Positions 1-64,000 of a stretch of DNA of 64,000 nt are shown one piece after another. The position numbers and the translations under genes were made by a program. Origin of the DNA: Thermus amyloliquefaciens (GTDB lineage: Bacteria > Deinococcota > Deinococci > Deinococcales > Thermaceae); the NCBI RefSeq assembly GCF_000744885.1, contig NZ_JQMV01000003.1:1178001-1242000 (forward strand), in the 5' to 3' direction. The stretch's first letter is position 1. The number at the start of each line of letters is the position of its first letter. Below the pieces are notes generated by a model. The model searched no databases. It worked only from the letters and a program-made list of their open reading frames with translations, and was not told where the DNA came from.

Positions 1-1
1 A

Positions 2-732
<731 letters not shown>

Positions 733-733
<1 letters not shown>

Positions 734-996
734 TGCGCCGCCCAGGAAACGGGAGCACAGCCCTTCGCTTCGGCCTCCTTTACCTCTTGGCCCTCCTCCT
801 GGTCTTCACCCTGGGCCACCGCAACCAGCTGGAAAAGGCGCACCTGGCCTGGATGGAGGCGGAGATCGCCCGGTTGCGCCTGCAGGAGGAAGCCCTGCTC
901 AAGGAAAGGTGGCGGGCCACCCTGCCCCACCGGGTGCTCTCCTGGGCCAAGAGGGTGGGGTTCGTGCCCATGAGCGAGGGGAGGTGGGTAAGGTGA
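733..996 (+). CDS. ftsL: FtsL-like small division protein
   Basis: This 87-residue bitopic protein sits between rsmH and the FtsI-type transpeptidase, the canonical place of ftsL. A short basic N terminus is followed by one hydrophobic segment at about residues 12-28 (LLYLLALLLVFTLG). A charged heptad-like stretch at about 30-60, rich in Leu/Glu/Arg, fits the FtsL/DivIC leucine-zipper coiled coil. FtsL proteins diverge strongly in sequence, so the call rests on position, topology and size. It overlaps rsmH by one base and the ftsI start by four (GTGA). Confidence 0.75.
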
Positions 997-2312
997 CCCT
1001 GGGCTTAGGCCGCGTCTCCTGGGTCTTTTTCGGCTTGGGCCTCTGGCTTTTCCTCTTCGCCCTAGGGCTTTATAGCCTGGTCACCCATCCGCCCAGGATC
1101 CTCAGGGCCCCCCCTCCGGCCCCGGCGCCTAGGGGCACCCTCTACGCCCAAGACGGTACCCCCTTGGCCGTAAGCCTCGAGGGGGGACGCTACTACCCCT
1201 TGGGGACGAGCGCCAGCCAGCTTTTGGGCTTTGGGGAGCGGGGCTCGGGCCGGGGCTTGGAGGGGCTGGAGCGGGATTTGAACGCGGCCCTCGAGGCGGG
1301 CCGCTCCTTCACCCTCACCCTGGACCCCTGGGTCCAGGCCATGGCGGAAAGGGCGCTATGGGAAGGGCTGGCGCGAAGCCGGGGGGCCTTTGGCACCCTG
1401 CTCGTCCTGGACAGGGAAGGTAACCTCCGGGCCGTGGCCAACGGCCCGGCCTTTGACCCCCTGGCCCCCAGGCGGGACCCCCGCCAGGACATCTCCTGGC
1501 GTAACCACGCCTTTTTGGTACCCTTGGAGCCCGGCTCCACCATGAAGGCCCTCACTGCCGCCATGCTGCTGGAGGAAGGGGCGGCCAGCCTCACCACCCG
1601 GGTGGAGGCCCCCATGCGCCGGGTGGTGGACGGATGGACCATCCGGGACGCCATCCCCCACCCCCCCGTCCTCACCCTGGCCGAGGTGCTTCGCTACTCC
1701 TCCAACGTGGGCATCAGCCTGCTGGCCGAAGCCCTGCCCAAGCGGGTTTTCCACCAATACATGGAACGGCTCCACCTCACCGATCCCACCCCCCTTCCCG
1801 GGGTAAGGGTGGCCGCCCCGGTGGTGAACCCCCCTCAGACCTGGAGCCCCGCCGCCTACGCCAACCACACCTTCGGCCAGGGGTTTCTGGTAACCCCCTT
1901 GCACCTGGCCGCCGCCTTCAACGCCCTGGTGGACGGCACCTACCGCCCCCCTCGGCTTTTCACCCACCAGGAAGCCCGGTCCGAACGGGTCTTTTCCCAG
2001 GCCACGGCCGAGGCCATCCGCCAGGCCCTGCACCAGGGGCTTGCCCCCAGGGCCCAGCTGGCCGGCTACCCCCTGGCGGGCAAGACCGGCACCGCCCAGG
2101 TGGTGGTGAAGGGCCGCTATTCCCAGGAGGTCTTTACCGCCTGGTTTGCCGGTTTTGTACCCGGGGACCAGCCCCTTTACACCGTGGTGGTGGCCATCCA
2201 CCACCCCAAGGGGGAGATCCACGGCAGCCAAGTGGCCGCCCCCATCTTCCGGGAGGTGGCCGCCGGGCTCTTGGCGTATAGCGGCGTACCCCCCTATGCT
2301 GAAGGGCGGTGA
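993..2312 (+). CDS. ftsI: FtsI-type class B penicillin-binding protein (septal transpeptidase)
   Basis: This cross-links septal peptidoglycan together with FtsW. The GTG at 993 is chosen because it overlaps the ftsL stop (GTGA) and is followed directly by a single membrane anchor at about residues 9-30. The three catalytic motifs are visible: STMK at 182-185 (acylated Ser182), SSN at 236-238 and KTGT at 364-367. At 439 residues it is clearly shorter than E. coli FtsI (588): the N-terminal pedestal is reduced and no C-terminal PASTA repeats follow. The transpeptidase core looks intact. Confidence 0.92.
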   Translation: MTLGLGRVSWVFFGLGLWLFLFALGLYSLVTHPPRILRAPPPAPAPRGTLYAQDGTPLAVSLEGGRYYPLGTSASQLLGFGERGSGRGLEGLERDLNAALEAGRSFTLTLDPWVQAMAERALWEGLARSRGAFGTLLVLDREGNLRAVANGPAFDPLAPRRDPRQDISWRNHAFLVPLEPGSTMKALTAAMLLEEGAASLTTRVEAPMRRVVDGWTIRDAIPHPPVLTLAEVLRYSSNVGISLLAEALPKRVFHQYMERLHLTDPTPLPGVRVAAPVVNPPQTWSPAAYANHTFGQGFLVTPLHLAAAFNALVDGTYRPPRLFTHQEARSERVFSQATAEAIRQALHQGLAPRAQLAGYPLAGKTGTAQVVVKGRYSQEVFTAWFAGFVPGDQPLYTVVVAIHHPKGEIHGSQVAAPIFREVAAGLLAYSGVPPYAEGR

Positions 2313-2319
2313 GTGGCTT

Positions 2320-3609
2320 GTGTATGTTGGTCATGTTAGGGAAGTAACGCCGGAGTGGGTGGCCAGGGCCACGGGGGGAAGGCTTCACCCCGGGGGAAGG
2401 CCCGTCCACGACCTCCGTTGGGATAGCCGGGAGGTCCAACCGGGAAGCCTTTTTGTGGCCCTGCCGGGAAGGCAGACCCACGGCCGGGCGTTCGTGGGCG
2501 AGGCTTTGGCCAGAGGGGCCCACCTGGTCCTCTCCGACCAACCCGGACCGGCCACGGTGGAGGTGAAGGACACCTACCGGGCCCTTTTGGCCCTGGGGGA
2601 AGGGTTGCGGGGCCTCTTTCCGGGGACGGTGGTGGCCGTGGGGGGAAGCTCCGGCAAAACCACCACCAAGGAGGCCATCGCCCAGGCCCTCGGCCTCCCC
2701 GCACCCCAGGGGAACCAGAACACCGCCCCTCCCCTGGCCCGCTTTTTCCTGGGGCTTGACCCCAAGGCCCCTGGGTGCGTGGTGGAGCTGGGGGTGGACC
2801 GGGTGGGGGAGATGGCCGAACTCATGGGCCTGGCCAAGCCCCACCTTGCGGTGCTCACCGCCTTGGGGGAGGAACACCTGTTGGCCTTTGGGAACCTCGA
2901 GGGGGTGGTGCGGGAGGAGGCGGGCCTCCTCCTTGCCCCCCAGGCGTTGGTGAGCCTCCAGGCGGCCGAGGTCTTGGGGCGCTTCGGCCTGGGCCAGGGC
3001 CTTCCCACCTACGGCTTTGGCGAGGCCACCTTCCGGGGAGAGGACCTGCGGCTTCTCCCCACGGAAAGCCGTTTCCGCTACGGCTCCCGGGAGGTGCGGG
3101 TGCCCTATCCCGGCATGGGCCCGGCCTTGGCCGCCCTGGCCGCTCTAGGCGTGGCGGAGATCCTGGGCCGGGATACCGAGGAGGTGGCCGAGGGCATCGC
3201 CCACCTGGTCCTCCCCCCTGGACGGATGGAGCGGCGCGAGAAGGAGGGGGTGGTGTTTTTGAACGATGCCTACAACGCCAACCCCCTCTCGGTGCGGGCG
3301 GGGCTGGCCTGGCTCGCCGCCCAGCCCGGGCGCAAGTGGGCGGTGCTGGGGGAGATGCTGGAATTGGGCGAGGAAGCCCTGAGGCTCCACCTGGAGGTGG
3401 CCGAGGAGGCCTCGCGGCTTGGCCTTAGCCCCCTTTACGTGGGACGCTACGCCAAGGCCCAGGCGGCCCTGGGCGGCGAAGGGGTGGAAACCCTCCAGGA
3501 GGCGCTCCTCTGGCTCAAGGAGAGGGTGCAACCCGGGGACCTGGTGTACCTGAAGGCCTCGAGGGGCATCGGTCTGGAAAGGATTTTGGAACTATGGGAC
3601 GCTGGCTAG
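2320..3609 (+). CDS. murF: MurF, UDP-MurNAc-tripeptide:D-Ala-D-Ala ligase
   Basis: This cytoplasmic Mur ligase adds D-Ala-D-Ala to the UDP-MurNAc-tripeptide using ATP. The P-loop GGSSGKTTTKE begins near residue 107, the central-domain block NQNTAPPLARF follows, and the C-terminal ligase domain has NDAYNANP and AVLGEMLELG. I prefer GTG 2320 because a purine-rich Shine-Dalgarno-like stretch (2304-2313) lies 6 nt before it. ATG 2296 would add eight residues but has no such site. It follows ftsI directly, where most clusters carry murE first. Its end overlaps the next gene by 16 bases. Confidence 0.92.
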   Translation: MYVGHVREVTPEWVARATGGRLHPGGRPVHDLRWDSREVQPGSLFVALPGRQTHGRAFVGEALARGAHLVLSDQPGPATVEVKDTYRALLALGEGLRGLFPGTVVAVGGSSGKTTTKEAIAQALGLPAPQGNQNTAPPLARFFLGLDPKAPGCVVELGVDRVGEMAELMGLAKPHLAVLTALGEEHLLAFGNLEGVVREEAGLLLAPQALVSLQAAEVLGRFGLGQGLPTYGFGEATFRGEDLRLLPTESRFRYGSREVRVPYPGMGPALAALAALGVAEILGRDTEEVAEGIAHLVLPPGRMERREKEGVVFLNDAYNANPLSVRAGLAWLAAQPGRKWAVLGEMLELGEEALRLHLEVAEEASRLGLSPLYVGRYAKAQAALGGEGVETLQEALLWLKERVQPGDLVYLKASRGIGLERILELWDAG

Positions 3610-4301
3610 CCTTGGCCCCCCTAACCCTCCTTCCCGCCTGTGCCCCCCTGCAGGCTCCAGCCGCGGTCCTCCCCTACCCCGGGGGGTTTGCCCAAGGGGG
3701 GCTGGTCACGGGCCGGTTCCAGGTGGCCCTACCCGGAACCCCCCTCTTCTTGGATGCGGACGCCTCCAGCCTCTTCGCCGCCTACCCCTACCAGCTCCTG
3801 CGCTATTGGGATGGCCAGTGGGAAAGCCTTCCCCTGCCCGGGATGCCCCGCTTCCTCAGGGCCTCGGGGGGAAAGGGGGTGGTGGGCCTGGGGGAAGCGG
3901 TGTATGCGGGGGGCGACCTCCTTCCCTATCCCGCACGGGATGCCATCTGGACAGAAGCAGGGCTCTTCTGGGTGGGGAAAGACGGCCTCTACCGGGAAGG
4001 AAAACGCCTCAGGCAAGGCGCCTTCCAGCAAGTGGTGGCCTGGGAGGGGTGGGTGGTGGCCCTGGGAGAGGAGGCCTACTTCTACCCTGAGGGGCCCAGC
4101 CTCCCCCTCCCCCACCCTGCCCGCAAGGCCCAGGCGGGGACCTGCGGGGTGGTGGCCCTCCTGGGCGACCGGGTCCACGTGATCCGGCCCGAGGGGGCGA
4201 AGCCCCTGGCCACAGCCCAAGACTTCGCCGCCTGGGAGGAGACCCTCTACCTGGTCCCCGGCCTGCGGACGGCCTCCTGCAAGGAGGTGGTATGGCCCTA
4301 G
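3594..4301 (+). CDS. Predicted lipoprotein inside the dcw operon, function unknown
   Basis: This 235-residue protein starts with a short signal peptide ending in a lipobox (LLPAC at about residues 12-16), so it is probably a membrane-anchored envelope lipoprotein. The rest is rich in Gly, Pro, Trp and aromatic residues with short repeated beta-like stretches, for example FLDADASSLFAAYP and LYREGKRLRQGAF. This could fold as a small propeller, but I recognise no family. It overlaps both murF and mraY, so it is co-translated with them. A link to wall synthesis is inferred from position only. Confidence 0.7.
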   Translation: MGRWLALAPLTLLPACAPLQAPAAVLPYPGGFAQGGLVTGRFQVALPGTPLFLDADASSLFAAYPYQLLRYWDGQWESLPLPGMPRFLRASGGKGVVGLGEAVYAGGDLLPYPARDAIWTEAGLFWVGKDGLYREGKRLRQGAFQQVVAWEGWVVALGEEAYFYPEGPSLPLPHPARKAQAGTCGVVALLGDRVHVIRPEGAKPLATAQDFAAWEETLYLVPGLRTASCKEVVWP

Positions 4302-5149
4302 CCCTCCTCCTCTCCTGGTTCCTCACGGCGGTTTGGATCGTGTTCATGAAAAGCCTGGGCCTGGGCAAAAGGGTGCGCACTGACGGCCCAAAGACCCACC
4401 TGGCCAAGGAGGGTACCCCCAGCATGGGAGGGGTGGCCTTCCTCTTGGCCGCCTTCCTGGCCTACGGGTTCATGGGAAGGGACGGGTTCCTGGGGCTTTG
4501 GCTCTTGGGCCTGGGCTTTGCCCTCCTGGGGTTTTTGGACGACCTGGGGGGAAGCCTCGCCCGGCCCCTAAGGGCCCGCGAGAAGCTGGCCCTGCAGACC
4601 CTCATGGGCCTGGTCTTCGCCCTTTGGGCGGTGCGGCAGGTGGCCTACACCCCCTGGCCCCTTTTGGACGTGCTCCTCATCCTGCTGGCGGTGGTGGGCG
4701 CGGCCAACGCCTTCAACTTCACCGACGGCCTGGACGGGCTCCTGGCCAGCGTGGCCGCCCTCCTCCTCCTTCCCTTCTACCCCTACCCCTTCGCCCAAAC
4801 CCTCCTGGGAGGCCTCCTGGGCTTCCTGTGGCACAACGCCCCCCGGGCCAAAGTCTTCATGGGGGACACGGGCAGCCAGGCCCTGGGGGCTATGGTGGCG
4901 GGGCTTTTCGCCCTCACGGGCAAGCTTTGGCTTTTGCCCTTGGCGGCCATTGTTCCCGTCTTGGAGGTGCTATCCGTGGTGGCCCAGGTCCTGTACTTCC
5001 GCAAAACGGGAAGGCGCCTGCTGCGCATGAGCCCCTTGCACCACCACCTGGAGCTCTCCGGCTGGGAGGAAGCCAAGATCGTCTTCCGCTTCGCCGTCCT
5101 CACCGCCTTGGCCACCGCCTTGGCCTTCGGCCTGGGAGGTGGGGCATGA
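4292..5149 (+). CDS. mraY: MraY, phospho-MurNAc-pentapeptide translocase
   Basis: This integral membrane enzyme transfers phospho-MurNAc-pentapeptide to undecaprenyl phosphate to form lipid I. Family motifs are in order: TPSMGG near residue 45, the aspartate pair in GFLDDLGG, NAFNFTDGLDGL, the metal-binding MGDTGS, and the basic loop PLHHHLEL. About nine or ten hydrophobic segments are visible. It has 285 residues against about 360 in E. coli, through shorter loops. A good Shine-Dalgarno (aaggaggtgg) precedes ATG 4292, and its stop overlaps murD as ATGA. Confidence 0.95.
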   Translation: MALALLLSWFLTAVWIVFMKSLGLGKRVRTDGPKTHLAKEGTPSMGGVAFLLAAFLAYGFMGRDGFLGLWLLGLGFALLGFLDDLGGSLARPLRAREKLALQTLMGLVFALWAVRQVAYTPWPLLDVLLILLAVVGAANAFNFTDGLDGLLASVAALLLLPFYPYPFAQTLLGGLLGFLWHNAPRAKVFMGDTGSQALGAMVAGLFALTGKLWLLPLAAIVPVLEVLSVVAQVLYFRKTGRRLLRMSPLHHHLELSGWEEAKIVFRFAVLTALATALAFGLGGGA

Positions 5150-6399
5150 TCCTGGTCTACGGGCTTGGGCGAAGCGGGCTTGGGGTGCTGCGCTTCCTGA
5201 AAAGCCGGGGCCTCGAGGCCCGCTTCTACGACGACCGGCCCCGGGCAGAGGAGGTGGAGGAGGCCCTGGGCCTGGGCTTTGCCCCGGATTGGAAGCTGGA
5301 GGGGGAGTACCAGGAGGTGGTGGCCGCCCCCGGGGTGCCCCTTTCCCACCCCCACCTGCAAGCCCTGAGGGCCCGCGGGGCCCGGATCCTGGGGGAAGCG
5401 GAACTGGCCTACCGCCTTTCCCCCACCCCCATCATTGGCGTCACCGGCACCGCCGGCAAGACCTCCACCACCCTCTTCATCGCCCATCTCCTACGGGGGC
5501 AGGGCCTGAAGGCCCGGGAAGGGGGGAACGTGGACCCCCCCTTGGTGAGCGTGGTGGACGAGGCCGAGGTGGCGGTGGCTGAGCTTTCCAGCTTCCAGTT
5601 GGAAAGGATCCATGCCTTCCGCCCCCGGGTGGCGGTCCTCCTCAACCTGGGGGTGGACCACCTGGACCGGCACGGGAGCGTGGAGGCCTACCATCAGGCC
5701 AAGCTGAACCTCCTCAAGAACCTTACCCCCGAGGACGCCTTGGTGTACAACCAAGAAGACCCCAAGGTGCGGCAGGCAGCCCTGGGCTCCCCCGCCCGGC
5801 TCTACCCCTTTACCCCCGGAAACTCCCCCAGGGAGACCAACCAAAGGGCGGCCCTCGAGGCCACCCGGGCCTACCTGGAGCTCGTGGGCCGTCCCTTGCA
5901 CACCCCAGCCCTACGCAAAAGCCTCAAAACCCTCCCCTCCCCTCCCCACCGCTTCCAGATCTTCGCCCGCAAGGGGGAGGTGGTCTTCATCGACGATTCC
6001 ATCGCCACCCGCACCCCCTCCGTGGCCGCGGCCTTGAAAGCCGCCCCAGCCCCCATCGCCTGGATCCTGGGGGGGGAGGATAAGGGCGCCGAGCTGGAAC
6101 CCCTCCTCCCCCTTCTCCGCCGGGTGCGGGTGGTTCTGGCCATCGGCAGGGACGGGGCCCGGTTGGCCGAGGCCCTGGGGGGTGGGGTGGAGGTGGTGGT
6201 CCTGCCCCACAGGGACGGCCGGGCAGCCTTACGGGAAGCGGTGGCCGAGGCCCTAAAGCGCCTGGAGCGGGGAAGCGTCCTTTTGGCTCCCCTGGCGGCC
6301 AGCTTTGACCAGTTTAGGGACTACCAGGACCGCGCCCAGGCTTTCCGGGAGGCGGTCTATGCTTTGGGAGGTGAGCCATGGACCCCACCCTCCTCCTGA
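5146..6399 (+). CDS. murD: MurD, UDP-MurNAc-L-Ala:D-Glu ligase
   Basis: This is the Mur ligase that adds D-glutamate. The N-terminal Rossmann domain starts MILVYGLGRSGLG. The ATP P-loop GVTGTAGKTSTT is at about residues 98-109, and NLGVDHLDRHGS plus the C-terminal blocks IDDSIATRT and LAPLAASFDQF are typical of MurD. ATG 5146 is fixed by the ATGA overlap with mraY. The product is 417 residues, near normal length. It overlaps ftsW by 22 bases. Confidence 0.95.
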   Translation: MILVYGLGRSGLGVLRFLKSRGLEARFYDDRPRAEEVEEALGLGFAPDWKLEGEYQEVVAAPGVPLSHPHLQALRARGARILGEAELAYRLSPTPIIGVTGTAGKTSTTLFIAHLLRGQGLKAREGGNVDPPLVSVVDEAEVAVAELSSFQLERIHAFRPRVAVLLNLGVDHLDRHGSVEAYHQAKLNLLKNLTPEDALVYNQEDPKVRQAALGSPARLYPFTPGNSPRETNQRAALEATRAYLELVGRPLHTPALRKSLKTLPSPPHRFQIFARKGEVVFIDDSIATRTPSVAAALKAAPAPIAWILGGEDKGAELEPLLPLLRRVRVVLAIGRDGARLAEALGGGVEVVVLPHRDGRAALREAVAEALKRLERGSVLLAPLAASFDQFRDYQDRAQAFREAVYALGGEPWTPPSS

Positions 6400-7436
6400 G
6401 TAGCCTCCTCCTCATGGCCTTCGGCCTCCTTGGGGTGGGGGTGGCGGAGCCGGGCCTTCTCCCTGACCACCTGCTTCGCATCGGCTCGGCCCTCCTGGCC
6501 ATGGGCCTCGGCTTCCTTTTGCCCCCTGGAAGGCTCCTCCGCCATGCCCGCCTCCTCCTACTCATCACCTTGGGCCTTCTCCTCCTGGTGCTTGCCGTGG
6601 GGAATGGGCCGGGCGGGGTGCGGCGGTGGCTGGACCTGGGACCCCTGAACTTCCAGCCCTCGGAGCTGGCCAAGGTGGCCCTGGTCTTCTACCTGGCCTC
6701 CTTCGTGGGGCGGAAGGGAAACGACTACCCCATCGTGGGGGCCGCAGCCCTGGTGGGCCTCACCGCGGGGCTGGTGCTGGTGGAACCCGATTTTGCCACC
6801 GCCCTCTTCCTGGTGACCCTGGCCGGCCTCCTCTTCATCCTGGCGGGGGTGCCCTGGCGGCGGCTCATCATGGTGAGCCTGGCGGGGGCCTTGGCCCTGG
6901 CTCCCTTTTCCGGGGTGTACTTCGCCCGTTTCCGCTACGTCTCCGAACGCTTCACGAACTTTCTGGATTATCTTCAAGGAGAAGCCAGCCCCACCCAGAC
7001 CGCCTACCAGGTCCTGCAGGCCCAGAAGGCCTTGATCCTGGCCGGACCCTTTGGCCAGGGGCCCTCTGGCGACCTGCCCCACCTGCCCGAGGCCCACAAC
7101 GATATGGTCTTCGCCAGCGTGGTCTTCGCCACGGGCTGGCTGGGGGGGCTCATGGTCCTTTTGCTTTACGCCCTCCTCTTCGCGCGGGGCCTCTCCGTGG
7201 CCCTCAAGCTCCCCGGGCCCTTGGGGCTGGTGGCCCTCGGCCTCACCCTTTACCTCACCCTGCAGGCCGCCCTCAACATCGGGGTGACCGTGGGCTTTCT
7301 GCCGGTCACGGGGGTTCCGCTTCCCCTGGTGTCGTATGGGGGAAGCTCCCTTTTGGTCAGCGGCTTCGCCGTGGGCGCGCTGATGCGCCTGGCCCGGGAG
7401 GTGCCCAGGAAGGAGGTGCAACCGTGGTCCTCCTGA
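6378..7436 (+). CDS. ftsW: FtsW, septal SEDS glycosyltransferase
   Basis: This SEDS-family membrane protein polymerises lipid II glycan strands at the septum with its partner FtsI. Ten or so hydrophobic segments run through 352 residues. The conserved C-terminal signature PVTGVPLPLVSYGGSSLL is present, as are the family blocks LGPLNFQPSELAK and AEAHNDMVFASV. Its place next to murD and murG, together with ftsI upstream, argues for FtsW rather than RodA. Confidence 0.93.
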   Translation: MDPTLLLSSLLLMAFGLLGVGVAEPGLLPDHLLRIGSALLAMGLGFLLPPGRLLRHARLLLLITLGLLLLVLAVGNGPGGVRRWLDLGPLNFQPSELAKVALVFYLASFVGRKGNDYPIVGAAALVGLTAGLVLVEPDFATALFLVTLAGLLFILAGVPWRRLIMVSLAGALALAPFSGVYFARFRYVSERFTNFLDYLQGEASPTQTAYQVLQAQKALILAGPFGQGPSGDLPHLPEAHNDMVFASVVFATGWLGGLMVLLLYALLFARGLSVALKLPGPLGLVALGLTLYLTLQAALNIGVTVGFLPVTGVPLPLVSYGGSSLLVSGFAVGALMRLAREVPRKEVQPWSS

Positions 7437-8443
7437 CCGGGGGCGGAACCGGGGGGCACCTTTTCCCCGCCTTGGCGGTGGCGGAGGAGCTGAGGAGGCG
7501 GGGCCGGGAGGTCTTCTACCTGGGAAGCCAAGGGGGCCTCGAGGCCCGCCTCCTGCCGCAAACCTCCATTCCCCACGCCCTGATCCCCGCAGGCAAGCTG
7601 GACCGCAGCACCTTCCGGCCCCAGGAGGCCCAAAAGCTCCTCCAAGGCCTCCAGGCCGCCTGGAGGCTTCTGGGCCGGGAAAGGCCCGGGGCCATCCTCT
7701 CCACCGGAGGGTACGCCGGGTTTCCCGGAGCCCTGGCGGGGGCACTCCGGGGGGTTCCCCTCCTCCTTCACGAGCAAAACGCCAAACTGGGCCTGGCCAT
7801 AAGGCTCCTCGCCCCCTTGGCCCGGGGCCTGGCCCTCTCCGTGCCGGTCACCCTGGCCTTAGGGCTTGCCCGCAAGGCCCGGGTTACCGGCTACCCGGTG
7901 CGGGAGGTGCGCTACCCCAAGGCCGAAGCCCGGGCCCGGCTCGGCCTCCCCCCCGAGCAGCCCTTGCTCCTCGTCCTCGGGGGAAGCCAGGGGAGCCTGG
8001 AGCTCAACGAAAAGCTTCCCCCCCTCCTCAAACCCCTGGGCCTCCCCGTGCTCCACCAGGTGGGGGAGCGCTGGGTGGAGCGTTACCGGCATCTGGAAGA
8101 AGACCGCTACCGGATTGCGGGCTTCGTGGACGCCCCCCTGGCCATGAGCGCCGCGGACCTCCTCCTGGCCCGGGCCGGGGCGGGCACCCTGGCGGAGGCC
8201 GCCTACCACCACCTGCCCGCCCTGCTGTTTCCCCTTCCCCCCAGCCTGGACGGGGGCGCCCAGGCGGCCAACGCCCAGGCCTACCAAAAGGGAGGTGGGG
8301 CGGAGCTTGGGGAACTGGCCCGGCTGGCCGAGCAGGTGGAGAGGATCCTGTCCCGCCCCGAGCCCTACCGGGAGGGCATAGCCCGGTTCTCCCCCGAGGG
8401 GGCGGCGGGAAGGCTGGCGGATTGGTTGGAGGAACTCCTATGA
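7424..8443 (+). CDS. murG: MurG, lipid II-forming GlcNAc transferase
   Basis: This peripheral membrane GT28 enzyme transfers GlcNAc from UDP-GlcNAc to lipid I. The GTG at 7424 is preceded by aaggaggtg and starts just before the glycine-rich loop GGGTGGHLFPALA (about residues 6-18), as expected for MurG. Other blocks are STGGYAGFPGALAG, LHEQNAKLG, the UDP-binding LGGSQGS and the RAGAGTLAEA loop near the C terminus. The product is 339 residues. It overlaps ftsW by 13 bases and murC by four. Confidence 0.95.
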   Translation: MVLLTGGGTGGHLFPALAVAEELRRRGREVFYLGSQGGLEARLLPQTSIPHALIPAGKLDRSTFRPQEAQKLLQGLQAAWRLLGRERPGAILSTGGYAGFPGALAGALRGVPLLLHEQNAKLGLAIRLLAPLARGLALSVPVTLALGLARKARVTGYPVREVRYPKAEARARLGLPPEQPLLLVLGGSQGSLELNEKLPPLLKPLGLPVLHQVGERWVERYRHLEEDRYRIAGFVDAPLAMSAADLLLARAGAGTLAEAAYHHLPALLFPLPPSLDGGAQAANAQAYQKGGGAELGELARLAEQVERILSRPEPYREGIARFSPEGAAGRLADWLEELL

Positions 8444-9780
8444 AACGGGTGCACGTCATGGGCCTCGAGGGGGTGGGCATGAGCGCCTTGGCCCGCCTCC
8501 TCCTGGGGGAAGGCATTGAGGTAACCGGGTGCGACCTGGCCCCCGGCCGGCGGGCGGAAAGCCTGGGGGTACCGGTTCACAGGGGGCATGATCCCGCCCA
8601 CCTCCAGGGGGAGGATACCCTGGTGGTCCCCACCCCCATTCCCCCGGACCACCCGGAGGTGGCCGAGGCCCGGCGCAGGGGGATGCGGGTGTTGCGCAGG
8701 ATGGAACTATTGGCCCACCTGCTTGGGCAAAAACCCTCCTTGGGCGTCACCGGCACCCACGGCAAGACCACCACCACGGGGATGCTGGCCAGCATCCTCC
8801 TGGCCGCGGGGCTAGACCCTTGGGTGCTCCTCGGGGGTGAGCTTTCCCTCCTGGGCGGCAACGCCCGCTTCGGCCTTGGCCCCCGCCTGGCGGAGGTGGA
8901 CGAGTCCGACCCCCTCTTCCAGGAGGTGCGGGTGGAGGTGGCGGTGGCCACCAACCTGGAGGCGGACCACATCGCCCCCGCCGGGCAAAGGGCCCCCAAC
9001 TACCACGCAAGCCTGGAGGAGTTGGAGGAGGCCATGCGGGGGTTTCTGCGCCGGGCCAAGGCGGTGGTGGTCCCCACCTCTGACCCCAGGCTCCTAAGGC
9101 TTTCCCAGGGCCTCCCCAGGAGGCTCTTTGGCGAGGGAGGGGATCTTTGGGCCGAGGGCATTGAGCTGGGCCCCACGGGAAGCCGCTTCCGGCTGGTGTA
9201 CCAAGGCCAGCCCCTGGGGGAGGTGCGGTTGCTGGTCCCGGGTGCCCACAACGTGCAAAACGCCCTGGCCGCCTCCCTGGCCGCCCTAAGCTTCGGGGTG
9301 GAGCCTTTGGCCATCCTCCAGGGCCTCGCCCGCTTTCCGGGCGTGGGGCGCCGCTTCCAAAAGGTGGGGGAGGTGCGGGGCGCCTGGGTGGTGGACGACT
9401 ACGCCCACCACCCCACGGAGGTCAAGGCCACCCTGGCCACCGCCCACCTCCTGGGCCGCCGGGTCAGGGTGCTCTTCCAGCCCCACCGCCTCCTCCGGAC
9501 CCTGGAGCTTTGGGAAGGCTTCGTGGAGGCCCTCTCCTCGGCGCACGAGGTGGTGGTTCTCCCCGTCTATACCGCAGGGGAAAGGGCGGAGATTGCCCCC
9601 GAGGCCCTTTCGCGAAGGATCGCCGAGGGGCTTTTGGCCCTGGGGAAACCGGCCCGCCTCCTGGAAAAGGAGGAGGCCTTGGCCTACGCCAGGGCCACCG
9701 CCACCCCAGACGACCTTTGGCTCACCGTGGGCGCAGGGGACGTAACGGAGCTGGCGTGGAGGCTGGTTCATGAAGGTTGA
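8440..9780 (+). CDS. murC: MurC, UDP-MurNAc:L-Ala ligase
   Basis: This is the first Mur ligase of the pathway and adds L-alanine to UDP-MurNAc. The N-terminal UDP-binding domain begins MKRVHVMGLEGVGMSALA. The P-loop GVTGTHGKTTTTG lies at about residues 102-114. EVDESDPLF, ATNLEADH, FPGVGRRFQ and DDYAHHPTEV are all MurC hallmarks. The start ATG 8440 overlaps the murG stop (ATGA). At 446 residues it is normal length. It overlaps murB by 11 bases. Confidence 0.96.
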   Translation: MKRVHVMGLEGVGMSALARLLLGEGIEVTGCDLAPGRRAESLGVPVHRGHDPAHLQGEDTLVVPTPIPPDHPEVAEARRRGMRVLRRMELLAHLLGQKPSLGVTGTHGKTTTTGMLASILLAAGLDPWVLLGGELSLLGGNARFGLGPRLAEVDESDPLFQEVRVEVAVATNLEADHIAPAGQRAPNYHASLEELEEAMRGFLRRAKAVVVPTSDPRLLRLSQGLPRRLFGEGGDLWAEGIELGPTGSRFRLVYQGQPLGEVRLLVPGAHNVQNALAASLAALSFGVEPLAILQGLARFPGVGRRFQKVGEVRGAWVVDDYAHHPTEVKATLATAHLLGRRVRVLFQPHRLLRTLELWEGFVEALSSAHEVVVLPVYTAGERAEIAPEALSRRIAEGLLALGKPARLLEKEEALAYARATATPDDLWLTVGAGDVTELAWRLVHEG

Positions 9781-10567
9781 GCGGGTGCTCCTCAAGGATT
9801 ACACCACCTTAGGGGTGGGAGGCCCGGCGGAGCTTTGGACCGTGGAAACCCCTAAGGACCTGCAAAAGGCCACGGAGGCCCCCTACCGGGTCCTGGGAAA
9901 CGGCTCCAACCTCCTGGTGATGGACGAGGGGGTGCCCGAAAGGGTGATCCGCCTCTCGGGCGAGTTCGCCACCTACCACCTGCGGGGCTGGGTGGGGGCA
10001 GGGGTCCTCCTCCCCCTCCTGGTGCAGGAGGCGGCCCGCCAGGGGCTTTCCGGCCTCGAGGGCCTCCTGGGCATCCCCGCCCAGGTGGGGGGTGCGGTCA
10101 AGATGAACGCGGGGACGCGGTTCGGGGAGATGGCGGATGCCCTCGAGGCGGTGGAGATCTTCCACGATGGCCGGTTCCACATCTACCTTCCCCAGGAACT
10201 GGGCTTCGGCTACCGGCAAAGCCAGCTTCCCCCCGGGGGGATCGTGACCCGGGTGCGCCTCAAGCTCAAGGAGCGCCCCTTGGAGGAGATCAGGCGGCGC
10301 ATGGCCGAGGTGGACGCCGCCAGAAAGGGCCAACCCAAGCGCAAAAGCGCCGGCTGCGCCTTTAAAAACCCGCCGGGCCACTCGGCGGGCCGGCTCATCG
10401 ACGAAAGGGGGTTTAAAGGCTTAAGGGTGGGCGACGCCATGGTATCCCTGGAACACGGAAACTTTATCGTTAACCTCGGACAGGCCACCGCCAGGGACGT
10501 GTTGGAACTCGTCAGGCGCATCCGGGAGGAGTTGCCCCTGGAACTGGAGTGGGAGGTATGGCCGTAG
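9770..10567 (+). CDS. murB: MurB, UDP-GlcNAc-enolpyruvate reductase (type II)
   Basis: This FAD flavoenzyme reduces the enolpyruvyl group to give UDP-MurNAc using NADPH. The FAD-binding blocks LGNGSNLLVMDEG and GLLGIPAQVGGAVKMNAG are clear. In the substrate domain, the family position normally written S-x-G-S/C-x-F-K-N-P reads SAGCAFKNP, so the proton donor is a cysteine, as in other type II MurB proteins including Thermus. It has 265 residues, short because the type I insert is missing. It starts inside the murC end. Confidence 0.94.
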   Translation: MKVERVLLKDYTTLGVGGPAELWTVETPKDLQKATEAPYRVLGNGSNLLVMDEGVPERVIRLSGEFATYHLRGWVGAGVLLPLLVQEAARQGLSGLEGLLGIPAQVGGAVKMNAGTRFGEMADALEAVEIFHDGRFHIYLPQELGFGYRQSQLPPGGIVTRVRLKLKERPLEEIRRRMAEVDAARKGQPKRKSAGCAFKNPPGHSAGRLIDERGFKGLRVGDAMVSLEHGNFIVNLGQATARDVLELVRRIREELPLELEWEVWP

Positions 10568-10599
10568 CCTTATCCGATTTTTCACGCTGAGGGATTAGG

Positions 10600-11184
10600 A
10601 TGATGGGGATGAGACTGGTGCTGGCCCTTCTCCTCGCCGCCACCCTCTACGTGGCCAGCCTGGTGCTCTTCCCCGTGGAAACCGTGGTGGTGGAAGGCCA
10701 CCGCCACCTCCCAAAGGAGGAGATCCTGAACCGCACCCAGCTCTACCCCGGCGAACCCTGGCTTTGGGTGGGGGATGGCCGCTTGAAGGCCCTGCGTCAG
10801 GATCCCTGGGTGGCGGAAGCCCGGCTGGAAAAGCCCCGGGTGGGGGAGGTCCGCCTGGTCCTTAGGGAGCGGGAACCCTTCCTTCCCCTGGCGGACGGCA
10901 ACGCCCTGGCCACCGACGGGACGGTGCTTCCCAAAGGGGCAGGGGTGGCCAAGGGGCCGAGGGTGGAGGGCCAAGGCCCTCTGCCCGTCCAAGACCTCCT
11001 GGCCCTGGCCCGCGCCTACCCCGAGGCCACCCGGCTGCGCTACACGCCCGCCGGGTTTTGGGTGGAAACGCCCCAAGGCGTGGCCTTTGCCCCGGAGGCC
11101 CGGCTTCTAGTAGAGTATGCCCAGGCAGGTGTACCCAAGGGGAAGGTTTACCTGTATTCTTGGGGGGTGAGCATAAGCCCATGA
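10600..11184 (+). CDS. ftsQ: FtsQ/DivIB-like division protein
   Basis: This bitopic divisome protein has one membrane helix at about residues 5-22 and then a POTRA domain beginning VETVVVEGHRHLPKEEIL. It is only 194 residues, so the C-terminal beta domain is short. The place between murB and ftsA is canonical. ATG 10600 follows the purine-rich stretch agggattagg; a second in-frame ATG at 10609 is possible. The stop overlaps ftsA as ATGA. FtsQ normally links FtsL/FtsB-like proteins to the septal synthases. Confidence 0.88.
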   Translation: MMGMRLVLALLLAATLYVASLVLFPVETVVVEGHRHLPKEEILNRTQLYPGEPWLWVGDGRLKALRQDPWVAEARLEKPRVGEVRLVLREREPFLPLADGNALATDGTVLPKGAGVAKGPRVEGQGPLPVQDLLALARAYPEATRLRYTPAGFWVETPQGVAFAPEARLLVEYAQAGVPKGKVYLYSWGVSISP

Positions 11185-12425
11185 TTATCGCTGGATTGGA
11201 CGTCGGCACCACCAAGGTCACCACCGTGATCGGGGAGCTGGCCCCCGATGGCGTTTTGGACATCATCGGCGAGGGCACCGTTCCCTCCCAGGGCTTGAAG
11301 CGGGGCGTGGTGGTCAACCTGGAGCGCACCACGGAGGCCATCCGCCAAAGCGTGCACCAGGCGGAACGGGTGGCGGGGGTCAAGGTGGAGCGGGTCATCC
11401 TGGGGGTGGGAGGCCCCCACCTCAAAAGCGTGACCAGCCACGGCCTGGCGGCCATCCGCCGGGGCCAGAGCATCGGCGCGGCCGATGTGGAGCGGGCCAT
11501 TGAGCAGGCCAAGGCGTATCCCTTTGACGCCGAGCTGGAGCTCCTTCACGCCCTTCCCTTGGAGTTTAAGGTGGACGGCCAGGAGGGCATCCGCGACCCC
11601 GTGGGCATGGCGGGGGTGCGCCTCGAGGTGGACGTCCACCTGGTGGCCGCGGGGCGCGGGCCCTTGGCCAACCTGCGCCGGGCGGTGGAGGACGCGGGGC
11701 TGGAGATCGAGGCCTTGGTGGCCCAGCCCCTGGCCAGCGGCCTCGGGGTGCTCGCCCCCGAGGAGGAGCACATGACCGTCCTCCTCCTGGATGTGGGCGG
11801 GGGAACCACCGAGGTGGCGGTTTTCCGCGAGGGCCGTCTGGCCCACTCCTCCGTTTTGCCCTTGGGCGGGGACCACGTGACCCAGGACATCGCCCAGCTC
11901 CTGAAGATCCCCTTTGAAGAGGCGGAAAGGGTGAAGCGCAAGTACGGGGCCGCCCTACCCGAGCTTGCGGATCCCGAGTTGGTCTTGGAGATCAACCAGG
12001 AAAGCGGGTCCTTGGGGGAGGTGCCCGCTCCCGAACTGGCCCGGATCATCCGCCCCCGTCTGCGGGAGATCCTGCACCTGGCCCGCCAGTCGGTGGACGA
12101 GGCCGTGGGCCCCTTGGAGATCAAGGTGAACCGGGTCATCCTCACCGGGGGAGGCGCCCTCCTGCGGGGCTTTGACCTCCTGACCAGGCAGCAGTATGGC
12201 CTTCCCGCAAGGGTGGGCAAGCCCCATGGGGTCTCCGGCCTCACCGACGTGGTGGCCACCCCTGGCCATGCCACCGCCGTGGGCCTGGTTCGTTACGCCG
12301 CCCTCCTGCCCATCCCCGCACCCGAACCCAGAAGGGCCAGGGAAAGAAGGGAAAAGCGAGAGGAAAAGGTGAAGGGCGAGGGCCTTTGGGCGCGGATCAA
12401 GGAAATTCTCAATAACCTATTCTGA
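11181..12425 (+). CDS. ftsA: FtsA, actin-like membrane tether of FtsZ
   Basis: This actin-fold ATPase anchors the Z ring to the membrane. The phosphate-1 motif [10 protein letters not shown] is at the N terminus, [13 protein letters not shown] marks phosphate 2, and [11 protein letters not shown] is the adenosine motif. The C terminus (residues about 398-414, ending [10 protein letters not shown]) is an amphipathic helix, the usual membrane-targeting sequence. ATG 11181 is preferred over upstream starts because it begins at the conserved core and overlaps the ftsQ stop. The product is 414 residues. Confidence 0.95.
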
Positions 12426-12451
12426 TTGCGTTTGGGGAAGAGGAGGGGAAG

Positions 12452-13507
12452 ATGGAAGGAGCCGTCATCAAGGTCATCGGTCTCGGGGGCGCGGGGAACA
12501 ACGCGGTGAACCGCATGATTGAGGCGGGGCTTGTGGGGGTGGAGTTCATCGCCGCCAACACCGACGCCCAGGTCCTGGCCAAGAGCCTGGCGGACGTGCG
12601 CATCCAGCTGGGGGAGAAGCTCACCCGGGGCCTGGGGGCTGGGGCCAACCCCGAGATCGGGGAGAAGGCGGCCCTCGAGGCCGAGGACCTCATCGCCGAG
12701 GCCCTGGAAGGGGCCGACCTGGTTTTTATCACCGCCGGCATGGGGGGCGGCACGGGAACGGGAAGCGCCCCGGTGGTGGCGGAGGTGGCCAAGCGCCTAG
12801 GGGCCCTCACCGTGGCCGTGGTGACCCGCCCCTTCAGCTTTGAAGGCCCCAAGCGCCTAAAGGCCGCCGAGGAGGGCATCAAGCGCCTTAGGGAACGGGT
12901 GGATGCCATGGTGGTGGTGCAAAACGACCGCCTCCTCTCCGCGGTGGACAAAAAGGTAAGCCTCAAGGATGCCTTCCTCATCGCCGACCGGGTCCTTTAC
13001 CACGGGGTGAAGGGCATCACCGACGTCATCAACCTCCCAGGCCTCATCAACGTGGACTTCGCCGACGTGAAGACCCTGCTGGAGGGGGCCGGCCAGGTGC
13101 TCATGGGCATCGGGGCAGGTCGTGGGGAAAACCGGGTGGAGGAGGCCGCCAAGACCGCCACCCATAGCCCCCTCCTGGAGCGCTCCATAGAGGGGGCCAG
13201 GCGGCTTCTCCTCAACGTGGTGGGCTCCGAGGACCTCTCCCTCATGGAGGCCGCCGAGGTGGTGGAACGGGTACGGGAGGCCACGGGCAACGAGGACGTG
13301 GACATCCTCTACGGGGTCACCTACGATGACCGGGCCCAGGACGAGCTCAGGGTGATCCTGATCGCCGCAGGCTTTGGGGAAAGCACCGTGGTGCCCAAGC
13401 CGCTTCGGCCGGTGGACTTCCCCACCCATGCCGATCCCTACAACTTTGACATCCCCGCCTTTATCCGCTACGGGGATGCGGACTACCCCCCCAGAAGGGG
13501 CAACTAG
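12452..13507 (+). CDS. ftsZ: FtsZ, tubulin-like Z-ring GTPase
   Basis: This polymerises into the cytokinetic ring. The nucleotide-binding [13 protein letters not shown] is near the N terminus, the tubulin signature GGGTGTGS occupies about residues 98-105, and the T7 loop region [13 protein letters not shown] is present. The last residues contain DIPAFIRYG, matching the conserved C-terminal peptide that binds FtsA. A strong Shine-Dalgarno (gaggagggg) sits before ATG 12452. At 351 residues the linker is short, ending about 14 residues after the peptide. Confidence 0.97.
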
Positions 13508-13519
13508 GGCCCCTAGGGC

Positions 13520-14020
13520 ATGGTGGTTTTGGGCATAGACCCCGGCATCACCCATCTGGGCCTGGGGGTGGTGGAGGTGGAGGCCAAAGGAAGCCTCAAG
13601 GCCCGCCTCCTCCATGGGGAGGTGGTGAAGACCTCCCACAAGGAGCCCGCGCAGGAACGGGTGGGGCGCATCCACGCCCGGGTCAAGGAGGCCCTCCTTC
13701 GCTTTCGCCCGGAGGCCTTGGCGGTGGAGGAACAGTTTTTCTACCGGCAAAACGAGCTGGCCTACAAGGTGGGCTGGGCCCTGGGGGCGGTGCTGGTGGC
13801 GGCCTTTGAGGCGGGGGTGCCGGTCTTTGCCTACGGCCCCATGCAGGTGAAGCAGGCCCTGGCCGGGCACGGGCATGCGGGCAAGGAGGAGGTGGCCCTG
13901 ATGGTGCGGGGCATCCTGGGCCTCAAGGAAGCCCCCAAGCCTAGCCACCTGGCGGACGCCCTGGCCATCGCCCTGACCCACGCCTTTTACGCCCGGCTTC
14001 AGGGGACCAAGCCCCTCTAG
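13520..14020 (+). CDS. ruvC: RuvC, Holliday-junction resolvase
   Basis: This dimeric endonuclease cuts Holliday junctions with RuvAB. The acidic active site is visible: Asp7 in LGIDPGITHLG, Glu in AVEEQFFYRQN (about residue 70) and the C-terminal HLADALAIALTH aspartates. The 166 residues match the family. It follows ftsZ by 12 bases and is probably the last gene of the dcw transcript, since a hairpin comes right after the stop. Confidence 0.95.
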   Translation: MVVLGIDPGITHLGLGVVEVEAKGSLKARLLHGEVVKTSHKEPAQERVGRIHARVKEALLRFRPEALAVEEQFFYRQNELAYKVGWALGAVLVAAFEAGVPVFAYGPMQVKQALAGHGHAGKEEVALMVRGILGLKEAPKPSHLADALAIALTHAFYARLQGTKPL

Positions 14021-14021
14021 G

Positions 14022-14050
14022 CCACCCCACAACAAGGGGTGGGCCTTCTT
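14022..14050 (+). terminator. Probable intrinsic terminator after ruvC / dcw operon
   Basis: A perfect 7-bp stem, ccacccc (14022-14028) with ggggtgg (14036-14042), encloses the loop acaacaa. It starts two bases after the ruvC stop. The following gccttctt is moderately T-rich. This is a fair but not strong terminator. Confidence 0.6.
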
Positions 14051-14060
14051 CCACCTGGAG

Positions 14061-14453
14061 GTGCCGGAGGGCTTCCCCTTTAGGGCCTCCCCCTTCGTGG
14101 GGGCGGGCTGCCTCGAGGGCTTCCGCCCCACCCTCTGGCTTCGGGGACCGGGGCTTGGGGGAGAGACCCCCCTCCCCCTGCCCCCGGGCTGGAGGGGCCT
14201 AAGGCAGGAGGCGGCGGCCTGGACCCCCGCTTCAACCGCTGCCGATGAGCGCCCTGGGACGGGAGGCCCCGGGGAACCTGCGGGAGATCCTCCTCGCGAA
14301 CGCGGGGCTGGACCTCCTCTACCTCCTGGCCGGAGCCCTCCTCTTCCTCCGGGGGCGCACGGCCTCCCACCGGAGCTTCGGCCTGGCCATCCTGGCCCAG
14401 GGGGGTTCCTCCTGGCCTTTGACCTGGGGCACGCCCTGGGCCTGGCCCCGTAA
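14061..14453 (+). pseudogene. Frameshifted remnant of a small membrane protein (DUF6992-like)
   Basis: Three reading frames together make one sensible protein: RGLRQEAAA, then DPRFNR, then PMSALGREAPGNLREILLANAG with a hydrophobic helix (LDLLYLLAGALLFL), then GGFLLAFDLGHALGLAP and a stop. Joining them needs one extra base near 14219, one near 14238, and one G in the six-G run at 14400-14405. The tail resembles the two-helix ending of DUF6992 proteins as I recall them. The first shifts are inferred from protein sense alone; the last is the most convincing. No start codon is evident after the ruvC hairpin, so the 5' end is probably also lost. Confidence 0.55.
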
Positions 14454-14554
14454 GGCCCCCGGAAGCTCGAGGAGGGGGTTCGCGAAATCTTCGTATCCTG
14501 GACAAAAGTTTTACAAGGAAATCCCCCGTACGCTTCCCCTTGGGAGGCGAAAGG

Positions 14555-15220
14555 ATGAAAAGGTGGATCGGTCTTTTTTTGGCGTTGGCGGTGGGCGGCT
14601 TGGCCCTGGCCCAAGGGGCCCTGGTGCGGGTGGCGCACCTTTCCCCTGACGCCCCGGCGGTAGACGTGCTGGTGAACGGCCAGCGGGCCATCACGGGCCT
14701 GGCCTTCAAGGAGGTGACCCCCTACCTGGCCCTCCCCGCGGCGAAGGTGCGGGTCCAGGTGGTGCCCGCAGGGCAGGACGCCCCCGTGGTCATGGACGCC
14801 GAGCTGGACCTGCGGGAGGGGGTCTACTACACCGTGGCCGCCACCGGTTTCCTGGCCCAGATCCGACCCCAGGTGTACGTGGACGCCTTGGCGGGTCTCT
14901 TCCCGAGGGCGGGCTACGCGCGGGTGCGGGTGGTGCACACCTCCCCCGACGCCCCAGCGGTGGACGTGGCGGTGAAGGGGGGCCCGGTGCTCTTCGGCAA
15001 CCTCCCCTTCCCCCGGGCGGGCCAGTACCTGGTGGTGCCCGCGGGGCGGTATGACCTCGAGGTCCGGGTGGCGGGAACGAGCACCGTGGCCCTGGAGCTT
15101 CCCGGGGTGGTTCTGGAAAGCGGCAAGACCTACACCGTCTTTGCGGTGGGAAGCGTCAAAGCAGGGACCCTCACCGTGGTGCCGGTGGTGGACGCGGCCG
15201 CCCTCGGTGGAAACCGGTAA
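14555..15220 (+). CDS. Secreted protein with two DUF4397 domains
   Basis: This 221-residue exported protein starts with a signal peptide (LFLALAVGGLALAQ, cleavage near residue 20). Two tandem repeats follow, each opening VRVxHxSPDAPAVDV (about residues 24 and 126), which is the DUF4397 signature. The fold is beta-rich and the role is unknown; such proteins are found outside the cytoplasmic membrane. ATG 14555 is chosen because gggagg lies 7 nt upstream and the signal peptide follows at once. A hairpin terminator ends the unit, so it is probably monocistronic. Confidence 0.85.
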   Translation: MKRWIGLFLALAVGGLALAQGALVRVAHLSPDAPAVDVLVNGQRAITGLAFKEVTPYLALPAAKVRVQVVPAGQDAPVVMDAELDLREGVYYTVAATGFLAQIRPQVYVDALAGLFPRAGYARVRVVHTSPDAPAVDVAVKGGPVLFGNLPFPRAGQYLVVPAGRYDLEVRVAGTSTVALELPGVVLESGKTYTVFAVGSVKAGTLTVVPVVDAAALGGNR

Positions 15221-15232
15221 GGGGAAGGCGTA

Positions 15233-15262
15233 GGGCCCCCCGGCCCGTCCGGGGGGCCCCTT
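15233..15262 (+). terminator. Terminator hairpin after the DUF4397 gene
   Basis: A perfect 11-bp GC stem (gggccccccgg at 15233-15243 with its complement at 15249-15259) has the loop cccgt and is followed by ctt. It begins 12 bases after the stop. It has no long U run, as is usual in Thermus. Confidence 0.65.
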
Positions 15263-15284
15263 CCTCGGAAAGGTGAAGGGACCC

Positions 15285-16049
15285 ATGCCCCCTTGGCTCC
15301 CCCCCCTCCTGGCCTGCCCCCGGTGCCGGGGGGGGCTGGAGGTGGCGGGGGAGGCCCGCTGCCCCGGCTGCGGGGCCCGCTACCCCTTCCGGGGAGGCCT
15401 TCTGGACCTTCGCGCGGGGCGGGAGCGGCCCCACCTCTGGCTGGCGAACCGCCTTCCCCCCATCCCCCTCCTCTACGACGCCTGGCGGCGGCGCTCCACC
15501 GGCCTTCTCTCCGGGAAAGGGCTCCCCTTCGCGGAGGAGCTCGTCCGCCTACGGGACTGGCTCCTGCCCACCGGTGGGCCTTTTTTGGACGTGGGCACGG
15601 GGACCGGGGTCTACCGGGAGGCCCTGGGGGAGAGGGCGGTGGGCCTGGACCCCTCCCCCGCCTTCCTCCGGGTGGCCCGCCACAGGCGGCCGGGCCCTTA
15701 CCTTTTGGGCCACGGGGAAGCCCTGCCTTTCCGGGAAGGGGCCTTTGGCGGCGTGGCCATCGGCCCCACCTGGAACGAGTTCCCCGATCCCTTGCGGGCG
15801 GCCCAGGAGGCCCGCCGGGTGCTCCGGCCGGGAGGGCGTCTTTTCGGGATGCTCCTCTTGGGGCCAGGGCCCTCCTGGGGCCTTTGGCGGCCCCGGGCGG
15901 AGGAGGTCCTGGCCCTGATGAAGGGGGCGGGTTTCCGGGGAAGGCTGGAGGGGTTCGGGGGGCTCGGCCTCCTCCTGGCTGAGGTAGAATCCCCTTGCAA
16001 GGAGGCACATGCACCCGGGTTTCCGCACCGTGGAAGAGGGCCTTCGTGA
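15285..16049 (+). CDS. Class I SAM methyltransferase with N-terminal zinc-ribbon (Trm112-like)
   Basis: The N terminus has two CxxC pairs, CPRC and CPGC (about residues 11-14 and 26-29), followed by ARYPFRGGLLDL. This is the zinc-ribbon layout seen in RlmA-like and Trm112-type proteins. A Rossmann methyltransferase follows, with motif I LDVGTGTGVYREAL and the post-motif blocks GEALPFREGAFGG and RVLRPGGRLFG. The substrate cannot be told. ATG 15285 has a purine-rich stretch (aaggtgaaggg) before it; GTG 15273 is an alternative. The C terminus overruns the start of the next (broken) gene by about 40 bases. Confidence 0.8.
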   Translation: MPPWLPPLLACPRCRGGLEVAGEARCPGCGARYPFRGGLLDLRAGRERPHLWLANRLPPIPLLYDAWRRRSTGLLSGKGLPFAEELVRLRDWLLPTGGPFLDVGTGTGVYREALGERAVGLDPSPAFLRVARHRRPGPYLLGHGEALPFREGAFGGVAIGPTWNEFPDPLRAAQEARRVLRPGGRLFGMLLLGPGPSWGLWRPRAEEVLALMKGAGFRGRLEGFGGLGLLLAEVESPCKEAHAPGFPHRGRGPS

Positions 16050-16387
16050 GGGTTTTCCCCTCCGGCTCTACCACAAGGCCAAGCGGCTTTTCTGGGACCC
16101 CGCCGCCCTGGACTTCCGGGAGGACCGGGAGGCCTTCCTCCGCCTCCCCCCTGAGGGGCAGGACCTCCTCCTGCGTCTGGCGAGCCTGTTTTTGGGGGGA
16201 GAGGAGGCGGTGACCTTGGACCTCCTGCCCCTGGTGGCCCGGGTGGCCCGGGAGGGGCGTCTGGAGGAGGAGATGTACCTCACCACCTTCCTCCTGGAGG
16301 AGGCCAAGCACGGGGCAGTTCCAGGGGCGGATGCGGGTCCTGGAGCGGGCCCGGGCCCTGGGCCCCGAGGCTCTCGAGGGCCTGTAA
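16009..16387 (+). pseudogene. R2lox-like ligand-binding oxidase, internally deleted
   Basis: The first 100 or so residues match R2-like ligand-binding oxidases (R2lox): HPGFRTVEEGL, LYHKAKRLFWDPAALDF, GEEAVTLDLLPL, and TTFLLEEAKH, which holds the first E..H metal ligands. Right after this helix the frame breaks, and a second frame supplies only a short tail (QFQGRMRVLERARAL, stop at 16385-16387). Full-length R2lox proteins are about 300 residues, so roughly 170-200 residues including the remaining metal ligands are missing. A -10-like TAGAAT (15985-15990) and a good Shine-Dalgarno (aaggagg) remain upstream. The frame then reads on into the next gene. Confidence 0.75.
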
Positions 16388-16431
16388 GCCCCCCCGCAAA
16401 CCCCTTCCGCCCCCTCTGGCAGGATGGGGGC

Positions 16432-17673
16432 ATGCGCGCCCTTCCCCTTCTCTTCCTGGGGCTCGCCCTGGCCCAGGAGTACCGGGCCCTGCCCGGGGCC
16501 CCCACGGGCTGGCCGGAGCTGGACCGGAGCTACGCCCTGGTCTACCCGGCGGAGGCCCCGAGGGCGGTCCTCCTCCTGGTGCCGGGCCTCCTCGGGGGGA
16601 GCACCAACTTCGCCCTCCTGGCGGAGCACCTGCGGCGGGAGGCCCCCTGGCTGGAGGTCTGGGCCTGGGAGCGGCGGGCCAACGGCCTGGAGGACCGCCG
16701 GGGCTTCCTGGCCCAAGACCCCCTGGCCTACTACCAAAACCTCCCCGAGCCCGACCCCTCCCCCTTACGCGCCTGGGGCCTGGAGGTGCACCTAAGGGAT
16801 CTGGACCTGGCGGTGGAGGCCGCCCGGCAAAGGGCCCCCGTGGTCCTGGCGGGCCACTCCCTGGGGGCGAGCCTGGCCACCCTCTACGCCTTCCGCCACG
16901 GGGAGAAGCTCAGGGGCCTGGTCCTCCTGGACGGGGCCCTCCAGCCGCAACCCCTCTCCCGGGAAGCCCTGGAGCAGGGGTATACCACCCCTTTCGGCCG
17001 CGTCCCCGGGCTGGAGGAGCTGTTCCAGGGCCGGGCCGACCCCGTCTTCCGCCTCCCCTTCCTCGGGCCTAGGGACCTGGCCCTGGCGGAGGCCGAGGCC
17101 TTCCTGGCGGCCCGGCGTCCCTCCGAGCCCGTGCCCCACGGCCCCTACCGGGCCACCCGGGAGGCCCAGGCCCTCCTCCGGGTGGACGACCACTACAGCC
17201 TTTTCCCCATCTTTAGCGTCAGCGTGGGCCGGGCCTGGGCCCGGGAGGGCCTGAGCCTCCTGGGCCTCCTCCAGGGGCGCCTGGTCCTCACCGTGCGGGG
17301 ACCAAGGGGCAGGCTGGTGGAGTGGCGGGACACCGGGGAGGCCACGGACCCGAGGGCTTTCTTAAGGGCCTTCGCCCGGCCCGAGACCGGGTTTTCCGAG
17401 TGGTACTTCCCTTACCGCCTCCTCCTGGAGGTGGCGGGGTACCCCTTGGTGGCCCCGGACCTCAGGCCCCGCCCCCTCCCCTACCCCGTCCTGGCCCTGG
17501 GGGCGGGGCGGGGGCTGGTGGCGCAACCCGAAGGCTTCCGCCTGGGGGAGGTCTTTCCCCAAACCCCCGGCCGGGCCCTGGTCCTCCCCGGCCTCACCCA
17601 CCTGGACCTCCTCACGGAGCGGCACGGGTACACCGCCCGGGCCATCCGGGAATACGTGTTGGGGCGCCCCTAA
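16432..17673 (+). CDS. Secreted alpha/beta hydrolase
   Basis: This is a predicted exported hydrolase of 413 residues. The signal peptide is ALPLLFLGLALAQ (cleavage near residue 15). The oxyanion region LLLVPGLLGGSTNF is followed by the nucleophile elbow AGHSLGAS with Ser143 and, late in the protein, a catalytic-His candidate in LPGLTHLDLL. The substrate is unknown. The frame is open upstream through the R2lox remnant, but ATG 16432 follows a purine-rich aggatggggg and starts the signal peptide, so I take it as the real start. Confidence 0.85.
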   Translation: MRALPLLFLGLALAQEYRALPGAPTGWPELDRSYALVYPAEAPRAVLLLVPGLLGGSTNFALLAEHLRREAPWLEVWAWERRANGLEDRRGFLAQDPLAYYQNLPEPDPSPLRAWGLEVHLRDLDLAVEAARQRAPVVLAGHSLGASLATLYAFRHGEKLRGLVLLDGALQPQPLSREALEQGYTTPFGRVPGLEELFQGRADPVFRLPFLGPRDLALAEAEAFLAARRPSEPVPHGPYRATREAQALLRVDDHYSLFPIFSVSVGRAWAREGLSLLGLLQGRLVLTVRGPRGRLVEWRDTGEATDPRAFLRAFARPETGFSEWYFPYRLLLEVAGYPLVAPDLRPRPLPYPVLALGAGRGLVAQPEGFRLGEVFPQTPGRALVLPGLTHLDLLTERHGYTARAIREYVLGRP

Positions 17674-17682
17674 GGGCGCCCC
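17661..17682. terminator. Hairpin between convergent hydrolase and MFS genes
   Basis: A perfect 9-bp stem, ggggcgccc with gggcgcccc, has the four-base loop ctaa that contains the hydrolase stop codon. It lies between two converging genes and could end either transcript. No U run is present. Confidence 0.55.
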
Positions 17683-17700
17683 ACAGGAAAGCACACCCCT

Positions 17701-19169
17701 TCAGCCCTTAGCCCCCACCTTGGCCTCCGTGGGGTTCCGGGAAGCCTCCCGCAGGAGGAAAGCGGCCGCAAAGCCCAGCAAAGCGGCGAGGAAGGCGAGC
17801 CGCCAGCCGTCCAACACCCCCTCCCCCAGGGTGCCCTGGAGCAGGCTCTTCACGAAGGCCGGGGCCTCGGCCAGGTTGCCCGTGCCCCCAGAAAACCCCC
17901 CGGCCCCCCGGCGGTGAGGGAGGCCAGCTCCTGGCTTCTACGGGCCAGGAGGACCCCCGAGACGGTGATCCCCGCAGCCGCCCCTAGGCTACGGGTGAGG
18001 GAGACCAGGCTGGAAACCTGCCCTTGGCTCCCTCGAGGCGCCAGGCCCAAGGCCAGGTAGGAGAGCGGACCCTGCACCAGGCCAAGCCCCGTACCCAAGA
18101 GGAAAAGCCCCAGGACGAGAAGCCAGAGGGCGCTGGCCAGGTAGGCCATCACCAGAAGGCCCAAGGCGGTGAGGCCCATCCCCAGGACCACCAGCCGCTT
18201 GCCCCCCACCCGGCCCACCATGGCCCCCGCCGCCCCGCTCACCCCGCCCAGGGCCAGGGCCAGGGCGTTGAGGATGGCCCCGGAGGCGAAGGGGGAAAGG
18301 AAGAAGGCCACCTGGGCGTAAAGGGGGGCGAAAACGATCCCTCCCAGGAGGGCGTAGCCCACCAGGGTGGACACCAGCCAAAGGGGCAAGAAGGGGGGTG
18401 AGAGGGCCAGGCGCACGTCCAGGAGGGGGGCTGGGTGCCGCCTTTCGTAGAAGATCAAGGCCAGGCCTGCCAGGAGGGCCAGGAGGAAGAGGCCCCCGAT
18501 GCGCGGGGAAAGGAAGCCCAGGTCCTCCAGCCGCTCCAGCCCCTGAATGCCTAGGACCAGGCTCCCAAAGGTGAGGGCCACCAAGCCGCCCCCCACCAGG
18601 TCCAGGGGGGCCCGGCCGGTGGGCCGGGGAAGGGCCATCCCCGCCAGGAGCAGAACCCCCAAGACCCCGATGGGCACGTTGATCCAGAACACCCAGTGCC
18701 AGGAAGCCCGCTCCACGATGAACCCGCCCAGGTTCGGCCCCAGCACGTTGCCCAGGGCAAAGACCCCCAGGATCTGGCCCAGGTAAGCCCCCCGCCGCTC
18801 CTCCGGGGCCACCACCCCCACGATGGCCTGGGCCACGGGGAAAAGCCCCCCCGCGCCCACCGCCTGGACCACGCGGGCCGCCACCAGCATCTCCAGGCTC
18901 TGGGAAAGGGCCGCCAAAGCGCTCCCTCCGGCGAAAAGGGCCATGGAAACCCCGTACACCCGCCCGTAGCCCAAGAGGTCGGAAAGCCTGCCCAGGATGG
19001 GCACGGCCACCGCGTAGAACACGGTGTAGATGGAGAAGGCCAGGGTGATCCGGTCCACCCCCGTCCCCAGGTCCTCGGCGATGGCGGGCAAAGCGGGTGC
19101 CAGGATGGAGTTGTCCAGGGCGCCCATGAAGACGCCCAGCATCAGGGCCAAAAGGAGCCGGCCGCTCAC
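17701..19169 (-). pseudogene. MFS efflux transporter (DHA2 / EmrB-QacA type), 3' frameshift
   Basis: This is a multi-helix drug-efflux permease. Hallmarks are GALDNSILAPALPAIAEDLG in helix 1, GRLSDLLGYGRVYG (loop 2-3 motif A) and VQAVGAGGLFPVAQAIV. The GTG start overlaps the upstream gene (GTGA). Near the end the frame breaks: as read it stops at 17850. Adding one base in the six-C run at 17896-17901 restores a natural C terminus (VKSLLQGTLGEGVLDGW, a last helix LAFLAALLGFAAAFLL, stop at 17701). Either the gene lost its last helix or this is a homopolymer sequencing error. Confidence 0.75.
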
Positions 19170-19738
19170 GGCTTCACCTCAAAAAGGCTCTGGGGAGGCA
19201 CCTTCAGATCCAGCTTCACGTACTCCACCTGGGACAGGACCTTACCCGAGGGGGAAAGCACCTCGTAGCGGAAGGGCAGGTGCCCCTTGGGGTTCAGGGT
19301 GATGCGCCAGGCCGCGGGCTGGCGCTCGTCCTTGGGCGGGGTCTTCCGGGCAAGGAGGAAGCGCCAAAGACCCCCCTCCTCCTCAGGGTCACGCACCACG
19401 TAGTCCCGCTGCACCTCCGGAAAGCCGGTGAAGAGAAGCTGTAGGGGATCCTCGGGGGGCATGGCCCTACCCTCCTGCCAGGGGCCCTTGGGCCCCTTGC
19501 TCCAGGCCCGTTGCCCATCGGTAACCAAGGCGCTGCCCTTGAGGTACTCGGGACCCTCCAGCCAGTCAATGCGCACCCAAGGGCGCCGGAAGGCCACCTG
19601 GTAGACCACCGGGCCCTGGCGGGCCTGGACCAGGTAGCCCGCCACCTTGGCGTGGGCCTCGAGGGCCCGCCACACCTCCTCAGGGCTCAGGGCCAAGGCC
19701 GAACCCAACGCCAACACCGCCGCCATGAGCTGCTTCAT
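19166..19738 (-). CDS. LolA-like exported protein in an efflux operon
   Basis: This 190-residue protein has a signal peptide (MKQLMAAVLALGSALA). The mature part begins PEEVWRALEAHAKVAGY and then alternates short hydrophobic strands, ending QVEYVKLDLKVPPQSLFEV. This resembles the LolA/LppX half-barrel of outer-membrane lipoprotein-sorting proteins, where the phrase near the C terminus is common. It lies between a TetR regulator and an MFS exporter, overlapping both by 4 bases, so all three are one unit. It could bind a lipid-like substrate for the exporter; that is inference. Confidence 0.65.
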   Translation of the reverse strand: MKQLMAAVLALGSALALSPEEVWRALEAHAKVAGYLVQARQGPVVYQVAFRRPWVRIDWLEGPEYLKGSALVTDGQRAWSKGPKGPWQEGRAMPPEDPLQLLFTGFPEVQRDYVVRDPEEEGGLWRFLLARKTPPKDERQPAAWRITLNPKGHLPFRYEVLSPSGKVLSQVEYVKLDLKVPPQSLFEVKP

Positions 19739-20277
19739 GCCTCTTCCTCCCCTTCGGACAAACCCTTGACGAACACCCGGATCCACTCCCCCAGAAGGGC
19801 CTCCGCCCGGTACCCCCCCAGGTGCCGCTCCAGCATGTGGGCCCCGTGGACCATGGAGCTGAAAAGGGCGGCCAGGGAGCGGCCCCTCCCGGGAAAGCGC
19901 GCCTCAAAAAAGGCCTCCAGATAGGCCATCTCCCGGCGCATGGCCTCCTTGGCCAAAAGCCGGGCCTCCTCCTCCCCCCCTCTCCCCCCCTGGGCCGTGG
20001 CCAAGGCCGCCAAGGGCTCCACGCCCTCCCGGTAGGCCAGGGCATAGCCCAAAAGGCGCTCCTCCAGGGAGCCGGGCCCTTCCAGGGCCGCCCGGGCCTG
20101 GGCGCGGGACTCGGCAAGGAGGGCTTCCAGGAGGGCCCGCTTGTTGGGGAAGTGGTGGTAAAAGGCCCCCTTGGTGAGGCCCAGTTCAGCCGCCAGCTCG
20201 TCCAAACGGGTGGCGGCATAGCCCCGCTCCGCAAAGGCCCGGCGGGCCGCTTGGAGGATGCGGGTCCGGGTGTCCAT
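19735..20277 (-). CDS. TetR-family repressor
   Basis: This 180-residue regulator has the TetR N-terminal DNA-binding helix-turn-helix: AARRAFAERGYAATRLDEL, then GLTKGAFYHHFPNKRALL at about residues 32-50. The C-terminal ligand domain is variable and gives no ligand clue. It is the first gene of a three-gene operon with a LolA-like protein and an MFS exporter, so it probably controls efflux in response to an exported compound. A perfect 16-bp palindrome overlaps its start codon and fits autorepression. Confidence 0.9.
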   Translation of the reverse strand: MDTRTRILQAARRAFAERGYAATRLDELAAELGLTKGAFYHHFPNKRALLEALLAESRAQARAALEGPGSLEERLLGYALAYREGVEPLAALATAQGGRGGEEEARLLAKEAMRREMAYLEAFFEARFPGRGRSLAALFSSMVHGAHMLERHLGGYRAEALLGEWIRVFVKGLSEGEEEA

Positions 20278-20292
20278 ACCTACCAGTAGGTA
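20277..20292. promoter_or_regulatory. Perfect 16-bp palindrome, candidate TetR operator
   Basis: tacctaccagtaggta reads the same on both strands (7-bp arms, 2-bp centre). Its edge base is the first base of the tetR start codon on the minus strand. A repressor bound here would block a short-leader transcript of its own operon. The palindrome is directly visible; the binding is inferred. Confidence 0.65.
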
Positions 20293-20323
20293 GGGTTGAG
20301 CCGCCCGCCCACAAGGGCGTAGC

Positions 20324-21693
20324 TCACATTTGCCCCGCCCAAGGACCCTTTAGGCCCCAGCAGGCCAGCCGCGCCGCCCGCAGACCGGAAAGGACGGCGG
20401 CGGGGACGCTCTGCCCGGGAAAGACCCCCCCCCCACCCGGAGGACGTTGGCCAGGAGGCGCACCCGGGGGAAGCGGAAGGGGTGGGTCTGGGGGTACCCC
20501 CCCACCCAGGGCCGCCCCGCGAAGCGGCGGTAGGTGCGGGGGGTGGCGGCGAAGAGGAGCTCCGCCTCCTTGAGGCCTGAGAGGAGGGCCTCCCCCAGGG
20601 CCAGGGCCTTTTCCTGCCAGCGGGCCTTGAGGGCCCGGTACGCCTCCAAAGGAAGCCCTTCCCAAAGGGCCAAGGGGGTGTGAAGGGAAAGGGCGAAGAC
20701 GGTCTTTTCCCCTTCCGGGAACAGGGAGAGGAAGGCGAAGGGGCGCTCCCGGGCGTTTTGCCGGTAGAAGGGAGGGTCCACCCGGAAGGGCAGGACCCCA
20801 TAGAGGGCAAAGGCCCCCCAGGCGTCCTCCGGTGCCCCCTCGGGCAGGCCCAGGAGGGGTTCGGGCGGGACGTTGAGGAGGAAGAGGTCTCCCCGAACCA
20901 CCTCCCTCTCCCCCCGCCTCCTCCCCCCATAGGCCACCTCCACCCCATACGCCCGCCCCTCCCGCAGGAGGAGCCGGGTGGCCCGGGCCCGGTAGCGGAC
21001 CTCCAGGCCCTCGGCCAAGGCCCGGGCCACCGCCCCCACCCCGCCCAGGACCCGCACGGGCCCCAGGTGGGGCAGGTCCAAGGCCAAGGCGGCGTAGAGG
21101 GCGTAGGGGTCCTCCGTCTGGGCGGCGATAAGGAGCTGGGCCCGGAGGAAGAGGCGGAAATCGGGGTCTTCCGGGGCCAGGCGGGAGACCCGGCGGAAGA
21201 GGTCGGGAAGCAGGGGGAGAAGCTCGGGGAAAAGGCGGAGGAGGGCGGGGACCTCCTCCCTCTCCGGGGGCCAGGGGAGCCGGGAGGCCAGGGCCTTGAG
21301 CCTCCCGGCCCGCTCCCCCTGCCAGCGCCAGAAGGGGAGGACCCGCGGCCCGAAGAAGTCCCGCTGGACCTCCCCCTCCGCCTCCCGCCCCACGGGGCGA
21401 AGGAGCCTTCCCCGGGGGAGGAGGACCTCCATGAGGGGGAAGCCCTGAGGGTAAGGCTCCACGGGAAGGCGGAGGCCCAGGAGGTCCTCCAGGAGGGCCA
21501 GGGGCCCCCCGGGGGCAAAGCCCGAAAGGAGGGTGGCCCCCGCGGGGAAGAGGAAGCCCCGGTGGAGAAAGCTCCCCGCCAGGCCCCCCGGGTAGGTGTG
21601 GGCCTCGAGGACCACCACCTCCCACCCCGCCCCCTGGAGGAGCCTGGCCGCCACCAGCCCCCCGATGCCCGCCCCCACCACCACCGCGCGCAC
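20324..21693 (-). pseudogene. FAD-dependent CrtI/CrtISO-like oxidoreductase, 3' frameshift
   Basis: This is a phytoene-desaturase-fold flavoprotein. The dinucleotide motif VVVGAGIGGLVAARLL follows the GTG start at 21693, then VLEAHTYPGGLAGSF. The C-terminal FAD contact normally reads VGDxxFPGQSVPAAVLSGLRAA. Here that segment is split: the frame as read ends at 20350, while adding one C to the ten-C run at 20425-20434 gives VFPGQSVPAAVLSGLRAARL and a stop at 20324. A -10-like TAGCCT lies 7 nt before the start. It may have acted on carotenoids or retinoids, given the rhodopsin scar next door. Confidence 0.7.
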
Positions 21694-21700
21694 GGGAGCT

Positions 21701-21706
21701 AGGCTA
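21701..21706 (-). promoter_or_regulatory. -10 element (TAGCCT) of the FAD oxidoreductase gene
   Basis: TAGCCT on the minus strand ends 7 nt before GTG 21693, the spacing of leaderless Thermus promoters. No clear -35 is visible. Confidence 0.4.
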
Positions 21707-21789
21707 TCCGGAAAGCCATGGGCGGACCTTAGCCCAAGCCAAGATGGTGGGAGGGGAAGGGCGCCTGGCGCGGGCCATCGTGCGGGAGG

Positions 21790-21915
21790 CGGAGGCCGCC
21801 GCAGCCAGGCCTCCATGGCCAAGGCGTGGGGCAGGGTGAGGGCAAAGACCGCCCCCATGTAGGCGGCCAGGGGGTCGCGGAAGAAGGGGTAGAGGGCCAA
21901 GGCCAGGGGGTGGCC
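21790..21915 (-). pseudogene. C-terminal remnant, possible Brp/Blh beta-carotene cleavage enzyme
   Basis: On the minus strand this stretch encodes HPLALALYPFFRDP, then AYMGAVFALTLPHALAMEAWL and then runs without a stop into the FAD gene. A hydrophobic helix ending LTLPHALAxExWL is the kind of C terminus I associate with Brp/Blh 15,15'-dioxygenases, which make retinal. The reading begins exactly where the oppositely oriented rhodopsin remnant begins. The family call is tentative; what is firm is a protein-like tail lacking its 5' part. Confidence 0.35.
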
Positions 21916-22037
21916 ATCCAGATGGGCTACAGCCTGGCCGACCTGATCGCCAAGCCCATCTACGGCCCCTGGTCTTCGCCATCGCCCGGGCCAAGAGCCT
22001 CGAGGAGGGCTTCGGAGCCGAAACCAAGGCCGCCTAG
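21910..22037 (+). pseudogene. Last helix of a microbial rhodopsin (xanthorhodopsin-like), 5' deleted and frameshifted
   Basis: The plus strand reads VAIQMGYSLADLIAKPIYG, then after a one-base shift VFAIARAKSLEEGFGAETKAA and a stop at 22035-22037. This matches helix G and the tail of thermophilic rhodopsin from T. thermophilus JL-18 as I remember it. The retinal-binding lysine (codon 21952-21954) has its aspartate partner four residues before (codon 21940-21942), as in all proton-pump rhodopsins. The frame slips in tac-ggc-ccc-tgg (about 21967-21970), where one base is missing. Helices A-F are absent upstream. Confidence 0.8.
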
Positions 22038-22117
22038 GCCTAAAGGGGCAGGCCCGCCCTTGGGCCCCTTGCGGGCCCACGTTTCCTTGGGCTACAAAGC
22101 TCCTCCTGGAAAGGGCG

Positions 22118-22123
22118 TAGTTT
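22118..22123 (+). promoter_or_regulatory. -10 element (TAGTTT) of the SDR gene at 22130
   Basis: TAGTTT ends 6 nt before ATG 22130, as in leaderless Thermus transcripts. It lies just downstream of the rhodopsin remnant. No convincing -35 is seen. Confidence 0.45.
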
Positions 22124-22129
22124 TCAGGC

Positions 22130-22753
22130 ATGCGGGTTTTGGTGCTGGGCGCCACCGGGGGCCTGGGTAAGGCCCTCTCCCGGCTCCTCCGGGGGGAAGA
22201 GCCCTTCCTTTCTGGGCGCCGGGCCGAGCCCCTCCGCGCCCTGGCAGCGGAGGTGGGGGGCAAGGCCCTTCCCGCGGACCTCGAGGACGAGCTGGAGGCC
22301 AAGGCCCTCCTGGAGGAGGCAGGCCCCTTGGACCTCCTCCTCCACGCGGTGGGCCGGGCAGGGCGGGCAGGGGTGCAGGAGGTGGGGCGGGATGGGCTCG
22401 AGGGGATGCTTGCCGCCCACCTCCTCACCGCCGCCTTCGCCCTCAAATACGCCCGCTTCCGCCCAGGGGCCCGGGCGGTCTTCTTCGGCGCCTACCCCGC
22501 CTACGTGCGGGTGCCGGGCTTCGGGGCTTACGCCGCGGCGAAGGCCGCCCTGGAGGCCTACCTTGAGGTGGCCCGCAAGGAGCTGCGGCGCCAGGATGTG
22601 CGCCTGGTGCTGGTGCGCCTCCCCGCGGTGGCCACGGGGCTTTGGACCCCCCTTGGGGGCCCCCCCAAGGGGGCCCTTGCCCCGGAGGAGGCGGCAAGGC
22701 GGGTGCTGGAAGGCGTCCTCAGGGAACCTCCCCCTGAGGTGTTGGAGCTTTAG
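22130..22753 (+). CDS. Short-chain dehydrogenase/reductase
   Basis: This SDR family oxidoreductase has 207 residues. The NAD(P)-binding LVLGATGGLGKALSRLL is at residues 4-20, and the catalytic Y-x-x-x-K reads YAAAKAALEAYL. Substrate specificity cannot be read. It begins a tight + strand run with a flavin reductase-like gene (3 bp gap), a YceI-like gene and uvsE. Its start has no Shine-Dalgarno but has a TAGTTT -10 six bases upstream. Confidence 0.85.
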   Translation: MRVLVLGATGGLGKALSRLLRGEEPFLSGRRAEPLRALAAEVGGKALPADLEDELEAKALLEEAGPLDLLLHAVGRAGRAGVQEVGRDGLEGMLAAHLLTAAFALKYARFRPGARAVFFGAYPAYVRVPGFGAYAAAKAALEAYLEVARKELRRQDVRLVLVRLPAVATGLWTPLGGPPKGALAPEEAARRVLEGVLREPPPEVLEL

Positions 22754-22756
22754 GCC

Positions 22757-23269
22757 ATGGCGCAGGAAACCCCTCAAGCCCCCTATCGGGCCTTCTTCTA
22801 CCCCATGCGCCTCGCCCTCCTCTCCGTGGGGGAGAACTTCATGCCCCTGGCCTGGTGGACCCCCGTGTCCAAGAACCCGCCACGCTTCCTCTTCGCCATG
22901 GACCGGGAAAACCACACCCTCACCCTCCTCCGGGCCCTGGGGGAGGCCGCCCTCGCCTTTCTCCCCTGGGAGGAACGGGGCTGGGTGGTGCGCTCCGGTT
23001 ACCTTTCGGGGCGGAGGGTGCGCAAGGCGGAAAGGCTGGGGGTGGCCCTCCGCCCCGCGCGGAGGCTTGGGCACACCTGGGTCCCGGAGAAGGCCTTGGC
23101 GGTGTACGAACTCCGGGTGGCGGAGCTCCCCCTGGAGGGGGACCACGCCCTCTTCCTGGGGGACGTGGTCCACGTGGAGGGGTCCCCCCAGGCCAAGGAG
23201 CGGCCCATCCTCTTCCTGGGCTTTCGGGATTACGCCACCTTGGGCGAGCGCTGGAGGTTTAGGCCTTGA
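22757..23269 (+). CDS. Flavin reductase-like FMN-binding split-barrel protein
   Basis: This 170-residue protein fits the flavin-reductase-like domain: AFFYPMRLALLSVGENFMPLAWWTP, then PPRFLFAMDRENHT and FLGDVVHVEG near the end. Such proteins bind FMN or FAD and either reduce flavin or act as small flavoenzymes. It is between an SDR gene and a YceI-like gene and overlaps the latter by 4 bases. Whether the SDR is a redox partner is not known. Confidence 0.75.
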   Translation: MAQETPQAPYRAFFYPMRLALLSVGENFMPLAWWTPVSKNPPRFLFAMDRENHTLTLLRALGEAALAFLPWEERGWVVRSGYLSGRRVRKAERLGVALRPARRLGHTWVPEKALAVYELRVAELPLEGDHALFLGDVVHVEGSPQAKERPILFLGFRDYATLGERWRFRP

Positions 23270-23775
23270 GGCGGCTTCTCCCCTTTCTCCTCCCCCTTTT
23301 GGCCCTGGCCCAAGCCCCCTACCGGGTGGAGGGGGAGGCCCGCTACCGGGGCTTCTACACCCTGGGGAGCTGGGAGGCCAAAAACCCCACCGCCCGGGGG
23401 GAGGTCCTGTGGGACGGGGAGCGGGCCTCGGGCCGGGTCTGCCTGGAGCAGGCGGCCTGGGACTCGGGGATCGCGGAGCGGGACAAGAAGGCCCTGGAGA
23501 TCCTCAGGGCCAAGGACCACCCCCGGGCCTGCCTCTACCCCCAAAGGGCCCGCTTTGAGGGAAGCCGCTTCGTGGTGGAAGGGGAGCTGGAGCTAGCGGG
23601 GAAGCGGCGGCCCGTACGGGTTGAGGGGGAGCTCCTGGGAGACCCGGCCAACGGGCTTTTCCGCGGAAGCTTCCGCACCCGTTTCTCCGAATGGGACCTG
23701 GAGCGCCCCCGTTTCCTCTTCCTGGAGGTGCGGGACGAGGTGGAGGTCTACCTGGAGGCCAGGGTGCGCCGATGA
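23266..23775 (+). CDS. YceI-like periplasmic protein
   Basis: This 169-residue exported protein has a signal peptide ([13 protein letters not shown]), then [20 protein letters not shown] and [20 protein letters not shown]. These phrases fit the YceI lipocalin-like fold, which binds isoprenoid or amide lipids. The start is TTG 23266, overlapping the previous stop (TTGA). Cysteines at two places (VCLEQ, ACLYP) may form a disulfide. Its end overlaps uvsE as ATGA. Confidence 0.7.
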
Positions 23776-24647
23776 TCCGCCTGGGCTACCCCTGCGAGAA
23801 CCTGACCCTCAGGGCCAGCACCAACCACACCCTCCGCCTGGCCTCCCTTACGGAGGAAAGGGTCCGGGCCAAGGTGGCGGAGAACCTGAAGGACCTGGAG
23901 CGCATCCTCCGCTGGAACCGGGAGGCGGGCTTCGGCCTCTTCCGCATCGGCCAGCACCTGGTGCCCTTCGCCTCCCATCCCCATTTCCCCTACGACTGGG
24001 CCAAGGCCCATGGGGAGGAGCTCCGGCGGCTTGGGGCCCTGGCCCGGGCCCTGGGCCAGAGGCTTTCCATGCACCCCGGGCCCTACGTGAACCCGGGAAG
24101 CCCAAACCCCCAGGTGGTGGAACGCTCCCTGGCGGAGCTGCGCTACTCCGCCCGGGTCTTGGAGCTTTTGGGCGCGGAGGACGGGGTCCTGGTGCTTCAC
24201 CTGGGGGGAACCCACGGGGATCGGGAAAAGGCCCTTCGCCGCTTCGTGGAAAACCTTAGGGGGGAGAAGGGGGTGCTCCGCCACCTGGCCGTGGAAAACG
24301 ACGAGCGCCTTTGGGGCGTGGAGGAGGTGTTAAGGGCCGCCGAGGCCCTGGGGGTGCCCGCGGTGGTGGACACCCTGCACCACGCCCTGAACCCAGGGCG
24401 GCTTTCCCTGGGGGAGGCCCTAGGCCTGGCCTTCCCCACCTGGCGGGGGAAGCCCAAGGTGCACCTGGCGAGCCAAGACCCCTCGAGGCGCCCCGGGGCC
24501 CACGCCTTCGCCGTGGCCGAGGCGGACTGGGAGGGGCTTCTTGGGGCCTTGCCCGCCCCCGCGGACGTGATGGTGGAGGCCAAGGGGAAGGAGGGGGGCT
24601 GCCCCGGGCAGCCTTCCCGCACCCCCTGGGCGGAAAAATACCCTTGA
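23772..24647 (+). CDS. uvsE: UvsE, UV damage endonuclease
   Basis: This TIM-barrel metal-dependent endonuclease nicks DNA 5' of UV photoproducts, giving a repair route independent of Uvr[65 protein letters not shown] and [16 protein letters not shown] follow the Thermus UVDE sequence closely. Glu, His and Asp ligands of the metal site lie in the last four motifs. It has 291 residues; only the last 15 or so differ from the T. thermophilus protein as I recall it. ATG 23772 overlaps the YceI-like stop. Confidence 0.93.
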
Positions 24648-24671
24648 CTTTTACAGGCTCATAGGTACTAT
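24644..24671 (+). promoter_or_regulatory. Promoter of the YeeE/YedE gene
   Basis: TTGACT (24644-24649) and TACTAT (24666-24671) are separated by 16 bp, near sigma-A consensus. The predicted start of transcription falls at about 24679, the A of an in-frame ATG, so the mRNA would be leaderless. The -35 overlaps the uvsE stop codon. Confidence 0.7.
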
Positions 24672-24678
24672 GAGGGGC

Positions 24679-25884
24679 ATGGACGGGACGGTCCGACCCC
24701 AAGCCTTGCCCCTCCTGGTCTTCGCCCTCCTGGCCCTGGCGCTCTCCTACACGGTCCACCAGGCCTCAGGAACCCGGCTGCTCCTGGCCTTCTGGGTGGC
24801 GGTCCTCCTGGGCCTGGCCCTCTTCCACGCCAAGTTCGGCTTCGCCTCGGGCTTCCGCCGCTTCCTCCTCACGGGGGAAAGCAGGCTCCTCAGGGCCCAC
24901 TTCCTCCTCTTCGCCTTGGCGTGCCTCCTCTTCTTCCCCTTCCTGGTGCAGGGGGAGGCCTTCGGCCAGGCGGTGCAGGGCTTCGCGGTGCCCGTGGGAT
25001 TGGCCCTCCTGGTGGGGGCTTTCCTCTTCGGCGTCGGCATGCAGCTTGGGGACGGGTGCGCCTCCGGCACCCTGTACCACACGGGGAGCGGCGACACCCG
25101 GGGGGTTTTGGTCCTCCTGGGCTTCATGGTGGGCTCCCTCCTCGGGGTCTTCCACCTGCCCTTCTGGCAGGCCCTGCCCGCCTGGGCCCCGGGGAGCGCC
25201 CTCACCTGGTTCCCCTCCCCTTATCTGGGCCTAGCCCTTTGGCTGGGGCTCCTGGGCTTCCTCTACCTGCTGGTGTGGGCGGTGGAGAGGCGGCGCACGG
25301 GCAGGGTGGAACCCCTCTTCCGCAAGGAGGCCACCCATCCCCTCTTTGGCCCCTGGAGCCTGGCGGGAGGCGCCGCCGTGCTCGCGGTGGGCAGCCTCCT
25401 GATCCTCCTCCTGCTGGGGCGGCCTTGGGGGGTAACCGCGGCCTTCGCCCTCTGGGGGGGCAAGCTGGCCCAGGCCTTGGGCCTGCCCGTTTTGGACTGG
25501 GCCCTTTTCCACAACCCCGCCTTCGCCGAGAGGCTTGGGGAAAGCCTTCTCAAGGACCCCACCAGCGTCACCAACTTCGGCCTTTTCCTGGGGGCCTTCC
25601 TGGGGGCGGGCCTGGGCGGGGCGCTCCGCTTTAGGGACCTAAGGCGCATCCCCCTCGCCACCCACCTGGGGGTCTTCCTGGGGGGGGTGCTCATGGGCTA
25701 TGGGGCCCGGCTGGCGGGGGGGTGCAACATCGGGGCCTACCTGGGGGGCACGGCCTCCTTCAGCCTCCACGGGCCCCTCTGGGGGGTCTTCGCCCTCCTG
25801 GGCACGGCCCTGGGGGTTCGCCTCCGCCCCGCCTGCCGCCTGGAGGTGGAAAACTGGCCCCAAAAGAGCCTGCCTAGCACCTGA
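24679..25884 (+). CDS. YeeE/YedE family (TsuA-like) sulfur-compound transporter
   Basis: This membrane protein has about ten helices and two internally related halves. Each half has the family cysteine signature: LGDGCASGTLYHTGSG and AGGCNIGAYLGG. TsuA-type proteins with these motifs import thiosulfate. The two cysteine loops relay the substrate through the pore. ATG 24679 is preferred because the -10 TACTAT overlaps the earlier ATG at 24670, which would precede the transcript start. The 3' end converges on and overlaps the next gene by 11 bases. Confidence 0.85.
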   Translation: MDGTVRPQALPLLVFALLALALSYTVHQASGTRLLLAFWVAVLLGLALFHAKFGFASGFRRFLLTGESRLLRAHFLLFALACLLFFPFLVQGEAFGQAVQGFAVPVGLALLVGAFLFGVGMQLGDGCASGTLYHTGSGDTRGVLVLLGFMVGSLLGVFHLPFWQALPAWAPGSALTWFPSPYLGLALWLGLLGFLYLLVWAVERRRTGRVEPLFRKEATHPLFGPWSLAGGAAVLAVGSLLILLLLGRPWGVTAAFALWGGKLAQALGLPVLDWALFHNPAFAERLGESLLKDPTSVTNFGLFLGAFLGAGLGGALRFRDLRRIPLATHLGVFLGGVLMGYGARLAGGCNIGAYLGGTASFSLHGPLWGVFALLGTALGVRLRPACRLEVENWPQKSLPST

Positions 25885-26737
25885 GGTAGGTGGGGAGGAC
25901 CTCCTCCAGGGCCTTGGGGGCCGGGAGGAGGTCCCTTAGGGCTTCGGGAAAGGGGGCGGTGTTCCCCCCTTTCAGCATCAGGTACTGGTCCCGGGTGAGG
26001 GGGGCAAAGGGAAGCAGGGAAAGGAGGGGCACCAGCAGGTCCATGAGGCCGAGGGGGATGGGCAAGAAGGGCTTCCGCCGCCCCAGGACCTCCATGGTGA
26101 GCTCCAGGAGCTGGCGAAAGGTGTACTCCCTGGGCCCCACCAGGTCAAAGGTCCCCTCGAGGCCCCGCTCCAAGGCCTGGACAAAGGCCTCGGCTACATC
26201 CCCCACGTGGACGGGGCGGAAGGGAAAGCGGCCGTCCCCGATGAGGGGCACGAAGGGCAAGGGGGCGCAGACCAAGCCCCGGAGCACCCCGCCGAAGAAC
26301 TCGTCCCCCGGGCCGAAGATGAGGCTTGGGCGGAAGATGGCATAGCTCAGGCCGCTACTCCGCACCAGCTCCTCGCCCTCCGCCTTGGTCTCGTAGTAGC
26401 GGCTTCCCGTGCCCCGCCTCGCCCCCAGGGCGGACATGTGGAGCACCCGGCCCACCCCCGCCTGTTTCAAGGCCTGCAGGAGGTTCCGCACCCCCTCCAC
26501 GTGCACCGCCCGGAAGGTCTGGCCCCTTTCCCGGATGATCCCCGCCAGGTAGATGGCCGCCTCCACCCCATGAAGGGAGGGAACCTCACGGGTGATGTCC
26601 CCCAGGAGGTGGAGGGCGCCTTTGGGAAGTTCCCCGGGCGTGCGGGAAAGGACCAGGGGGGTGTGCCCCCCCTGGAGCAACCGGGCCACCACGTGGCGGC
26701 CCACAAACCCGGTGCCTCCAACCACCAAGACACGCAT
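25874..26737 (-). CDS. NAD(P)-binding SDR-a5 / NDUFA9-like protein
   Basis: This 287-residue atypical short-chain dehydrogenase has VLVVGGTGFVGRHVVARLL at the N terminus, HMSALGARRGTGSRYYETKAEGE (a Y-x-x-x-K site) and the end region FRPSLIFGPGDEFFGG. That combination fits the complex I NDUFA9-like family common in bacteria. The function is not established; relatives include nucleoside-diphosphate-sugar epimerases and isoflavone reductases. It is just downstream of ldrP on the same strand (gap under 5 bp) and may be co-transcribed with litR-ldrP. Confidence 0.8.
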   Translation of the reverse strand: MRVLVVGGTGFVGRHVVARLLQGGHTPLVLSRTPGELPKGALHLLGDITREVPSLHGVEAAIYLAGIIRERGQTFRAVHVEGVRNLLQALKQAGVGRVLHMSALGARRGTGSRYYETKAEGEELVRSSGLSYAIFRPSLIFGPGDEFFGGVLRGLVCAPLPFVPLIGDGRFPFRPVHVGDVAEAFVQALERGLEGTFDLVGPREYTFRQLLELTMEVLGRRKPFLPIPLGLMDLLVPLLSLLPFAPLTRDQYLMLKGGNTAPFPEALRDLLPAPKALEEVLPTYLRC

Positions 26738-27325
26738 CTAGGCGGCTTCCAGAAAGCCCTCCGCTTCCTGCTCCAGGGCTTTCAAGTCCAAAAGGTACAC
26801 CTTGCGGTAGGCGGTGTCGATGAGGCCCTCCCGGCGCAGGTCGGAGAGGATCTTGGACACCGACTCCCGGGTGGAGGCGGTGGCGTCTGCGATCTCCTCG
26901 TGGGAGGCGGTCACGTACAGGCCCCGCTCGTCCCGGTAGGAAGCCGGGGTATCGGCCAGGAAGAGGAGGTAGCGGGCGATGCGTGCCCTAAGCTCCCCCG
27001 TCTGCAGGTGGGTTTCGTAGGCCTGGACCCGGCGCATCTGCCGGGCCAGATTCCGAACCACCTGGTGCAGGGCCTCATGGCTCATGGTTCTAGGGTCCAG
27101 CCCTTCCACCACCACCTCGGTCATGGCCTCGGCGGCGTAGCGGTAGCGCTTACCCTCCAGGGCCTCCTCCCCAAAGTAATCCCCGGGAAGGACGTGCCTG
27201 AGGGTGAGGGTGCGCCCATCGGAAAGGAGCTCCACGATGCGCACCAGACCCGTCTGCAACCGGTACAGGGTGTCCGCCCGGTCACCGGCCAAAAACACCA
27301 CCTCTTTGCGGTTAAACCTCTTCAT
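26738..27325 (-). CDS. ldrP: LdrP, CRP/FNR-family activator of the carotenoid cluster
   Basis: This 195-residue CRP-fold regulator has an N-terminal cNMP-binding-like beta barrel ([35 protein letters not shown]) and a C-terminal winged helix ([20 protein letters not shown]). The cAMP-contact residues of CRP are not evident. It is directly downstream of litR with a 4-base overlap, the arrangement described in T. thermophilus, where LitR represses ldrP in the dark and LdrP activates crtB and photolyase. ATG 27325 fixes the start by that overlap. Confidence 0.9.
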
Positions 27326-28158
27326 GCTCCCTCCTCCAACGCCTTGAGCAAGGCCTCCAGATCCGGCGCATAGACCGCCCCAAGACGACGGGCGGTCTCG
27401 GCATCCGCCCCCTGGCCGCCCAGGAAGACCCTGGGGGCAAGGCCCCTCAGGGAGCCCTCGGGAAGGGCTTTGAGGGTTTCTGGGAACAGGACGGAAAGCA
27501 CCACCGCCTGGGCCCCCAGCTCCCGGGCGAGGCCCTCCAGGTCCGGAAGGGGGGTGTCGGGCCCCAGGTACAGGGCCGGAAACCCCCGCCGCCTCAGGTA
27601 GTAAGCGGCCAGCATGGCCCCGAGCTCGTGCCGCTCCCCAGGGGGGGTGGTCACCAGGATGGGGGCCCCCCGGGGGTAACCCGCCAGGTCCAAGAGCTCT
27701 TGCAGGCGGGAGCGCAGGAACTGGGTCGCCAGGTGTTCCTGGGCCACGTTCACCTCCCCCCGGTGCCAGGCCTCCCCCACCTCCTTCAACACCGGCACCA
27801 AGGCCCCCCGCAGGGCCCCCTCGGGGCCCCAGAGCTTGACCGAGCGGCGGAAGAGGGCCTCCGCCCGGGGCAGGTCCGCCGCCAGGAGGGCGGAAAGGAG
27901 CTCCTGGGGAAGCCCTTCCGGCCGCGCCTCCTGCGCCAGGTAGCGGCGGATGGCCACCTGGGGACTGGCCCCTTCCTCCAGCCAGCGACGGATCACCTTG
28001 AGGGCCTCCACGTCCTCCTCCCGGTAAAGGCGGTGCCCGCCCGGCGTCCTTTCCGGCTTGGGGAAGCCGTAGCGCCTCTCCCACTGCCTAAGGACCTCGG
28101 CGGAGAAGCCGGTCATGGCCTCCACCTCGGCGATGCTGTACACCCCAGGCCGGGTCAT
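27322..28158 (-). CDS. litR: LitR/CarH, adenosylcobalamin-dependent light-sensing repressor
   Basis: This MerR-type regulator binds DNA as an AdoCbl tetramer in the dark and falls apart on light. The winged helix [20 protein letters not shown] is at the N terminus. The light-sensing pocket residues are conserved at the same numbers as in T. thermophilus CarH: Trp131 and Glu141 with His142 in the four-helix bundle, and the cobalt-ligating His177 in [10 protein letters not shown]. The product is 278 residues. ATG 28158 is 6 nt after a TACCCT -10, giving a leaderless mRNA. It overlaps ldrP by four bases. Confidence 0.95.
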
Positions 28159-28164
28159 GCCCTT

Positions 28165-28193
28165 AGGGTACAAAAGTGAACAAGTTTTGTCAA
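28165..28193 (-). promoter_or_regulatory. litR promoter (TTGACA - 17 - TACCCT)
   Basis: On the minus strand a perfect -35 TTGACA (28188-28193) and -10 TACCCT (28165-28170) are 17 bp apart. The -10 ends 6 nt before the litR ATG, so transcription should start at or next to the start codon. Confidence 0.8.
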
Positions 28194-28206
28194 GCTTGTG
28201 TACAGG
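28168..28206. repeat. Four GTACA-like direct repeats, candidate LitR/CarH operator
   Basis: On the plus strand gtaca (28168), gaaca (28178), gtcaa (28189) and gtaca (28200) recur at steps of 10, 11 and 11 bp, each followed by a or g. They cover the litR promoter from -10 to beyond -35. CarH tetramers bind side by side on direct repeats of about 11 bp, so this is the expected place for autorepression. Confidence 0.65.
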
Positions 28207-28212
28207 TTTAGA

Positions 28213-28255
28213 GTGTGCCCGGGACAAAACTCCCCCATACCCGAGGACTTAAAAT
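28213..28255 (+). promoter_or_regulatory. crtB promoter: TAAAAT -10 and an upstream activator-like site
   Basis: TAAAAT (28250-28255) is a near-consensus -10 and ends 9 nt before the crtB ATG. The -35 position (about aaactc) has no match to TTGACA, so an activator is probably needed. A loose dyad (tgtgcccgggacaa, 28214-28227) is centred about 41 bp before the expected start of transcription, where a CRP-type activator such as LdrP would sit. Confidence 0.5.
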
Positions 28256-28264
28256 GCCTTTAAC

Positions 28265-29113
28265 ATGGAACCCGACTGGAAGCCCCTCGTGGAAATTATC
28301 CGCCGCCATTCCACCACCTTCTATCTGGGAAGCCTCCTCTTCCCTCCCACCGAGCGCAAGGGAGCCTGGGCGGTGTACGCCGCCTGCCGCCTGGGGGACG
28401 AGGCGGTGGACGGCCCCGACGGAGGCTTTGCGGCCCTAGTGGCCTGGTGGGAGGGAGTAGAGCGGGCCTACGAAAGGCGCCCGCGGGAGGCATGGGAGAA
28501 GGGCCTGGCCTGGGCCCTGGAGCGCTGGCCCATCCCCCAGGAGGCCTTCTGGGACATGCGCCAGGGCTTTGAGCGGGACCTGGGCCCCGTGCGCCTGGAA
28601 ACGGAGGCGGAACTTCTCACCTACTGCTACCAGGTGGCGGGCACCGTGGGGCGGATGATCGCCCCCATCGCGGGCGGGGGGAAGGAGGTGGAGGCGAAGG
28701 CCATCCTCCTGGGCCAGGCCATGCAGCTCACCAACATCCTGCGGGACGTGGGGGAGGACCTGGAAAGGGGGCGGGTGTACCTGCCCCAGGAGCTTTTGGA
28801 GCGCTACGGGGTGCGCCTTGCCCACCTGGAAGAGGGCAGGGTCACCCCCGAGTACCGGGCCCTCATGGCCCACCTGGAGAGGCGGGCCCGGGAGCTCTAC
28901 CGCGAGGGGCTGAAAGGCCTTCCGGGGCTAAGGGTGGGCCGGGCGGCCATCGCCTTGGCCGCCTTGCAGTACCAGGGCATCCTGGACAAGCTCCGGCTCA
29001 TGGGCTACGACAACCTGAACCAGCGGGCCCACCTCAGGGCCTGGGAGCGCCTCCGCCTCCTCCCGCGGGCCCTGCGGCTTTCCCAAACCGGGCTTCCGGC
29101 TACGGAAGCCTGA
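28265..29113 (+). CDS. crtB: CrtB, phytoene synthase
   Basis: This condenses two geranylgeranyl diphosphates to phytoene, the first committed step of carotenoid synthesis. The substrate motif HSTTFY is at residues 15-20. The first aspartate-rich motif is DEAVD at 45-49, and the second is in NILRDVGEDLERGRVYLPQ; both bind the magnesium-diphosphate. The 282 residues are normal length. It is the first gene of the crt operon and faces litR across a 106-bp control region. ATG 28265 suits the TAAAAT -10. Confidence 0.94.
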   Translation: MEPDWKPLVEIIRRHSTTFYLGSLLFPPTERKGAWAVYAACRLGDEAVDGPDGGFAALVAWWEGVERAYERRPREAWEKGLAWALERWPIPQEAFWDMRQGFERDLGPVRLETEAELLTYCYQVAGTVGRMIAPIAGGGKEVEAKAILLGQAMQLTNILRDVGEDLERGRVYLPQELLERYGVRLAHLEEGRVTPEYRALMAHLERRARELYREGLKGLPGLRVGRAAIALAALQYQGILDKLRLMGYDNLNQRAHLRAWERLRLLPRALRLSQTGLPATEA

Positions 29114-29126
29114 GGCCCTAGCCCGG

Positions 29127-29132
29127 TACGCT
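29127..29132 (+). promoter_or_regulatory. -10 element (TACGCT) upstream of phr
   Basis: TACGCT ends 6 nt before ATG 29139. It could give a leaderless phr transcript in addition to read-through from crtB. Confidence 0.45.
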
Positions 29133-29138
29133 CCTGCC

Positions 29139-30398
29139 ATGTACGTGGTTTGGCATCGGGCGGACCTGCGGCTTGCCGACCACCCAGCCCTCCTCGAGGC
29201 CCTGGCCCAGGGCCCAGCGGTGGGCCTGGTGGTGCTGGACCCCAACAACCTCGCCCAGGCGAGCCCCAGGAGGCGGGCGTGGTTTTTGGCCAACGTGCGG
29301 GCCCTGAGGCGGGCCTACCGGGAGCGGGGCGGGGCCCTTTGGGTGCTCCAGGGCCTCCCTTGGGAAAAGGTGCCCGAGGCGGCCCGGGCCCTCAAGGCCA
29401 AGGGGGTCTACGCCCTCAGGAGCTACACCCCCTATGGGCGCCACCGGGACGCCCGGGTGGAGGAGGCCCTCCCCGTCCCCCTCCACCTCCTTCCCGCCCC
29501 CCACCTCATCCCCCCGGACCTCCCCAGGGCCTACCGGGTCTACACCCCCTTCAGCCGGAACCTCCGGGGGGTGGACCCACCCCTCCCCGCCCCTGAGGCC
29601 CTGCCCCGGGCCCCGGAGGAAGGGGAGGTGCCGGAGGAGGCCGCCGGCGTGCCCCTGCCCGAGCCCGGGGAGGAGGCAGCCTGGAGGCGCCTCATCCGCT
29701 TCCTGGAGGAGGGGCTTCCCCGCTACCACGAGGAGCGGGACCGGCTGGACGGGGCGGGGGGGTCGCGGCTTTCCCCCTACCTCACCCTGGGGGTCCTCTC
29801 CCCCCGCCAGGCCGCCTGGGAGGCCCTCAGGCGGGGCGGGGAGGGGGCCAGGAAGTGGGTGGCGGAGCTCCTCTGGCGGGACTTTTCCTACCACCTCCTC
29901 TACCACTTCCCCGGGATGCGGGAACACCCCCTGGATCCCCGCTTCGCCTCGCTGCCCTGGCAGGAGGACGAGGAACTCCTTTCCGCCTGGTACTTGGGCA
30001 AGACGGGGGTGCCCCTGGTGGACGCCGCCATGCGGGAGCTCCACGCCACGGGCTTCCTCTCCAACCGGGCGCGGATGGCGGTGGCCCAGTTTGCCGTGAA
30101 GTACCTCCTCCTCCCCTGGCAGAAGGCGGAAGCCCTCTTCAAGAACCTCCTCCTGGACGGGGATACCCCGCAGAACCTCCAGGGCTGGCAGTGGGCGGGG
30201 GGCCTGGGGGTGGACGCCGCCCCCTACTTCCGGGTCTTCAACCTGGTGGAGCAGGGCAAGCGGCACGACCCAGAGGGGACCTGGCTCCGCCGCTGGGCGC
30301 CGGAGTACCCCTCCTATGAACCCCAGGACCCCGTGGTGGACCTCCTCGAGGCCCGCAGGCGCTACCTGGACCTCGCCCAAAAGCTGGTGCGAGGGTAG
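29139..30398 (+). CDS. phr: Phr, CPD DNA photolyase
   Basis: This light-driven FAD enzyme splits cyclobutane pyrimidine dimers. MYVVWHRADLRLADHPAL opens the antenna domain. The C-terminal FAD domain has WRDFSYHLLYHFPGM, GVPLVDAAMRELHATGFLSNRARM and DTPQNLQGWQWAGGLGVDAAPYFRVFN. The tryptophan electron chain residues lie in these blocks. The 419 residues nearly equal the T. thermophilus enzyme. It sits inside the light-induced crt operon, so repair and pigment are co-regulated. Confidence 0.94.
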   Translation: MYVVWHRADLRLADHPALLEALAQGPAVGLVVLDPNNLAQASPRRRAWFLANVRALRRAYRERGGALWVLQGLPWEKVPEAARALKAKGVYALRSYTPYGRHRDARVEEALPVPLHLLPAPHLIPPDLPRAYRVYTPFSRNLRGVDPPLPAPEALPRAPEEGEVPEEAAGVPLPEPGEEAAWRRLIRFLEEGLPRYHEERDRLDGAGGSRLSPYLTLGVLSPRQAAWEALRRGGEGARKWVAELLWRDFSYHLLYHFPGMREHPLDPRFASLPWQEDEELLSAWYLGKTGVPLVDAAMRELHATGFLSNRARMAVAQFAVKYLLLPWQKAEALFKNLLLDGDTPQNLQGWQWAGGLGVDAAPYFRVFNLVEQGKRHDPEGTWLRRWAPEYPSYEPQDPVVDLLEARRRYLDLAQKLVRG

Positions 30399-30431
30399 GC
30401 CGGGCTACACCCCCGGGGGGTGTCCCCAGGG

Positions 30432-30437
30432 TAGGCT
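30432..30437 (+). promoter_or_regulatory. -10 element (TAGGCT) upstream of the small DUF2892-like gene
   Basis: TAGGCT ends 6 nt before ATG 30444, the same spacing seen at phr and CYP175A1 in this operon. Confidence 0.4.
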
Positions 30438-30443
30438 TGGGGC

Positions 30444-30605
30444 ATGTTCCAGGTGAAAGACCCCCAGAGGACCCTTAGGGCCATCACCCGGTTCCGCTAC
30501 GGGCTTGGGGCGCTTTTCCTCCTCCTGGCCTCGCTGCGGGAGGAAAAGACCCTCCTGGCCTTCCTCATGGCCCGCACGGGCTACTGCCCCCTCGTACGCC
30601 GCTAA
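30444..30605 (+). CDS. Small membrane protein, DUF2892 (YgaP-TM)-like
   Basis: This is a 53-residue reading frame in the gap between phr and CYP175A1. It starts MFQVKDPQRTLRAITRFRYG, has a hydrophobic helix GLGALFLLLASL and ends ARTGYCPLVRR. The final GxCPL is typical of DUF2892 proteins, which have one or two helices and no assigned role. A TAGGCT -10 at the usual distance and codon use like its neighbours support it being real. It may act with membrane-bound carotenoid enzymes, but that is only position. Confidence 0.6.
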   Translation: MFQVKDPQRTLRAITRFRYGLGALFLLLASLREEKTLLAFLMARTGYCPLVRR

Positions 30606-30608
30606 GAT
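30603..30608 (+). promoter_or_regulatory. -10 element (TAAGAT) of CYP175A1
   Basis: TAAGAT ends 6 nt before ATG 30615 and overlaps the stop codon of the small gene before it. It is a good match to a leaderless promoter. Confidence 0.45.
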
Positions 30609-30614
30609 GGCCCC

Positions 30615-31778
30615 ATGACCGCCACCTTGAACCTCAAAGAGGCCCTGCCCGACCTGAGGCGGCTCCGGGAAGACCCCCTCGCCACCCTCCTCTCCTGGGG
30701 CCGGGCCTTCCCCCGCCTGCGGCTCCCCCTCCCCGGGATGCCCCTCCACCTGGTCTTTGACCCGGAAGGGGTGGAGCGGGTCCTCCTGGGGCCGGACGTG
30801 AAGGCCACCTTCCAGTACCGGGAGCTCTCCCGGCTCACGGGCCGGGGCCTCCTCACCGACTGGGGGGAGGCCTACAAGGCGGCCCGCAAGGCCCTCAAGG
30901 ACCCCTTCCTGCCCAAGGCGGTGGCCGCCTACCGCCCGGCCCTCGAGGAGGAGGCCGAGGCCTTCTTCGCCCCCTGGAGGCCGGGGGAGAGGCGGGATTT
31001 GGACCGGGAGATGCTCCACCTCTCCCTGCGCTTCCTGGGCCGGGCCCTTTGGGGCCGGCCCCTCCCCGAGGGGATCGCCGAGCTGGCCCTTTCCGCCCTG
31101 GAACGGATCATCGCCAGGATGCAAAACCCCTTCTCCCGGCTGGACCTCCTGGCGGAGGTGCGTTTCCAAAAGCACAAAAAGGCCCTCGAGGCGGCGGCCC
31201 TCCCCCTCCTGCAAACCCCCCCCCTCTCCTCCCTTCCCCGGAAGAGGGCCCTGGCCGAGGCCAAGACCCTCCTGGTGGCGGGGCACGAGACCACGGCCAG
31301 CGCCCTCTCCTGGACCCTCTACCTCCTCTCCCACAGGCCCGACTGGCAGGAAAAGGTGGCCCAAAGCGAGGCCCACGCCCTGGCCGCCTTCCAGGAGGCC
31401 CTAAGGCTCTACCCCCCCGCCTGGATCCTGACCCGGAAGGCGGAGGCCCCCTGGGACCTGGGGAAGGAAGGGGTGCCCGCGGGAACCACCCTGGTCCTCT
31501 CCCCCTACGTGACCCACCGCCTCTACTTCCCCGAGGGGGAGGCCTTCCTGCCCGAGCGCTTCCTGGGGCAAAGGGGCACCCCTTCCGGGCGGTACTTCCC
31601 CTTCGGCCTGGGCAAGAGGCTCTGCCTGGGGCGGGACTTCGCCCTCCTGGAAGGCCCCGTGGCCCTCATGGCCTTCTTCCGCCGCTTCCGCCTCGCCCCC
31701 CTTCCCGAGCCTCGAGTGCACGCCGGGGTCACCCTGCGGCCCCAAGGGGGCCTGTGGGTTACCTTGGAGGGGGCATGA
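30615..31778 (+). CDS. cyp175A1: CYP175A1, beta-carotene hydroxylase cytochrome P450
   Basis: This thermostable P450 hydroxylates both rings of beta-carotene to give zeaxanthin. The heme signature FPFGLGKRLCLGRDF has the Cys thiolate at residue 337. The I-helix LVAGHETTASALSW and the ExxR motif (FQEALRL) are intact. Long identical stretches such as QYRELSRLTGRGLLTDWGE match T. thermophilus CYP175A1. It has 387 residues, with no membrane anchor. It is between phr and lycopene cyclase, overlapping the latter as ATGA. Confidence 0.95.
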   Translation: MTATLNLKEALPDLRRLREDPLATLLSWGRAFPRLRLPLPGMPLHLVFDPEGVERVLLGPDVKATFQYRELSRLTGRGLLTDWGEAYKAARKALKDPFLPKAVAAYRPALEEEAEAFFAPWRPGERRDLDREMLHLSLRFLGRALWGRPLPEGIAELALSALERIIARMQNPFSRLDLLAEVRFQKHKKALEAAALPLLQTPPLSSLPRKRALAEAKTLLVAGHETTASALSWTLYLLSHRPDWQEKVAQSEAHALAAFQEALRLYPPAWILTRKAEAPWDLGKEGVPAGTTLVLSPYVTHRLYFPEGEAFLPERFLGQRGTPSGRYFPFGLGKRLCLGRDFALLEGPVALMAFFRRFRLAPLPEPRVHAGVTLRPQGGLWVTLEGA

Positions 31779-32476
31779 CCTACCTGCAGTTCCACCTGGT
31801 CTTCCTCCTGCCCCCCCTCCTCCTGCTCCTCCTCTGGGCCCGGCCCAGGCCTCCAAGGCGCCTCGCCTACCTCCTCATGCCCCTCATCGCCCTCCTCTAC
31901 ACCACCCCCTGGGACAACTACCTGGTCTGGAAGGGGGTCTGGGGCTACCCCGAGGGGCGGGTCCTCTTCCGCATCGGGTACGTGCCCCTGGAGGAATACC
32001 TCTTCTTCCTCCTCCAGCCCCTCCTCACCGGGGCCCTCCTCCTCCGCCTGGCGGGGGAGCCCCCAAGCCCGGGCCCGGGCCTCGCCCGGGTGGTGGGCGG
32101 AGGCTTCTGGCTCCTCCTGACCGCCTCGGGCGTGATGCTCCTGGCCCTGGGGGGCCCCTACCTCTACCTGGGCCTCATCCTGGCCTACTTCTCCCCCGTC
32201 TTCCTGTTGCAGTGGGCCTTCGGGGGGGATCTCCTCCTGGCCTGGCGCAGGCCTCTTCTCCTTGGGGTCCTCCTCCCCACCCTCTACCTCTGGTTCGCCG
32301 ACCTCTGGGCCATCGCCCGGGAGGGGATCTGGTGGATCTCCGAGGCCTACACCCTGGGGGTGAAGCCCTGCGGCCTGCCCCTGGAGGAGATGGTCTTCTT
32401 CCTCTTCACCAACCTGGCGGTGGTGCAGGGCCTCCTCCTGGCCTGGCACCCCGAGGCCCTGAGGCGCCTGCGATGA
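31775..32476 (+). CDS. Lycopene beta-cyclase, membrane CrtYcd-type
   Basis: This 233-residue protein has about seven hydrophobic helices and two related halves. These carry PWDNYLVWKGVWGYPEGRV with GYVPLEEYLFFLLQP in the first half, and LPLEEMVFFLFTNLAVVQG in the second. The P-E-E-x-x-F-F signatures define the heterodimeric CrtYc/CrtYd lycopene cyclases, here fused in one chain. It converts lycopene to beta-carotene, the substrate of the P450 encoded just upstream. ATG 31775 overlaps the P450 stop. Confidence 0.88.
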   Translation: MTYLQFHLVFLLPPLLLLLLWARPRPPRRLAYLLMPLIALLYTTPWDNYLVWKGVWGYPEGRVLFRIGYVPLEEYLFFLLQPLLTGALLLRLAGEPPSPGPGLARVVGGGFWLLLTASGVMLLALGGPYLYLGLILAYFSPVFLLQWAFGGDLLLAWRRPLLLGVLLPTLYLWFADLWAIAREGIWWISEAYTLGVKPCGLPLEEMVFFLFTNLAVVQGLLLAWHPEALRRLR

Positions 32477-33141
32477 GGCTTAGCCCAAAACGCCCCTTTG
32501 CCCGCCTGCTCAAAGCCCTGGTGGAGGGCATACTCTGGGCTTCCCTCCAGCGAAGCCTCCGGGGGGTCTACCTCAGGGGAGAGGTGCCGCCCGGTCCCCT
32601 GGTCCTCATCATGAACCACCACAGCTACTTTGACGGCCACCTGGTCTGGCTGCTGGGGAGGCGCCACCGCCGCCCCTTGAGCCTCTTGGTGGCGGAGGAG
32701 AACCTGAGGGCCTTCCCCATCCTGGCCCTGGCGGGAGCCCTGGAGGCAGGGCGGGTGCGGGAGGCCTTGCGCCGCCTAGGGCGGGAAGAGTGGGTGGCGG
32801 TCTTCCCCGAGGGGGAGATGCGCTACCCCGGCCCCCTGGGCCCCTTACGCCCGGGGGCGGCCTGGCTCTCCGCCCGGGCCGGGGTGCCCCTTCTCCCCGT
32901 GGCCTGCCGGGTGGTCCTCAGGGGCTTTGAGCACCCCGAGGCCTTCCTCTGGGTGGGGGAACCCCTCCCCCCGGGGGACGACCCCTCCAGGCCCCTGGGG
33001 GAACTCCTGGCCCACCTGGATGCCCTCCTGGCCCGGACCCACCCCCGCCAGGTCCCCGAGGGCTTCCGGGAAGTCCTACGGGGGCGGCGGAGCCTGGAGG
33101 AGCGGGTGCGCCCCCTGGTGGAGGCCCTAAAGCGGCTATGA
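32473..33141 (+). CDS. PlsC-family acyltransferase of the carotenoid operon
   Basis: This lysophosphatidate-type acyltransferase has 222 residues. The catalytic HX4D is in [13 protein letters not shown], and the substrate block [11 protein letters not shown] is further on. It overlaps both neighbours (ATGA) inside the crt operon. Thermus makes thermozeaxanthins, which are zeaxanthin glucoside branched fatty acid esters, so I infer that it adds the acyl chain after glycosylation. A general phospholipid role is possible but less likely in this place. Confidence 0.85.
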
Positions 33142-34175
33142 ACCCCTTCCAGGCCTTTGACTTCTTCTTCGGGGTCTTCCTCTTCCTCCTCCTGCGCTGG
33201 CTGGCCCTCCTCCACAACCTCCTCCGCTTCCCCCGCCTGGGGCCCAGGCCCACCCCCGCCCACCCCTCGGTCTCCCTCCTGGTCCCGGCCCGGAACGAGG
33301 CGGAAAACCTGAGGCGCACCCTCCCCACCCTCCTGCGGCAGGGCGCCCTGGAGGTCCTGGTCCTGGACGACGGCTCGGAGGACGGAACGGCGGAGGTGGC
33401 CCTGGAGCTGGGAAGGGGCCAACCGGGCTTCCGCCTCCTAAAGGGCAAGCCCCTCCCCCCGGGGTGGACCGGCAAGAACTGGGCCTGCTGGCAGCTGGCC
33501 CAGGAGGCCCGGGGGGAGGTCCTGGTCTTCACCGACGCGGACGTGCGCTGGCGGGAGGGGGCCCTGGGGGGGTTGTTGGGGGCTCTGGAGGGGGTGGATC
33601 TCCTCTCCGCCCTGCCCCAACAGGAGGCCCAGGGGCTTTGGGTGGCGGCCACGGTGCCCTTCGTGATGGGGGGCCTCTTTTCCTTCCTGCCCCATCCCCT
33701 GCTGGAGGCCCTGCGGGTGGCCAACGGCCAGGTGCTGGCCTTCCGCCGGGAGGCCTACTTCGCCCAAGGAGGCCACCAGGCGGTACGGGGCGAGGTGCTG
33801 GAGGACGTGGCCCTGGCAAGGCGGGCGCATAGGTTCCGCCTGGCCCTGGGCACGGCCCTTTTTTCCGTGGAGATGTACCGCAGCTACCGGGAGGTGGTGG
33901 AGGGGTTTAGCAAGAACTTCCTGGAAATCCACCTCAAGAACCCCGCGGTCCTCCTGGGAAGCGCCTTCTACCACCTTTCCCTCTACACCCTCCCCTGGCT
34001 CCTCGGGCGCTGGGACCTGGGGGCGCTGGGGCTCCTGGAGCGCCTCGTGGCCCAAAGGGCCCTGGGGGGAACCCCCTGGCAGGCCCTCCTCACCCCCTTG
34101 GCCCCGGTCCTCCTCCTCCCCGTCTACCTCCGGGCCCTCCTCCCGGGCAAGCGGTGGAAGGGGCGGGCGGTTTAG
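33138..34175 (+). CDS. Family 2 glycosyltransferase, probably carotenoid glucosyltransferase
   Basis: This membrane-associated GT2 enzyme has 345 residues. An N-terminal helix ([16 protein letters not shown]) comes first, then [19 protein letters not shown], the nucleotide-binding LDDGSEDGT, the metal-binding TDADVRW and [17 protein letters not shown]-terminal hydrophobic segments complete it. The layout resembles CrtQ-like transferases. With the acyltransferase next to it and zeaxanthin made by CYP175A1, a thermozeaxanthin glucosylation step is the natural reading. Confidence 0.82.
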
Positions 34176-34224
34176 GGCCAGGGCAGTGTGGGCCCGGCCC
34201 AACTTCCCCCTTGGCCCCACCTGG

Positions 34225-34230
34225 TAAACT
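34225..34230 (+). promoter_or_regulatory. -10 element (TAAACT) of crtI
   Basis: TAAACT ends 7 nt before the crtI ATG at 34238, in a 62-bp gap after the glycosyltransferase gene. It suggests an internal promoter for crtI-fni. Confidence 0.45.
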
Positions 34231-34237
34231 CCCCTCC

Positions 34238-37747
<3,510 letters not shown>

Positions 37748-37979
37748 GGCCTCATTGTTCCACGGCCTTCCCGGGTAAAGCGTGGCCCTGGCTAAAGATC
37801 CTGAGGGGCTATTCCCCTCGTGCTATGCCCAAAGGGCAAAACCTTCACACGGCTTTCACACCATACGCTAAGATGGAACCTGTAGGGGAGGCGTAGAACC
37901 CTCACACCCCAAGATGGGCGCCAAGGGGGGAGGGCGAGCCAGTGGCGCAACCGGCCCCGAACCTTTTTGGAGGTGGAAG
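37748..37979 (+). other. 232-bp control region and leader of the envelope operon
   Basis: This gap separates the diverging DUF523 and subunit genes. It holds the promoter with tandem repeats at 37844-37869 and then a leader of about 100 nt rich in G. The leader ends with a strong ggaggtgg Shine-Dalgarno three to four bases before ATG 37980. I see no protein gene in it. A segment at about 37930-37965 can form short stems but matches no riboswitch class I can defend. Confidence 0.6.
37844..37869 (+). promoter_or_regulatory. Tandem TTCACAC repeats (Pho-box-like) with -10 TACGCT
   Basis: TTCACAC occurs at 37844-37850 and 37855-37861, an exact 11-bp step, and TACGCT (37864-37869) follows as the -10. 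No other -35 is present. Direct repeats with one helical turn of spacing in the -35 position are how PhoB/PhoP-type response regulators activate promoters. Confidence 0.5.
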
Positions 37980-38594
37980 ATGCGCAAGCTGGTAGCACTT
38001 ATGGCCCTTTTGGCAGGTCTGGCCCTGGCCCAGACCACCGACAACCACACGGTGACGGTCAACATCCCCTCCATCCTGAGCCTCCAGATCGACGCCACGG
38101 ATTTCCTCTTCGACTTCGGCGACCAGAACCTGAACGGGACGGAGACCGTGACGGTGAACGGCACCCCCTACACCAAGGCCTCCCTCGCCGCTTATGACAA
38201 CTTCATTGACAACGCCACGGGCACCCAGCTCTTTGCCCCCACCAGCGTGACCGGCACCGGGGGTAACGACTGGGCCACCGCCACCGTTCGCTCCAACCGG
38301 GCCCAGTGGACCGTGGCCATCACCTCCATTGGGGGCACACTAGCTGCCCCACTGAACAATGGCCGGGTCAAGGTATTCGCCGAGAAGGTTTCCGGAAAGG
38401 GGGCCTCTTGGACCTCCGTGCCCACGCCCGTCAACGCCTCGAGCCCCCTCACCCTCTTCAACGCCGGCTCCGGGGGGCAGGGCAAGTCCACCTACAAGCT
38501 CTACTATCTGCTGGAGATGGACATCAACGACGACATCTCCATGGCGGGCTACAGCGGCCAGATCACCCTCAACTACACCCTCACGAGCCCCTAG
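37980..38594 (+). CDS. Secreted beta-rich surface subunit A (unknown family)
   Basis: This 204-residue exported protein has a signal peptide (LVALMALLAGLALAQ, cut near residue 17). The mature chain is rich in Thr, Asn, Gly and Val and has no cysteine. It starts with HTVTVNIPSILSLQIDATDFLFDF and ends YSGQITLNYTLTSP. The motif DATDxxFDFxD and the closing T-L-x-Y-x-L strand are shared with the product of the gene at 39387, so both are paralogous subunits. The strongest ribosome site of the operon and a hairpin right after the gene suggest it is the major component. Confidence 0.75.
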   Translation: MRKLVALMALLAGLALAQTTDNHTVTVNIPSILSLQIDATDFLFDFGDQNLNGTETVTVNGTPYTKASLAAYDNFIDNATGTQLFAPTSVTGTGGNDWATATVRSNRAQWTVAITSIGGTLAAPLNNGRVKVFAEKVSGKGASWTSVPTPVNASSPLTLFNAGSGGQGKSTYKLYYLLEMDINDDISMAGYSGQITLNYTLTSP

Positions 38595-38610
38595 GAAACC
38601 CCAAGGCATA

Positions 38611-38649
38611 AAAGCGCCCCCAGACGCCCCCTCGTCCTGGGGGCGCTTT
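38611..38649 (+). terminator. Strong hairpin between subunit A and downstream envelope genes
   Basis: A perfect 13-bp stem, aaagcgcccccag (38611-38623) with ctgggggcgcttt (38637-38649), encloses a 13-nt loop. Only three Ts close it, so it is probably a partial terminator or an mRNA-stabilising hairpin that keeps subunit A more abundant than the genes after it. Confidence 0.75.
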
Positions 38650-38661
38650 GTCCGGAGCACC

Positions 38662-39402
38662 ATGAGAAAAGCCATCATCCTTCTTTTCGCCCACCTCCCC
38701 CTCTCCCTGGCCCAGGTGAACCTGACCCTTTCCCCCGCCCGGGTGGAGCTCTCCCTGGCCCCAGGCGAGGCCTTCACCCTTCCCGTCACCCTCCGAAACG
38801 GCCTCCCCCGGGAGGAGCCCCTCACGGTCCGCCTCTCCCCCTTCCGGGTGCGGGAGGACGGGGGCGTGGAGGAGCTCACCACGGGGGATGAGCTCTGCCG
38901 GGCCCTCCAGGTCCGGCCCTCTGCCTTCACCGTGCCCGGGGGAGGGGAGGTGCAGGTCCTCTTGGAGGGCAAGGCCCCGGCGGGGGAGGGGACCCTGGCT
39001 TGTCTAGTGGTCTTCACCGCCCAGCCCCGGGCGGGGGGGCAAGGGGGGGTCCGGCTCTCCCTGCGCCCGGAGATCGGCCTGGCGGTCTACGTGACCCTCA
39101 GGGGCACGGAGCGCCCCTCCCTGCGGGCGGGGCTTGGGGGGGAAGGGAAGGCCTTGCCCGTGGTCCTGGAAAACCCCGGCAACGTCCTCCAGCGGGTGAG
39201 CGGGGAGGTCCTGGTCCTGGACGGGGAGGGGAAGGAGGTGGCCCGCCTCTTTCTGGAGGAGGTCCCCATCTGGCCGGGGGGCGGGAGGAGGCTTTTCCTG
39301 GAGCCGGAAAGCCCCTTGCCCCCGGGGCGCTACCGCGTGGTCCTGGTGCTCCAAAGCGCCTACGGGCGCTACGCCACGGAGGGGGTATGGGTCGTGCCCT
39401 AG
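38662..39402 (+). CDS. PapD/DUF916-like periplasmic Ig-fold protein (candidate chaperone)
   Basis: This 246-residue exported protein has a signal peptide (AIILLFAHLPLSLAQ). It then has two Ig-like parts: the first opens NLTLSPARVELSLAPGEAFT with LPVTLRNGLPREEPLTVRL, and the second has VVLENPGNVLQRVSGEVLV. The first pattern is that of PapD-type pilus chaperones and of the DUF916 domain of WxL-interacting proteins, both Ig folds that bind beta-rich partners. It lies between two secreted subunits and a barrel protein, so a chaperone or anchoring role is inferred. Confidence 0.65.
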   Translation: MRKAIILLFAHLPLSLAQVNLTLSPARVELSLAPGEAFTLPVTLRNGLPREEPLTVRLSPFRVREDGGVEELTTGDELCRALQVRPSAFTVPGGGEVQVLLEGKAPAGEGTLACLVVFTAQPRAGGQGGVRLSLRPEIGLAVYVTLRGTERPSLRAGLGGEGKALPVVLENPGNVLQRVSGEVLVLDGEGKEVARLFLEEVPIWPGGGRRLFLEPESPLPPGRYRVVLVLQSAYGRYATEGVWVVP

Positions 39403-39971
39403 CGGTCCTAGCCTTCCTTCTCCTGCCTGCCTTTGCCCAACGCCTCCAGTGCGACGCCACGGACGTGCGCTTTGACTTCTCCGATCCCGGCCCCCTAACC
39501 TTCGTGGGAAGCTACCCCGTGGCCAACCTGGCGGGCTACCTCCACCTCTTTGACGTGGGGAACCCCCTCCGGTTCCTCCCCACGGGGGTGGTGGGGGGAA
39601 GCCAGCCCCACCGGGTGGTGTGCAGGGTGACCACCCCACGGATTGGGGGTGGGGGAGGCACCCAGTGCGGGGCGGGCACCACCTGGTGCCTCAGGATCTC
39701 CAGCCCCACGGGAAGCCTTCCCCCTCCCCTGGTGGCCAACACCCACCTCCTGGTGCAGGTCCAAGTGGTCTCGGGAAACGCCACCAGCCACGCCCCCTCC
39801 CCCACCCGCATCGGGAACCTGCCCGACAACTGGGGCCTGGCCAGCATCGCCAGAAATACCACCGCCACCCTCTGGATCTGGTTCTACCTGGAGCTGGACC
39901 CAAACGCCTCCTTCCCTACCCTTCCCGCAGGGGGCACCCTAACCCTCACCTACCGCCTGCGAAACGACTGA
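39387..39971 (+). CDS. Secreted beta-rich surface subunit B, paralogue of subunit A
   Basis: This 194-residue exported protein has a signal peptide (LAVLAFLLLPAFAQ). The mature chain starts RLQCDATDVRFDFSDPGPL, sharing DATDxxFDFxD with the product of 37980, and ends GTLTLTYRLRND, the same strand pattern as ITLNYTLTSP. Unlike subunit A it has four cysteines (Cys in LQCDATD, RVVCRVT, TQCGAGTTWC), so disulfides are likely. It overlaps the Ig-fold gene by 16 bases and is followed one base later by the barrel-protein gene. It may be a minor or tip subunit. Confidence 0.7.
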   Translation: MGRALAVLAFLLLPAFAQRLQCDATDVRFDFSDPGPLTFVGSYPVANLAGYLHLFDVGNPLRFLPTGVVGGSQPHRVVCRVTTPRIGGGGGTQCGAGTTWCLRISSPTGSLPPPLVANTHLLVQVQVVSGNATSHAPSPTRIGNLPDNWGLASIARNTTATLWIWFYLELDPNASFPTLPAGGTLTLTYRLRND

Positions 39972-39972
39972 G

Positions 39973-42405
39973 ATGCGCCTACTTCTCCCTCTCCTCCTGG
40001 CCCTGGGCCTAGCCCTGGGTAAGGCCCTCCCCGCGGAGCCAGGCCAGGCCCTCACCCTGGTCTTCCCCGGCCTAGCGGAAGGCCCCCTCAGCTGGAGCGT
40101 GGGGCCCTTCCGCCCCCTCCTCCTCCCCGAGAGGGCGGCGGGGCTGGCGGTGGCGGTGCTGGAGGTGCCCCTAAAGGTGCCCCCGGGGACCTACCCCGTC
40201 TGCCTCCGCCAAGGGGAGAAGGAGGCCTGCCAGGAGGTGCAGGTGCCCAGGGTGGAGCGCCTCGAGGCCCAGGTGCCCGCCCGGGCCCAGGGAAGCGTGA
40301 ACATCCTCCTGAGAAATAGCGGGAACGTGCCCCTCAGGGTGCGCCTGGCCCCTGCTCCGGAGAGCGAGCTCTTCTTCCCCGCCCAGGAGGTCACCCTGGC
40401 CCCCGGGGAGGAGCGGGCCCTAGGGCTTTTCCTGGAGCCTGGGGAACTCCTCCTGGTCCTCGCCCACGGGGGGGAGGAAAGGCGGTACCTGGTGCGGGTG
40501 GAGGGGGAGGAAGGCCCGCCCCCCTACCGCCTGCGGGGCCTCCTGGAGGGAGGGGTTCCGGGGCCGTGGGGGGGCTTCTCCCTGCAGGGGGCCCTGGCCA
40601 AGGAGGCGAGCCTCTCCCTGAGGGTGGAGGCGGAAAGGGGGGTGGTGGCCAAGGGGAGCTTCGCCTTGGGCCCCTACGCCCTGGAGGCCTCCACCCTCCC
40701 CGCCTTGGCCGTGCGGTACCGGGAAGGCCCCTTCTCCTTGCGCCTGGCCTACCCTTGGGCCCTGGAGGGGGAGTGGAGCCAAGGGGGGGAGGTGTACCGC
40801 CTGGAGGTCTCCCCCCAGGCCCTAAGGGGGGCCTACGCCCGCCCGGGGTTTTCCCTCCAGGGGGCCTTTGCCGGAAGCCCCTCCTTCCGCCTGGAGTACG
40901 CCCACGGGGAAGGGGCCTACCGTCTGGCCTGGGAGGGAGGGCTTTCCCTTGGGGGGAGCTTCCCCGGGTTTTCCCTGGAGGCCCTCCTCTACCCGGACTT
41001 TCGCCTGCGGGCCCTGGGCTATGGCCGATTAGGCGAACTCCCCTACCACGCGGAGGCCATCTGGAGCCAAGGGGGTTTGGGCCTTTCCGGCGGGGTTTCC
41101 CTCCCCCTTGGTGAAGCGACCCTAAGCCTGCGGGGAGGCTTGGGGGCCTCCTTGGGCCTGGGCCTTTCCGTGGAGGGACGCATGGGGGGTTTGGGCTTCC
41201 AAGGGGGGGCGGGGCTTTCCCCTGCCGGGGCTTCCCTGGAGGGGCGGCTTGCCTACGGGGAGGGGCCTTGGTCCTTGCGGCTTGCGGGGAGTCTGGCCCC
41301 TGGGGGAAGCCGGTGGGAGCTTTCCGGGGCCTACGCCTTCAGCCTGCCCGTGCCCCAGGAGGTCTCCCTGGCCCTGGGGGGCGGGGACTGGCTTTTGGTG
41401 GAGGGGGTGGTGGAGGTGCTGGGCAAGCCCCTCCCAGGGGCCAGGGTAACGGGAGGGTACGCCCCGGCGGTGGCGGACGGGAAAGGGCGGTTCCGCCTGT
41501 ACCTGCCCAGGAACGGGGCCAGGGTGCGGGTCCTCCCACCCCCGGGGTCCTTGGCCTTCCCAGGGGAGGCCGAGGCCAGGCCGGGAGGGCCCCTGCGCCT
41601 CTCCCTGCCCCCGGGGGCCCTCCTCTCCCTGGCCTGCGAGGGGGAGGGACGGGGTGCCCACGCCCTGGGCCCCCAGGGCACCTTCCTGCCCTGCGGGGGG
41701 GAGGCCCTGCTACCCCCAGGGAGGTACCGCCTCCTCCCAGACGCCCTCCCGGGGTCCCGGGGGGAGGCGGTGGAGGTGGAGCTTCCCCCCTTAGGACGGG
41801 TGGAGGCCAGGGTGCGCTTCCTCCCGGTTTTGGCGCAAGCGGTGGAGGCCCCCTTGGCCCTCGAGGTGGAGGTAAAGCCCAAGGCGGCGGCCCCAGGGGA
41901 GGTGGTGCGCCTGGCCCTGCGAGGGGCCCCCTCCGGGGCGAGGCTAGAGGTCTACCAGGGGGAAGCCCTCCTTTGGGAAAGCCCCTTCGGGGACTCCCTG
42001 GCCTTCCAGGTGCCCTGGGAAGCCGAGGGGCCTCTCCGCCTCCGCCTACGGGGGGAGGGCTGGCAGAAGGAGGTGCTCCTGCCCGTGGACAAGGGGCGTC
42101 CCCTCCTGGAAGCCCGCCTCCAGCCTCCCCGGGCCCATCCCGGGGGAGAGGTGGCCCTGGAGGTCCGGGTCCATTTCCCCGCGGAGGGGGTGGAGGTGGT
42201 CCTGCCCGGGGAGAAGGGCCTTCCCCTTGCCCCTGAAGGGGACGGGGAGGGCCTTTTCCGAGGCACCCTGACCCTCACCCCGGACCTCCTGGCCCATGCC
42301 CTTCCCGTAAGCGAGCGCTGGTGGGGCCTGGGGCTTTGGGTGAGGGCCTGGCAGGGGGAGAGGCGGGTGGAGGTGCCCCTTCGGCTTCTGGTGAGCCGGC
42401 CGTAG
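39973..42405 (+). CDS. 810-residue usher-like outer-membrane protein (unknown family)
   Basis: A signal peptide (LLLPLLLALGLALG) is followed by Ig-like domains to about residue 180, including LLRNSGNVPLRVRL. Residues about 190-470 alternate polar and hydrophobic or Gly residues in short strands (for example FSLQGAFAGSPSFRLEYAHGEG), as in a transmembrane beta barrel. Then come a carboxypeptidase-regulatory-like domain (GKPLPGARVTGGYAPAVADGKG) and two more Ig-like domains. Size and layout resemble fimbrial ushers, but I cannot match a conserved usher motif. It is the last gene of the operon. Confidence 0.6.
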   Translation: MRLLLPLLLALGLALGKALPAEPGQALTLVFPGLAEGPLSWSVGPFRPLLLPERAAGLAVAVLEVPLKVPPGTYPVCLRQGEKEACQEVQVPRVERLEAQVPARAQGSVNILLRNSGNVPLRVRLAPAPESELFFPAQEVTLAPGEERALGLFLEPGELLLVLAHGGEERRYLVRVEGEEGPPPYRLRGLLEGGVPGPWGGFSLQGALAKEASLSLRVEAERGVVAKGSFALGPYALEASTLPALAVRYREGPFSLRLAYPWALEGEWSQGGEVYRLEVSPQALRGAYARPGFSLQGAFAGSPSFRLEYAHGEGAYRLAWEGGLSLGGSFPGFSLEALLYPDFRLRALGYGRLGELPYHAEAIWSQGGLGLSGGVSLPLGEATLSLRGGLGASLGLGLSVEGRMGGLGFQGGAGLSPAGASLEGRLAYGEGPWSLRLAGSLAPGGSRWELSGAYAFSLPVPQEVSLALGGGDWLLVEGVVEVLGKPLPGARVTGGYAPAVADGKGRFRLYLPRNGARVRVLPPPGSLAFPGEAEARPGGPLRLSLPPGALLSLACEGEGRGAHALGPQGTFLPCGGEALLPPGRYRLLPDALPGSRGEAVEVELPPLGRVEARVRFLPVLAQAVEAPLALEVEVKPKAAAPGEVVRLALRGAPSGARLEVYQGEALLWESPFGDSLAFQVPWEAEGPLRLRLRGEGWQKEVLLPVDKGRPLLEARLQPPRAHPGGEVALEVRVHFPAEGVEVVLPGEKGLPLAPEGDGEGLFRGTLTLTPDLLAHALPVSERWWGLGLWVRAWQGERRVEVPLRLLVSRP

Positions 42406-42409
42406 GGCC

Positions 42410-42415
42410 TACACT
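42410..42415 (+). promoter_or_regulatory. -10 element (TACACT) of the DUF72 gene
   Basis: TACACT ends 6 nt before ATG 42422, the leaderless spacing. It separates this gene from the envelope operon. Confidence 0.45.
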
Positions 42416-42421
42416 GGGGGC

Positions 42422-43330
42422 ATGGCGGAAATCCGGGTGGGCACCGCCAGCTGGACGGACGAGACCCTCCTGGCCTCCGGTTGGTACCCGCCCGAGGTGC
42501 GCCACCACCCGGAAAAGCGCCTCCGGTACTACGCCGAGCACTTTGACACCGTGGAGGTGGACAGCACCTTCTACGCCCTGCCCCGGCGGGAGGTGGTGGC
42601 CAAGTGGGCGGAGAGGACACCAGCGGGCTTCCTCTTCCACGTGAAGGCCTTTTCCGCCTTTACGGGGCACGGCCTCGAGGCCCAAGCCCTCCCCAAGGAC
42701 CTGCGCGCCCTCCTGCCCCGAAGGGAGGGACACCTGGCCCAGCGCGAGGTGCCCAAGGAGGTGGTGGAGGAGGCCTGGAACCGCTTCTTCGCCGCCCTGG
42801 AACCCCTGCGGGAAGCGGGCAAGCTCGGTTACCTGCACTTCGGCCTTCCCCCCTGGACCGAGCCCAAGCCCCGGAGCTTCCAGTACCTGGAGCACCTGGC
42901 GGAAAGGGCCAGGGGTTACTGGGTGGCGGTGGAGTTTCGCAACCCCAGGTGGTACGTGGCCTGGGGCTTCGTGAAGCGGGAGCTTCAGCGGCTTGGCCTC
43001 ATCCACGTGAGCGTGGACGCCCCGCCCCACCCCGAGGCCCCGCCCCGGGTGCTGGAGCCCACCCACCCCGTGGCCGTTCTCCGGTGCCACGGGCGGAACG
43101 CCGACACCTGGAAGGGCCCCCACGCCAAGCCCTACGAGCGCTTCAACTGGCGCTATTCGGCGGAGGAGCTGGAGGACCTCGCCCAGGCCACCCGCACCCT
43201 GGCGGAAAGGGCGGAAACGGTCTTCGTCATCTTCAACAACAACTACGGCACCCAAGGGGTGGAGGCCGCCATGGGGCTTAAGGGCCTTTTGGGGCTCGGA
43301 CCACCCCCTTGGGCCGGGCCGCGCCTTTAG
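42422..43330 (+). CDS. DUF72 (YecE-like) TIM-barrel protein
   Basis: This 302-residue protein has the DUF72 blocks IRVGTASWTDETLL, HFDTVEVDSTFYALP, FLFHVKAFSAFTGHG, VEFRNPRWY, YERFNWRYSAEEL and VFVIFNNNYGTQGV. The fold is a TIM barrel distantly related to UvsE-type enzymes. No activity is proven for the family. It has its own -10 and overlaps nothing important; the DtxR-type gene starts 29 bases after it. Confidence 0.88.
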   Translation: MAEIRVGTASWTDETLLASGWYPPEVRHHPEKRLRYYAEHFDTVEVDSTFYALPRREVVAKWAERTPAGFLFHVKAFSAFTGHGLEAQALPKDLRALLPRREGHLAQREVPKEVVEEAWNRFFAALEPLREAGKLGYLHFGLPPWTEPKPRSFQYLEHLAERARGYWVAVEFRNPRWYVAWGFVKRELQRLGLIHVSVDAPPHPEAPPRVLEPTHPVAVLRCHGRNADTWKGPHAKPYERFNWRYSAEELEDLAQATRTLAERAETVFVIFNNNYGTQGVEAAMGLKGLLGLGPPPWAGPRL

Positions 43331-43346
43331 CCCCGGGCCTCCGTGC

Positions 43347-43352
43347 TACCTT
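43347..43352 (+). promoter_or_regulatory. -10 element (TACCTT) of the DtxR-family gene
   Basis: TACCTT ends 7 nt before ATG 43360, as in the other leaderless genes of the window. Confidence 0.45.
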
Positions 43353-43359
43353 GAGGGGG

Positions 43360-44031
43360 ATGGGACGCCCTCCCCTGTCCGAGGCCCAGGAGGACTACCT
43401 GAAGCACCTTTTCCTCCTGGAGGCGGAAAGGCAAGGCCCGGTGCCCACCCAGGCCTTGGCCGAGCGGCTAGGGGTTAAACCTCCCTCGGTGACGGAGATG
43501 CTCAAGAAGCTCACCGCCCTGGGCCTGGTGGAGCACGCCCCCTACCAGGGGGCCCGGCTCACCGAGGCCGGGCGCCGGGTGGCCTTGGAGGTCCTAAGGC
43601 ACCACCGGCTCCTCGAGGCCTACCTCCACCAGGCCCTGGGCTACGGTTGGGATGAGGTCCACCAGGAGGCGGAAAGGCTGGAGCACGTGATCAGCGAGGC
43701 CTTTGAGGAGAGGATCGCCGAGCTCTTGGGCCACCCCCCCTTTGACCCCCACGGGGACCCCATCCCCACCAAGGACCTGGACCTGCCGGAAGCCCCCGCC
43801 CTCCCCCTCTCCCAGGCCCCCCTGGGGGAAGCCCGGGTGGTGCGGGCCCTGGCCCAGGACCGGGGTACCCTCAACCTCCTGGCCAAGCTGGGCCTGGTTC
43901 CCGGAAAGGTCCTCCGGGTGATGGAAACGGGGGACGGGGTGGGCGTCGAGGTGGCCGGGGAGGTGTTCCGCCTCCCCAAGGAGCTGGCCCAGGCGGTGGG
44001 GGTGGTGGCCCTTCAGGAAAGGGCCCCGTAA
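43360..44031 (+). CDS. DtxR/MntR-family metal-dependent regulator
   Basis: This 223-residue regulator has an N-terminal winged helix (LSEAQEDYLKHLFLLE, ALAERLGVKPPSVTEMLKKL), a dimerisation and metal domain with HHRLLEAYLHQALGYGWDEVHQEAERLEHVIS, and a C-terminal SH3/FeoA-like domain (VLRVMETGDGVGVEVAG). The His/Glu-rich helix supplies the metal ligands as in MntR and IdeR. Its targets are not visible here. ATG 43360 is chosen because TACCTT lies 7 nt upstream and the conserved core starts there. It converges with the hydrolase gene, overlapping 19 bases. Confidence 0.9.
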   Translation: MGRPPLSEAQEDYLKHLFLLEAERQGPVPTQALAERLGVKPPSVTEMLKKLTALGLVEHAPYQGARLTEAGRRVALEVLRHHRLLEAYLHQALGYGWDEVHQEAERLEHVISEAFEERIAELLGHPPFDPHGDPIPTKDLDLPEAPALPLSQAPLGEARVVRALAQDRGTLNLLAKLGLVPGKVLRVMETGDGVGVEVAGEVFRLPKELAQAVGVVALQERAP

Positions 44032-45179
44032 ACCAGGGTGCGGAAGGCCAGGCCAAGCCGCTGCCCAAGCCGGGAGTGCAGGGCCTTTTCCGGCTCCAGC
44101 ACGGAAAGGAGGCTGGGGGCCTGGGTGAAGAGCAAGGCGCTCAGTTCCTGGGCAGGGTCCACCAGGAAGTAGGTCCCGGCAAACCCCCACCAGTAGAAGT
44201 CCCCGGGGCTTCCCGGGGCTAGCCCCCCATGGCCCAGACGCACCGCCACCCCCAGGCCGAAACCGTAGCCGGGCCCAGGAGCGTACTCCAGGCCCCGCCG
44301 CAACCCGGCCTCGTAAAGGGGGCCCAGGTGGTCCTGGGTCATGAGGCGGCAAAGGCTGGGGTGCAAGAACCCCTGTCCCGTGCGCAGGGCCTCCAGGAAC
44401 CGCAGATAGTCCCAGGCGGTGCTGACGCCGCCCAGGCCCCCCGCATACCGGGGCGGCTCCGCCTCCACCGGGATCAGGCGGATGGACCTGCCCGTTTCCG
44501 GGTCCTGGGCAAAGGGCCTTGCCAAGCGGGCGGGGTCCTTGGCCAGGAAGCCCGAATCCCGCATCCCCAAGGGAGCGAACACCCGCCTCTCCAAAAGCTC
44601 CGCCAGGCTTTCACCCGAAAGCGCCTCCAAAAGGTGCCCAAGCACGTCCGTGGAAAGCCCGTACTCAAAGGCTTCCCCGGGCTGGAAGCGCAGGGGCAAA
44701 GCCGCGAGCCGCTCCAAGAAGGCCTCCCGGGAGAGGTCAAACCGGTCCACCCCCGCCTCTAGGTAAAGCCGCTTCACCGGGGAGCGGAAGAAGACGCCGT
44801 AGGTGAAGCCCGCGGTGTGGCGCAGCAGGTCGTAGACGGTGAGGGGCCGCCTCAGGGGCTCGAGGGCCACCTCCTCCCCCACCTCCCGCCCCACAGCAAG
44901 CCGGGAGAAGCCGGGCAGGTACTTCTCCACCGGGTCCAGGAGGGAAAGGACCCCCTCCTCCACAAAGGTCAGGGCCAGGGCGGAAACCCAGGGCTTGGTC
45001 AGGGAGTAAATGCGGAAAAGGGCGTCCTCCCGCATGGGAAGGGCCCCTTCCGGGTCCAGATGGCCTCCCACCCCCTGGTAGACCACCTCTCCCCCCCGGG
45101 CCACCAGGGCCACGTATCCGGGAAGCAGGCCCTCGGCCACCTGCCGGGTCAAAAAGGCATCCAACCGGGAAACATTCAT
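44013..45179 (-). CDS. Serine hydrolase of the class C beta-lactamase / EstB family
   Basis: This 388-residue protein has the S-x-x-K motif SLTK at residues 59-62 within FRIYSLTKPWVSAL, a tyrosine in FEYGLSTDVLGHLL as the second motif, and a late glycine/His motif (LGHGGLAPGSPG). Family members are esterases, D-aminopeptidases or penicillin-binding-like hydrolases; true lactamase activity is unlikely. No signal peptide is seen, so it is probably cytoplasmic. The gene is 13 bp downstream of the SDR gene on the same strand and probably belongs to its PfmR-type regulon. Confidence 0.87.
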   Translation of the reverse strand: MNVSRLDAFLTRQVAEGLLPGYVALVARGGEVVYQGVGGHLDPEGALPMREDALFRIYSLTKPWVSALALTFVEEGVLSLLDPVEKYLPGFSRLAVGREVGEEVALEPLRRPLTVYDLLRHTAGFTYGVFFRSPVKRLYLEAGVDRFDLSREAFLERLAALPLRFQPGEAFEYGLSTDVLGHLLEALSGESLAELLERRVFAPLGMRDSGFLAKDPARLARPFAQDPETGRSIRLIPVEAEPPRYAGGLGGVSTAWDYLRFLEALRTGQGFLHPSLCRLMTQDHLGPLYEAGLRRGLEYAPGPGYGFGLGVAVRLGHGGLAPGSPGDFYWWGFAGTYFLVDPAQELSALLFTQAPSLLSVLEPEKALHSRLGQRLGLAFRTLVYGALS

Positions 45180-45192
45180 GGCCCTTTTGCCC

Positions 45193-45930
45193 TCACGCGG
45201 GAGCCGCCCCGATGGTCCTTCCCCCGTCCACGAAGAGCACCTGGCCGGTGATGAAGCTGGACTCGTCCGAGACCAGGAAAAGGGCGGCGTAGGCCACCTC
45301 TATGGGTTTGCCCGCGCGGCCCAAGGGCGTGGCGGCGATGGCCTTCTCCCGCACCTTCTCCGGCACCTTGGCGGTCATGCGGGTCTCAATGAACCCCGGG
45401 GCCAGGGCGTTCACCCGGATCCCGTACCGCCCGAGCTCCAGGGCCAGGGTACGGGTGAGCCCCACCACCCCCGCCTTGGAGGCCGAGTAGTTGGCCTGCC
45501 CCAGGTTGCCCAGGTACACCCGGGAGCTGGTGAGCACGATGGAACCCGGGTTGCGCTCCCGCATGGCCTCGGAGGCCGCCTTGGCCACCAGGAAGCTTCC
45601 CGTGAGGTTGACCCGCAACACCGCCTCCCAGTCCTCCAGGGGCATCTTCCAGTGGAAATTGTCCCGGGTGATGCCCGCATAGTGCACCACCCCGTCCAGG
45701 CGCCCCAGGGCCTCGAGGGCCCGGGCAAACCCCCTCGCTACGGAAAGGGGGTCGGCCACATCCATGGGAACCGCCAAGGCCCCCGTGGCCTCCGCCGCTT
45801 CCCTTAGCGGCCCCTCCTCCAGATCGCAGGCCACCAGCCTGGCCCCCTCCCGGGCAAAGAGCTCCAGGGTGGCCCGGCCGATCCCATGGGCCGCCCCGGT
45901 GATCAGCACCGCCTTATCCTTAAGCCGCAT
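45193..45930 (-). CDS. SDR family 3-oxoacyl reductase / 3-hydroxyacyl dehydrogenase (FabG-like)
   Basis: This 245-residue classical SDR has TGAAHGIGRATLELF near residue 11, VHYAGITRDNFHWKM, SSRVYLGNLGQANYSASKAG (catalytic Ser, Tyr, Lys) and APGFIETRMTAKVP, as in FabG. It reduces or oxidises a 3-oxo/3-hydroxyacyl substrate using NAD(P)H. Its promoter has a PfmR-like operator, which points to fatty acid or phenylacetate degradation rather than synthesis. A Shine-Dalgarno gggaggtgg precedes the ATG. Confidence 0.88.
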   Translation of the reverse strand: MRLKDKAVLITGAAHGIGRATLELFAREGARLVACDLEEGPLREAAEATGALAVPMDVADPLSVARGFARALEALGRLDGVVHYAGITRDNFHWKMPLEDWEAVLRVNLTGSFLVAKAASEAMRERNPGSIVLTSSRVYLGNLGQANYSASKAGVVGLTRTLALELGRYGIRVNALAPGFIETRMTAKVPEKVREKAIAATPLGRAGKPIEVAYAALFLVSDESSFITGQVLFVDGGRTIGAAPA

Positions 45931-45951
45931 CCGCCACCTCCCGCGCTTGGC

Positions 45952-45967
45952 GACCGAACGGTCGGTA
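45952..45967 (-). promoter_or_regulatory. PfmR-type TetR operator (ACCGACCGTTCGGT)
   Basis: On the minus strand TACCGACCGTTCGGTC fits every fixed base of the consensus I remember for T. thermophilus PfmR, TACCGACCGNTNGGTN. The site covers the expected start of transcription, about 22 nt before the SDR start codon, so binding should repress. Confidence 0.7.
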
Positions 45968-45972
45968 AGCTC

Positions 45973-46002
45973 ACCCTACCCCGCGGCCCGCCTTCCCGTC
46001 AA
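45973..46002 (-). promoter_or_regulatory. Promoter of the SDR / hydrolase operon
   Basis: On the minus strand TTGACG (45997-46002) and TAGGGT (45973-45978) are separated by 18 bp. Transcription would begin near 45966, inside the PfmR-type operator. Confidence 0.65.
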
Positions 46003-46041
46003 CCCTCTCCGGGCCACCTGGAAGCCCAGCAGCCCCAAGCC

Positions 46042-46353
46042 CTATAGCCGCCAGGCGTAGTAAGGGGTTTCCACAAAGGGGGGCGGGCCTCCCAGGTACA
46101 CCCTGAGCCCAGGAAGGACCAGGGTCTCCCCCTCCCACTCAAAGGCCAAGGGGTCCACCGGCAAAGGGTAGTGGAGAACCCCTTCCCTGGGCAGGCCAAG
46201 CCGCAGGCGCTCGGGCGGGGAGAGGCGGCCCACCAGGAGGTAGCGGGCCCTCTTGGGCCCGGATTCCGTGTAAAAGGCTGCCTCCTCCCCAAGGTCCAGG
46301 AGCAGGACCCGGCCCCGGACGTAAAGCCTAGCCCTATCCGTCCAGGTAGACAT
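46042..46353 (-). CDS. Unknown 103-residue protein at the end of the btuFCD operon
   Basis: The protein starts MSTWTDRARLYVRGRVLLLD and contains FYTESGPKRARYLLVGRLSPPERLRLG and PLPVDPLAFEWEGETLVLPG. It has no signal peptide, membrane helix or family motif that I recognise. The gene overlaps the btuD stop by 20 bases, so it is translated from the cobalamin transporter mRNA and falls under the riboswitch. A role in cobalamin use is possible from position only. Confidence 0.6.
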   Translation of the reverse strand: MSTWTDRARLYVRGRVLLLDLGEEAAFYTESGPKRARYLLVGRLSPPERLRLGLPREGVLHYPLPVDPLAFEWEGETLVLPGLRVYLGGPPPFVETPYYAWRL

Positions 46354-47086
46354 GGGGCCTCCCCAGGAGGTGGGCCACCCGAACCCCAGGGCCATAGAGG
46401 CCTTGGAGAAAGGGCTCGGTGAAAACCGCCCCCGGCCTTCCCTCCGCCAAAAGCCTTCCCCCCTTGAGCACCGCCACCCGGTCGGCCAGGGCCGCCTGGT
46501 TAGGGTCGTGGAGGACGGCGAGGATCCCCATTCCCTTGGCGGCCAAGCCCCGCAGGAGGGCCAGCAACCCCCCCTGGTATTCCAGGTCCAGGAAGGTGGT
46601 GGGCTCGTCCAGAAGGAGGTAGCGCGGCCTGGCCGCCAGGGCCCGTGCCAAAAGGACGCGCTGGCGCTCCCCCCCGGAAAGGCTACCCAGGTACCGGCCG
46701 CGGAAGCGGGAGGCCCCCGTAACCTCCAAGGCCCACTCCACCGCGTCCACATCCTCCCGTCCCTCCCGCCCCCAAAGGCCCAGGTGGGGAAGCCTTCCCA
46801 GGCGCACCACCTCCTCCACCAAAAGCCCCTCGGGGTAGGGCCCCCCTTGGGGCAGGTAGGCGAGGAGCCGGCCCCGGACATAGCCCCCATAGGCCCGAAG
46901 GGGCCTTCCCTCCAAAAGGACCTCCCCGGCCTTGGGCCAAAGAAGCCCCGCCATCACCCTAAGAAGGGTGCTCTTGCCCGACCCGTTGGGGCCCAGGAGG
47001 GCCACCCACTCCCCCGGCCTTACGCTCAGGTCCACCCCCAAAAGGGCATGGGGCCCCACAACCCCCTTGGCCTCAAGCCCGGCCAC
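46334..47086 (-). CDS. btuD: BtuD, ABC ATPase of the cobalamin importer
   Basis: This 250-residue ATP-binding subunit has Walker A LLGPNGSGKSTLLRV, Q-loop YLPQGGPYPEG, signature SLSGGERQRVLLARAL, Walker B YLLLDEPTTFLDL and H-loop LHDPNQAA. The overall form is the FepC/BtuD subgroup. The start is GTG 47086, which overlaps the btuC stop by 14 bases. It powers uptake through BtuC; the riboswitch upstream identifies the substrate as a cobalamin. Confidence 0.92.
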   Translation of the reverse strand: MAGLEAKGVVGPHALLGVDLSVRPGEWVALLGPNGSGKSTLLRVMAGLLWPKAGEVLLEGRPLRAYGGYVRGRLLAYLPQGGPYPEGLLVEEVVRLGRLPHLGLWGREGREDVDAVEWALEVTGASRFRGRYLGSLSGGERQRVLLARALAARPRYLLLDEPTTFLDLEYQGGLLALLRGLAAKGMGILAVLHDPNQAALADRVAVLKGGRLLAEGRPGAVFTEPFLQGLYGPGVRVAHLLGRPHVYLDG

Positions 47087-48101
47087 GCCGCCTCCACATC
47101 AGATAGAGGAAAAAGGGCCCCCCCAGGAGGGTGGTGACCACCCCCACGGGAAGCTCCGCCGGCCGGGTAAGGGTGCGGGCCAAAAGGTCCGCCAGGGCCA
47201 GGAGAACCGCCCCGCCCAAGGCGGAAGCCGGCAGGAGCAACCGGTAATCCTCCCCCAAAAACCGCCGCAAGAGGTGGGGGGTGATCAGCCCCACGAAGCC
47301 GATGATCCCCGCCTGGGCCACGGCTGCGGCCACCAGGAGGCTTGCCGCGAGAAGGAGAAGGAGCTTAAGGCCCTCCAGGGGCAGCCCCAGGCTCCTGGCC
47401 ACCTCCTCCCCCAGCTGGAGGGCGTTCAACACCCGGCCCAGCAGCAAAAGCGGGGGAAAGGCCAGCAGGAAAAAGAGAAGGAGAACCTTCACCCCTGGCC
47501 AACCCAAAAAGGCCAGATTCCCCAGGGTGTAGGCGAACACCGCCCGCACCCGGTCGGCGTCCTGGAGCATCAGGTAGGTGGTGGCCCCCGTCAGAACGCT
47601 CCCCACCACCACCCCCGCCAGGACCAGCTCCCCGGTGCGGGCCGCCCCTCCCGCCAGGACCAGGGTGAGCAGGGTGGCGGAAAAGGCCCCCAGGAACCCG
47701 AAGAGGGTGGCGGAGGGGGGCAAGCCCTGGAAAACGGCGTGCTGGGCGAAGCCGGGGGCCAGGCCCCCCAGGAGGCTGGCCAGAAGGGTCACGGCGAAGG
47801 CCGCCCCCGCCGCCGAACCCATGAGGTAAGGGTCGGCCAGGGGGTTGCGGAAAAGCCCCTGGAAGCTGGCCCCCGCCACCCCCAAGGCGGCCCCCACCAG
47901 CATCCCCCCCAGGACCCGGGGCAGGCGCATCTCGGTGACGATGGGGTTTTCCCGCTGGCCCAAGAGGGCCTGGACCACCTCGAGGGGAGAAAGGCTCACC
48001 GTGCCCAAGGCCACCCCCAGCACCAGGGCCAAAAACAGAAGGAAAACCAGCCAGAGGAGGACCAGGCTCCGCCTAAGGGCCAAAGGAAGGGCCTGGGTCA
48101 T
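47073..48101 (-). CDS. btuC: BtuC, FecCD-type permease of the cobalamin importer
   Basis: This 342-residue membrane permease has about ten helices. MRLPRVLGGMLVGAALGVAGASFQG and GIIGFVGLITPHLLRR are the hallmark blocks of BtuC/FhuB/FecCD permeases; the latter contacts the ATPase. It is separated from btuF by three bases and overlaps btuD. Its place under a cobalamin riboswitch makes vitamin B12 rather than siderophore the likely cargo. Confidence 0.92.
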   Translation of the reverse strand: MTQALPLALRRSLVLLWLVFLLFLALVLGVALGTVSLSPLEVVQALLGQRENPIVTEMRLPRVLGGMLVGAALGVAGASFQGLFRNPLADPYLMGSAAGAAFAVTLLASLLGGLAPGFAQHAVFQGLPPSATLFGFLGAFSATLLTLVLAGGAARTGELVLAGVVVGSVLTGATTYLMLQDADRVRAVFAYTLGNLAFLGWPGVKVLLLFFLLAFPPLLLLGRVLNALQLGEEVARSLGLPLEGLKLLLLLAASLLVAAAVAQAGIIGFVGLITPHLLRRFLGEDYRLLLPASALGGAVLLALADLLARTLTRPAELPVGVVTTLLGGPFFLYLMWRRRGRA

Positions 48102-48104
48102 GGC

Positions 48105-48959
48105 CTAGCGCCCATGGAAGCAGTCCACCAGAAGCCTAAGCCCCTGGGCCACTCGGGGACCTGGGCGGGACAGGAGGCTGTCCTGGCCCCCGGTGAACAC
48201 GCAGATGCGCCCCGTCTGGACCGCCCGCACCCGGCCCCATCCAGGCCTCGTCCGGATGGTCTCCAGGGCGCCGGGGTAGGTGGCCACGATCACCTCGGGG
48301 TTCTTTTCCACCACGAACTCCGGGGCGATCTTGGGGAAGAGGCCCAGCTCCTTGGGCACCACGTTCACTCCCCGGGCCTTTTGGATCAGGACCCCGATGA
48401 AGCTCTCCGGGCCCACGGTGTAGGGGGTGGGGTCGATCTCGTAGTAGACCCGGGGGCGGTCCTTGGCCTTGGCCGCCCGGGCCTCCTCCTGGTAGACCTC
48501 CCGCTGGATCTGGGCCACCAGGCGCTCCGCCTGGGCCTCGAGGCCAAGAAGCTTCCCCAGGATGCGGGTGGTGCGGAAGATGTCCTCGTAGGTTTCCGTG
48601 CGCACCGCATACACCGTCAGGCCTGCCCGCTCCAGGGTTTCGTACAAGCGCCCGTACTTGGAAACCAAAACCAGATCCGGTTTCAGGGAAACGATGAACT
48701 CCGGGTTGGGGTTATAGAGCCCTCCCGCCTTGGGCAGGGCCTTCACCCGCTCAGGCCAGTCGGAGTAATCGTCCGTGGCCACGATGCGGTCACAGGCCCC
48801 TAGGGCGCACACCGTCTCCGTAACCGAGGGCAACATGGTCACGATCCGCTTCGGCGGCGCCTTGACGGTGACCGTGCGCCCCAGGTCGTCGGTGAGGGTG
48901 AGGGGAAAGGCAAAGGCTAAGGCCAAAAAGACCGATAGAACCGTCAGGATCCTCCTCAT
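48105..48959 (-). CDS. btuF: BtuF, cobalamin-binding periplasmic protein
   Basis: This 284-residue solute-binding protein has a signal peptide (ILTVLSVFLALAFAFP). It has the helical-backbone binding fold with DDLGRTVTVKAPPKRIVTMLPS, then NPEFIVSLKPDLVL and FVVEKNPEVIVAT. Class III binding proteins of this form carry cobalamin or siderophores. It is the first gene after the cobalamin riboswitch. The ATG at 48959 has the Shine-Dalgarno gggaggtagg that sits in a hairpin (48961-49004). Confidence 0.92.
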   Translation of the reverse strand: MRRILTVLSVFLALAFAFPLTLTDDLGRTVTVKAPPKRIVTMLPSVTETVCALGACDRIVATDDYSDWPERVKALPKAGGLYNPNPEFIVSLKPDLVLVSKYGRLYETLERAGLTVYAVRTETYEDIFRTTRILGKLLGLEAQAERLVAQIQREVYQEEARAAKAKDRPRVYYEIDPTPYTVGPESFIGVLIQKARGVNVVPKELGLFPKIAPEFVVEKNPEVIVATYPGALETIRTRPGWGRVRAVQTGRICVFTGGQDSLLSRPGPRVAQGLRLLVDCFHGR

Positions 48960-48960
48960 G

Positions 48961-49004
48961 CCTACCTCCCTAAGGCCGCTAGGGCCAGGCCCGGGGGAGG
49001 TAGG
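48961..49004 (-). promoter_or_regulatory. Shine-Dalgarno-sequestering hairpin of btuF
   Basis: cctacctccc (48961-48970) and gggaggtagg (48995-49004) are perfect complements. The first is the btuF ribosome-binding site on the minus strand, a few bases before the ATG. Pairing would block translation and is the likely final output of the riboswitch. Confidence 0.7.
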
Positions 49005-49008
49005 GAAA

Positions 49009-49033
49009 GCCCCTGCCGGAAAGCGGCAGGGGC
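49009..49033 (-). terminator. 10-bp hairpin between the riboswitch aptamer and btuF
   Basis: gcccctgccg with its complement closes a five-base loop (ctttc on the minus strand), followed by tttccc. It may be a terminator in the expression platform or a fixed spacer helix. Confidence 0.5.
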
Positions 49034-49103
49034 GCAAATGGCTTTGCAAACCCCCATCGCTCCCCCATCCGCGTGAGGTGCCCGCCTCGGGGTGTGGCGG
49101 GCG

Positions 49104-49238
49104 GCCCTGGCAGGTATTCGGGCTTCCGGCCTGCGACGTAAAGCCTGGAGCTGGACCGGTTACCGTTGCGGGACAGCGCCGGACTTGCACCGGACTTCCC
49201 CACTTTAAGCCTGGACTACGCGCCCAGGCACCAGGGCA
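49104..49238 (-). ncRNA. Cobalamin (AdoCbl-type) riboswitch
   Basis: On the minus strand the conserved core reads in order: GGTGCCTGGGCG, GGGAAGTCCGGTGCAAGTCC, GCTGTCCCGCAACGGTAA and the B12 box AGCCCGAATACCTGCC. P1 forms from GCCCTGG (49231-49237) and CCAGGGC (49104-49110). It precedes btuF by about 145 nt. Cobalamin binding is expected to shut down the importer. Confidence 0.95.
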
Positions 49239-49276
49239 ACGGACCTGGCTTTAGGGCCCTAGCGGGCCTTAAGGAA

Positions 49277-49305
49277 AGGCTACGCCTTGGCCGGCGAAAA
49301 GGCAA
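49277..49305 (-). promoter_or_regulatory. Promoter of the riboswitch-btuFCD transcript
   Basis: TTGCCT (49300-49305) and TAGCCT (49277-49282) on the minus strand are 17 bp apart. Transcription would start near 49270, giving a leader of about 310 nt that holds the riboswitch. Confidence 0.55.
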
Positions 49306-49308
49306 GGC

Positions 49309-49360
49309 TTGACAAAAGGGGGGGCCCGGTGCTTTACTTAGTCCCGAGAACGAACTAAAG
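49309..49360 (+). promoter_or_regulatory. Promoter and possible operator of the ROK regulator gene
   Basis: TTGACA (49309-49314) is followed 18 bp later by TTTACT (49333-49338). Just after it, ttagt (49338-49342) and actaa (near 49354) form a spaced inverted repeat where the product could bind its own promoter. Confidence 0.5.
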
Positions 49361-49373
49361 GGGGCCTACCCAG

Positions 49374-50567
49374 GTGCGCAAGGGCGACACGCAGGAAATC
49401 CGCAGGCTGAACCGCAGGGCCATCCTGGGTCTTCTGCGCCGCGGCCCCCTGACCCGGGCGGACCTCTCCCGGCTCACGGGTCTCGCCAAAAGCGCGGTCA
49501 GCCGCCTGGTGGACGAGCTCCTGCAGGAGGGCCTTCTGGAGGAAGGGGCCTCCACTTCCCCTCCCCTGGGCCGGCCCGGTACCCTCCTGCACCTCAAGCC
49601 CCGGGCGCGCTTCGCCTTGGGGGCGGAGCTGGGGGTGGAAGGCACCGTCCTCCTGGCCCTGGACTGGCGGGGGGAGGTCTTGTGGGCCAAGGAGTGGCGC
49701 CACCCCCGGGAGGCTGGCCCCAAGGAACGTCTGGAACGGCTTCTTGCCGAGGTCTTGCCCCACGTGCCCGGGCCCTTGGGCCTGGGGTTTACCCTGCCCG
49801 GGGTGGTGGTGGAAGACCGCCTCCTCCTGGCCCCCAACCTGGGCTGGCGTGGCCTGGACCTCAAGCCCCTCCTCCAGGAGTTCCCCCTTCCGGTGGCCGT
49901 GGAGAACGACGCCAAGGCCTCGGCCCTCTCCGAGGTCTTCTTCCACGGGGAGGCCAACCTGGCGTACCTGGTCTTGAGCACGGGCCTGGGGGTGGGGGTG
50001 GTGGCGGAGGGCCGCCTCCTCCGGGGGGCGGGTGGGGCCGCGGGCGAGGTGGGCCACTGGCTGGGCCAGGGGGAAAGAACCTGCGCCTGCGGCCGCAAGG
50101 GGTGCCTGGAAACGGAGCTGGGGTTGGGCAACCTCCTGGCCCACCACCGGAGCCTGGGGGGAAAGGCGGAGGACCTGGAGGCCCTCCTCCAGCAGGCCAA
50201 GGAGGGGGAGCCCAAGGCCTTGGAGGCCATCCACCACCTGGGCGAGGCCTTGGGCCGCTTCCTGGCCAACCTGGCCGTGGCCTACGATCCTGCCCGGGTG
50301 GTGATAGGCGGCAAGGCAGCCGAGTTCTTCCCCTACCTGGAGCCACCCTTGCGCCGGTCCTTGGCGGCCCATGCCTTTTTGGAGGCCCATGGCGCCTTGT
50401 CCGTGCAGCCCTCCCTGTATGGCCACCTGGCCCCGGCGGTGGGTGGGGCCAGCCTCTTTTTGGCGCGGTTTTTTGAGTTGGGCGGCCTGTGGGCGGAAAG
50501 CCCACGTCGCAATGGAGGTAGGTATGAGGAAGTGGCTTTTGGCGATCGGCGTGGCCTTGGGGCTTAG
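49374..50567 (+). CDS. ROK-family transcriptional regulator of the glucose transporter
   Basis: This is a repressor with an N-terminal winged helix ([35 protein letters not shown]) and a ROK sugar-kinase-like domain. The ROK zinc signature is EVGHW with [10 protein letters not shown], and ATP-fold glycine loops are visible (STGLGVGVV). The start is GTG 49374. The frame reads about 44 bases into the next gene, which starts at its own Shine-Dalgarno, so the two are translationally linked. It probably senses glucose or a related sugar and controls the transporter that follows. Confidence 0.9.
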
Positions 50568-51759
50568 CGCCCTGGCCCAGACGGGCAAGCTGGAGATCTT
50601 CTCCTGGTGGGCGGGGGACGAGGGGCCAGCTTTGGAGGCCCTCATCCGGCTCTACAAGCAGAAGTACCCCGGGGTAGAGGTGATCAACGCCACGGTGACC
50701 GGCGGGGCCGGGGTCAACGCCAAGGCGGTCCTGAAGACCCGCATGCTGGGCGGGGACCCGCCCGACACCTTCCAGGTGCACGCGGGGCAGGAGCTCATCG
50801 GCACCTGGGTGGTGGCGGACCGCATGGAGGACCTCACCGGCCTCTTCCGGCAGGAAGGGTGGCTCCAGGCCTTCCCCAAGGGGCTCATTGACCTCCTCTC
50901 CTACAAGGGAGGGATCTGGAGCGTGCCCGTCAACATTCATCGCTCCAACGTCATGTGGTACATCCCGGCCAAGCTGAGGGAATGGGGGGTAACCCCGCCC
51001 AGGACCTGGGCCGAGTTCTTGGCCACCTGCCAGACCCTGAAGCGGAAGGGCCTCGAGGCGCCTTTGGCTCTAGGGGAGAACTGGACCCAGCAGCACCTCT
51101 GGGAGAGCGTGGCCCTGGCCACCCTGGGGGCTGAGGGCTGGGCCAACCTCTGGAGCGGCAAGCTGAAGTTCACCGACCCCAAGGCGGTGGCGGTCTGGGA
51201 AACCTTCGGCAAGGTGCTGGACTGCGCCAACAAAGACGCCGCCGGTCTCTCCTGGCAGCAGGCGGTGGACCGTGTGGTGCAGGGCAAGGCCGCCTTCAAC
51301 ATCATGGGCGACTGGGCCGCCGGCTACATGAGCACCACCTTGAAGCTCAAACCCGGCACCGACTTCGCCTGGGCCCCCTCCCCCGGCACCTCCGGCATCT
51401 TCATGATGCTCTCCGACTCCTTCGGCCTGCCCAAGAGGGCCAAGAACCGCCAGAACGCCCTCAACTGGCTCAAGCTGGTGGGCTCCAAGGAGGGGCAGGA
51501 CACCTTTAACCCCCTGAAGGGCTCCATCGCCGCAAGGCTGGACTCCGACCCCGCCAAGTACAACGCCTACGGCCAGTCGGCCATGAAGGACTGGAAGACG
51601 AACCGCATCGTGGGCTCCCTGGTCCACGGGGCGGTGGCGCCGGAGAGCTTCATGAGCCAGTTTGGCACCGTGATGGAGATCTTCCTGCAGACCAAAAACC
51701 CCCAAGCAGCGGCCAACGCCGCCCAGGCCATCGCCAACCAAGTGGGTCTGGGCCGCTAA
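50524..51759 (+). CDS. gtsA: Glucose-binding periplasmic protein of ABC importer
   Basis: This 411-residue solute-binding protein (family CUT1) starts with a signal peptide ([16 protein letters not shown]). [50 protein letters not shown] and [12 protein letters not shown] match the T. thermophilus glucose-binding protein almost residue for residue, including the binding-site tryptophans. ATG 50524 has ggaggtagg just upstream. A strong hairpin follows the stop, which should raise its level over the permeases. Confidence 0.93.
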
Positions 51760-51768
51760 GGGCCCTTG

Positions 51769-51800
51769 GCCCGTGGGGGCTTTAGCCCCCACGGGCTTTT
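51769..51800 (+). terminator. Strong terminator-like hairpin after gtsA
   Basis: gcccgtgggggc (51769-51780) pairs perfectly with gcccccacgggc (51785-51796) around a four-base loop and is followed by TTTT (51797-51800). It is 10 bases after the gtsA stop. Read-through would feed the permeases; this is the usual way a binding protein is kept in excess. Confidence 0.85.
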
Positions 51801-51813
51801 CCCAAAAGGATCT

Positions 51814-52923
51814 ATGCGCGACCGCATCACAGCCTTCTTGGTCCTCCTCCCGTCCCTGGTGGCGGTGGGCATCTTCGTCTACGGCTTCATCGGGCAAAAC
51901 CTCTGGGTTTCCCTCACCGACTGGGGCAAGAACCCTGCCCAGGCTTTGGCCCTGAGACCCGAGCTCCGGTTCGTGGGTTTAGAAAACTACCGCGAGCTCT
52001 TTAGCGGCCTTGTGGACGTGCGTTTCCGCCAAAGTGCGGTCAACCTCATCTTCTTCACCCTCTTTTTCATGGCGGGAAGCCTGGGCCTGGGCCTCCTCTT
52101 GGCAATGGCCCTGGACCGGGGGCCCAAGGGGGAGAGCTTTTTCCGCACCGTCTTCCTTTTCCCCATGGCCCTCTCCTTCGTGGTAACGGGCACCATATGG
52201 CGCTGGCTCCTCCAGCCCCAGGGTGGGGTGAACGTCCTGCCCACCCTCCTGGGCCTACCTCCCCTCTCCTTCCCGTGGCTCACCACCCGCGAGAAGGCCT
52301 TCGTTTTTGACTGGAACGACCTGCCTTTTTTCACCGCCATCGTGGTGGGCCTGATCCTCCTCTACCTAGGCTGGCAGGCCCACCGGGAGGGGGAGAAGAG
52401 GCGGCGCCTTTGGAGCCTCCTTTCCGGAGGGGTGCTCCTCCTTTGGGCCTTTACCCTGGGTCGGAACACCCCCCTCCTTCCCTACCCCGAACCCCACGGC
52501 TTCAGCCTGGCCCTGGTGGGGGTGATCCTGGCGGCGGTGTGGCAGATGTCGGGCTACACCATGGCCCTCTACCTGGCGGGGCTACGGGGCATCCCGGTGG
52601 AGGTGCTGGAGGCGGCCAAGGTGGACGGGGCCAGCGAGTGGCAGACCTACCGGCACGTGATCTTCCCCCTCCTTGCCCCCATCACCCTTTCGGCCATGAT
52701 CGTCCTGGGCCACATCGCCCTGAAGATCTTTGACCTCATCTTCGCCATGGCCGGGCTGGACTACGCCCCCACGGACGTGCCCGCCATCTACATGTACCTC
52801 CTGGCCTTCCGGGGGAACCAGTTCGCCAAGGGCGCGGCCATCGGCATACTCCTGCTCCTCCTGGTGGCCGTGGTGGTCATCCCCTACCTGGCAAGCCAGC
52901 TTAGGAAGGAGGTGCGGCGGTGA
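51814..52923 (+). CDS. gtsB: Glucose ABC importer permease 1
   Basis: This 369-residue CUT1 permease has MalF-like topology with six to eight helices. The EAA loop reads [25 protein letters not shown] near the C terminus and docks the ATPase. An insertion with an added hydrophobic stretch (about residues 165-230) is seen, including [20 protein letters not shown] 51814 has aaaagga upstream. The last base overlaps the next gene (TGATG). The ATPase subunit is not in the window and is probably the shared MsiK-type encoded elsewhere. Confidence 0.9.
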
Positions 52924-53729
52924 TGGGGCGGGTTTTCCTCTACGGCTTCCTTTTCCTCGCCACCCTCTTCTTCCTGCTCCCCGTCTATTTGGTAATCCTC
53001 ACCGCCCTCAAGGAGCCCGCCAAGATTACCCTGGACACGGTCTGGCGCTGGCCGGAACCCATCTACTGGGAAAGCTTCCGCATCGCCTGGGAGGCCTTCC
53101 GGCCCAAGTTCCAAAACAGCGTGGTCCTGGCCCTATCGGCCACGGCCCTCTCCGCCTTGGTGGGGGCCCTCAACGGGTATGTCCTGGCCAAGTGGCCCTT
53201 CAAGGGCTCCAACCTTCTCTTCGCCCTCATGCTCTTCGGGATGTTCATCCCCTACCAGAGCATCCTCATCCCCCTTTTCCAGTTCGTGAAGGCCATCGGG
53301 CTCTACGGCACCCTCTGGGGCCTCATCCTGGTCCACGTGGTCTACGGGATCCCCATTGTCACCCTGATCTTCAAGAATTACTACAGCGAAATCCCCGATG
53401 AACTGGTGGAGGCGGCGCGCATTGACGGAGCGGGGTTCTTCGGCATCTTTCGCCACGTGATCCTGCCCCTTTCCGCCCCCGCCTTGGTGGTGGTGGCCAT
53501 CTGGCAGTTCACCCAGATCTGGAACGAGTTCCTCTTCGCCGTGACCCTCACCCGCCCGGAGAGCCAGCCCATCACCGTGGCCCTGGCCCAACTGGCGGGA
53601 GGCGAGGCGGTGAAGTGGAACCTGCCCATGGCCGGGGCCATCCTGGCGGCCTTGCCCACCCTTCTGGTCTACATCTTCCTGGGGCGGTACTTCCTGCGGG
53701 GGCTCCTGGCGGGCTCCGTCAAGGGGTAG
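52923..53729 (+). CDS. gtsC: Glucose ABC importer permease 2
   Basis: This 268-residue MalG-like permease has six helices. The EAA loop is [25 protein letters not shown] and the C terminus ends [12 protein letters not shown], the usual MalG ending. The first codon could be GTG 52920 or ATG 52923; ATG overlaps the previous stop by one base. It pairs with the product of 51814 to form the pore. The stop codon is part of the -10 of the next gene. Confidence 0.9.
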
Positions 53730-53732
53730 ACT
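53727..53732 (+). promoter_or_regulatory. -10 element (TAGACT) of the quinone reductase gene
   Basis: TAGACT overlaps the gtsC stop codon and ends 6 nt before ATG 53739. Confidence 0.45.
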
Positions 53733-53738
53733 CCAGCC

Positions 53739-54647
53739 ATGCGCGCCTGGGTGCAAGAACGCCTGCGGGAACCCCTGGTCCTTAAAGAGCTTCCCGACCC
53801 CACCCCGGGCCCGGAAGAGGTGGTTTTGGAGGTGGAGGCGGTGGGCCTGAACTTCGCCGACCACCTCATGCGGCTTGGCGGGTACCTTACCCGGATCCAT
53901 CCGCCCTTCGTGCCGGGGATGGAGGCCGTGGGCCGGGTGGGGGAAAGGCGCTATGCCGCCCTCCTGGGGCACGGGGCCTTGGCGGAGAGGGTGGCCGTGC
54001 CCAAGGAGGCCCTTCTCCCGGTGCCCGAGGGCCTTTCCCCGGAGGAAGCCGCCGCCTATCCCGTCTCCTTCCTCACCGCCTATTTAGCCCTCCGGCAAAT
54101 AGGCGCCAGACCCGGGGAAAGGGTCCTGGTACAGGCAGCGGCGGGGGCCTTGGGGACCGCCCTCGTGCAGGTGGCCAGGGCCATGGGCTTACGGGTGCTG
54201 GCCTCCGCCTCGAGGCCCGAGAAGCTGGCCCTGCCTCAGGGCCTAGGGGCGGAGGCCACCGCCACCTATGCGGAGCTTCCGGAAAGGGCCAAGGCCTTCG
54301 GGGGGGTGGACATCCTGCTCGAGGTGCGCGGCCACCTTCTGGAGGAAAGCCTGGCCCTTCTGAACCCGGGGGGGAGGTTGGTCTACATCGGGGCCGCGGA
54401 GGGGGAGGTGGCTTCCCTGAATCCCCTGCGCCTCATGCGGCGAAACCTTACGGTCATGGGCTTTTGGCTGGCCCCCCTCCTCCGGCAACCGGCCCTGGTG
54501 CAGGAGGCCTTGGGGTTTCTCCTGCCCCGCTTGGGCCGGGAGCTAAGACCGGTGGTGGGGGCGGTTTTCCCCTTCGGGGAAGCCGAGGCGGCCTTTAAGG
54601 CCCTCCTTGACCGAAGCCGCACCGGGAAGATCGTGATCCGCCTTTAA
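53739..54647 (+). CDS. NADPH:quinone oxidoreductase (zeta-crystallin-like)
   Basis: This 302-residue zinc-free medium-chain dehydrogenase matches Thermus QOR. MRAWVQERLREPLVLKELP, GLNFADHLMRLGGY and the NADPH-binding VLVQAAAGALGTALVQVA are clear. No zinc-ligand cysteines are present. It reduces quinones with NADPH. The leaderless-type -10 TAGACT makes it a separate unit from the glucose operon. It converges on the ornithine cyclodeaminase-like gene, overlapping by 4 bases. Confidence 0.9.
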   Translation: MRAWVQERLREPLVLKELPDPTPGPEEVVLEVEAVGLNFADHLMRLGGYLTRIHPPFVPGMEAVGRVGERRYAALLGHGALAERVAVPKEALLPVPEGLSPEEAAAYPVSFLTAYLALRQIGARPGERVLVQAAAGALGTALVQVARAMGLRVLASASRPEKLALPQGLGAEATATYAELPERAKAFGGVDILLEVRGHLLEESLALLNPGGRLVYIGAAEGEVASLNPLRLMRRNLTVMGFWLAPLLRQPALVQEALGFLLPRLGRELRPVVGAVFPFGEAEAAFKALLDRSRTGKIVIRL

Positions 54648-55492
54648 TCCAAGCCCAGAAGGTGCCGCACCGCCGCCAGGTCAAAGAGGGCGTGGCCCAC
54701 GCTTTTAAACAGCACGGGATCCCCCTCTGCCCGCCTGCCCTCCAGGGCTTCCCTTAGGGTCACGGCAGGCTTGGCCAGGCCCTGCAGTTCCCCCGCCTCC
54801 ACAAAGGCATCCTCCGTGTCGCAGTAGACCGCGGCCCGGTCCACCAGGGCCCGGGGCACCTCCCGCATCGTTGGGCGGAAACTCCCCACCGCGGCGATGA
54901 AGGTGCCCTCCGGCACCCTCTCGGGCAACACCGGGGTGGGGCTGGGGGTGGCCGTGACGATAAAGGCCACCTCCTCGGGGACCTCCTCCCCCGCCCACGC
55001 CTCCGCGGGGAGCCCCATGCCCTGGGCCTTGCGCAAAAGGGCCTGAAGCCTTTCCGGACCCCGCCCCCGCACCCAGACCCGGCTCAGGCGAAAGCCCTCG
55101 GCGAAGGCCTCGAGGTGCGCCTCCCCCTGGGCTCCCGGGCCCACCAGAAGCAGGGCTCCCTCCCGCCTGGGCGCAAGAAGCCTGGCCGCCAGAAGGGAAA
55201 GGGCGGCGGTGCGCTTTTTCGTGATCTCCTCCCCCGGCAGGTGGAACACCTCCCCGGTATCCAGCCTCTTGACCCAGACCTCCGCCCGCACCGAAGGCCG
55301 GCCCTGAGCCCCGGCCTCTTCCCTAGGGGAGGCCTCCACCGTGACCAGCTTGCAAAGGGCCACCTCCTGGTCGGCGGCGGGCATCACCAGAAACTGCCCC
55401 CCCGGGATGGGAAGGACCTGCCTCCTGGGCACCTCCGCCCCCCGGAGGAGCACCCTCGCTATGGCCTGGGCAAGCTCCAGGTAGCCCGTCAT
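54644..55492 (-). CDS. Ornithine cyclodeaminase / mu-crystallin family protein
   Basis: This 282-residue NAD(P)-dependent enzyme has FLVMPAADQEVALCKLVTVEA near the N terminus. The Rossmann core is ALLLVGPGAQGEAHLEAFAEG, followed by AFIVTATPSPTPVLPE and FIAAVGSFRPTMREVP. Family members deaminate ornithine or reduce cyclic imines such as delta-1-piperideine-2-carboxylate; which one cannot be decided. ATG 55492 is used; it faces the AEC transporter gene across 18 bases. Confidence 0.85.
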   Translation of the reverse strand: MTGYLELAQAIARVLLRGAEVPRRQVLPIPGGQFLVMPAADQEVALCKLVTVEASPREEAGAQGRPSVRAEVWVKRLDTGEVFHLPGEEITKKRTAALSLLAARLLAPRREGALLLVGPGAQGEAHLEAFAEGFRLSRVWVRGRGPERLQALLRKAQGMGLPAEAWAGEEVPEEVAFIVTATPSPTPVLPERVPEGTFIAAVGSFRPTMREVPRALVDRAAVYCDTEDAFVEAGELQGLAKPAVTLREALEGRRAEGDPVLFKSVGHALFDLAAVRHLLGLD

Positions 55493-55497
55493 ACCCT

Positions 55498-55503
55498 TAG
55501 AAT
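55498..55503 (+). promoter_or_regulatory. -10 element (TAGAAT) of the AEC transporter gene
   Basis: TAGAAT is a near-consensus -10 and ends 7 nt before ATG 55511. It overlaps an earlier ATG at 55502, which is therefore unlikely to be the start. Confidence 0.55.
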
Positions 55504-55510
55504 GCGCCAC

Positions 55511-56404
55511 ATGCAGGCCCTTCTCAACACCGTGCTGCCCGTGGTCTTGGTGGTGGCGGCCGGTTACCTTTTGGCCAAGCGCATCCCCATGGACCTCACC
55601 ACCCTAAGCCGCCTCACCCTTTACCTCCTGGTGCCCTCCCTCATCTTTGACGCCATGTACCGGGCGGAGTACTCCCGGGAAGGCCTTGTGGGCCTCACCC
55701 TGGGGTTCGCCCTCACCTATTTCCTCCTCTTTCTGGCCATTGCGGGAACGGGCAAGCTGCTGCGCCTCCCTCCCGAGGCCGCCAAGGGCCTTTTGGTCTG
55801 CAGCCTATTCCCCAACTCCGGCAACATGGGCCTTTCCCTGGTCTACTTCGCCCTGGGGGAGGAGGGCCTGAGGCGGGCCGTGGTTTACTTCATCCTGTCC
55901 AGCGTGGTGATGTTCGGGCTTGGGCCGGCCTTCATCCGGGGAGGGGGGCTTAGGGAAGGGCTTCGCTTCACCCTCCGCCTCCCCCTTTTTTACGCCCTCC
56001 TGCTGGGCCTCTCCTTGAAGGCCTTGGGGATCAGCCTCCCCTTCCGCTTGGACGAAGGGGTCCGCCTCATGGGCCAGGCGGCCATCCCCGTCCTCCTCCT
56101 TACCCTGGGGATGCAGATGGGCCAAACCCGGTTCCAGGTGGGGGCCTTTGAGGGGGTGGCCAGCTTCCTAAGGCTGGTCCTGGCACCCCTCCTGGCCTAT
56201 GGGGTGGGGATCCTCCTGGGCCTTCCCCGGCTGGAGCACCAGGTTCTGGTCCTCCAGTCCGCCACCCCCGTGGCGGTGAACGCCTTCCTCCTCACCCGGG
56301 AGTTTGGTCAAGGGGCCACCCGGGTGGCCAGAAGCGTGGTGGTATCCACCTTCCTGGCCTTCCTAACGATTCCCCTTTTCCTCCTCCTCATCGGGGTCCG
56401 GTAG
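55511..56404 (+). CDS. AEC (auxin efflux carrier) family transporter
   Basis: This 297-residue membrane protein has ten helices in two halves of five. LLNTVLPVVLVVAAGYLLAK and SLFPNSGNMGLSLVYFALG are typical of AEC/bile-acid fold permeases (the N-x-x-N-x-G crossover). The cargo is unknown; bacterial members carry malate, malonate or amino acids. ATG 55511 fits the TAGAAT -10. It is divergent from the ornithine cyclodeaminase-like gene and could export its product. The 3' end overlaps the lipoprotein gene by 42 bases. Confidence 0.85.
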   Translation: MQALLNTVLPVVLVVAAGYLLAKRIPMDLTTLSRLTLYLLVPSLIFDAMYRAEYSREGLVGLTLGFALTYFLLFLAIAGTGKLLRLPPEAAKGLLVCSLFPNSGNMGLSLVYFALGEEGLRRAVVYFILSSVVMFGLGPAFIRGGGLREGLRFTLRLPLFYALLLGLSLKALGISLPFRLDEGVRLMGQAAIPVLLLTLGMQMGQTRFQVGAFEGVASFLRLVLAPLLAYGVGILLGLPRLEHQVLVLQSATPVAVNAFLLTREFGQGATRVARSVVVSTFLAFLTIPLFLLLIGVR

Positions 56405-56761
56405 GCTGGGGGTCCCCAGGTCCAACTGAAAGATAACCCCCCCTTCCCAAACCCCCACCAGGCGGTGGTAGCCCTGGCCTAAGGGGAAGGAAACCCGATA
56501 AAGACGCAACTCCTCCAGAAAAAGGGCCTTCTCCTGGACCAGGGCCTCCTCCCGGAACCACCGGAGGTGGAGGTAGCCCGGCCGGGGAAGCCGCTCCACG
56601 CGGAGGGCCAGGTGGGCCTCCTCCCCATCCCTTTCCAAGCGGGCCACCACGAAGGGCCTTTCCGGGGGAAGGGGCCGGCCGGGATCCAGGGGCAAAAAGG
56701 TGTAGCGGCACCCCCCAAGGAGAAGGAGCACCCAACCCCCAACCCAAAGCCAAGCCCTCAT
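56363..56761 (-). CDS. Small predicted lipoprotein
   Basis: This 132-residue protein starts MRAWLWVGGWVLLLLGGCRYTF, whose final LLGGC is a lipobox at about residues 14-18, so the mature chain is a membrane lipoprotein. The mature part is beta-like (EAHLALRVERLPRPGYLHLRWF) and ends acidic (DPDEEEE). No family is recognised. It overlaps the rsmE stop by 4 bases and closes the mrp operon. The start is the ATG at 56761 set by that overlap. Confidence 0.7.
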   Translation of the reverse strand: MRAWLWVGGWVLLLLGGCRYTFLPLDPGRPLPPERPFVVARLERDGEEAHLALRVERLPRPGYLHLRWFREEALVQEKALFLEELRLYRVSFPLGQGYHRLVGVWEGGVIFQLDLGTPSLPDPDEEEEKGNR

Positions 56762-57444
56762 CTCCCCTCCCCCGCGGTGCAAAGGGCCAGGAGGGCGATG
56801 GCGGCGGTTTCCGCCCGCAGGATCCTGGGGCCCAGGGAGACGGGGATAAACCCCTTCTCCTGAAGAAGCTCCACCTCCTCCTCGGCAAACCCCCCCTCCG
56901 GCCCCACGGCCAAGGCCAGGGGCTTCCCCAGGTCCAGCACCTCCGCCACCCGGTGCCTCGCCCCCACGTGGGCCACCATACCCTGTTCCACCGGGGGAAG
57001 GGCACTTAGGGGAAGGGGCGGCAGGACCTCGGGCACCCGTAGCCTTCCCGACTGTTTGGCCGCCTCCACGGCGATAGCCTGGAGCCTTTTCAGCTTACCC
57101 TCCCCCATCTCCTTGGGCACGGAGTGCCGGGTGACCACGGGCTGGATGCGGGTGGCGCCCAGCTCGGTGGCCGAGCGCACCACCTCGGAAAGCTTGTCCC
57201 CCTTCAGGAGGGCGAGGTAGAGGACCACCTCCACCCCCACCTCTCGCTCCGGCCTCCGTTCCTCCAGGATGCGGTAGCGCACGGGCGGACCCAGCTCCAC
57301 CACCTCCGCCAGGGCCTCCCGGTCCGCATCAAAGACCGTGAACCGGTCCCCCACCCGGGCCCTGAGGACCTCGAGGAGGTGCCGGCTTTCCCTCAAGGGA
57401 AGCACCCCGGTAAGGCCTGGGCTATAGGCGCGGTGCGGGCGCAT
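56758..57444 (-). CDS. rsmE: RsmE, 16S rRNA m3U1498 methyltransferase
   Basis: This 228-residue SPOUT enzyme methylates N3 of U1498. A PUA-like N-terminal domain (RPHRAYSPGLTGVLPLRESRHLLEVLRAR) is followed by the knot domain with SEVVRSATELGATRIQPV, QSGRLRVPEV, ALAVGPEGGFAEEEVELL and the final LGPRILRAETAAIALLA. These match the family closely. It follows prmA after three bases; both are translation-related methylases. Confidence 0.94.
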   Translation of the reverse strand: MRPHRAYSPGLTGVLPLRESRHLLEVLRARVGDRFTVFDADREALAEVVELGPPVRYRILEERRPEREVGVEVVLYLALLKGDKLSEVVRSATELGATRIQPVVTRHSVPKEMGEGKLKRLQAIAVEAAKQSGRLRVPEVLPPLPLSALPPVEQGMVAHVGARHRVAEVLDLGKPLALAVGPEGGFAEEEVELLQEKGFIPVSLGPRILRAETAAIALLALCTAGEGR

Positions 57445-57447
57445 GGC

Positions 57448-58212
57448 TCAGGTCCCGTAGGCCAGCAACACCCATTCCCCTTCCCCTTCCTCCTCCAGGG
57501 GGGAAAACCCCTCCTCGGCCAGGCCCTCCTTCACCAGGGCGGCCTTTTCCGCCAGGATCCCCGTGAGGAGAAGCCTTCCCCCGGGGGCCAAGGCCTGGCG
57601 GTACCGGGGCGCCAGCTCCCGGTGAAGCTCCGCAAACAGGTTGGCCACCACAAGGTCAAAGGGGCCATGGGGAAGGGCCTCCTCGAGGCTTCCCAGGAGG
57701 AAGCGCACCGAGACCCCGTTCTTACGGGCGTTTTCCTCCGCCTGGGGGAGGACGCTTGCGTCAATGTCCACCCCCATGGCCTCCCCGCCCAACTTGGCGG
57801 CGGCGATGGCCAGGATGCCCGAGCCCGTGCCCAGATCCAGCACCTTCTCCCCAGGGCGCAGATGGCGGGCCAAGGCGGCGAGGGCCAGGCGGGTGGTTTC
57901 GTGGTGCCCGGTGCCAAAGGCCATTCCCGGCTCCACCACCAAGGGGATCCCCTCCCCTTCCACCGGGTGCCAGGGGGCCCGCACCCAAAAGGGCCCCGCC
58001 CGCACCGGCTTCAGGTCCCTGCGCCAGGCGGCAAGCCAGTCCTCGTCGGGAAGCTCCTCCCACACCCCCCCAAAGGGAAGGTCTAGGGGGGCGGGGAAAT
58101 AGGCCCACACCTCCCCCTCCCGCTCCTCGAGGCCCCGGGCCCCCCGATCAAAGAGTTCCGGGATCAAGGGGTCCAGCCCTGCCGCCGTGCCCTTCAGGCG
58201 GTAAACCCACAC
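57448..58212 (-). CDS. prmA: PrmA, ribosomal protein L11 methyltransferase
   Basis: This 254-residue enzyme trimethylates L11 at its N terminus and lysines. The N-terminal substrate-binding domain starts MWVYRLKGTAAGLDPLIPEL. SAM motif I reads VLDLGTGSGILAIAAA, and NLFAELHRELAP is the N-x-x-x motif IV. The lead AFGTGHHETT is typical of PrmA. The length equals the T. thermophilus enzyme. The start is GTG 58212. It lies after the SufR-like gene with a four-base gap. Confidence 0.94.
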   Translation of the reverse strand: MWVYRLKGTAAGLDPLIPELFDRGARGLEEREGEVWAYFPAPLDLPFGGVWEELPDEDWLAAWRRDLKPVRAGPFWVRAPWHPVEGEGIPLVVEPGMAFGTGHHETTRLALAALARHLRPGEKVLDLGTGSGILAIAAAKLGGEAMGVDIDASVLPQAEENARKNGVSVRFLLGSLEEALPHGPFDLVVANLFAELHRELAPRYRQALAPGGRLLLTGILAEKAALVKEGLAEEGFSPLEEEGEGEWVLLAYGT

Positions 58213-58216
58213 CCCG

Positions 58217-58813
58217 CTATTCTACCCGGTAACGGCAACAACTCCCCCCCTCCGCCAGCCGCTCCTCCCGCATCAGGGGCAGGCCCAAAAGCTCCTGGTA
58301 GGCCAGAAGCTCGCTTTGGCAAAGGGCCTCGTGCTCCCGGGAGAGGGCCAGCTTGGGGCAACGCCTTTGGCAGAGGTAGAGCCTCCCCCCCTCCTCCACC
58401 ACCTCCGCCTCGTACCCCTGCTCCCGGAGGAACTGGGCCAGGCGGGCAAGCCGCTCCCGCAAGGGCAAAGCCGCCAGGTTTAGGGGGGCAAACAGGCTCC
58501 GGTTTCTTTCCAAGAGAAGGCGCACCACCCCCTCCCGGCCCAGCACCTTCTCCACCCCCTTGAGCACATCCCCGCACAAGGCGGCGTAGGGGGCCTCCTT
58601 GTCCTGGGCCACGTAAAGGCGGTGGGGCCTGCCCCGGCCCAGGCACTTGCGCACCTCCGAGCGCACCAGGCCCCGGGCCTCCAGGTCCTGGAGGTGCTTC
58701 AGAACCGCCACCCGGCTCACCCCTAAGGCCTCGGCCAGCTCCTTGGCGGTGTAGGGCTTAAGCCGGAGGAGGTCCAGAATCCGTTCCTTGGTGCCTTCCA
58801 GGACTAGGGCCAT
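58217..58813 (-). CDS. SufR-like iron-sulfur-sensing transcriptional regulator
   Basis: This 198-residue regulator has a DeoR/ArsR-type winged helix (TKERILDLLRLKPYTAKEL, ALGVSRVAVLKHLQDLEARGLV). The C-terminal half has cysteines at 148, 152, 165 and 192/193 in CQRRC, HEALCQSE and GGSCCRYRV. SufR binds an Fe-S cluster through a similar CX12CX13CX14C pattern. The gene is one base after mrp in the same transcript, so it probably senses Fe-S status. The exact cluster and targets are not known. Confidence 0.75.
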   Translation of the reverse strand: MALVLEGTKERILDLLRLKPYTAKELAEALGVSRVAVLKHLQDLEARGLVRSEVRKCLGRGRPHRLYVAQDKEAPYAALCGDVLKGVEKVLGREGVVRLLLERNRSLFAPLNLAALPLRERLARLAQFLREQGYEAEVVEEGGRLYLCQRRCPKLALSREHEALCQSELLAYQELLGLPLMREERLAEGGSCCRYRVE

Positions 58814-58814
58814 C

Positions 58815-59867
58815 TCAGGCCATGGGCAAGGCGATAAAGGCCTGCACGCTCAAGGCGGCGGCCAGCTCCCGGGCCGCCTTGCGGAAGGCTTCCGCCTCGA
58901 GGCCCCCGGGGTCCTCCACCAGGATGGGCCTTCCCCGGTCCCCGCTTTCCCTTAAGGGCAAGGTGAGGGGGATCTCCCCCAGGAAACGGGTCTTCAGCCT
59001 TTCCGCAAGCCGCCTACCCCCGCCCTCGCCGAAGATGGGGGTGGGCTTGCCGCAATGGGGGCAGAGGAAGTAGGACATGTTCTCCAGCACCCCCAGGATG
59101 GGGACCTGCACCTTCTTGAACATGTCCGCGGCCCTTTCCGCATCGATCAGGGCCACCTCCTGGGGGGTGGTGACGATGACCCCGCCCGACACCCGGGTGA
59201 GCTGGGTGAGGGAAAGCTGCACGTCCCCGGTGCCGGGGGGGAGGTCCACCACCAAATAGTCCAGCTCCCCCCAGTTCACCTCCTCCAGGAACTGCTTGAT
59301 GGTGCCGTGCAGGATGGGCCCCCGCCAGATCATGGCCTGGCCCGGGGGGACGATGTTGGCGATGGAGAGCACCTTAAGGCCAAAGGCCTCCAAGGGGAGG
59401 ATCTTGCGGTTTTCGTCCACCTTGAGCCTCTGGCCCTCCAGCCCGAACATCTTGGCCTGGCTGGGCCCGTAAAGATCGGCGTCCAAGAGGCCCACCTTGG
59501 CCCCTTCCCCTAGCAGGGCCAGGGCCAGGTTGGCGGCCACGGTGCTCTTCCCCACCCCGCCCTTGCCCGAGCCCACCGCCACCACGTGCTTCACCCCGGG
59601 GATGGGGTAGTGCTCGGGGGCCTTCACCCCTCCCCCAAAGCGCACCCGCACCTCCTCCACCCCCAAGGGGGCGAGGGCCCTGCGGATGTCCGCCTCTATC
59701 TGGCCCTTTAGGGGGCAGGCGGGGGTGGTCAGGTTGATGAGCAGGTCCACCCGGTTTCCCTCCAGCTGGATCTGGCCCACCATGCCCAAGGAAACCAGGT
59801 CCTTACCCAGCTCGGGATCCATCACCGTGCGCAAGGCCTCGAGGAGCCCCTCTTCTGTAAGCGCCAT
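58815..59867 (-). CDS. mrp: Mrp/ApbC, Fe-S cluster carrier ATPase
   Basis: This 350-residue P-loop ATPase loads Fe-S clusters on target proteins. The N-terminal MIP18 (DUF59) domain spans about residues 1-75 (LRTVMDPELGKDLVSLGM). The deviant Walker A VGSGKGGVGKSTVAANLA follows near residue 95, then LLDADLYGPSQ and VVDLPPGTGDV. The cluster-binding CPHC motif is in YFLCPHCGK. ATG 59867 is chosen as the start of the MIP18 domain. It opens the mrp operon. Confidence 0.92.
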   Translation of the reverse strand: MALTEEGLLEALRTVMDPELGKDLVSLGMVGQIQLEGNRVDLLINLTTPACPLKGQIEADIRRALAPLGVEEVRVRFGGGVKAPEHYPIPGVKHVVAVGSGKGGVGKSTVAANLALALLGEGAKVGLLDADLYGPSQAKMFGLEGQRLKVDENRKILPLEAFGLKVLSIANIVPPGQAMIWRGPILHGTIKQFLEEVNWGELDYLVVDLPPGTGDVQLSLTQLTRVSGGVIVTTPQEVALIDAERAADMFKKVQVPILGVLENMSYFLCPHCGKPTPIFGEGGGRRLAERLKTRFLGEIPLTLPLRESGDRGRPILVEDPGGLEAEAFRKAARELAAALSVQAFIALPMA

Positions 59868-59950
59868 ACCGGGCTCAGGGTATCCCCGGAGATGGTTTTG
59901 GGCAAGGGGGAGACTCACAGTTTTCATCAAAACCCCCTTGAGGCCTGGGC

Positions 59951-59956
59951 TAAGAT
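59951..59956 (+). promoter_or_regulatory. -10 element (TAAGAT) of the unknown gene at 59965
   Basis: TAAGAT ends 8 nt before ATG 59965 in the short divergent gap from mrp. Confidence 0.4.
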
Positions 59957-59964
59957 GGGTTCGC

Positions 59965-60570
59965 ATGTACCCCGAGTGGCGAAAACGAACCTTCTTTGAG
60001 CTCCACCTGGCCTGGTTGGTGCAAGGACCCAAGGGGTTTGACCTCCTCTTCAAGGTGAACCCCTATAGCCTCTACCCCAGCCGTGAGGAGGCCCTGGAGG
60101 CCGCCAAAGCCCTGCTCAAGGGAGAGCGGCTGGACCAGGATCCCAAGGTGGGAAGGCACAAGGCCCCCGTGCTCCTTTCCCCGGAAGACCGCGCCCGCTT
60201 CCTGGTCCTTCTGGAAAGCGGCAGGGCCCTTCTGCCCCTGGACCGCTACGCCCTACTGGGGGAGATCGCCTTGGTGGAGGAGCGCCTTCTCCACCGGGCC
60301 TCCTTCCGAGACCCGAGCAACGTCCTCCACAGCCTGGAGGGGCTTTTCGTGCGCCTTCTCCACACGCCCCTCAACGACCCCGAGGCGGAGTCCAGGGAGG
60401 TGTCCCGGGGGATGCTCCGGCTGGAGCCGGAGGGCATCCGGGTGGGCGAGGCCTTCCTGGCCATCCCCGAAGAAACCCCGATAGAGGGCCTGGCCTACGA
60501 GGAGGCCTTCTTTGACTTAGGGGAAGGGCACTACTACCTCTATGCCCTTTCCGGCTCCACGCCCTCGTAG
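59965..60570 (+). CDS. Unknown soluble 201-residue protein
   Basis: It begins MYPEWRKRTFFELHLAWLVQG and has long Leu/Glu-rich helices: ALEAAKALLKGERL, LLESGRALLPLDRYALLGEIALVEERLL and SLEGLFVRLLHTPLND. The end is more beta-like, GEGHYYLYALSGS. No signal peptide, membrane helix or motif is recognised. It is divergent from mrp and separated from valS by 126 bp. Coding statistics are normal for the region, so it is a real gene of unknown function. Confidence 0.7.
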   Translation: MYPEWRKRTFFELHLAWLVQGPKGFDLLFKVNPYSLYPSREEALEAAKALLKGERLDQDPKVGRHKAPVLLSPEDRARFLVLLESGRALLPLDRYALLGEIALVEERLLHRASFRDPSNVLHSLEGLFVRLLHTPLNDPEAESREVSRGMLRLEPEGIRVGEAFLAIPEETPIEGLAYEEAFFDLGEGHYYLYALSGSTPS

Positions 60571-60696
60571 GGGCCTGGCGTTCCCAGGTGGCCCCTGGGC
60601 GCAAGGGCCCCTCCCCCTCGAGGCCAGGCCCCCAGGGGAAACCGGCCTTCCCTCCTAGCCCAAGGCCCTGGAGCCTGGCTTAAACTATCGGACAGC
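60571..60696 (+). other. valS upstream region with complementary GC segments
   Basis: Two pairs of 8-nt complementary segments occur: ggcctggc (60572-60579) with gccaggcc (60623-60630), and cccctggg (60592-60599) with cccagggg (60631-60638). They cross, so they are alternative or knotted pairings. They lie before the TAAACT -10 (60681-60686, 10 nt before the valS ATG), so they more likely end the previous transcript than control valS. No T-box is present. Confidence 0.4.
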
Positions 60697-63285
60697 ATGG
60701 ACCTACCCAAGGCCTACGACCCCAAGACCGTGGAGCCCAAATGGGCGGAGAAATGGGCGAAGAACCCCTTTGTGGCCAACCCCAAAAGCGGCAAAAAGCC
60801 CTTCGTGATCTTCATGCCGCCCCCCAACGTCACGGGAAGCCTGCACATGGGCCACGCCCTGGACAACTCCCTCCAGGACGCCCTCATCCGCTATAAGCGC
60901 ATGCGCGGCTTTGAAGCCGTCTGGCTTCCCGGCACCGACCACGCGGGCATCGCCACCCAGGTGGTGGTGGAAAGGCTCCTGCTTAAAGAGGGGAAGACCC
61001 GGCACGACTTGGGCCGGGAGGCCTTCCTGAAAAGGGTCTGGGCGTGGAAGGAGGAGTCCGGGGGGACCATCCTGAAGCAGCTCAAGCGCCTGGGGGCCAG
61101 CGCCGACTGGAGCCGGGAGGCCTTCACCATGGACGAGGCCCGCTCCAAGGCGGTGCGCTACGCCTTCAGCCGCTACTACCACGAGGGCCTGGCCTACCGG
61201 GCCCCCCGCCTCGTCAACTGGTGCCCCCGGTGCGAGACCACCCTCTCGGACCTCGAGGTGGAGACCGAGCCCACCCCGGGCAAGCTCTACACCCTGCGCT
61301 ACGAGGTGGAGGGGGGCGGGGAGATCGCCATCGCCACCGTGCGCCCGGAGACGGTCTTCGCCGACCAGGCCATCGCCGTCTACCCCGAGGACGAACGCTA
61401 CCAAGGCCTCATCGGCAAGCGGGCCCGCATCCCCCTCACGGGGGTTTGGATCCCCATCCTGGCCGACCCCGCCGTGGAGCGGGAGTTCGGCACCGGGGCG
61501 CTCAAAGTCACCCCCGCCCACGACCCCCTGGACTACGAGATCGGGGAGCGGCATGGGCTGGAGGCGGTCTCCGTCATCAACCTAAAGGGGCGCATGGAGG
61601 GGGAAAGGGTGCCGGAACCCTTGCGGGGCCTGGACCGGTTTGAGGCCCGCAAGAAGGCGGTGGAGCTCTTCCGGGAGGCGGGCCACCTCCTGAAGGAGGA
61701 GGACTACACCATCCAGATGGCCACCTGCTCCCGCTGCGGCACCCCCTTGGAGTACGCCATCTTCCCCCAGTGGTGGCTTGCCATGAAGCCCCTGGCGGAG
61801 GAGGTGCTAAGGGGCCTGGAGAGGGACGAGATCGCCTTCGTGCCCGAGCGCTGGAAGAAGGTGAACCTTGACTGGCTGAGAAACGTCAAGGACTGGAACA
61901 TCTCCCGCCAGCTCTGGTGGGGGCACCAGATCCCCGCCTGGTACTGCGGGGACTGCGGGGCGGTGAACGTGCCCCCTCCTGAGCGCTACCTGGAAGACCC
62001 TAAGGCCTGCGAGGCTTGCGGAAGCCAAAGCCTCAAGCGGGACGAGGACGTCTTTGACACCTGGTTCTCCTCGGCCCTTTGGCCCCTTTCCACCCTGGGC
62101 TGGCCCGAGGAGACGGAGGACCTCAAGGCCTTCTACCCCGGGGACGTCCTGGTCACGGGCTACGACATCCTCTTCCTGTGGGTGAGCCGGATGGAGGTCT
62201 CCGGCTACCACTTCCGGGGGAAGAGGCCCTTCAAGACCGTGCTCCTCCACGGCCTGGTCCTGGACGAAAAGGGGCAGAAGATGTCCAAGTCCAAGGGGAA
62301 CGTCATCGACCCCTTGGAGATGGTGGAGCGCTACGGGGCCGACGCCCTGCGCTTCGCCCTCACCTACCTGGCCACCGGGGGGCAGGACATCAGGCTGGAC
62401 CTCCGCTGGCTGGAGATGGCCCGGAACTTCGCCAACAAGCTCTACAACGCCGCCCGCTTCGTCCTCCTTTCCCGGGAGGGCTTCCAGGCGAGGACCGAGG
62501 CCCCCACCCTGGCGGACCGCTTTATGCAAAGCCGCCTGGCCCGGGGGGTGCGGGAGATCACCGCCCTCTACGAGGCCTTGGACCTGGCCCAGGCGGCGAG
62601 GGAGGTGTACGAGCTGGTCTGGAGCGAGTTCTGCGACTGGTACCTGGAGGCCAGCAAGCCCGCCCTCAAGGCAGGGAACGCCTTTACCTTGCGCACCCTC
62701 GAGGAAACCCTGGGCACCCTCCTAAAGCTCCTCCACCCCCTCATGCCCTTCCTCACCAGCGAGCTCTACGGGGCCCTCACCGGCAAGGAGGAGCTGGCCC
62801 TGGAGCCTTGGCCGGAAGGAGGGCCGGAGGACCCGGAGGCCGAGGCCCGGTTTGAGGCCCTGAAGCAGGCGGTGGCGGCGGTGCGGGCCCTGAAGGCGGA
62901 GGCCGGGCTTCCCCTCCACCAGGAGGTGCGCGTCCACCTGGAGGGAGAGGCGGACCCGGCCTGGGAGAACCTCGAGGTCTTCCGCTTCCTGGCCCGGGCC
63001 GAGCTGCTAGCTGAACGGCCAGGCAAGGCCCTGGTGAAGGCCATGCCCAAGGTGACGGTGCGCATGCCCTTGGAGGGCCTTCTGGACGTGGAGGAGTGGC
63101 GGCGCCGGCAGGAGAAGCGCCTGCAAGAACTCCTGGCCCTGGCGGAAAGGAGCCAGAAAAAGCTGGCCGCCCCCGGGTTCCGGGAAAAAGCCCCAAAGGA
63201 GGTGGTGGAGGCCGAGGAGGAAAGGCTTCGGGAAAACCTGGCCCAGATTGAGCGGATCCGGGAAGCCCTCAGCCAAATAGGGTGA
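60697..63285 (+). CDS. valS: Valyl-tRNA synthetase
   Basis: This class I synthetase of 862 residues has the same length as the T. thermophilus enzyme. The HIGH motif is in PNVTGSLHMGHALDN, and KMSKSKGN begins at residue 528. The CP1 editing domain has TVRPETVFADQAIAVYP. Zinc-binding pairs CPRC, CSRC, CGDC and CEAC are present. The C-terminal coiled-coil arm (about residues 795-862, rich in Glu/Arg/Leu) clamps the tRNA. The 3' end is overlapped in antisense by a small gene over 17 bases. Confidence 0.97.
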   Translation: MDLPKAYDPKTVEPKWAEKWAKNPFVANPKSGKKPFVIFMPPPNVTGSLHMGHALDNSLQDALIRYKRMRGFEAVWLPGTDHAGIATQVVVERLLLKEGKTRHDLGREAFLKRVWAWKEESGGTILKQLKRLGASADWSREAFTMDEARSKAVRYAFSRYYHEGLAYRAPRLVNWCPRCETTLSDLEVETEPTPGKLYTLRYEVEGGGEIAIATVRPETVFADQAIAVYPEDERYQGLIGKRARIPLTGVWIPILADPAVEREFGTGALKVTPAHDPLDYEIGERHGLEAVSVINLKGRMEGERVPEPLRGLDRFEARKKAVELFREAGHLLKEEDYTIQMATCSRCGTPLEYAIFPQWWLAMKPLAEEVLRGLERDEIAFVPERWKKVNLDWLRNVKDWNISRQLWWGHQIPAWYCGDCGAVNVPPPERYLEDPKACEACGSQSLKRDEDVFDTWFSSALWPLSTLGWPEETEDLKAFYPGDVLVTGYDILFLWVSRMEVSGYHFRGKRPFKTVLLHGLVLDEKGQKMSKSKGNVIDPLEMVERYGADALRFALTYLATGGQDIRLDLRWLEMARNFANKLYNAARFVLLSREGFQARTEAPTLADRFMQSRLARGVREITALYEALDLAQAAREVYELVWSEFCDWYLEASKPALKAGNAFTLRTLEETLGTLLKLLHPLMPFLTSELYGALTGKEELALEPWPEGGPEDPEAEARFEALKQAVAAVRALKAEAGLPLHQEVRVHLEGEADPAWENLEVFRFLARAELLAERPGKALVKAMPKVTVRMPLEGLLDVEEWRRRQEKRLQELLALAERSQKKLAAPGFREKAPKEVVEAEEERLRENLAQIERIREALSQIG

Positions 63286-63448
63286 GCCGGGGGGTGTAAA
63301 GCAGGGCGCCGGTAACCGGGAGATAGGGCTTCTCCTGGTTTAAAAGGTCGGCGGTACCCGCCCCGGGCACCAGGTAGATGAGCCCGTAGACCCGGTAGGC
63401 CTGGGTGTAGATCCTGGCCTCATGAACCTCCCGGGGTTGTTTGTACAC
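63269..63448 (-). CDS. Small DUF6812-like protein, 59 residues
   Basis: Starting from GTG 63448 with a strong aggaggtgaa Shine-Dalgarno, this frame encodes VYKQPREVHEARIYTQAYRV, then YGLIYLVPGAGTADLLNQ and YLPVTGALLYTPRLTLFG. The pattern G-x-I-x-L-x-P-G-x-x-x-x-D-x-L-N with a following P-V-T resembles DUF6812 as I recall it. The start overlaps the end of the upstream minus-strand gene by 29 bases, and the stop lies inside valS in antisense. It is too short for most gene finders at a 60-residue cut-off. Confidence 0.6.
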   Translation of the reverse strand: MYKQPREVHEARIYTQAYRVYGLIYLVPGAGTADLLNQEKPYLPVTGALLYTPRLTLFG

Positions 63449-64000
63449 CCTTCACCTCCTCTTCCGACCAAAGCCTTGGGCCTGCCTCCCAGTAGGCCAA
63501 AAGGGCCTCGCTGAAAAGAGGGGCATGCCTCCTCTGGTAGGCGAAGAGAAGCCGCTGCGCCACCAGGGCCCGAAGTTGCCCCTCGCGGGTGGAAGGGTCC
63601 ACCGGGGCGGCCAGCCGCCTTTGGGCGGCCGTTCCCAGGGCCACGTACACCGGCCCTCGAGGCGCCTCCGGGGGAAAAGGCGGCAGGCCCAGCCAGAGGG
63701 AGGCCTCCTCAGGGGGCAAGAGGCGGAACCCCGCCTTCTTGGCATACTCCAGCCCCTCGGGGTTATCCTCGGGCACATAAACCCCCTCCCCCGCCTTGGC
63801 CCTGGCCAAGGCCTCCGGCAAGAGGATGGGGTAGGCAAAGGGGGAGATCCCCCCTTCCAGATCCCCCGGCTCCCGGAAGTCCAAGGCCTGGGCTTCATAG
63901 GAGAGGGTACCGTTCCAACGGTTTTCCGTAAGCAAGACCGCCGCCTCCAGCTCGGAGGGCAAGGCCGCCCACCGCTCCCCCATGCGCCAGGCCACCACCC
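63420..64000 (-). CDS. Unknown protein, partial (5' end beyond the window)
   Basis: About 190 residues of a protein are visible, ending VKGVQTTPGGS. Blocks include AVLLTENRWNGTLSYEAQALDFREPG, PILLPEALARAKAGEGVYVPED and VYVALGTAAQRRLAAPVDPSTREGQLRALVAQRLLFAYQRRHA. The frame is still open at the window edge, so the start is unknown. There is no motif I recognise; the phrase after VYVALGTAA is not a known P-loop. It overlaps the small DUF6812-like gene by 29 bases and is probably in one operon with it. Confidence 0.7.
   Translation of the reverse strand, partial: VVAWRMGERWAALPSELEAAVLLTENRWNGTLSYEAQALDFREPGDLEGGISPFAYPILLPEALARAKAGEGVYVPEDNPEGLEYAKKAGFRLLPPEEASLWLGLPPFPPEAPRGPVYVALGTAAQRRLAAPVDPSTREGQLRALVAQRLLFAYQRRHAPLFSEALLAYWEAGPRLWSEEEVKGVQTTPGGS

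Follow-up and report, generated by a model that had tools for sequence, protein, structure and literature searches.

The DNA analyzed here (hereafter the window) is a stretch of 64,000 nucleotides from the hot-spring bacterium Thermus amyloliquefaciens. It harbors the 3' ends of two genes for retinal-based phototrophy, which meet at a deletion junction between conserved neighbors. The features discussed, with the intact locus of the Thermus genome G022 as reference, are as follows:

20401–21693, minus strand: FAD carotenoid desaturase/isomerase-like gene, the conserved left-hand neighbor, with its frame shifted near the 3' end
21746–21763: second deletion junction, with about 1.9 kb missing relative to G022
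21763–21907, minus strand: 3' remnant of a Brp/Blh beta-carotene 15,15'-dioxygenase gene, residues about 207–254
21765–21836, plus strand: C-terminal remnant (residues 459–482) of a DUF2867/NmrA epimerase-like gene, which in relatives overlaps the Blh 3' end convergently
21903–21910: first deletion junction, where the homologies of the two remnants meet at CCAGGGGG
21904–22037, plus strand: 3' remnant of the Thermus rhodopsin gene, residues about 213–260 (helix G), without a start codon
22038–22129, plus strand: leader of the short-chain dehydrogenase (SDR) gene, formerly the rhodopsin 3' UTR, with a CTACAAA motif
22130–22753, plus strand: SDR gene, the conserved right-hand neighbor
27322–28227, minus strand: CarH, a B12-dependent light-responsive repressor, retained (NF052513, 487 bits); the TTG start may lie upstream of the true start
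28177–28204, plus strand: CarH-type operator in the carH-crtB promoter, retained, with three 11-bp repeats at 11/12 consensus positions

The sequence-only reading had recognized on the plus strand the last helix of a xanthorhodopsin-like pump, with the retinal lysine at 21952 and an aspartate at K-4. Both codons are present (AAG at 21952–21954 and GAC at 21940–21942), and the remnant ends with a stop codon at 22035–22037. It is read in two frames, VAIQMGYSLADLIAKPIYG and LVFAIARAKSLEEGFGAETKAA-stop, with a one-base frameshift after TAC-GGC (after about 21963) that is absent from the relative G023. The query obtained by joining the two frames across the frameshift matched residues 219–260 of thermophilic rhodopsin (TR), the xanthorhodopsin-type proton pump of Thermus thermophilus JL-18 (PDB 5azd; PMC9728251), with an E value of 5.9e-18, and other xanthorhodopsin-type pumps with E values of 5e-8 to 1e-5; the segment thus matches rhodopsin at helix G. 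The retinal Lys and the Asp at K-4 are shared with TR, whereas the window keeps only the last ∼47 codons, frameshifted and without start or promoter. Helices A–F, including the D-T-E pump motif of helix C, are absent from the window and present in intact relatives (DWLLTVPLLLLE). The flanks are those of the intact gene in relatives, namely, the FAD gene on one side and the SDR and flavin reductase genes on the other.

On the minus strand, the tail that had been put forward as a possible C terminus of a Brp/Blh enzyme was found to align with residues 207–254 of the 255 residues of the intact G022 Blh (94% identity, E 5e-25), a protein that scores above the cut-off of the Brp/Blh model TIGR03753. 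The likeness to Brp/Blh proteins (TIGR03753, PF15461) is carried by this tail of ∼48 residues, whereas the remaining enzyme is lost, together with the stop codon, which was removed by the second deletion (∼1.9 kb). The Blh tail frame is therefore open into the FAD gene, giving a 698-aa frame (20350–22446, minus strand), a chance fusion that could mislead gene callers. Both genes lack their 5' parts, as proposed earlier; to this is added that the Blh tail overlaps the remnant of a third gene, the DUF2867 epimerase. The epimerase-like gene and Blh overlap tail to tail by about 80 bp in G022 (L046, 3335–3417). Owing to this overlap, the Blh end is shielded by the constraint on its neighbor's coding sequence for as long as the epimerase is intact.

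Full-length rhodopsin (PF01036) was detected in seven of 27 Thermus genomes and full-length Blh (PF15461) in the same seven. In all seven, the two genes are adjacent and divergent, separated by about 150–190 bp, so that the pieces in the window do correspond to neighboring divergent genes in relatives. The order in G022, in the orientation of the window, is FAD desaturase-like (−), MNT nucleotidyltransferase (+), DUF2867 epimerase-like (+), Blh (−), rhodopsin (+), SDR (+), and flavin reductase (+). The dN/dS ratio of intact rhodopsin was 0.04–0.15 in five pairs, denoting strong purifying selection, and that of intact Blh was 0.20–0.27, denoting clear purifying selection; hence, both are working genes where present. 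Beside the rhodopsin matches outside Thermus (L124–L129), no Blh was detectable in the flanks examined.

Alignment to G022 assigned window positions 21763–21907 to the epimerase/Blh end and positions from 21903 onward to the rhodopsin end; about 1.41 kb of the intervening G022 sequence has no counterpart in the window. The two pieces had been described as starting from one point at about 21912; they do meet, but slightly to the left of it, at 21903–21910. Both break points in intact G022 carry the 8-bp direct repeat CCAGGAGG (as AAGGCCAGGAGG in Blh and GCCCAGGAGGTGG in rhodopsin), about 1.41 kb apart, which makes deletion between short direct repeats a sufficient mechanism for the first junction. 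The deletion, which joined the 3' parts of the two genes and eliminated their 5' parts along with the common promoter, would have arisen by recombination or slippage between these repeats. A single deletion of this kind had been proposed to explain both truncations, and a deletion of ∼1.41 kb relative to G022 does join the 3' parts, but more than one deletion shaped the locus. The second brought epimerase codon ∼459 (21763) next to the region before the FAD gene (21746); relative to G022, it took away the MNT/HEPN pair and most of the epimerase. With a length of only 0.27 kb, the remnant is too short to place the events in order.

The FAD gene had also been described as broken. Its frame is indeed shifted, but by a one-base difference from G022 in a C10 run (20425–20434), which may be a sequencing error or slippage. 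Being a homopolymer indel in a PacBio-only assembly, it is weak evidence of inactivation. The genome of T. amyloliquefaciens YIM 77409T is a PacBio-only draft at 385x coverage (PMC4769583), and the assembly of the window comprises 2,160,855 bases in 6 contigs. Homopolymer errors of the C10 kind are plausible nearby and would favor an assembly artefact, or a pair lying in an unassembled part of the genome, as the source of the apparent loss. Such a source is scarcely credible in view of the 385x coverage, the six scaffolds and the estimated completeness of 99.88%, and because an independently assembled species (T. tenuipuniceus, G023) has a scar with the same Blh end.

The CTACAAA motif in the SDR leader is also found 3' of the junction in many relatives and may represent the −10 region of the SDR promoter. 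It is conceivable that the remnant tail has been preserved because it serves a purpose, whether as a short peptide or as the promoter or leader of SDR. Many scarred genomes retain the rhodopsin 3' UTR with CTACAAA beside SDR, and intact and scarred loci are near-identical in the last ∼45 bases around GCCAAGAGCCTCGAGGAGGGCTTCGG. The coding tail of the window, however, has no start codon and is frameshifted, and in G008, G025, G005/G026, and T. thermophilus HB8, the coding tail is absent while the leader is kept; a function for the tail itself is therefore improbable. CTCGAG occurs at 55 sites in the window (e.g., 21999, 22280, and 22397) against 18.3 in dinucleotide shuffles, a threefold enrichment, and the count of 55 was reached by none of 100 shuffles.

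Comparison of junction sequences at 20 loci, with alignment of junctions to G022, G023, and G013, revealed further scars in the genus. In G023 (T. tenuipuniceus), rhodopsin is retained from residue 206 and Blh from 207; the corresponding residues in G013 are 214 and 158. In G001, rhodopsin remains from residue 195 while Blh and the epimerase are gone, and the locus of its sister G002 (T. altitudinis) is intact. G025 has a degraded Blh tail and the rhodopsin leader, SDR being deleted too, and in G008 the rhodopsin leader is joined to a truncated epimerase. A junction between the rhodopsin leader and the final ∼20 codons of Blh, a stretch that also encodes the epimerase end, is seen in G005, G026, and T. 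thermophilus HB8 (pTT27); in HB8, SDR follows the epimerase directly, with a short Blh end. SDR also lies directly after the epimerase in G006, G010, G011, and G024. The loss had been claimed for one strain: the scar is real, but it is not private to T. amyloliquefaciens. At least four losses are supported, since four junction types (the window with G023; G013; G001; G025) hold remnants best explained by a formerly intact pair. In the species with the epimerase directly beside SDR, an ancestral absence of the pair is conceivable on sequence alone.

The module would be ancestral to the genus and repeatedly lost. The deletions would tend to end between two constrained elements: on one side the coding end of the epimerase, with the Blh tail overlapping it, and on the other the promoter of SDR within the rhodopsin 3' UTR. 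The opposite direction of change, in which some species acquired the pair late and the scars are failed or partial acquisitions, would fit the patchy distribution (7/27) and the mosaic local ancestry. As an example of the latter, G008 (L049, 2850–2970) and G022 (L046), which are not sister species, are identical over the 58 bp before SDR, which points to mosaic inheritance at the locus. Late acquisition is nevertheless very improbable, as the scars are exact 3' ends in native order and orientation, with the same neighbors and with break points that vary by species, and as scarred G001 has a close intact sister in G002. These observations argue for repeated loss.

The scars of the window and of G023 have the Blh break point in common, with a 25-bp difference between their junctions. 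In a core tree of two genes (rpoB and gyrA), T. amyloliquefaciens groups with G001/G002 (support 90–92), and G023 belongs to a clade to which intact G022 is the next relative; a sister relationship between T. amyloliquefaciens and G023 was rejected by the AU test (p-AU 0.0029). The scar and leader of the two are 93–94% identical, against 82.4% at 4-fold sites of the core genes. Intergenic identity with G023 is 93.5% over the full length, the next best genomes reaching 86–88% over part only, although slow evolution of the intergenic part under promoter constraint may inflate this identity. In a local tree built on the DNA from the rhodopsin tail through the SDR 5' half, the window and G023 grouped together (99% bootstrap), whereas the next 810 bases do not unite them. 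As break point and sequence are shared though the core genes reject sisterhood, recombination of the scarred allele between species is suggested as the simplest reading. The allele common to G023 would have moved between species by homologous recombination, and a further 25-bp deletion and the one-base frameshift would have followed in the T. amyloliquefaciens lineage.

Alternatively, the two scars could be independent deletions at the same Blh position via short repeats, with no transfer. The 25-bp difference at the junction makes two separate deletions at the same Blh base possible, the 8-bp repeat CCAGGAGG in G022 explains the window junction with no G023-like intermediate, and G013, in which rhodopsin is broken at the same residue (214) with another Blh end, shows that break points may recur. 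Independent deletion is a rather unlikely account, albeit one to be taken seriously, since the two Blh breaks lie no more than a few bases apart, although >600 positions were possible, and the DNA around them is closest to that of G023, with 99% bootstrap for the segment. The transfer of a scarred allele is accordingly preferred.

The sequence-only reading had further proposed that phototrophy was lost while a carotenoid and light-sensing island was kept. In agreement with this, phytoene synthase and CarH are retained in the window, and searches of its own genome with PF01036, PF15461, and PF03055 gave no match to another copy of rhodopsin, Blh, or an RPE65-type enzyme, the genus-wide PF01036 search serving as the control for the negative PF01036 result. 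A heliorhodopsin search, run without a positive control, gave no match. The best reading is that retinal-based phototrophy was lost and carotenoids were retained. An erosion of the whole carotenoid pathway across the genus was considered and rejected, phytoene synthase being present in 24 of 27 genomes. In G001, which is also rhodopsin-scarred, phytoene synthase (G001:C1:153293–154038) is split into two frames with one internal TAG, and carotenoid synthesis may be eroding there too.

CarH operators consist of tandem 11-bp repeats of the form nAnnTnnACAn (PMC8156234, PMC9304148). CarH-type tandem repeats (TGTnnA on the other strand) were found in the rhodopsin–Blh intergenic region of intact relatives, on the minus strand at L051:2596, L052:2491, and L054:2526. 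The three-repeat score was 12/12 in G004, G018, and G012 (T. igniterrae), 10/12 in G019, and a weak 9/12 in G022, G021, and G002 (shuffle p 0.05–0.065). Only four sites in 193 kb of Thermus DNA scored ≥11, namely, the promoters of G004, G018, and G012 and the carH-crtB promoter of the window (28177). When the rhodopsin–Blh intergenic DNA was aligned directly to the carH-crtB promoter, the outcome was mixed, and the informative comparison came from the scan for repeats. In three relatives, the rhodopsin–Blh promoter is like a CarH operator in that its three tandem repeats fully match the scored consensus; unlike in the known operator, binding is a prediction, and four of the seven relatives have weaker repeats. 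CarH is thus predicted to control the rhodopsin–Blh pair in intact relatives, and where the module is kept, it would make the pump and the retinal-making enzyme light-inducible. The predicted operator would connect the B12 light sensor with rhodopsin-based phototrophy; no such connection was found in the literature searched.

Taking the whole locus into account, the best explanation of the window is almost certainly a dead scar left by deletion in a phototrophy module of two divergent genes, which encode a light-driven proton pump and the retinal-making Blh. Gene loss by deletion is nothing out of the ordinary, but its documentation is unusually good in this case. No earlier report of rhodopsin scars in Thermus was found in the open-access literature, and the word rhodopsin does not occur in the T. 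amyloliquefaciens genome paper (PMC4769583). Among haloarchaea, the patchy distribution of rhodopsins has been attributed to loss and transfer (PMC1885257). The two cases are alike in the independent losses of rhodopsin pumps among related species, but the haloarchaeal history was inferred from presence/absence and trees, whereas in Thermus the deletions have left physical scars whose break points can be mapped and which extend to the retinal-making gene.

A broader reading, to which we give slightly less than even odds, is that retinal phototrophy in Thermus is a CarH-controlled, light-inducible pair of divergent genes that was repeatedly deleted at one spot, with at least one deleted allele having spread between species by natural transformation. 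Rhodopsin pumps occur patchily among bacteria, and a gap may reflect a gene that was never gained or one that was lost; which of the two applies is usually unclear. Within the genus Thermus, scars can be compared with intact copies at single-base resolution, so that loss becomes directly testable. As the locus is empty in the model strain T. thermophilus HB8 while JL-18 has a rhodopsin, a single species would also allow a test of what the pump costs and what it yields at high temperature. If the spread of a deleted allele is true, the loss of phototrophy would itself be an exchangeable trait.
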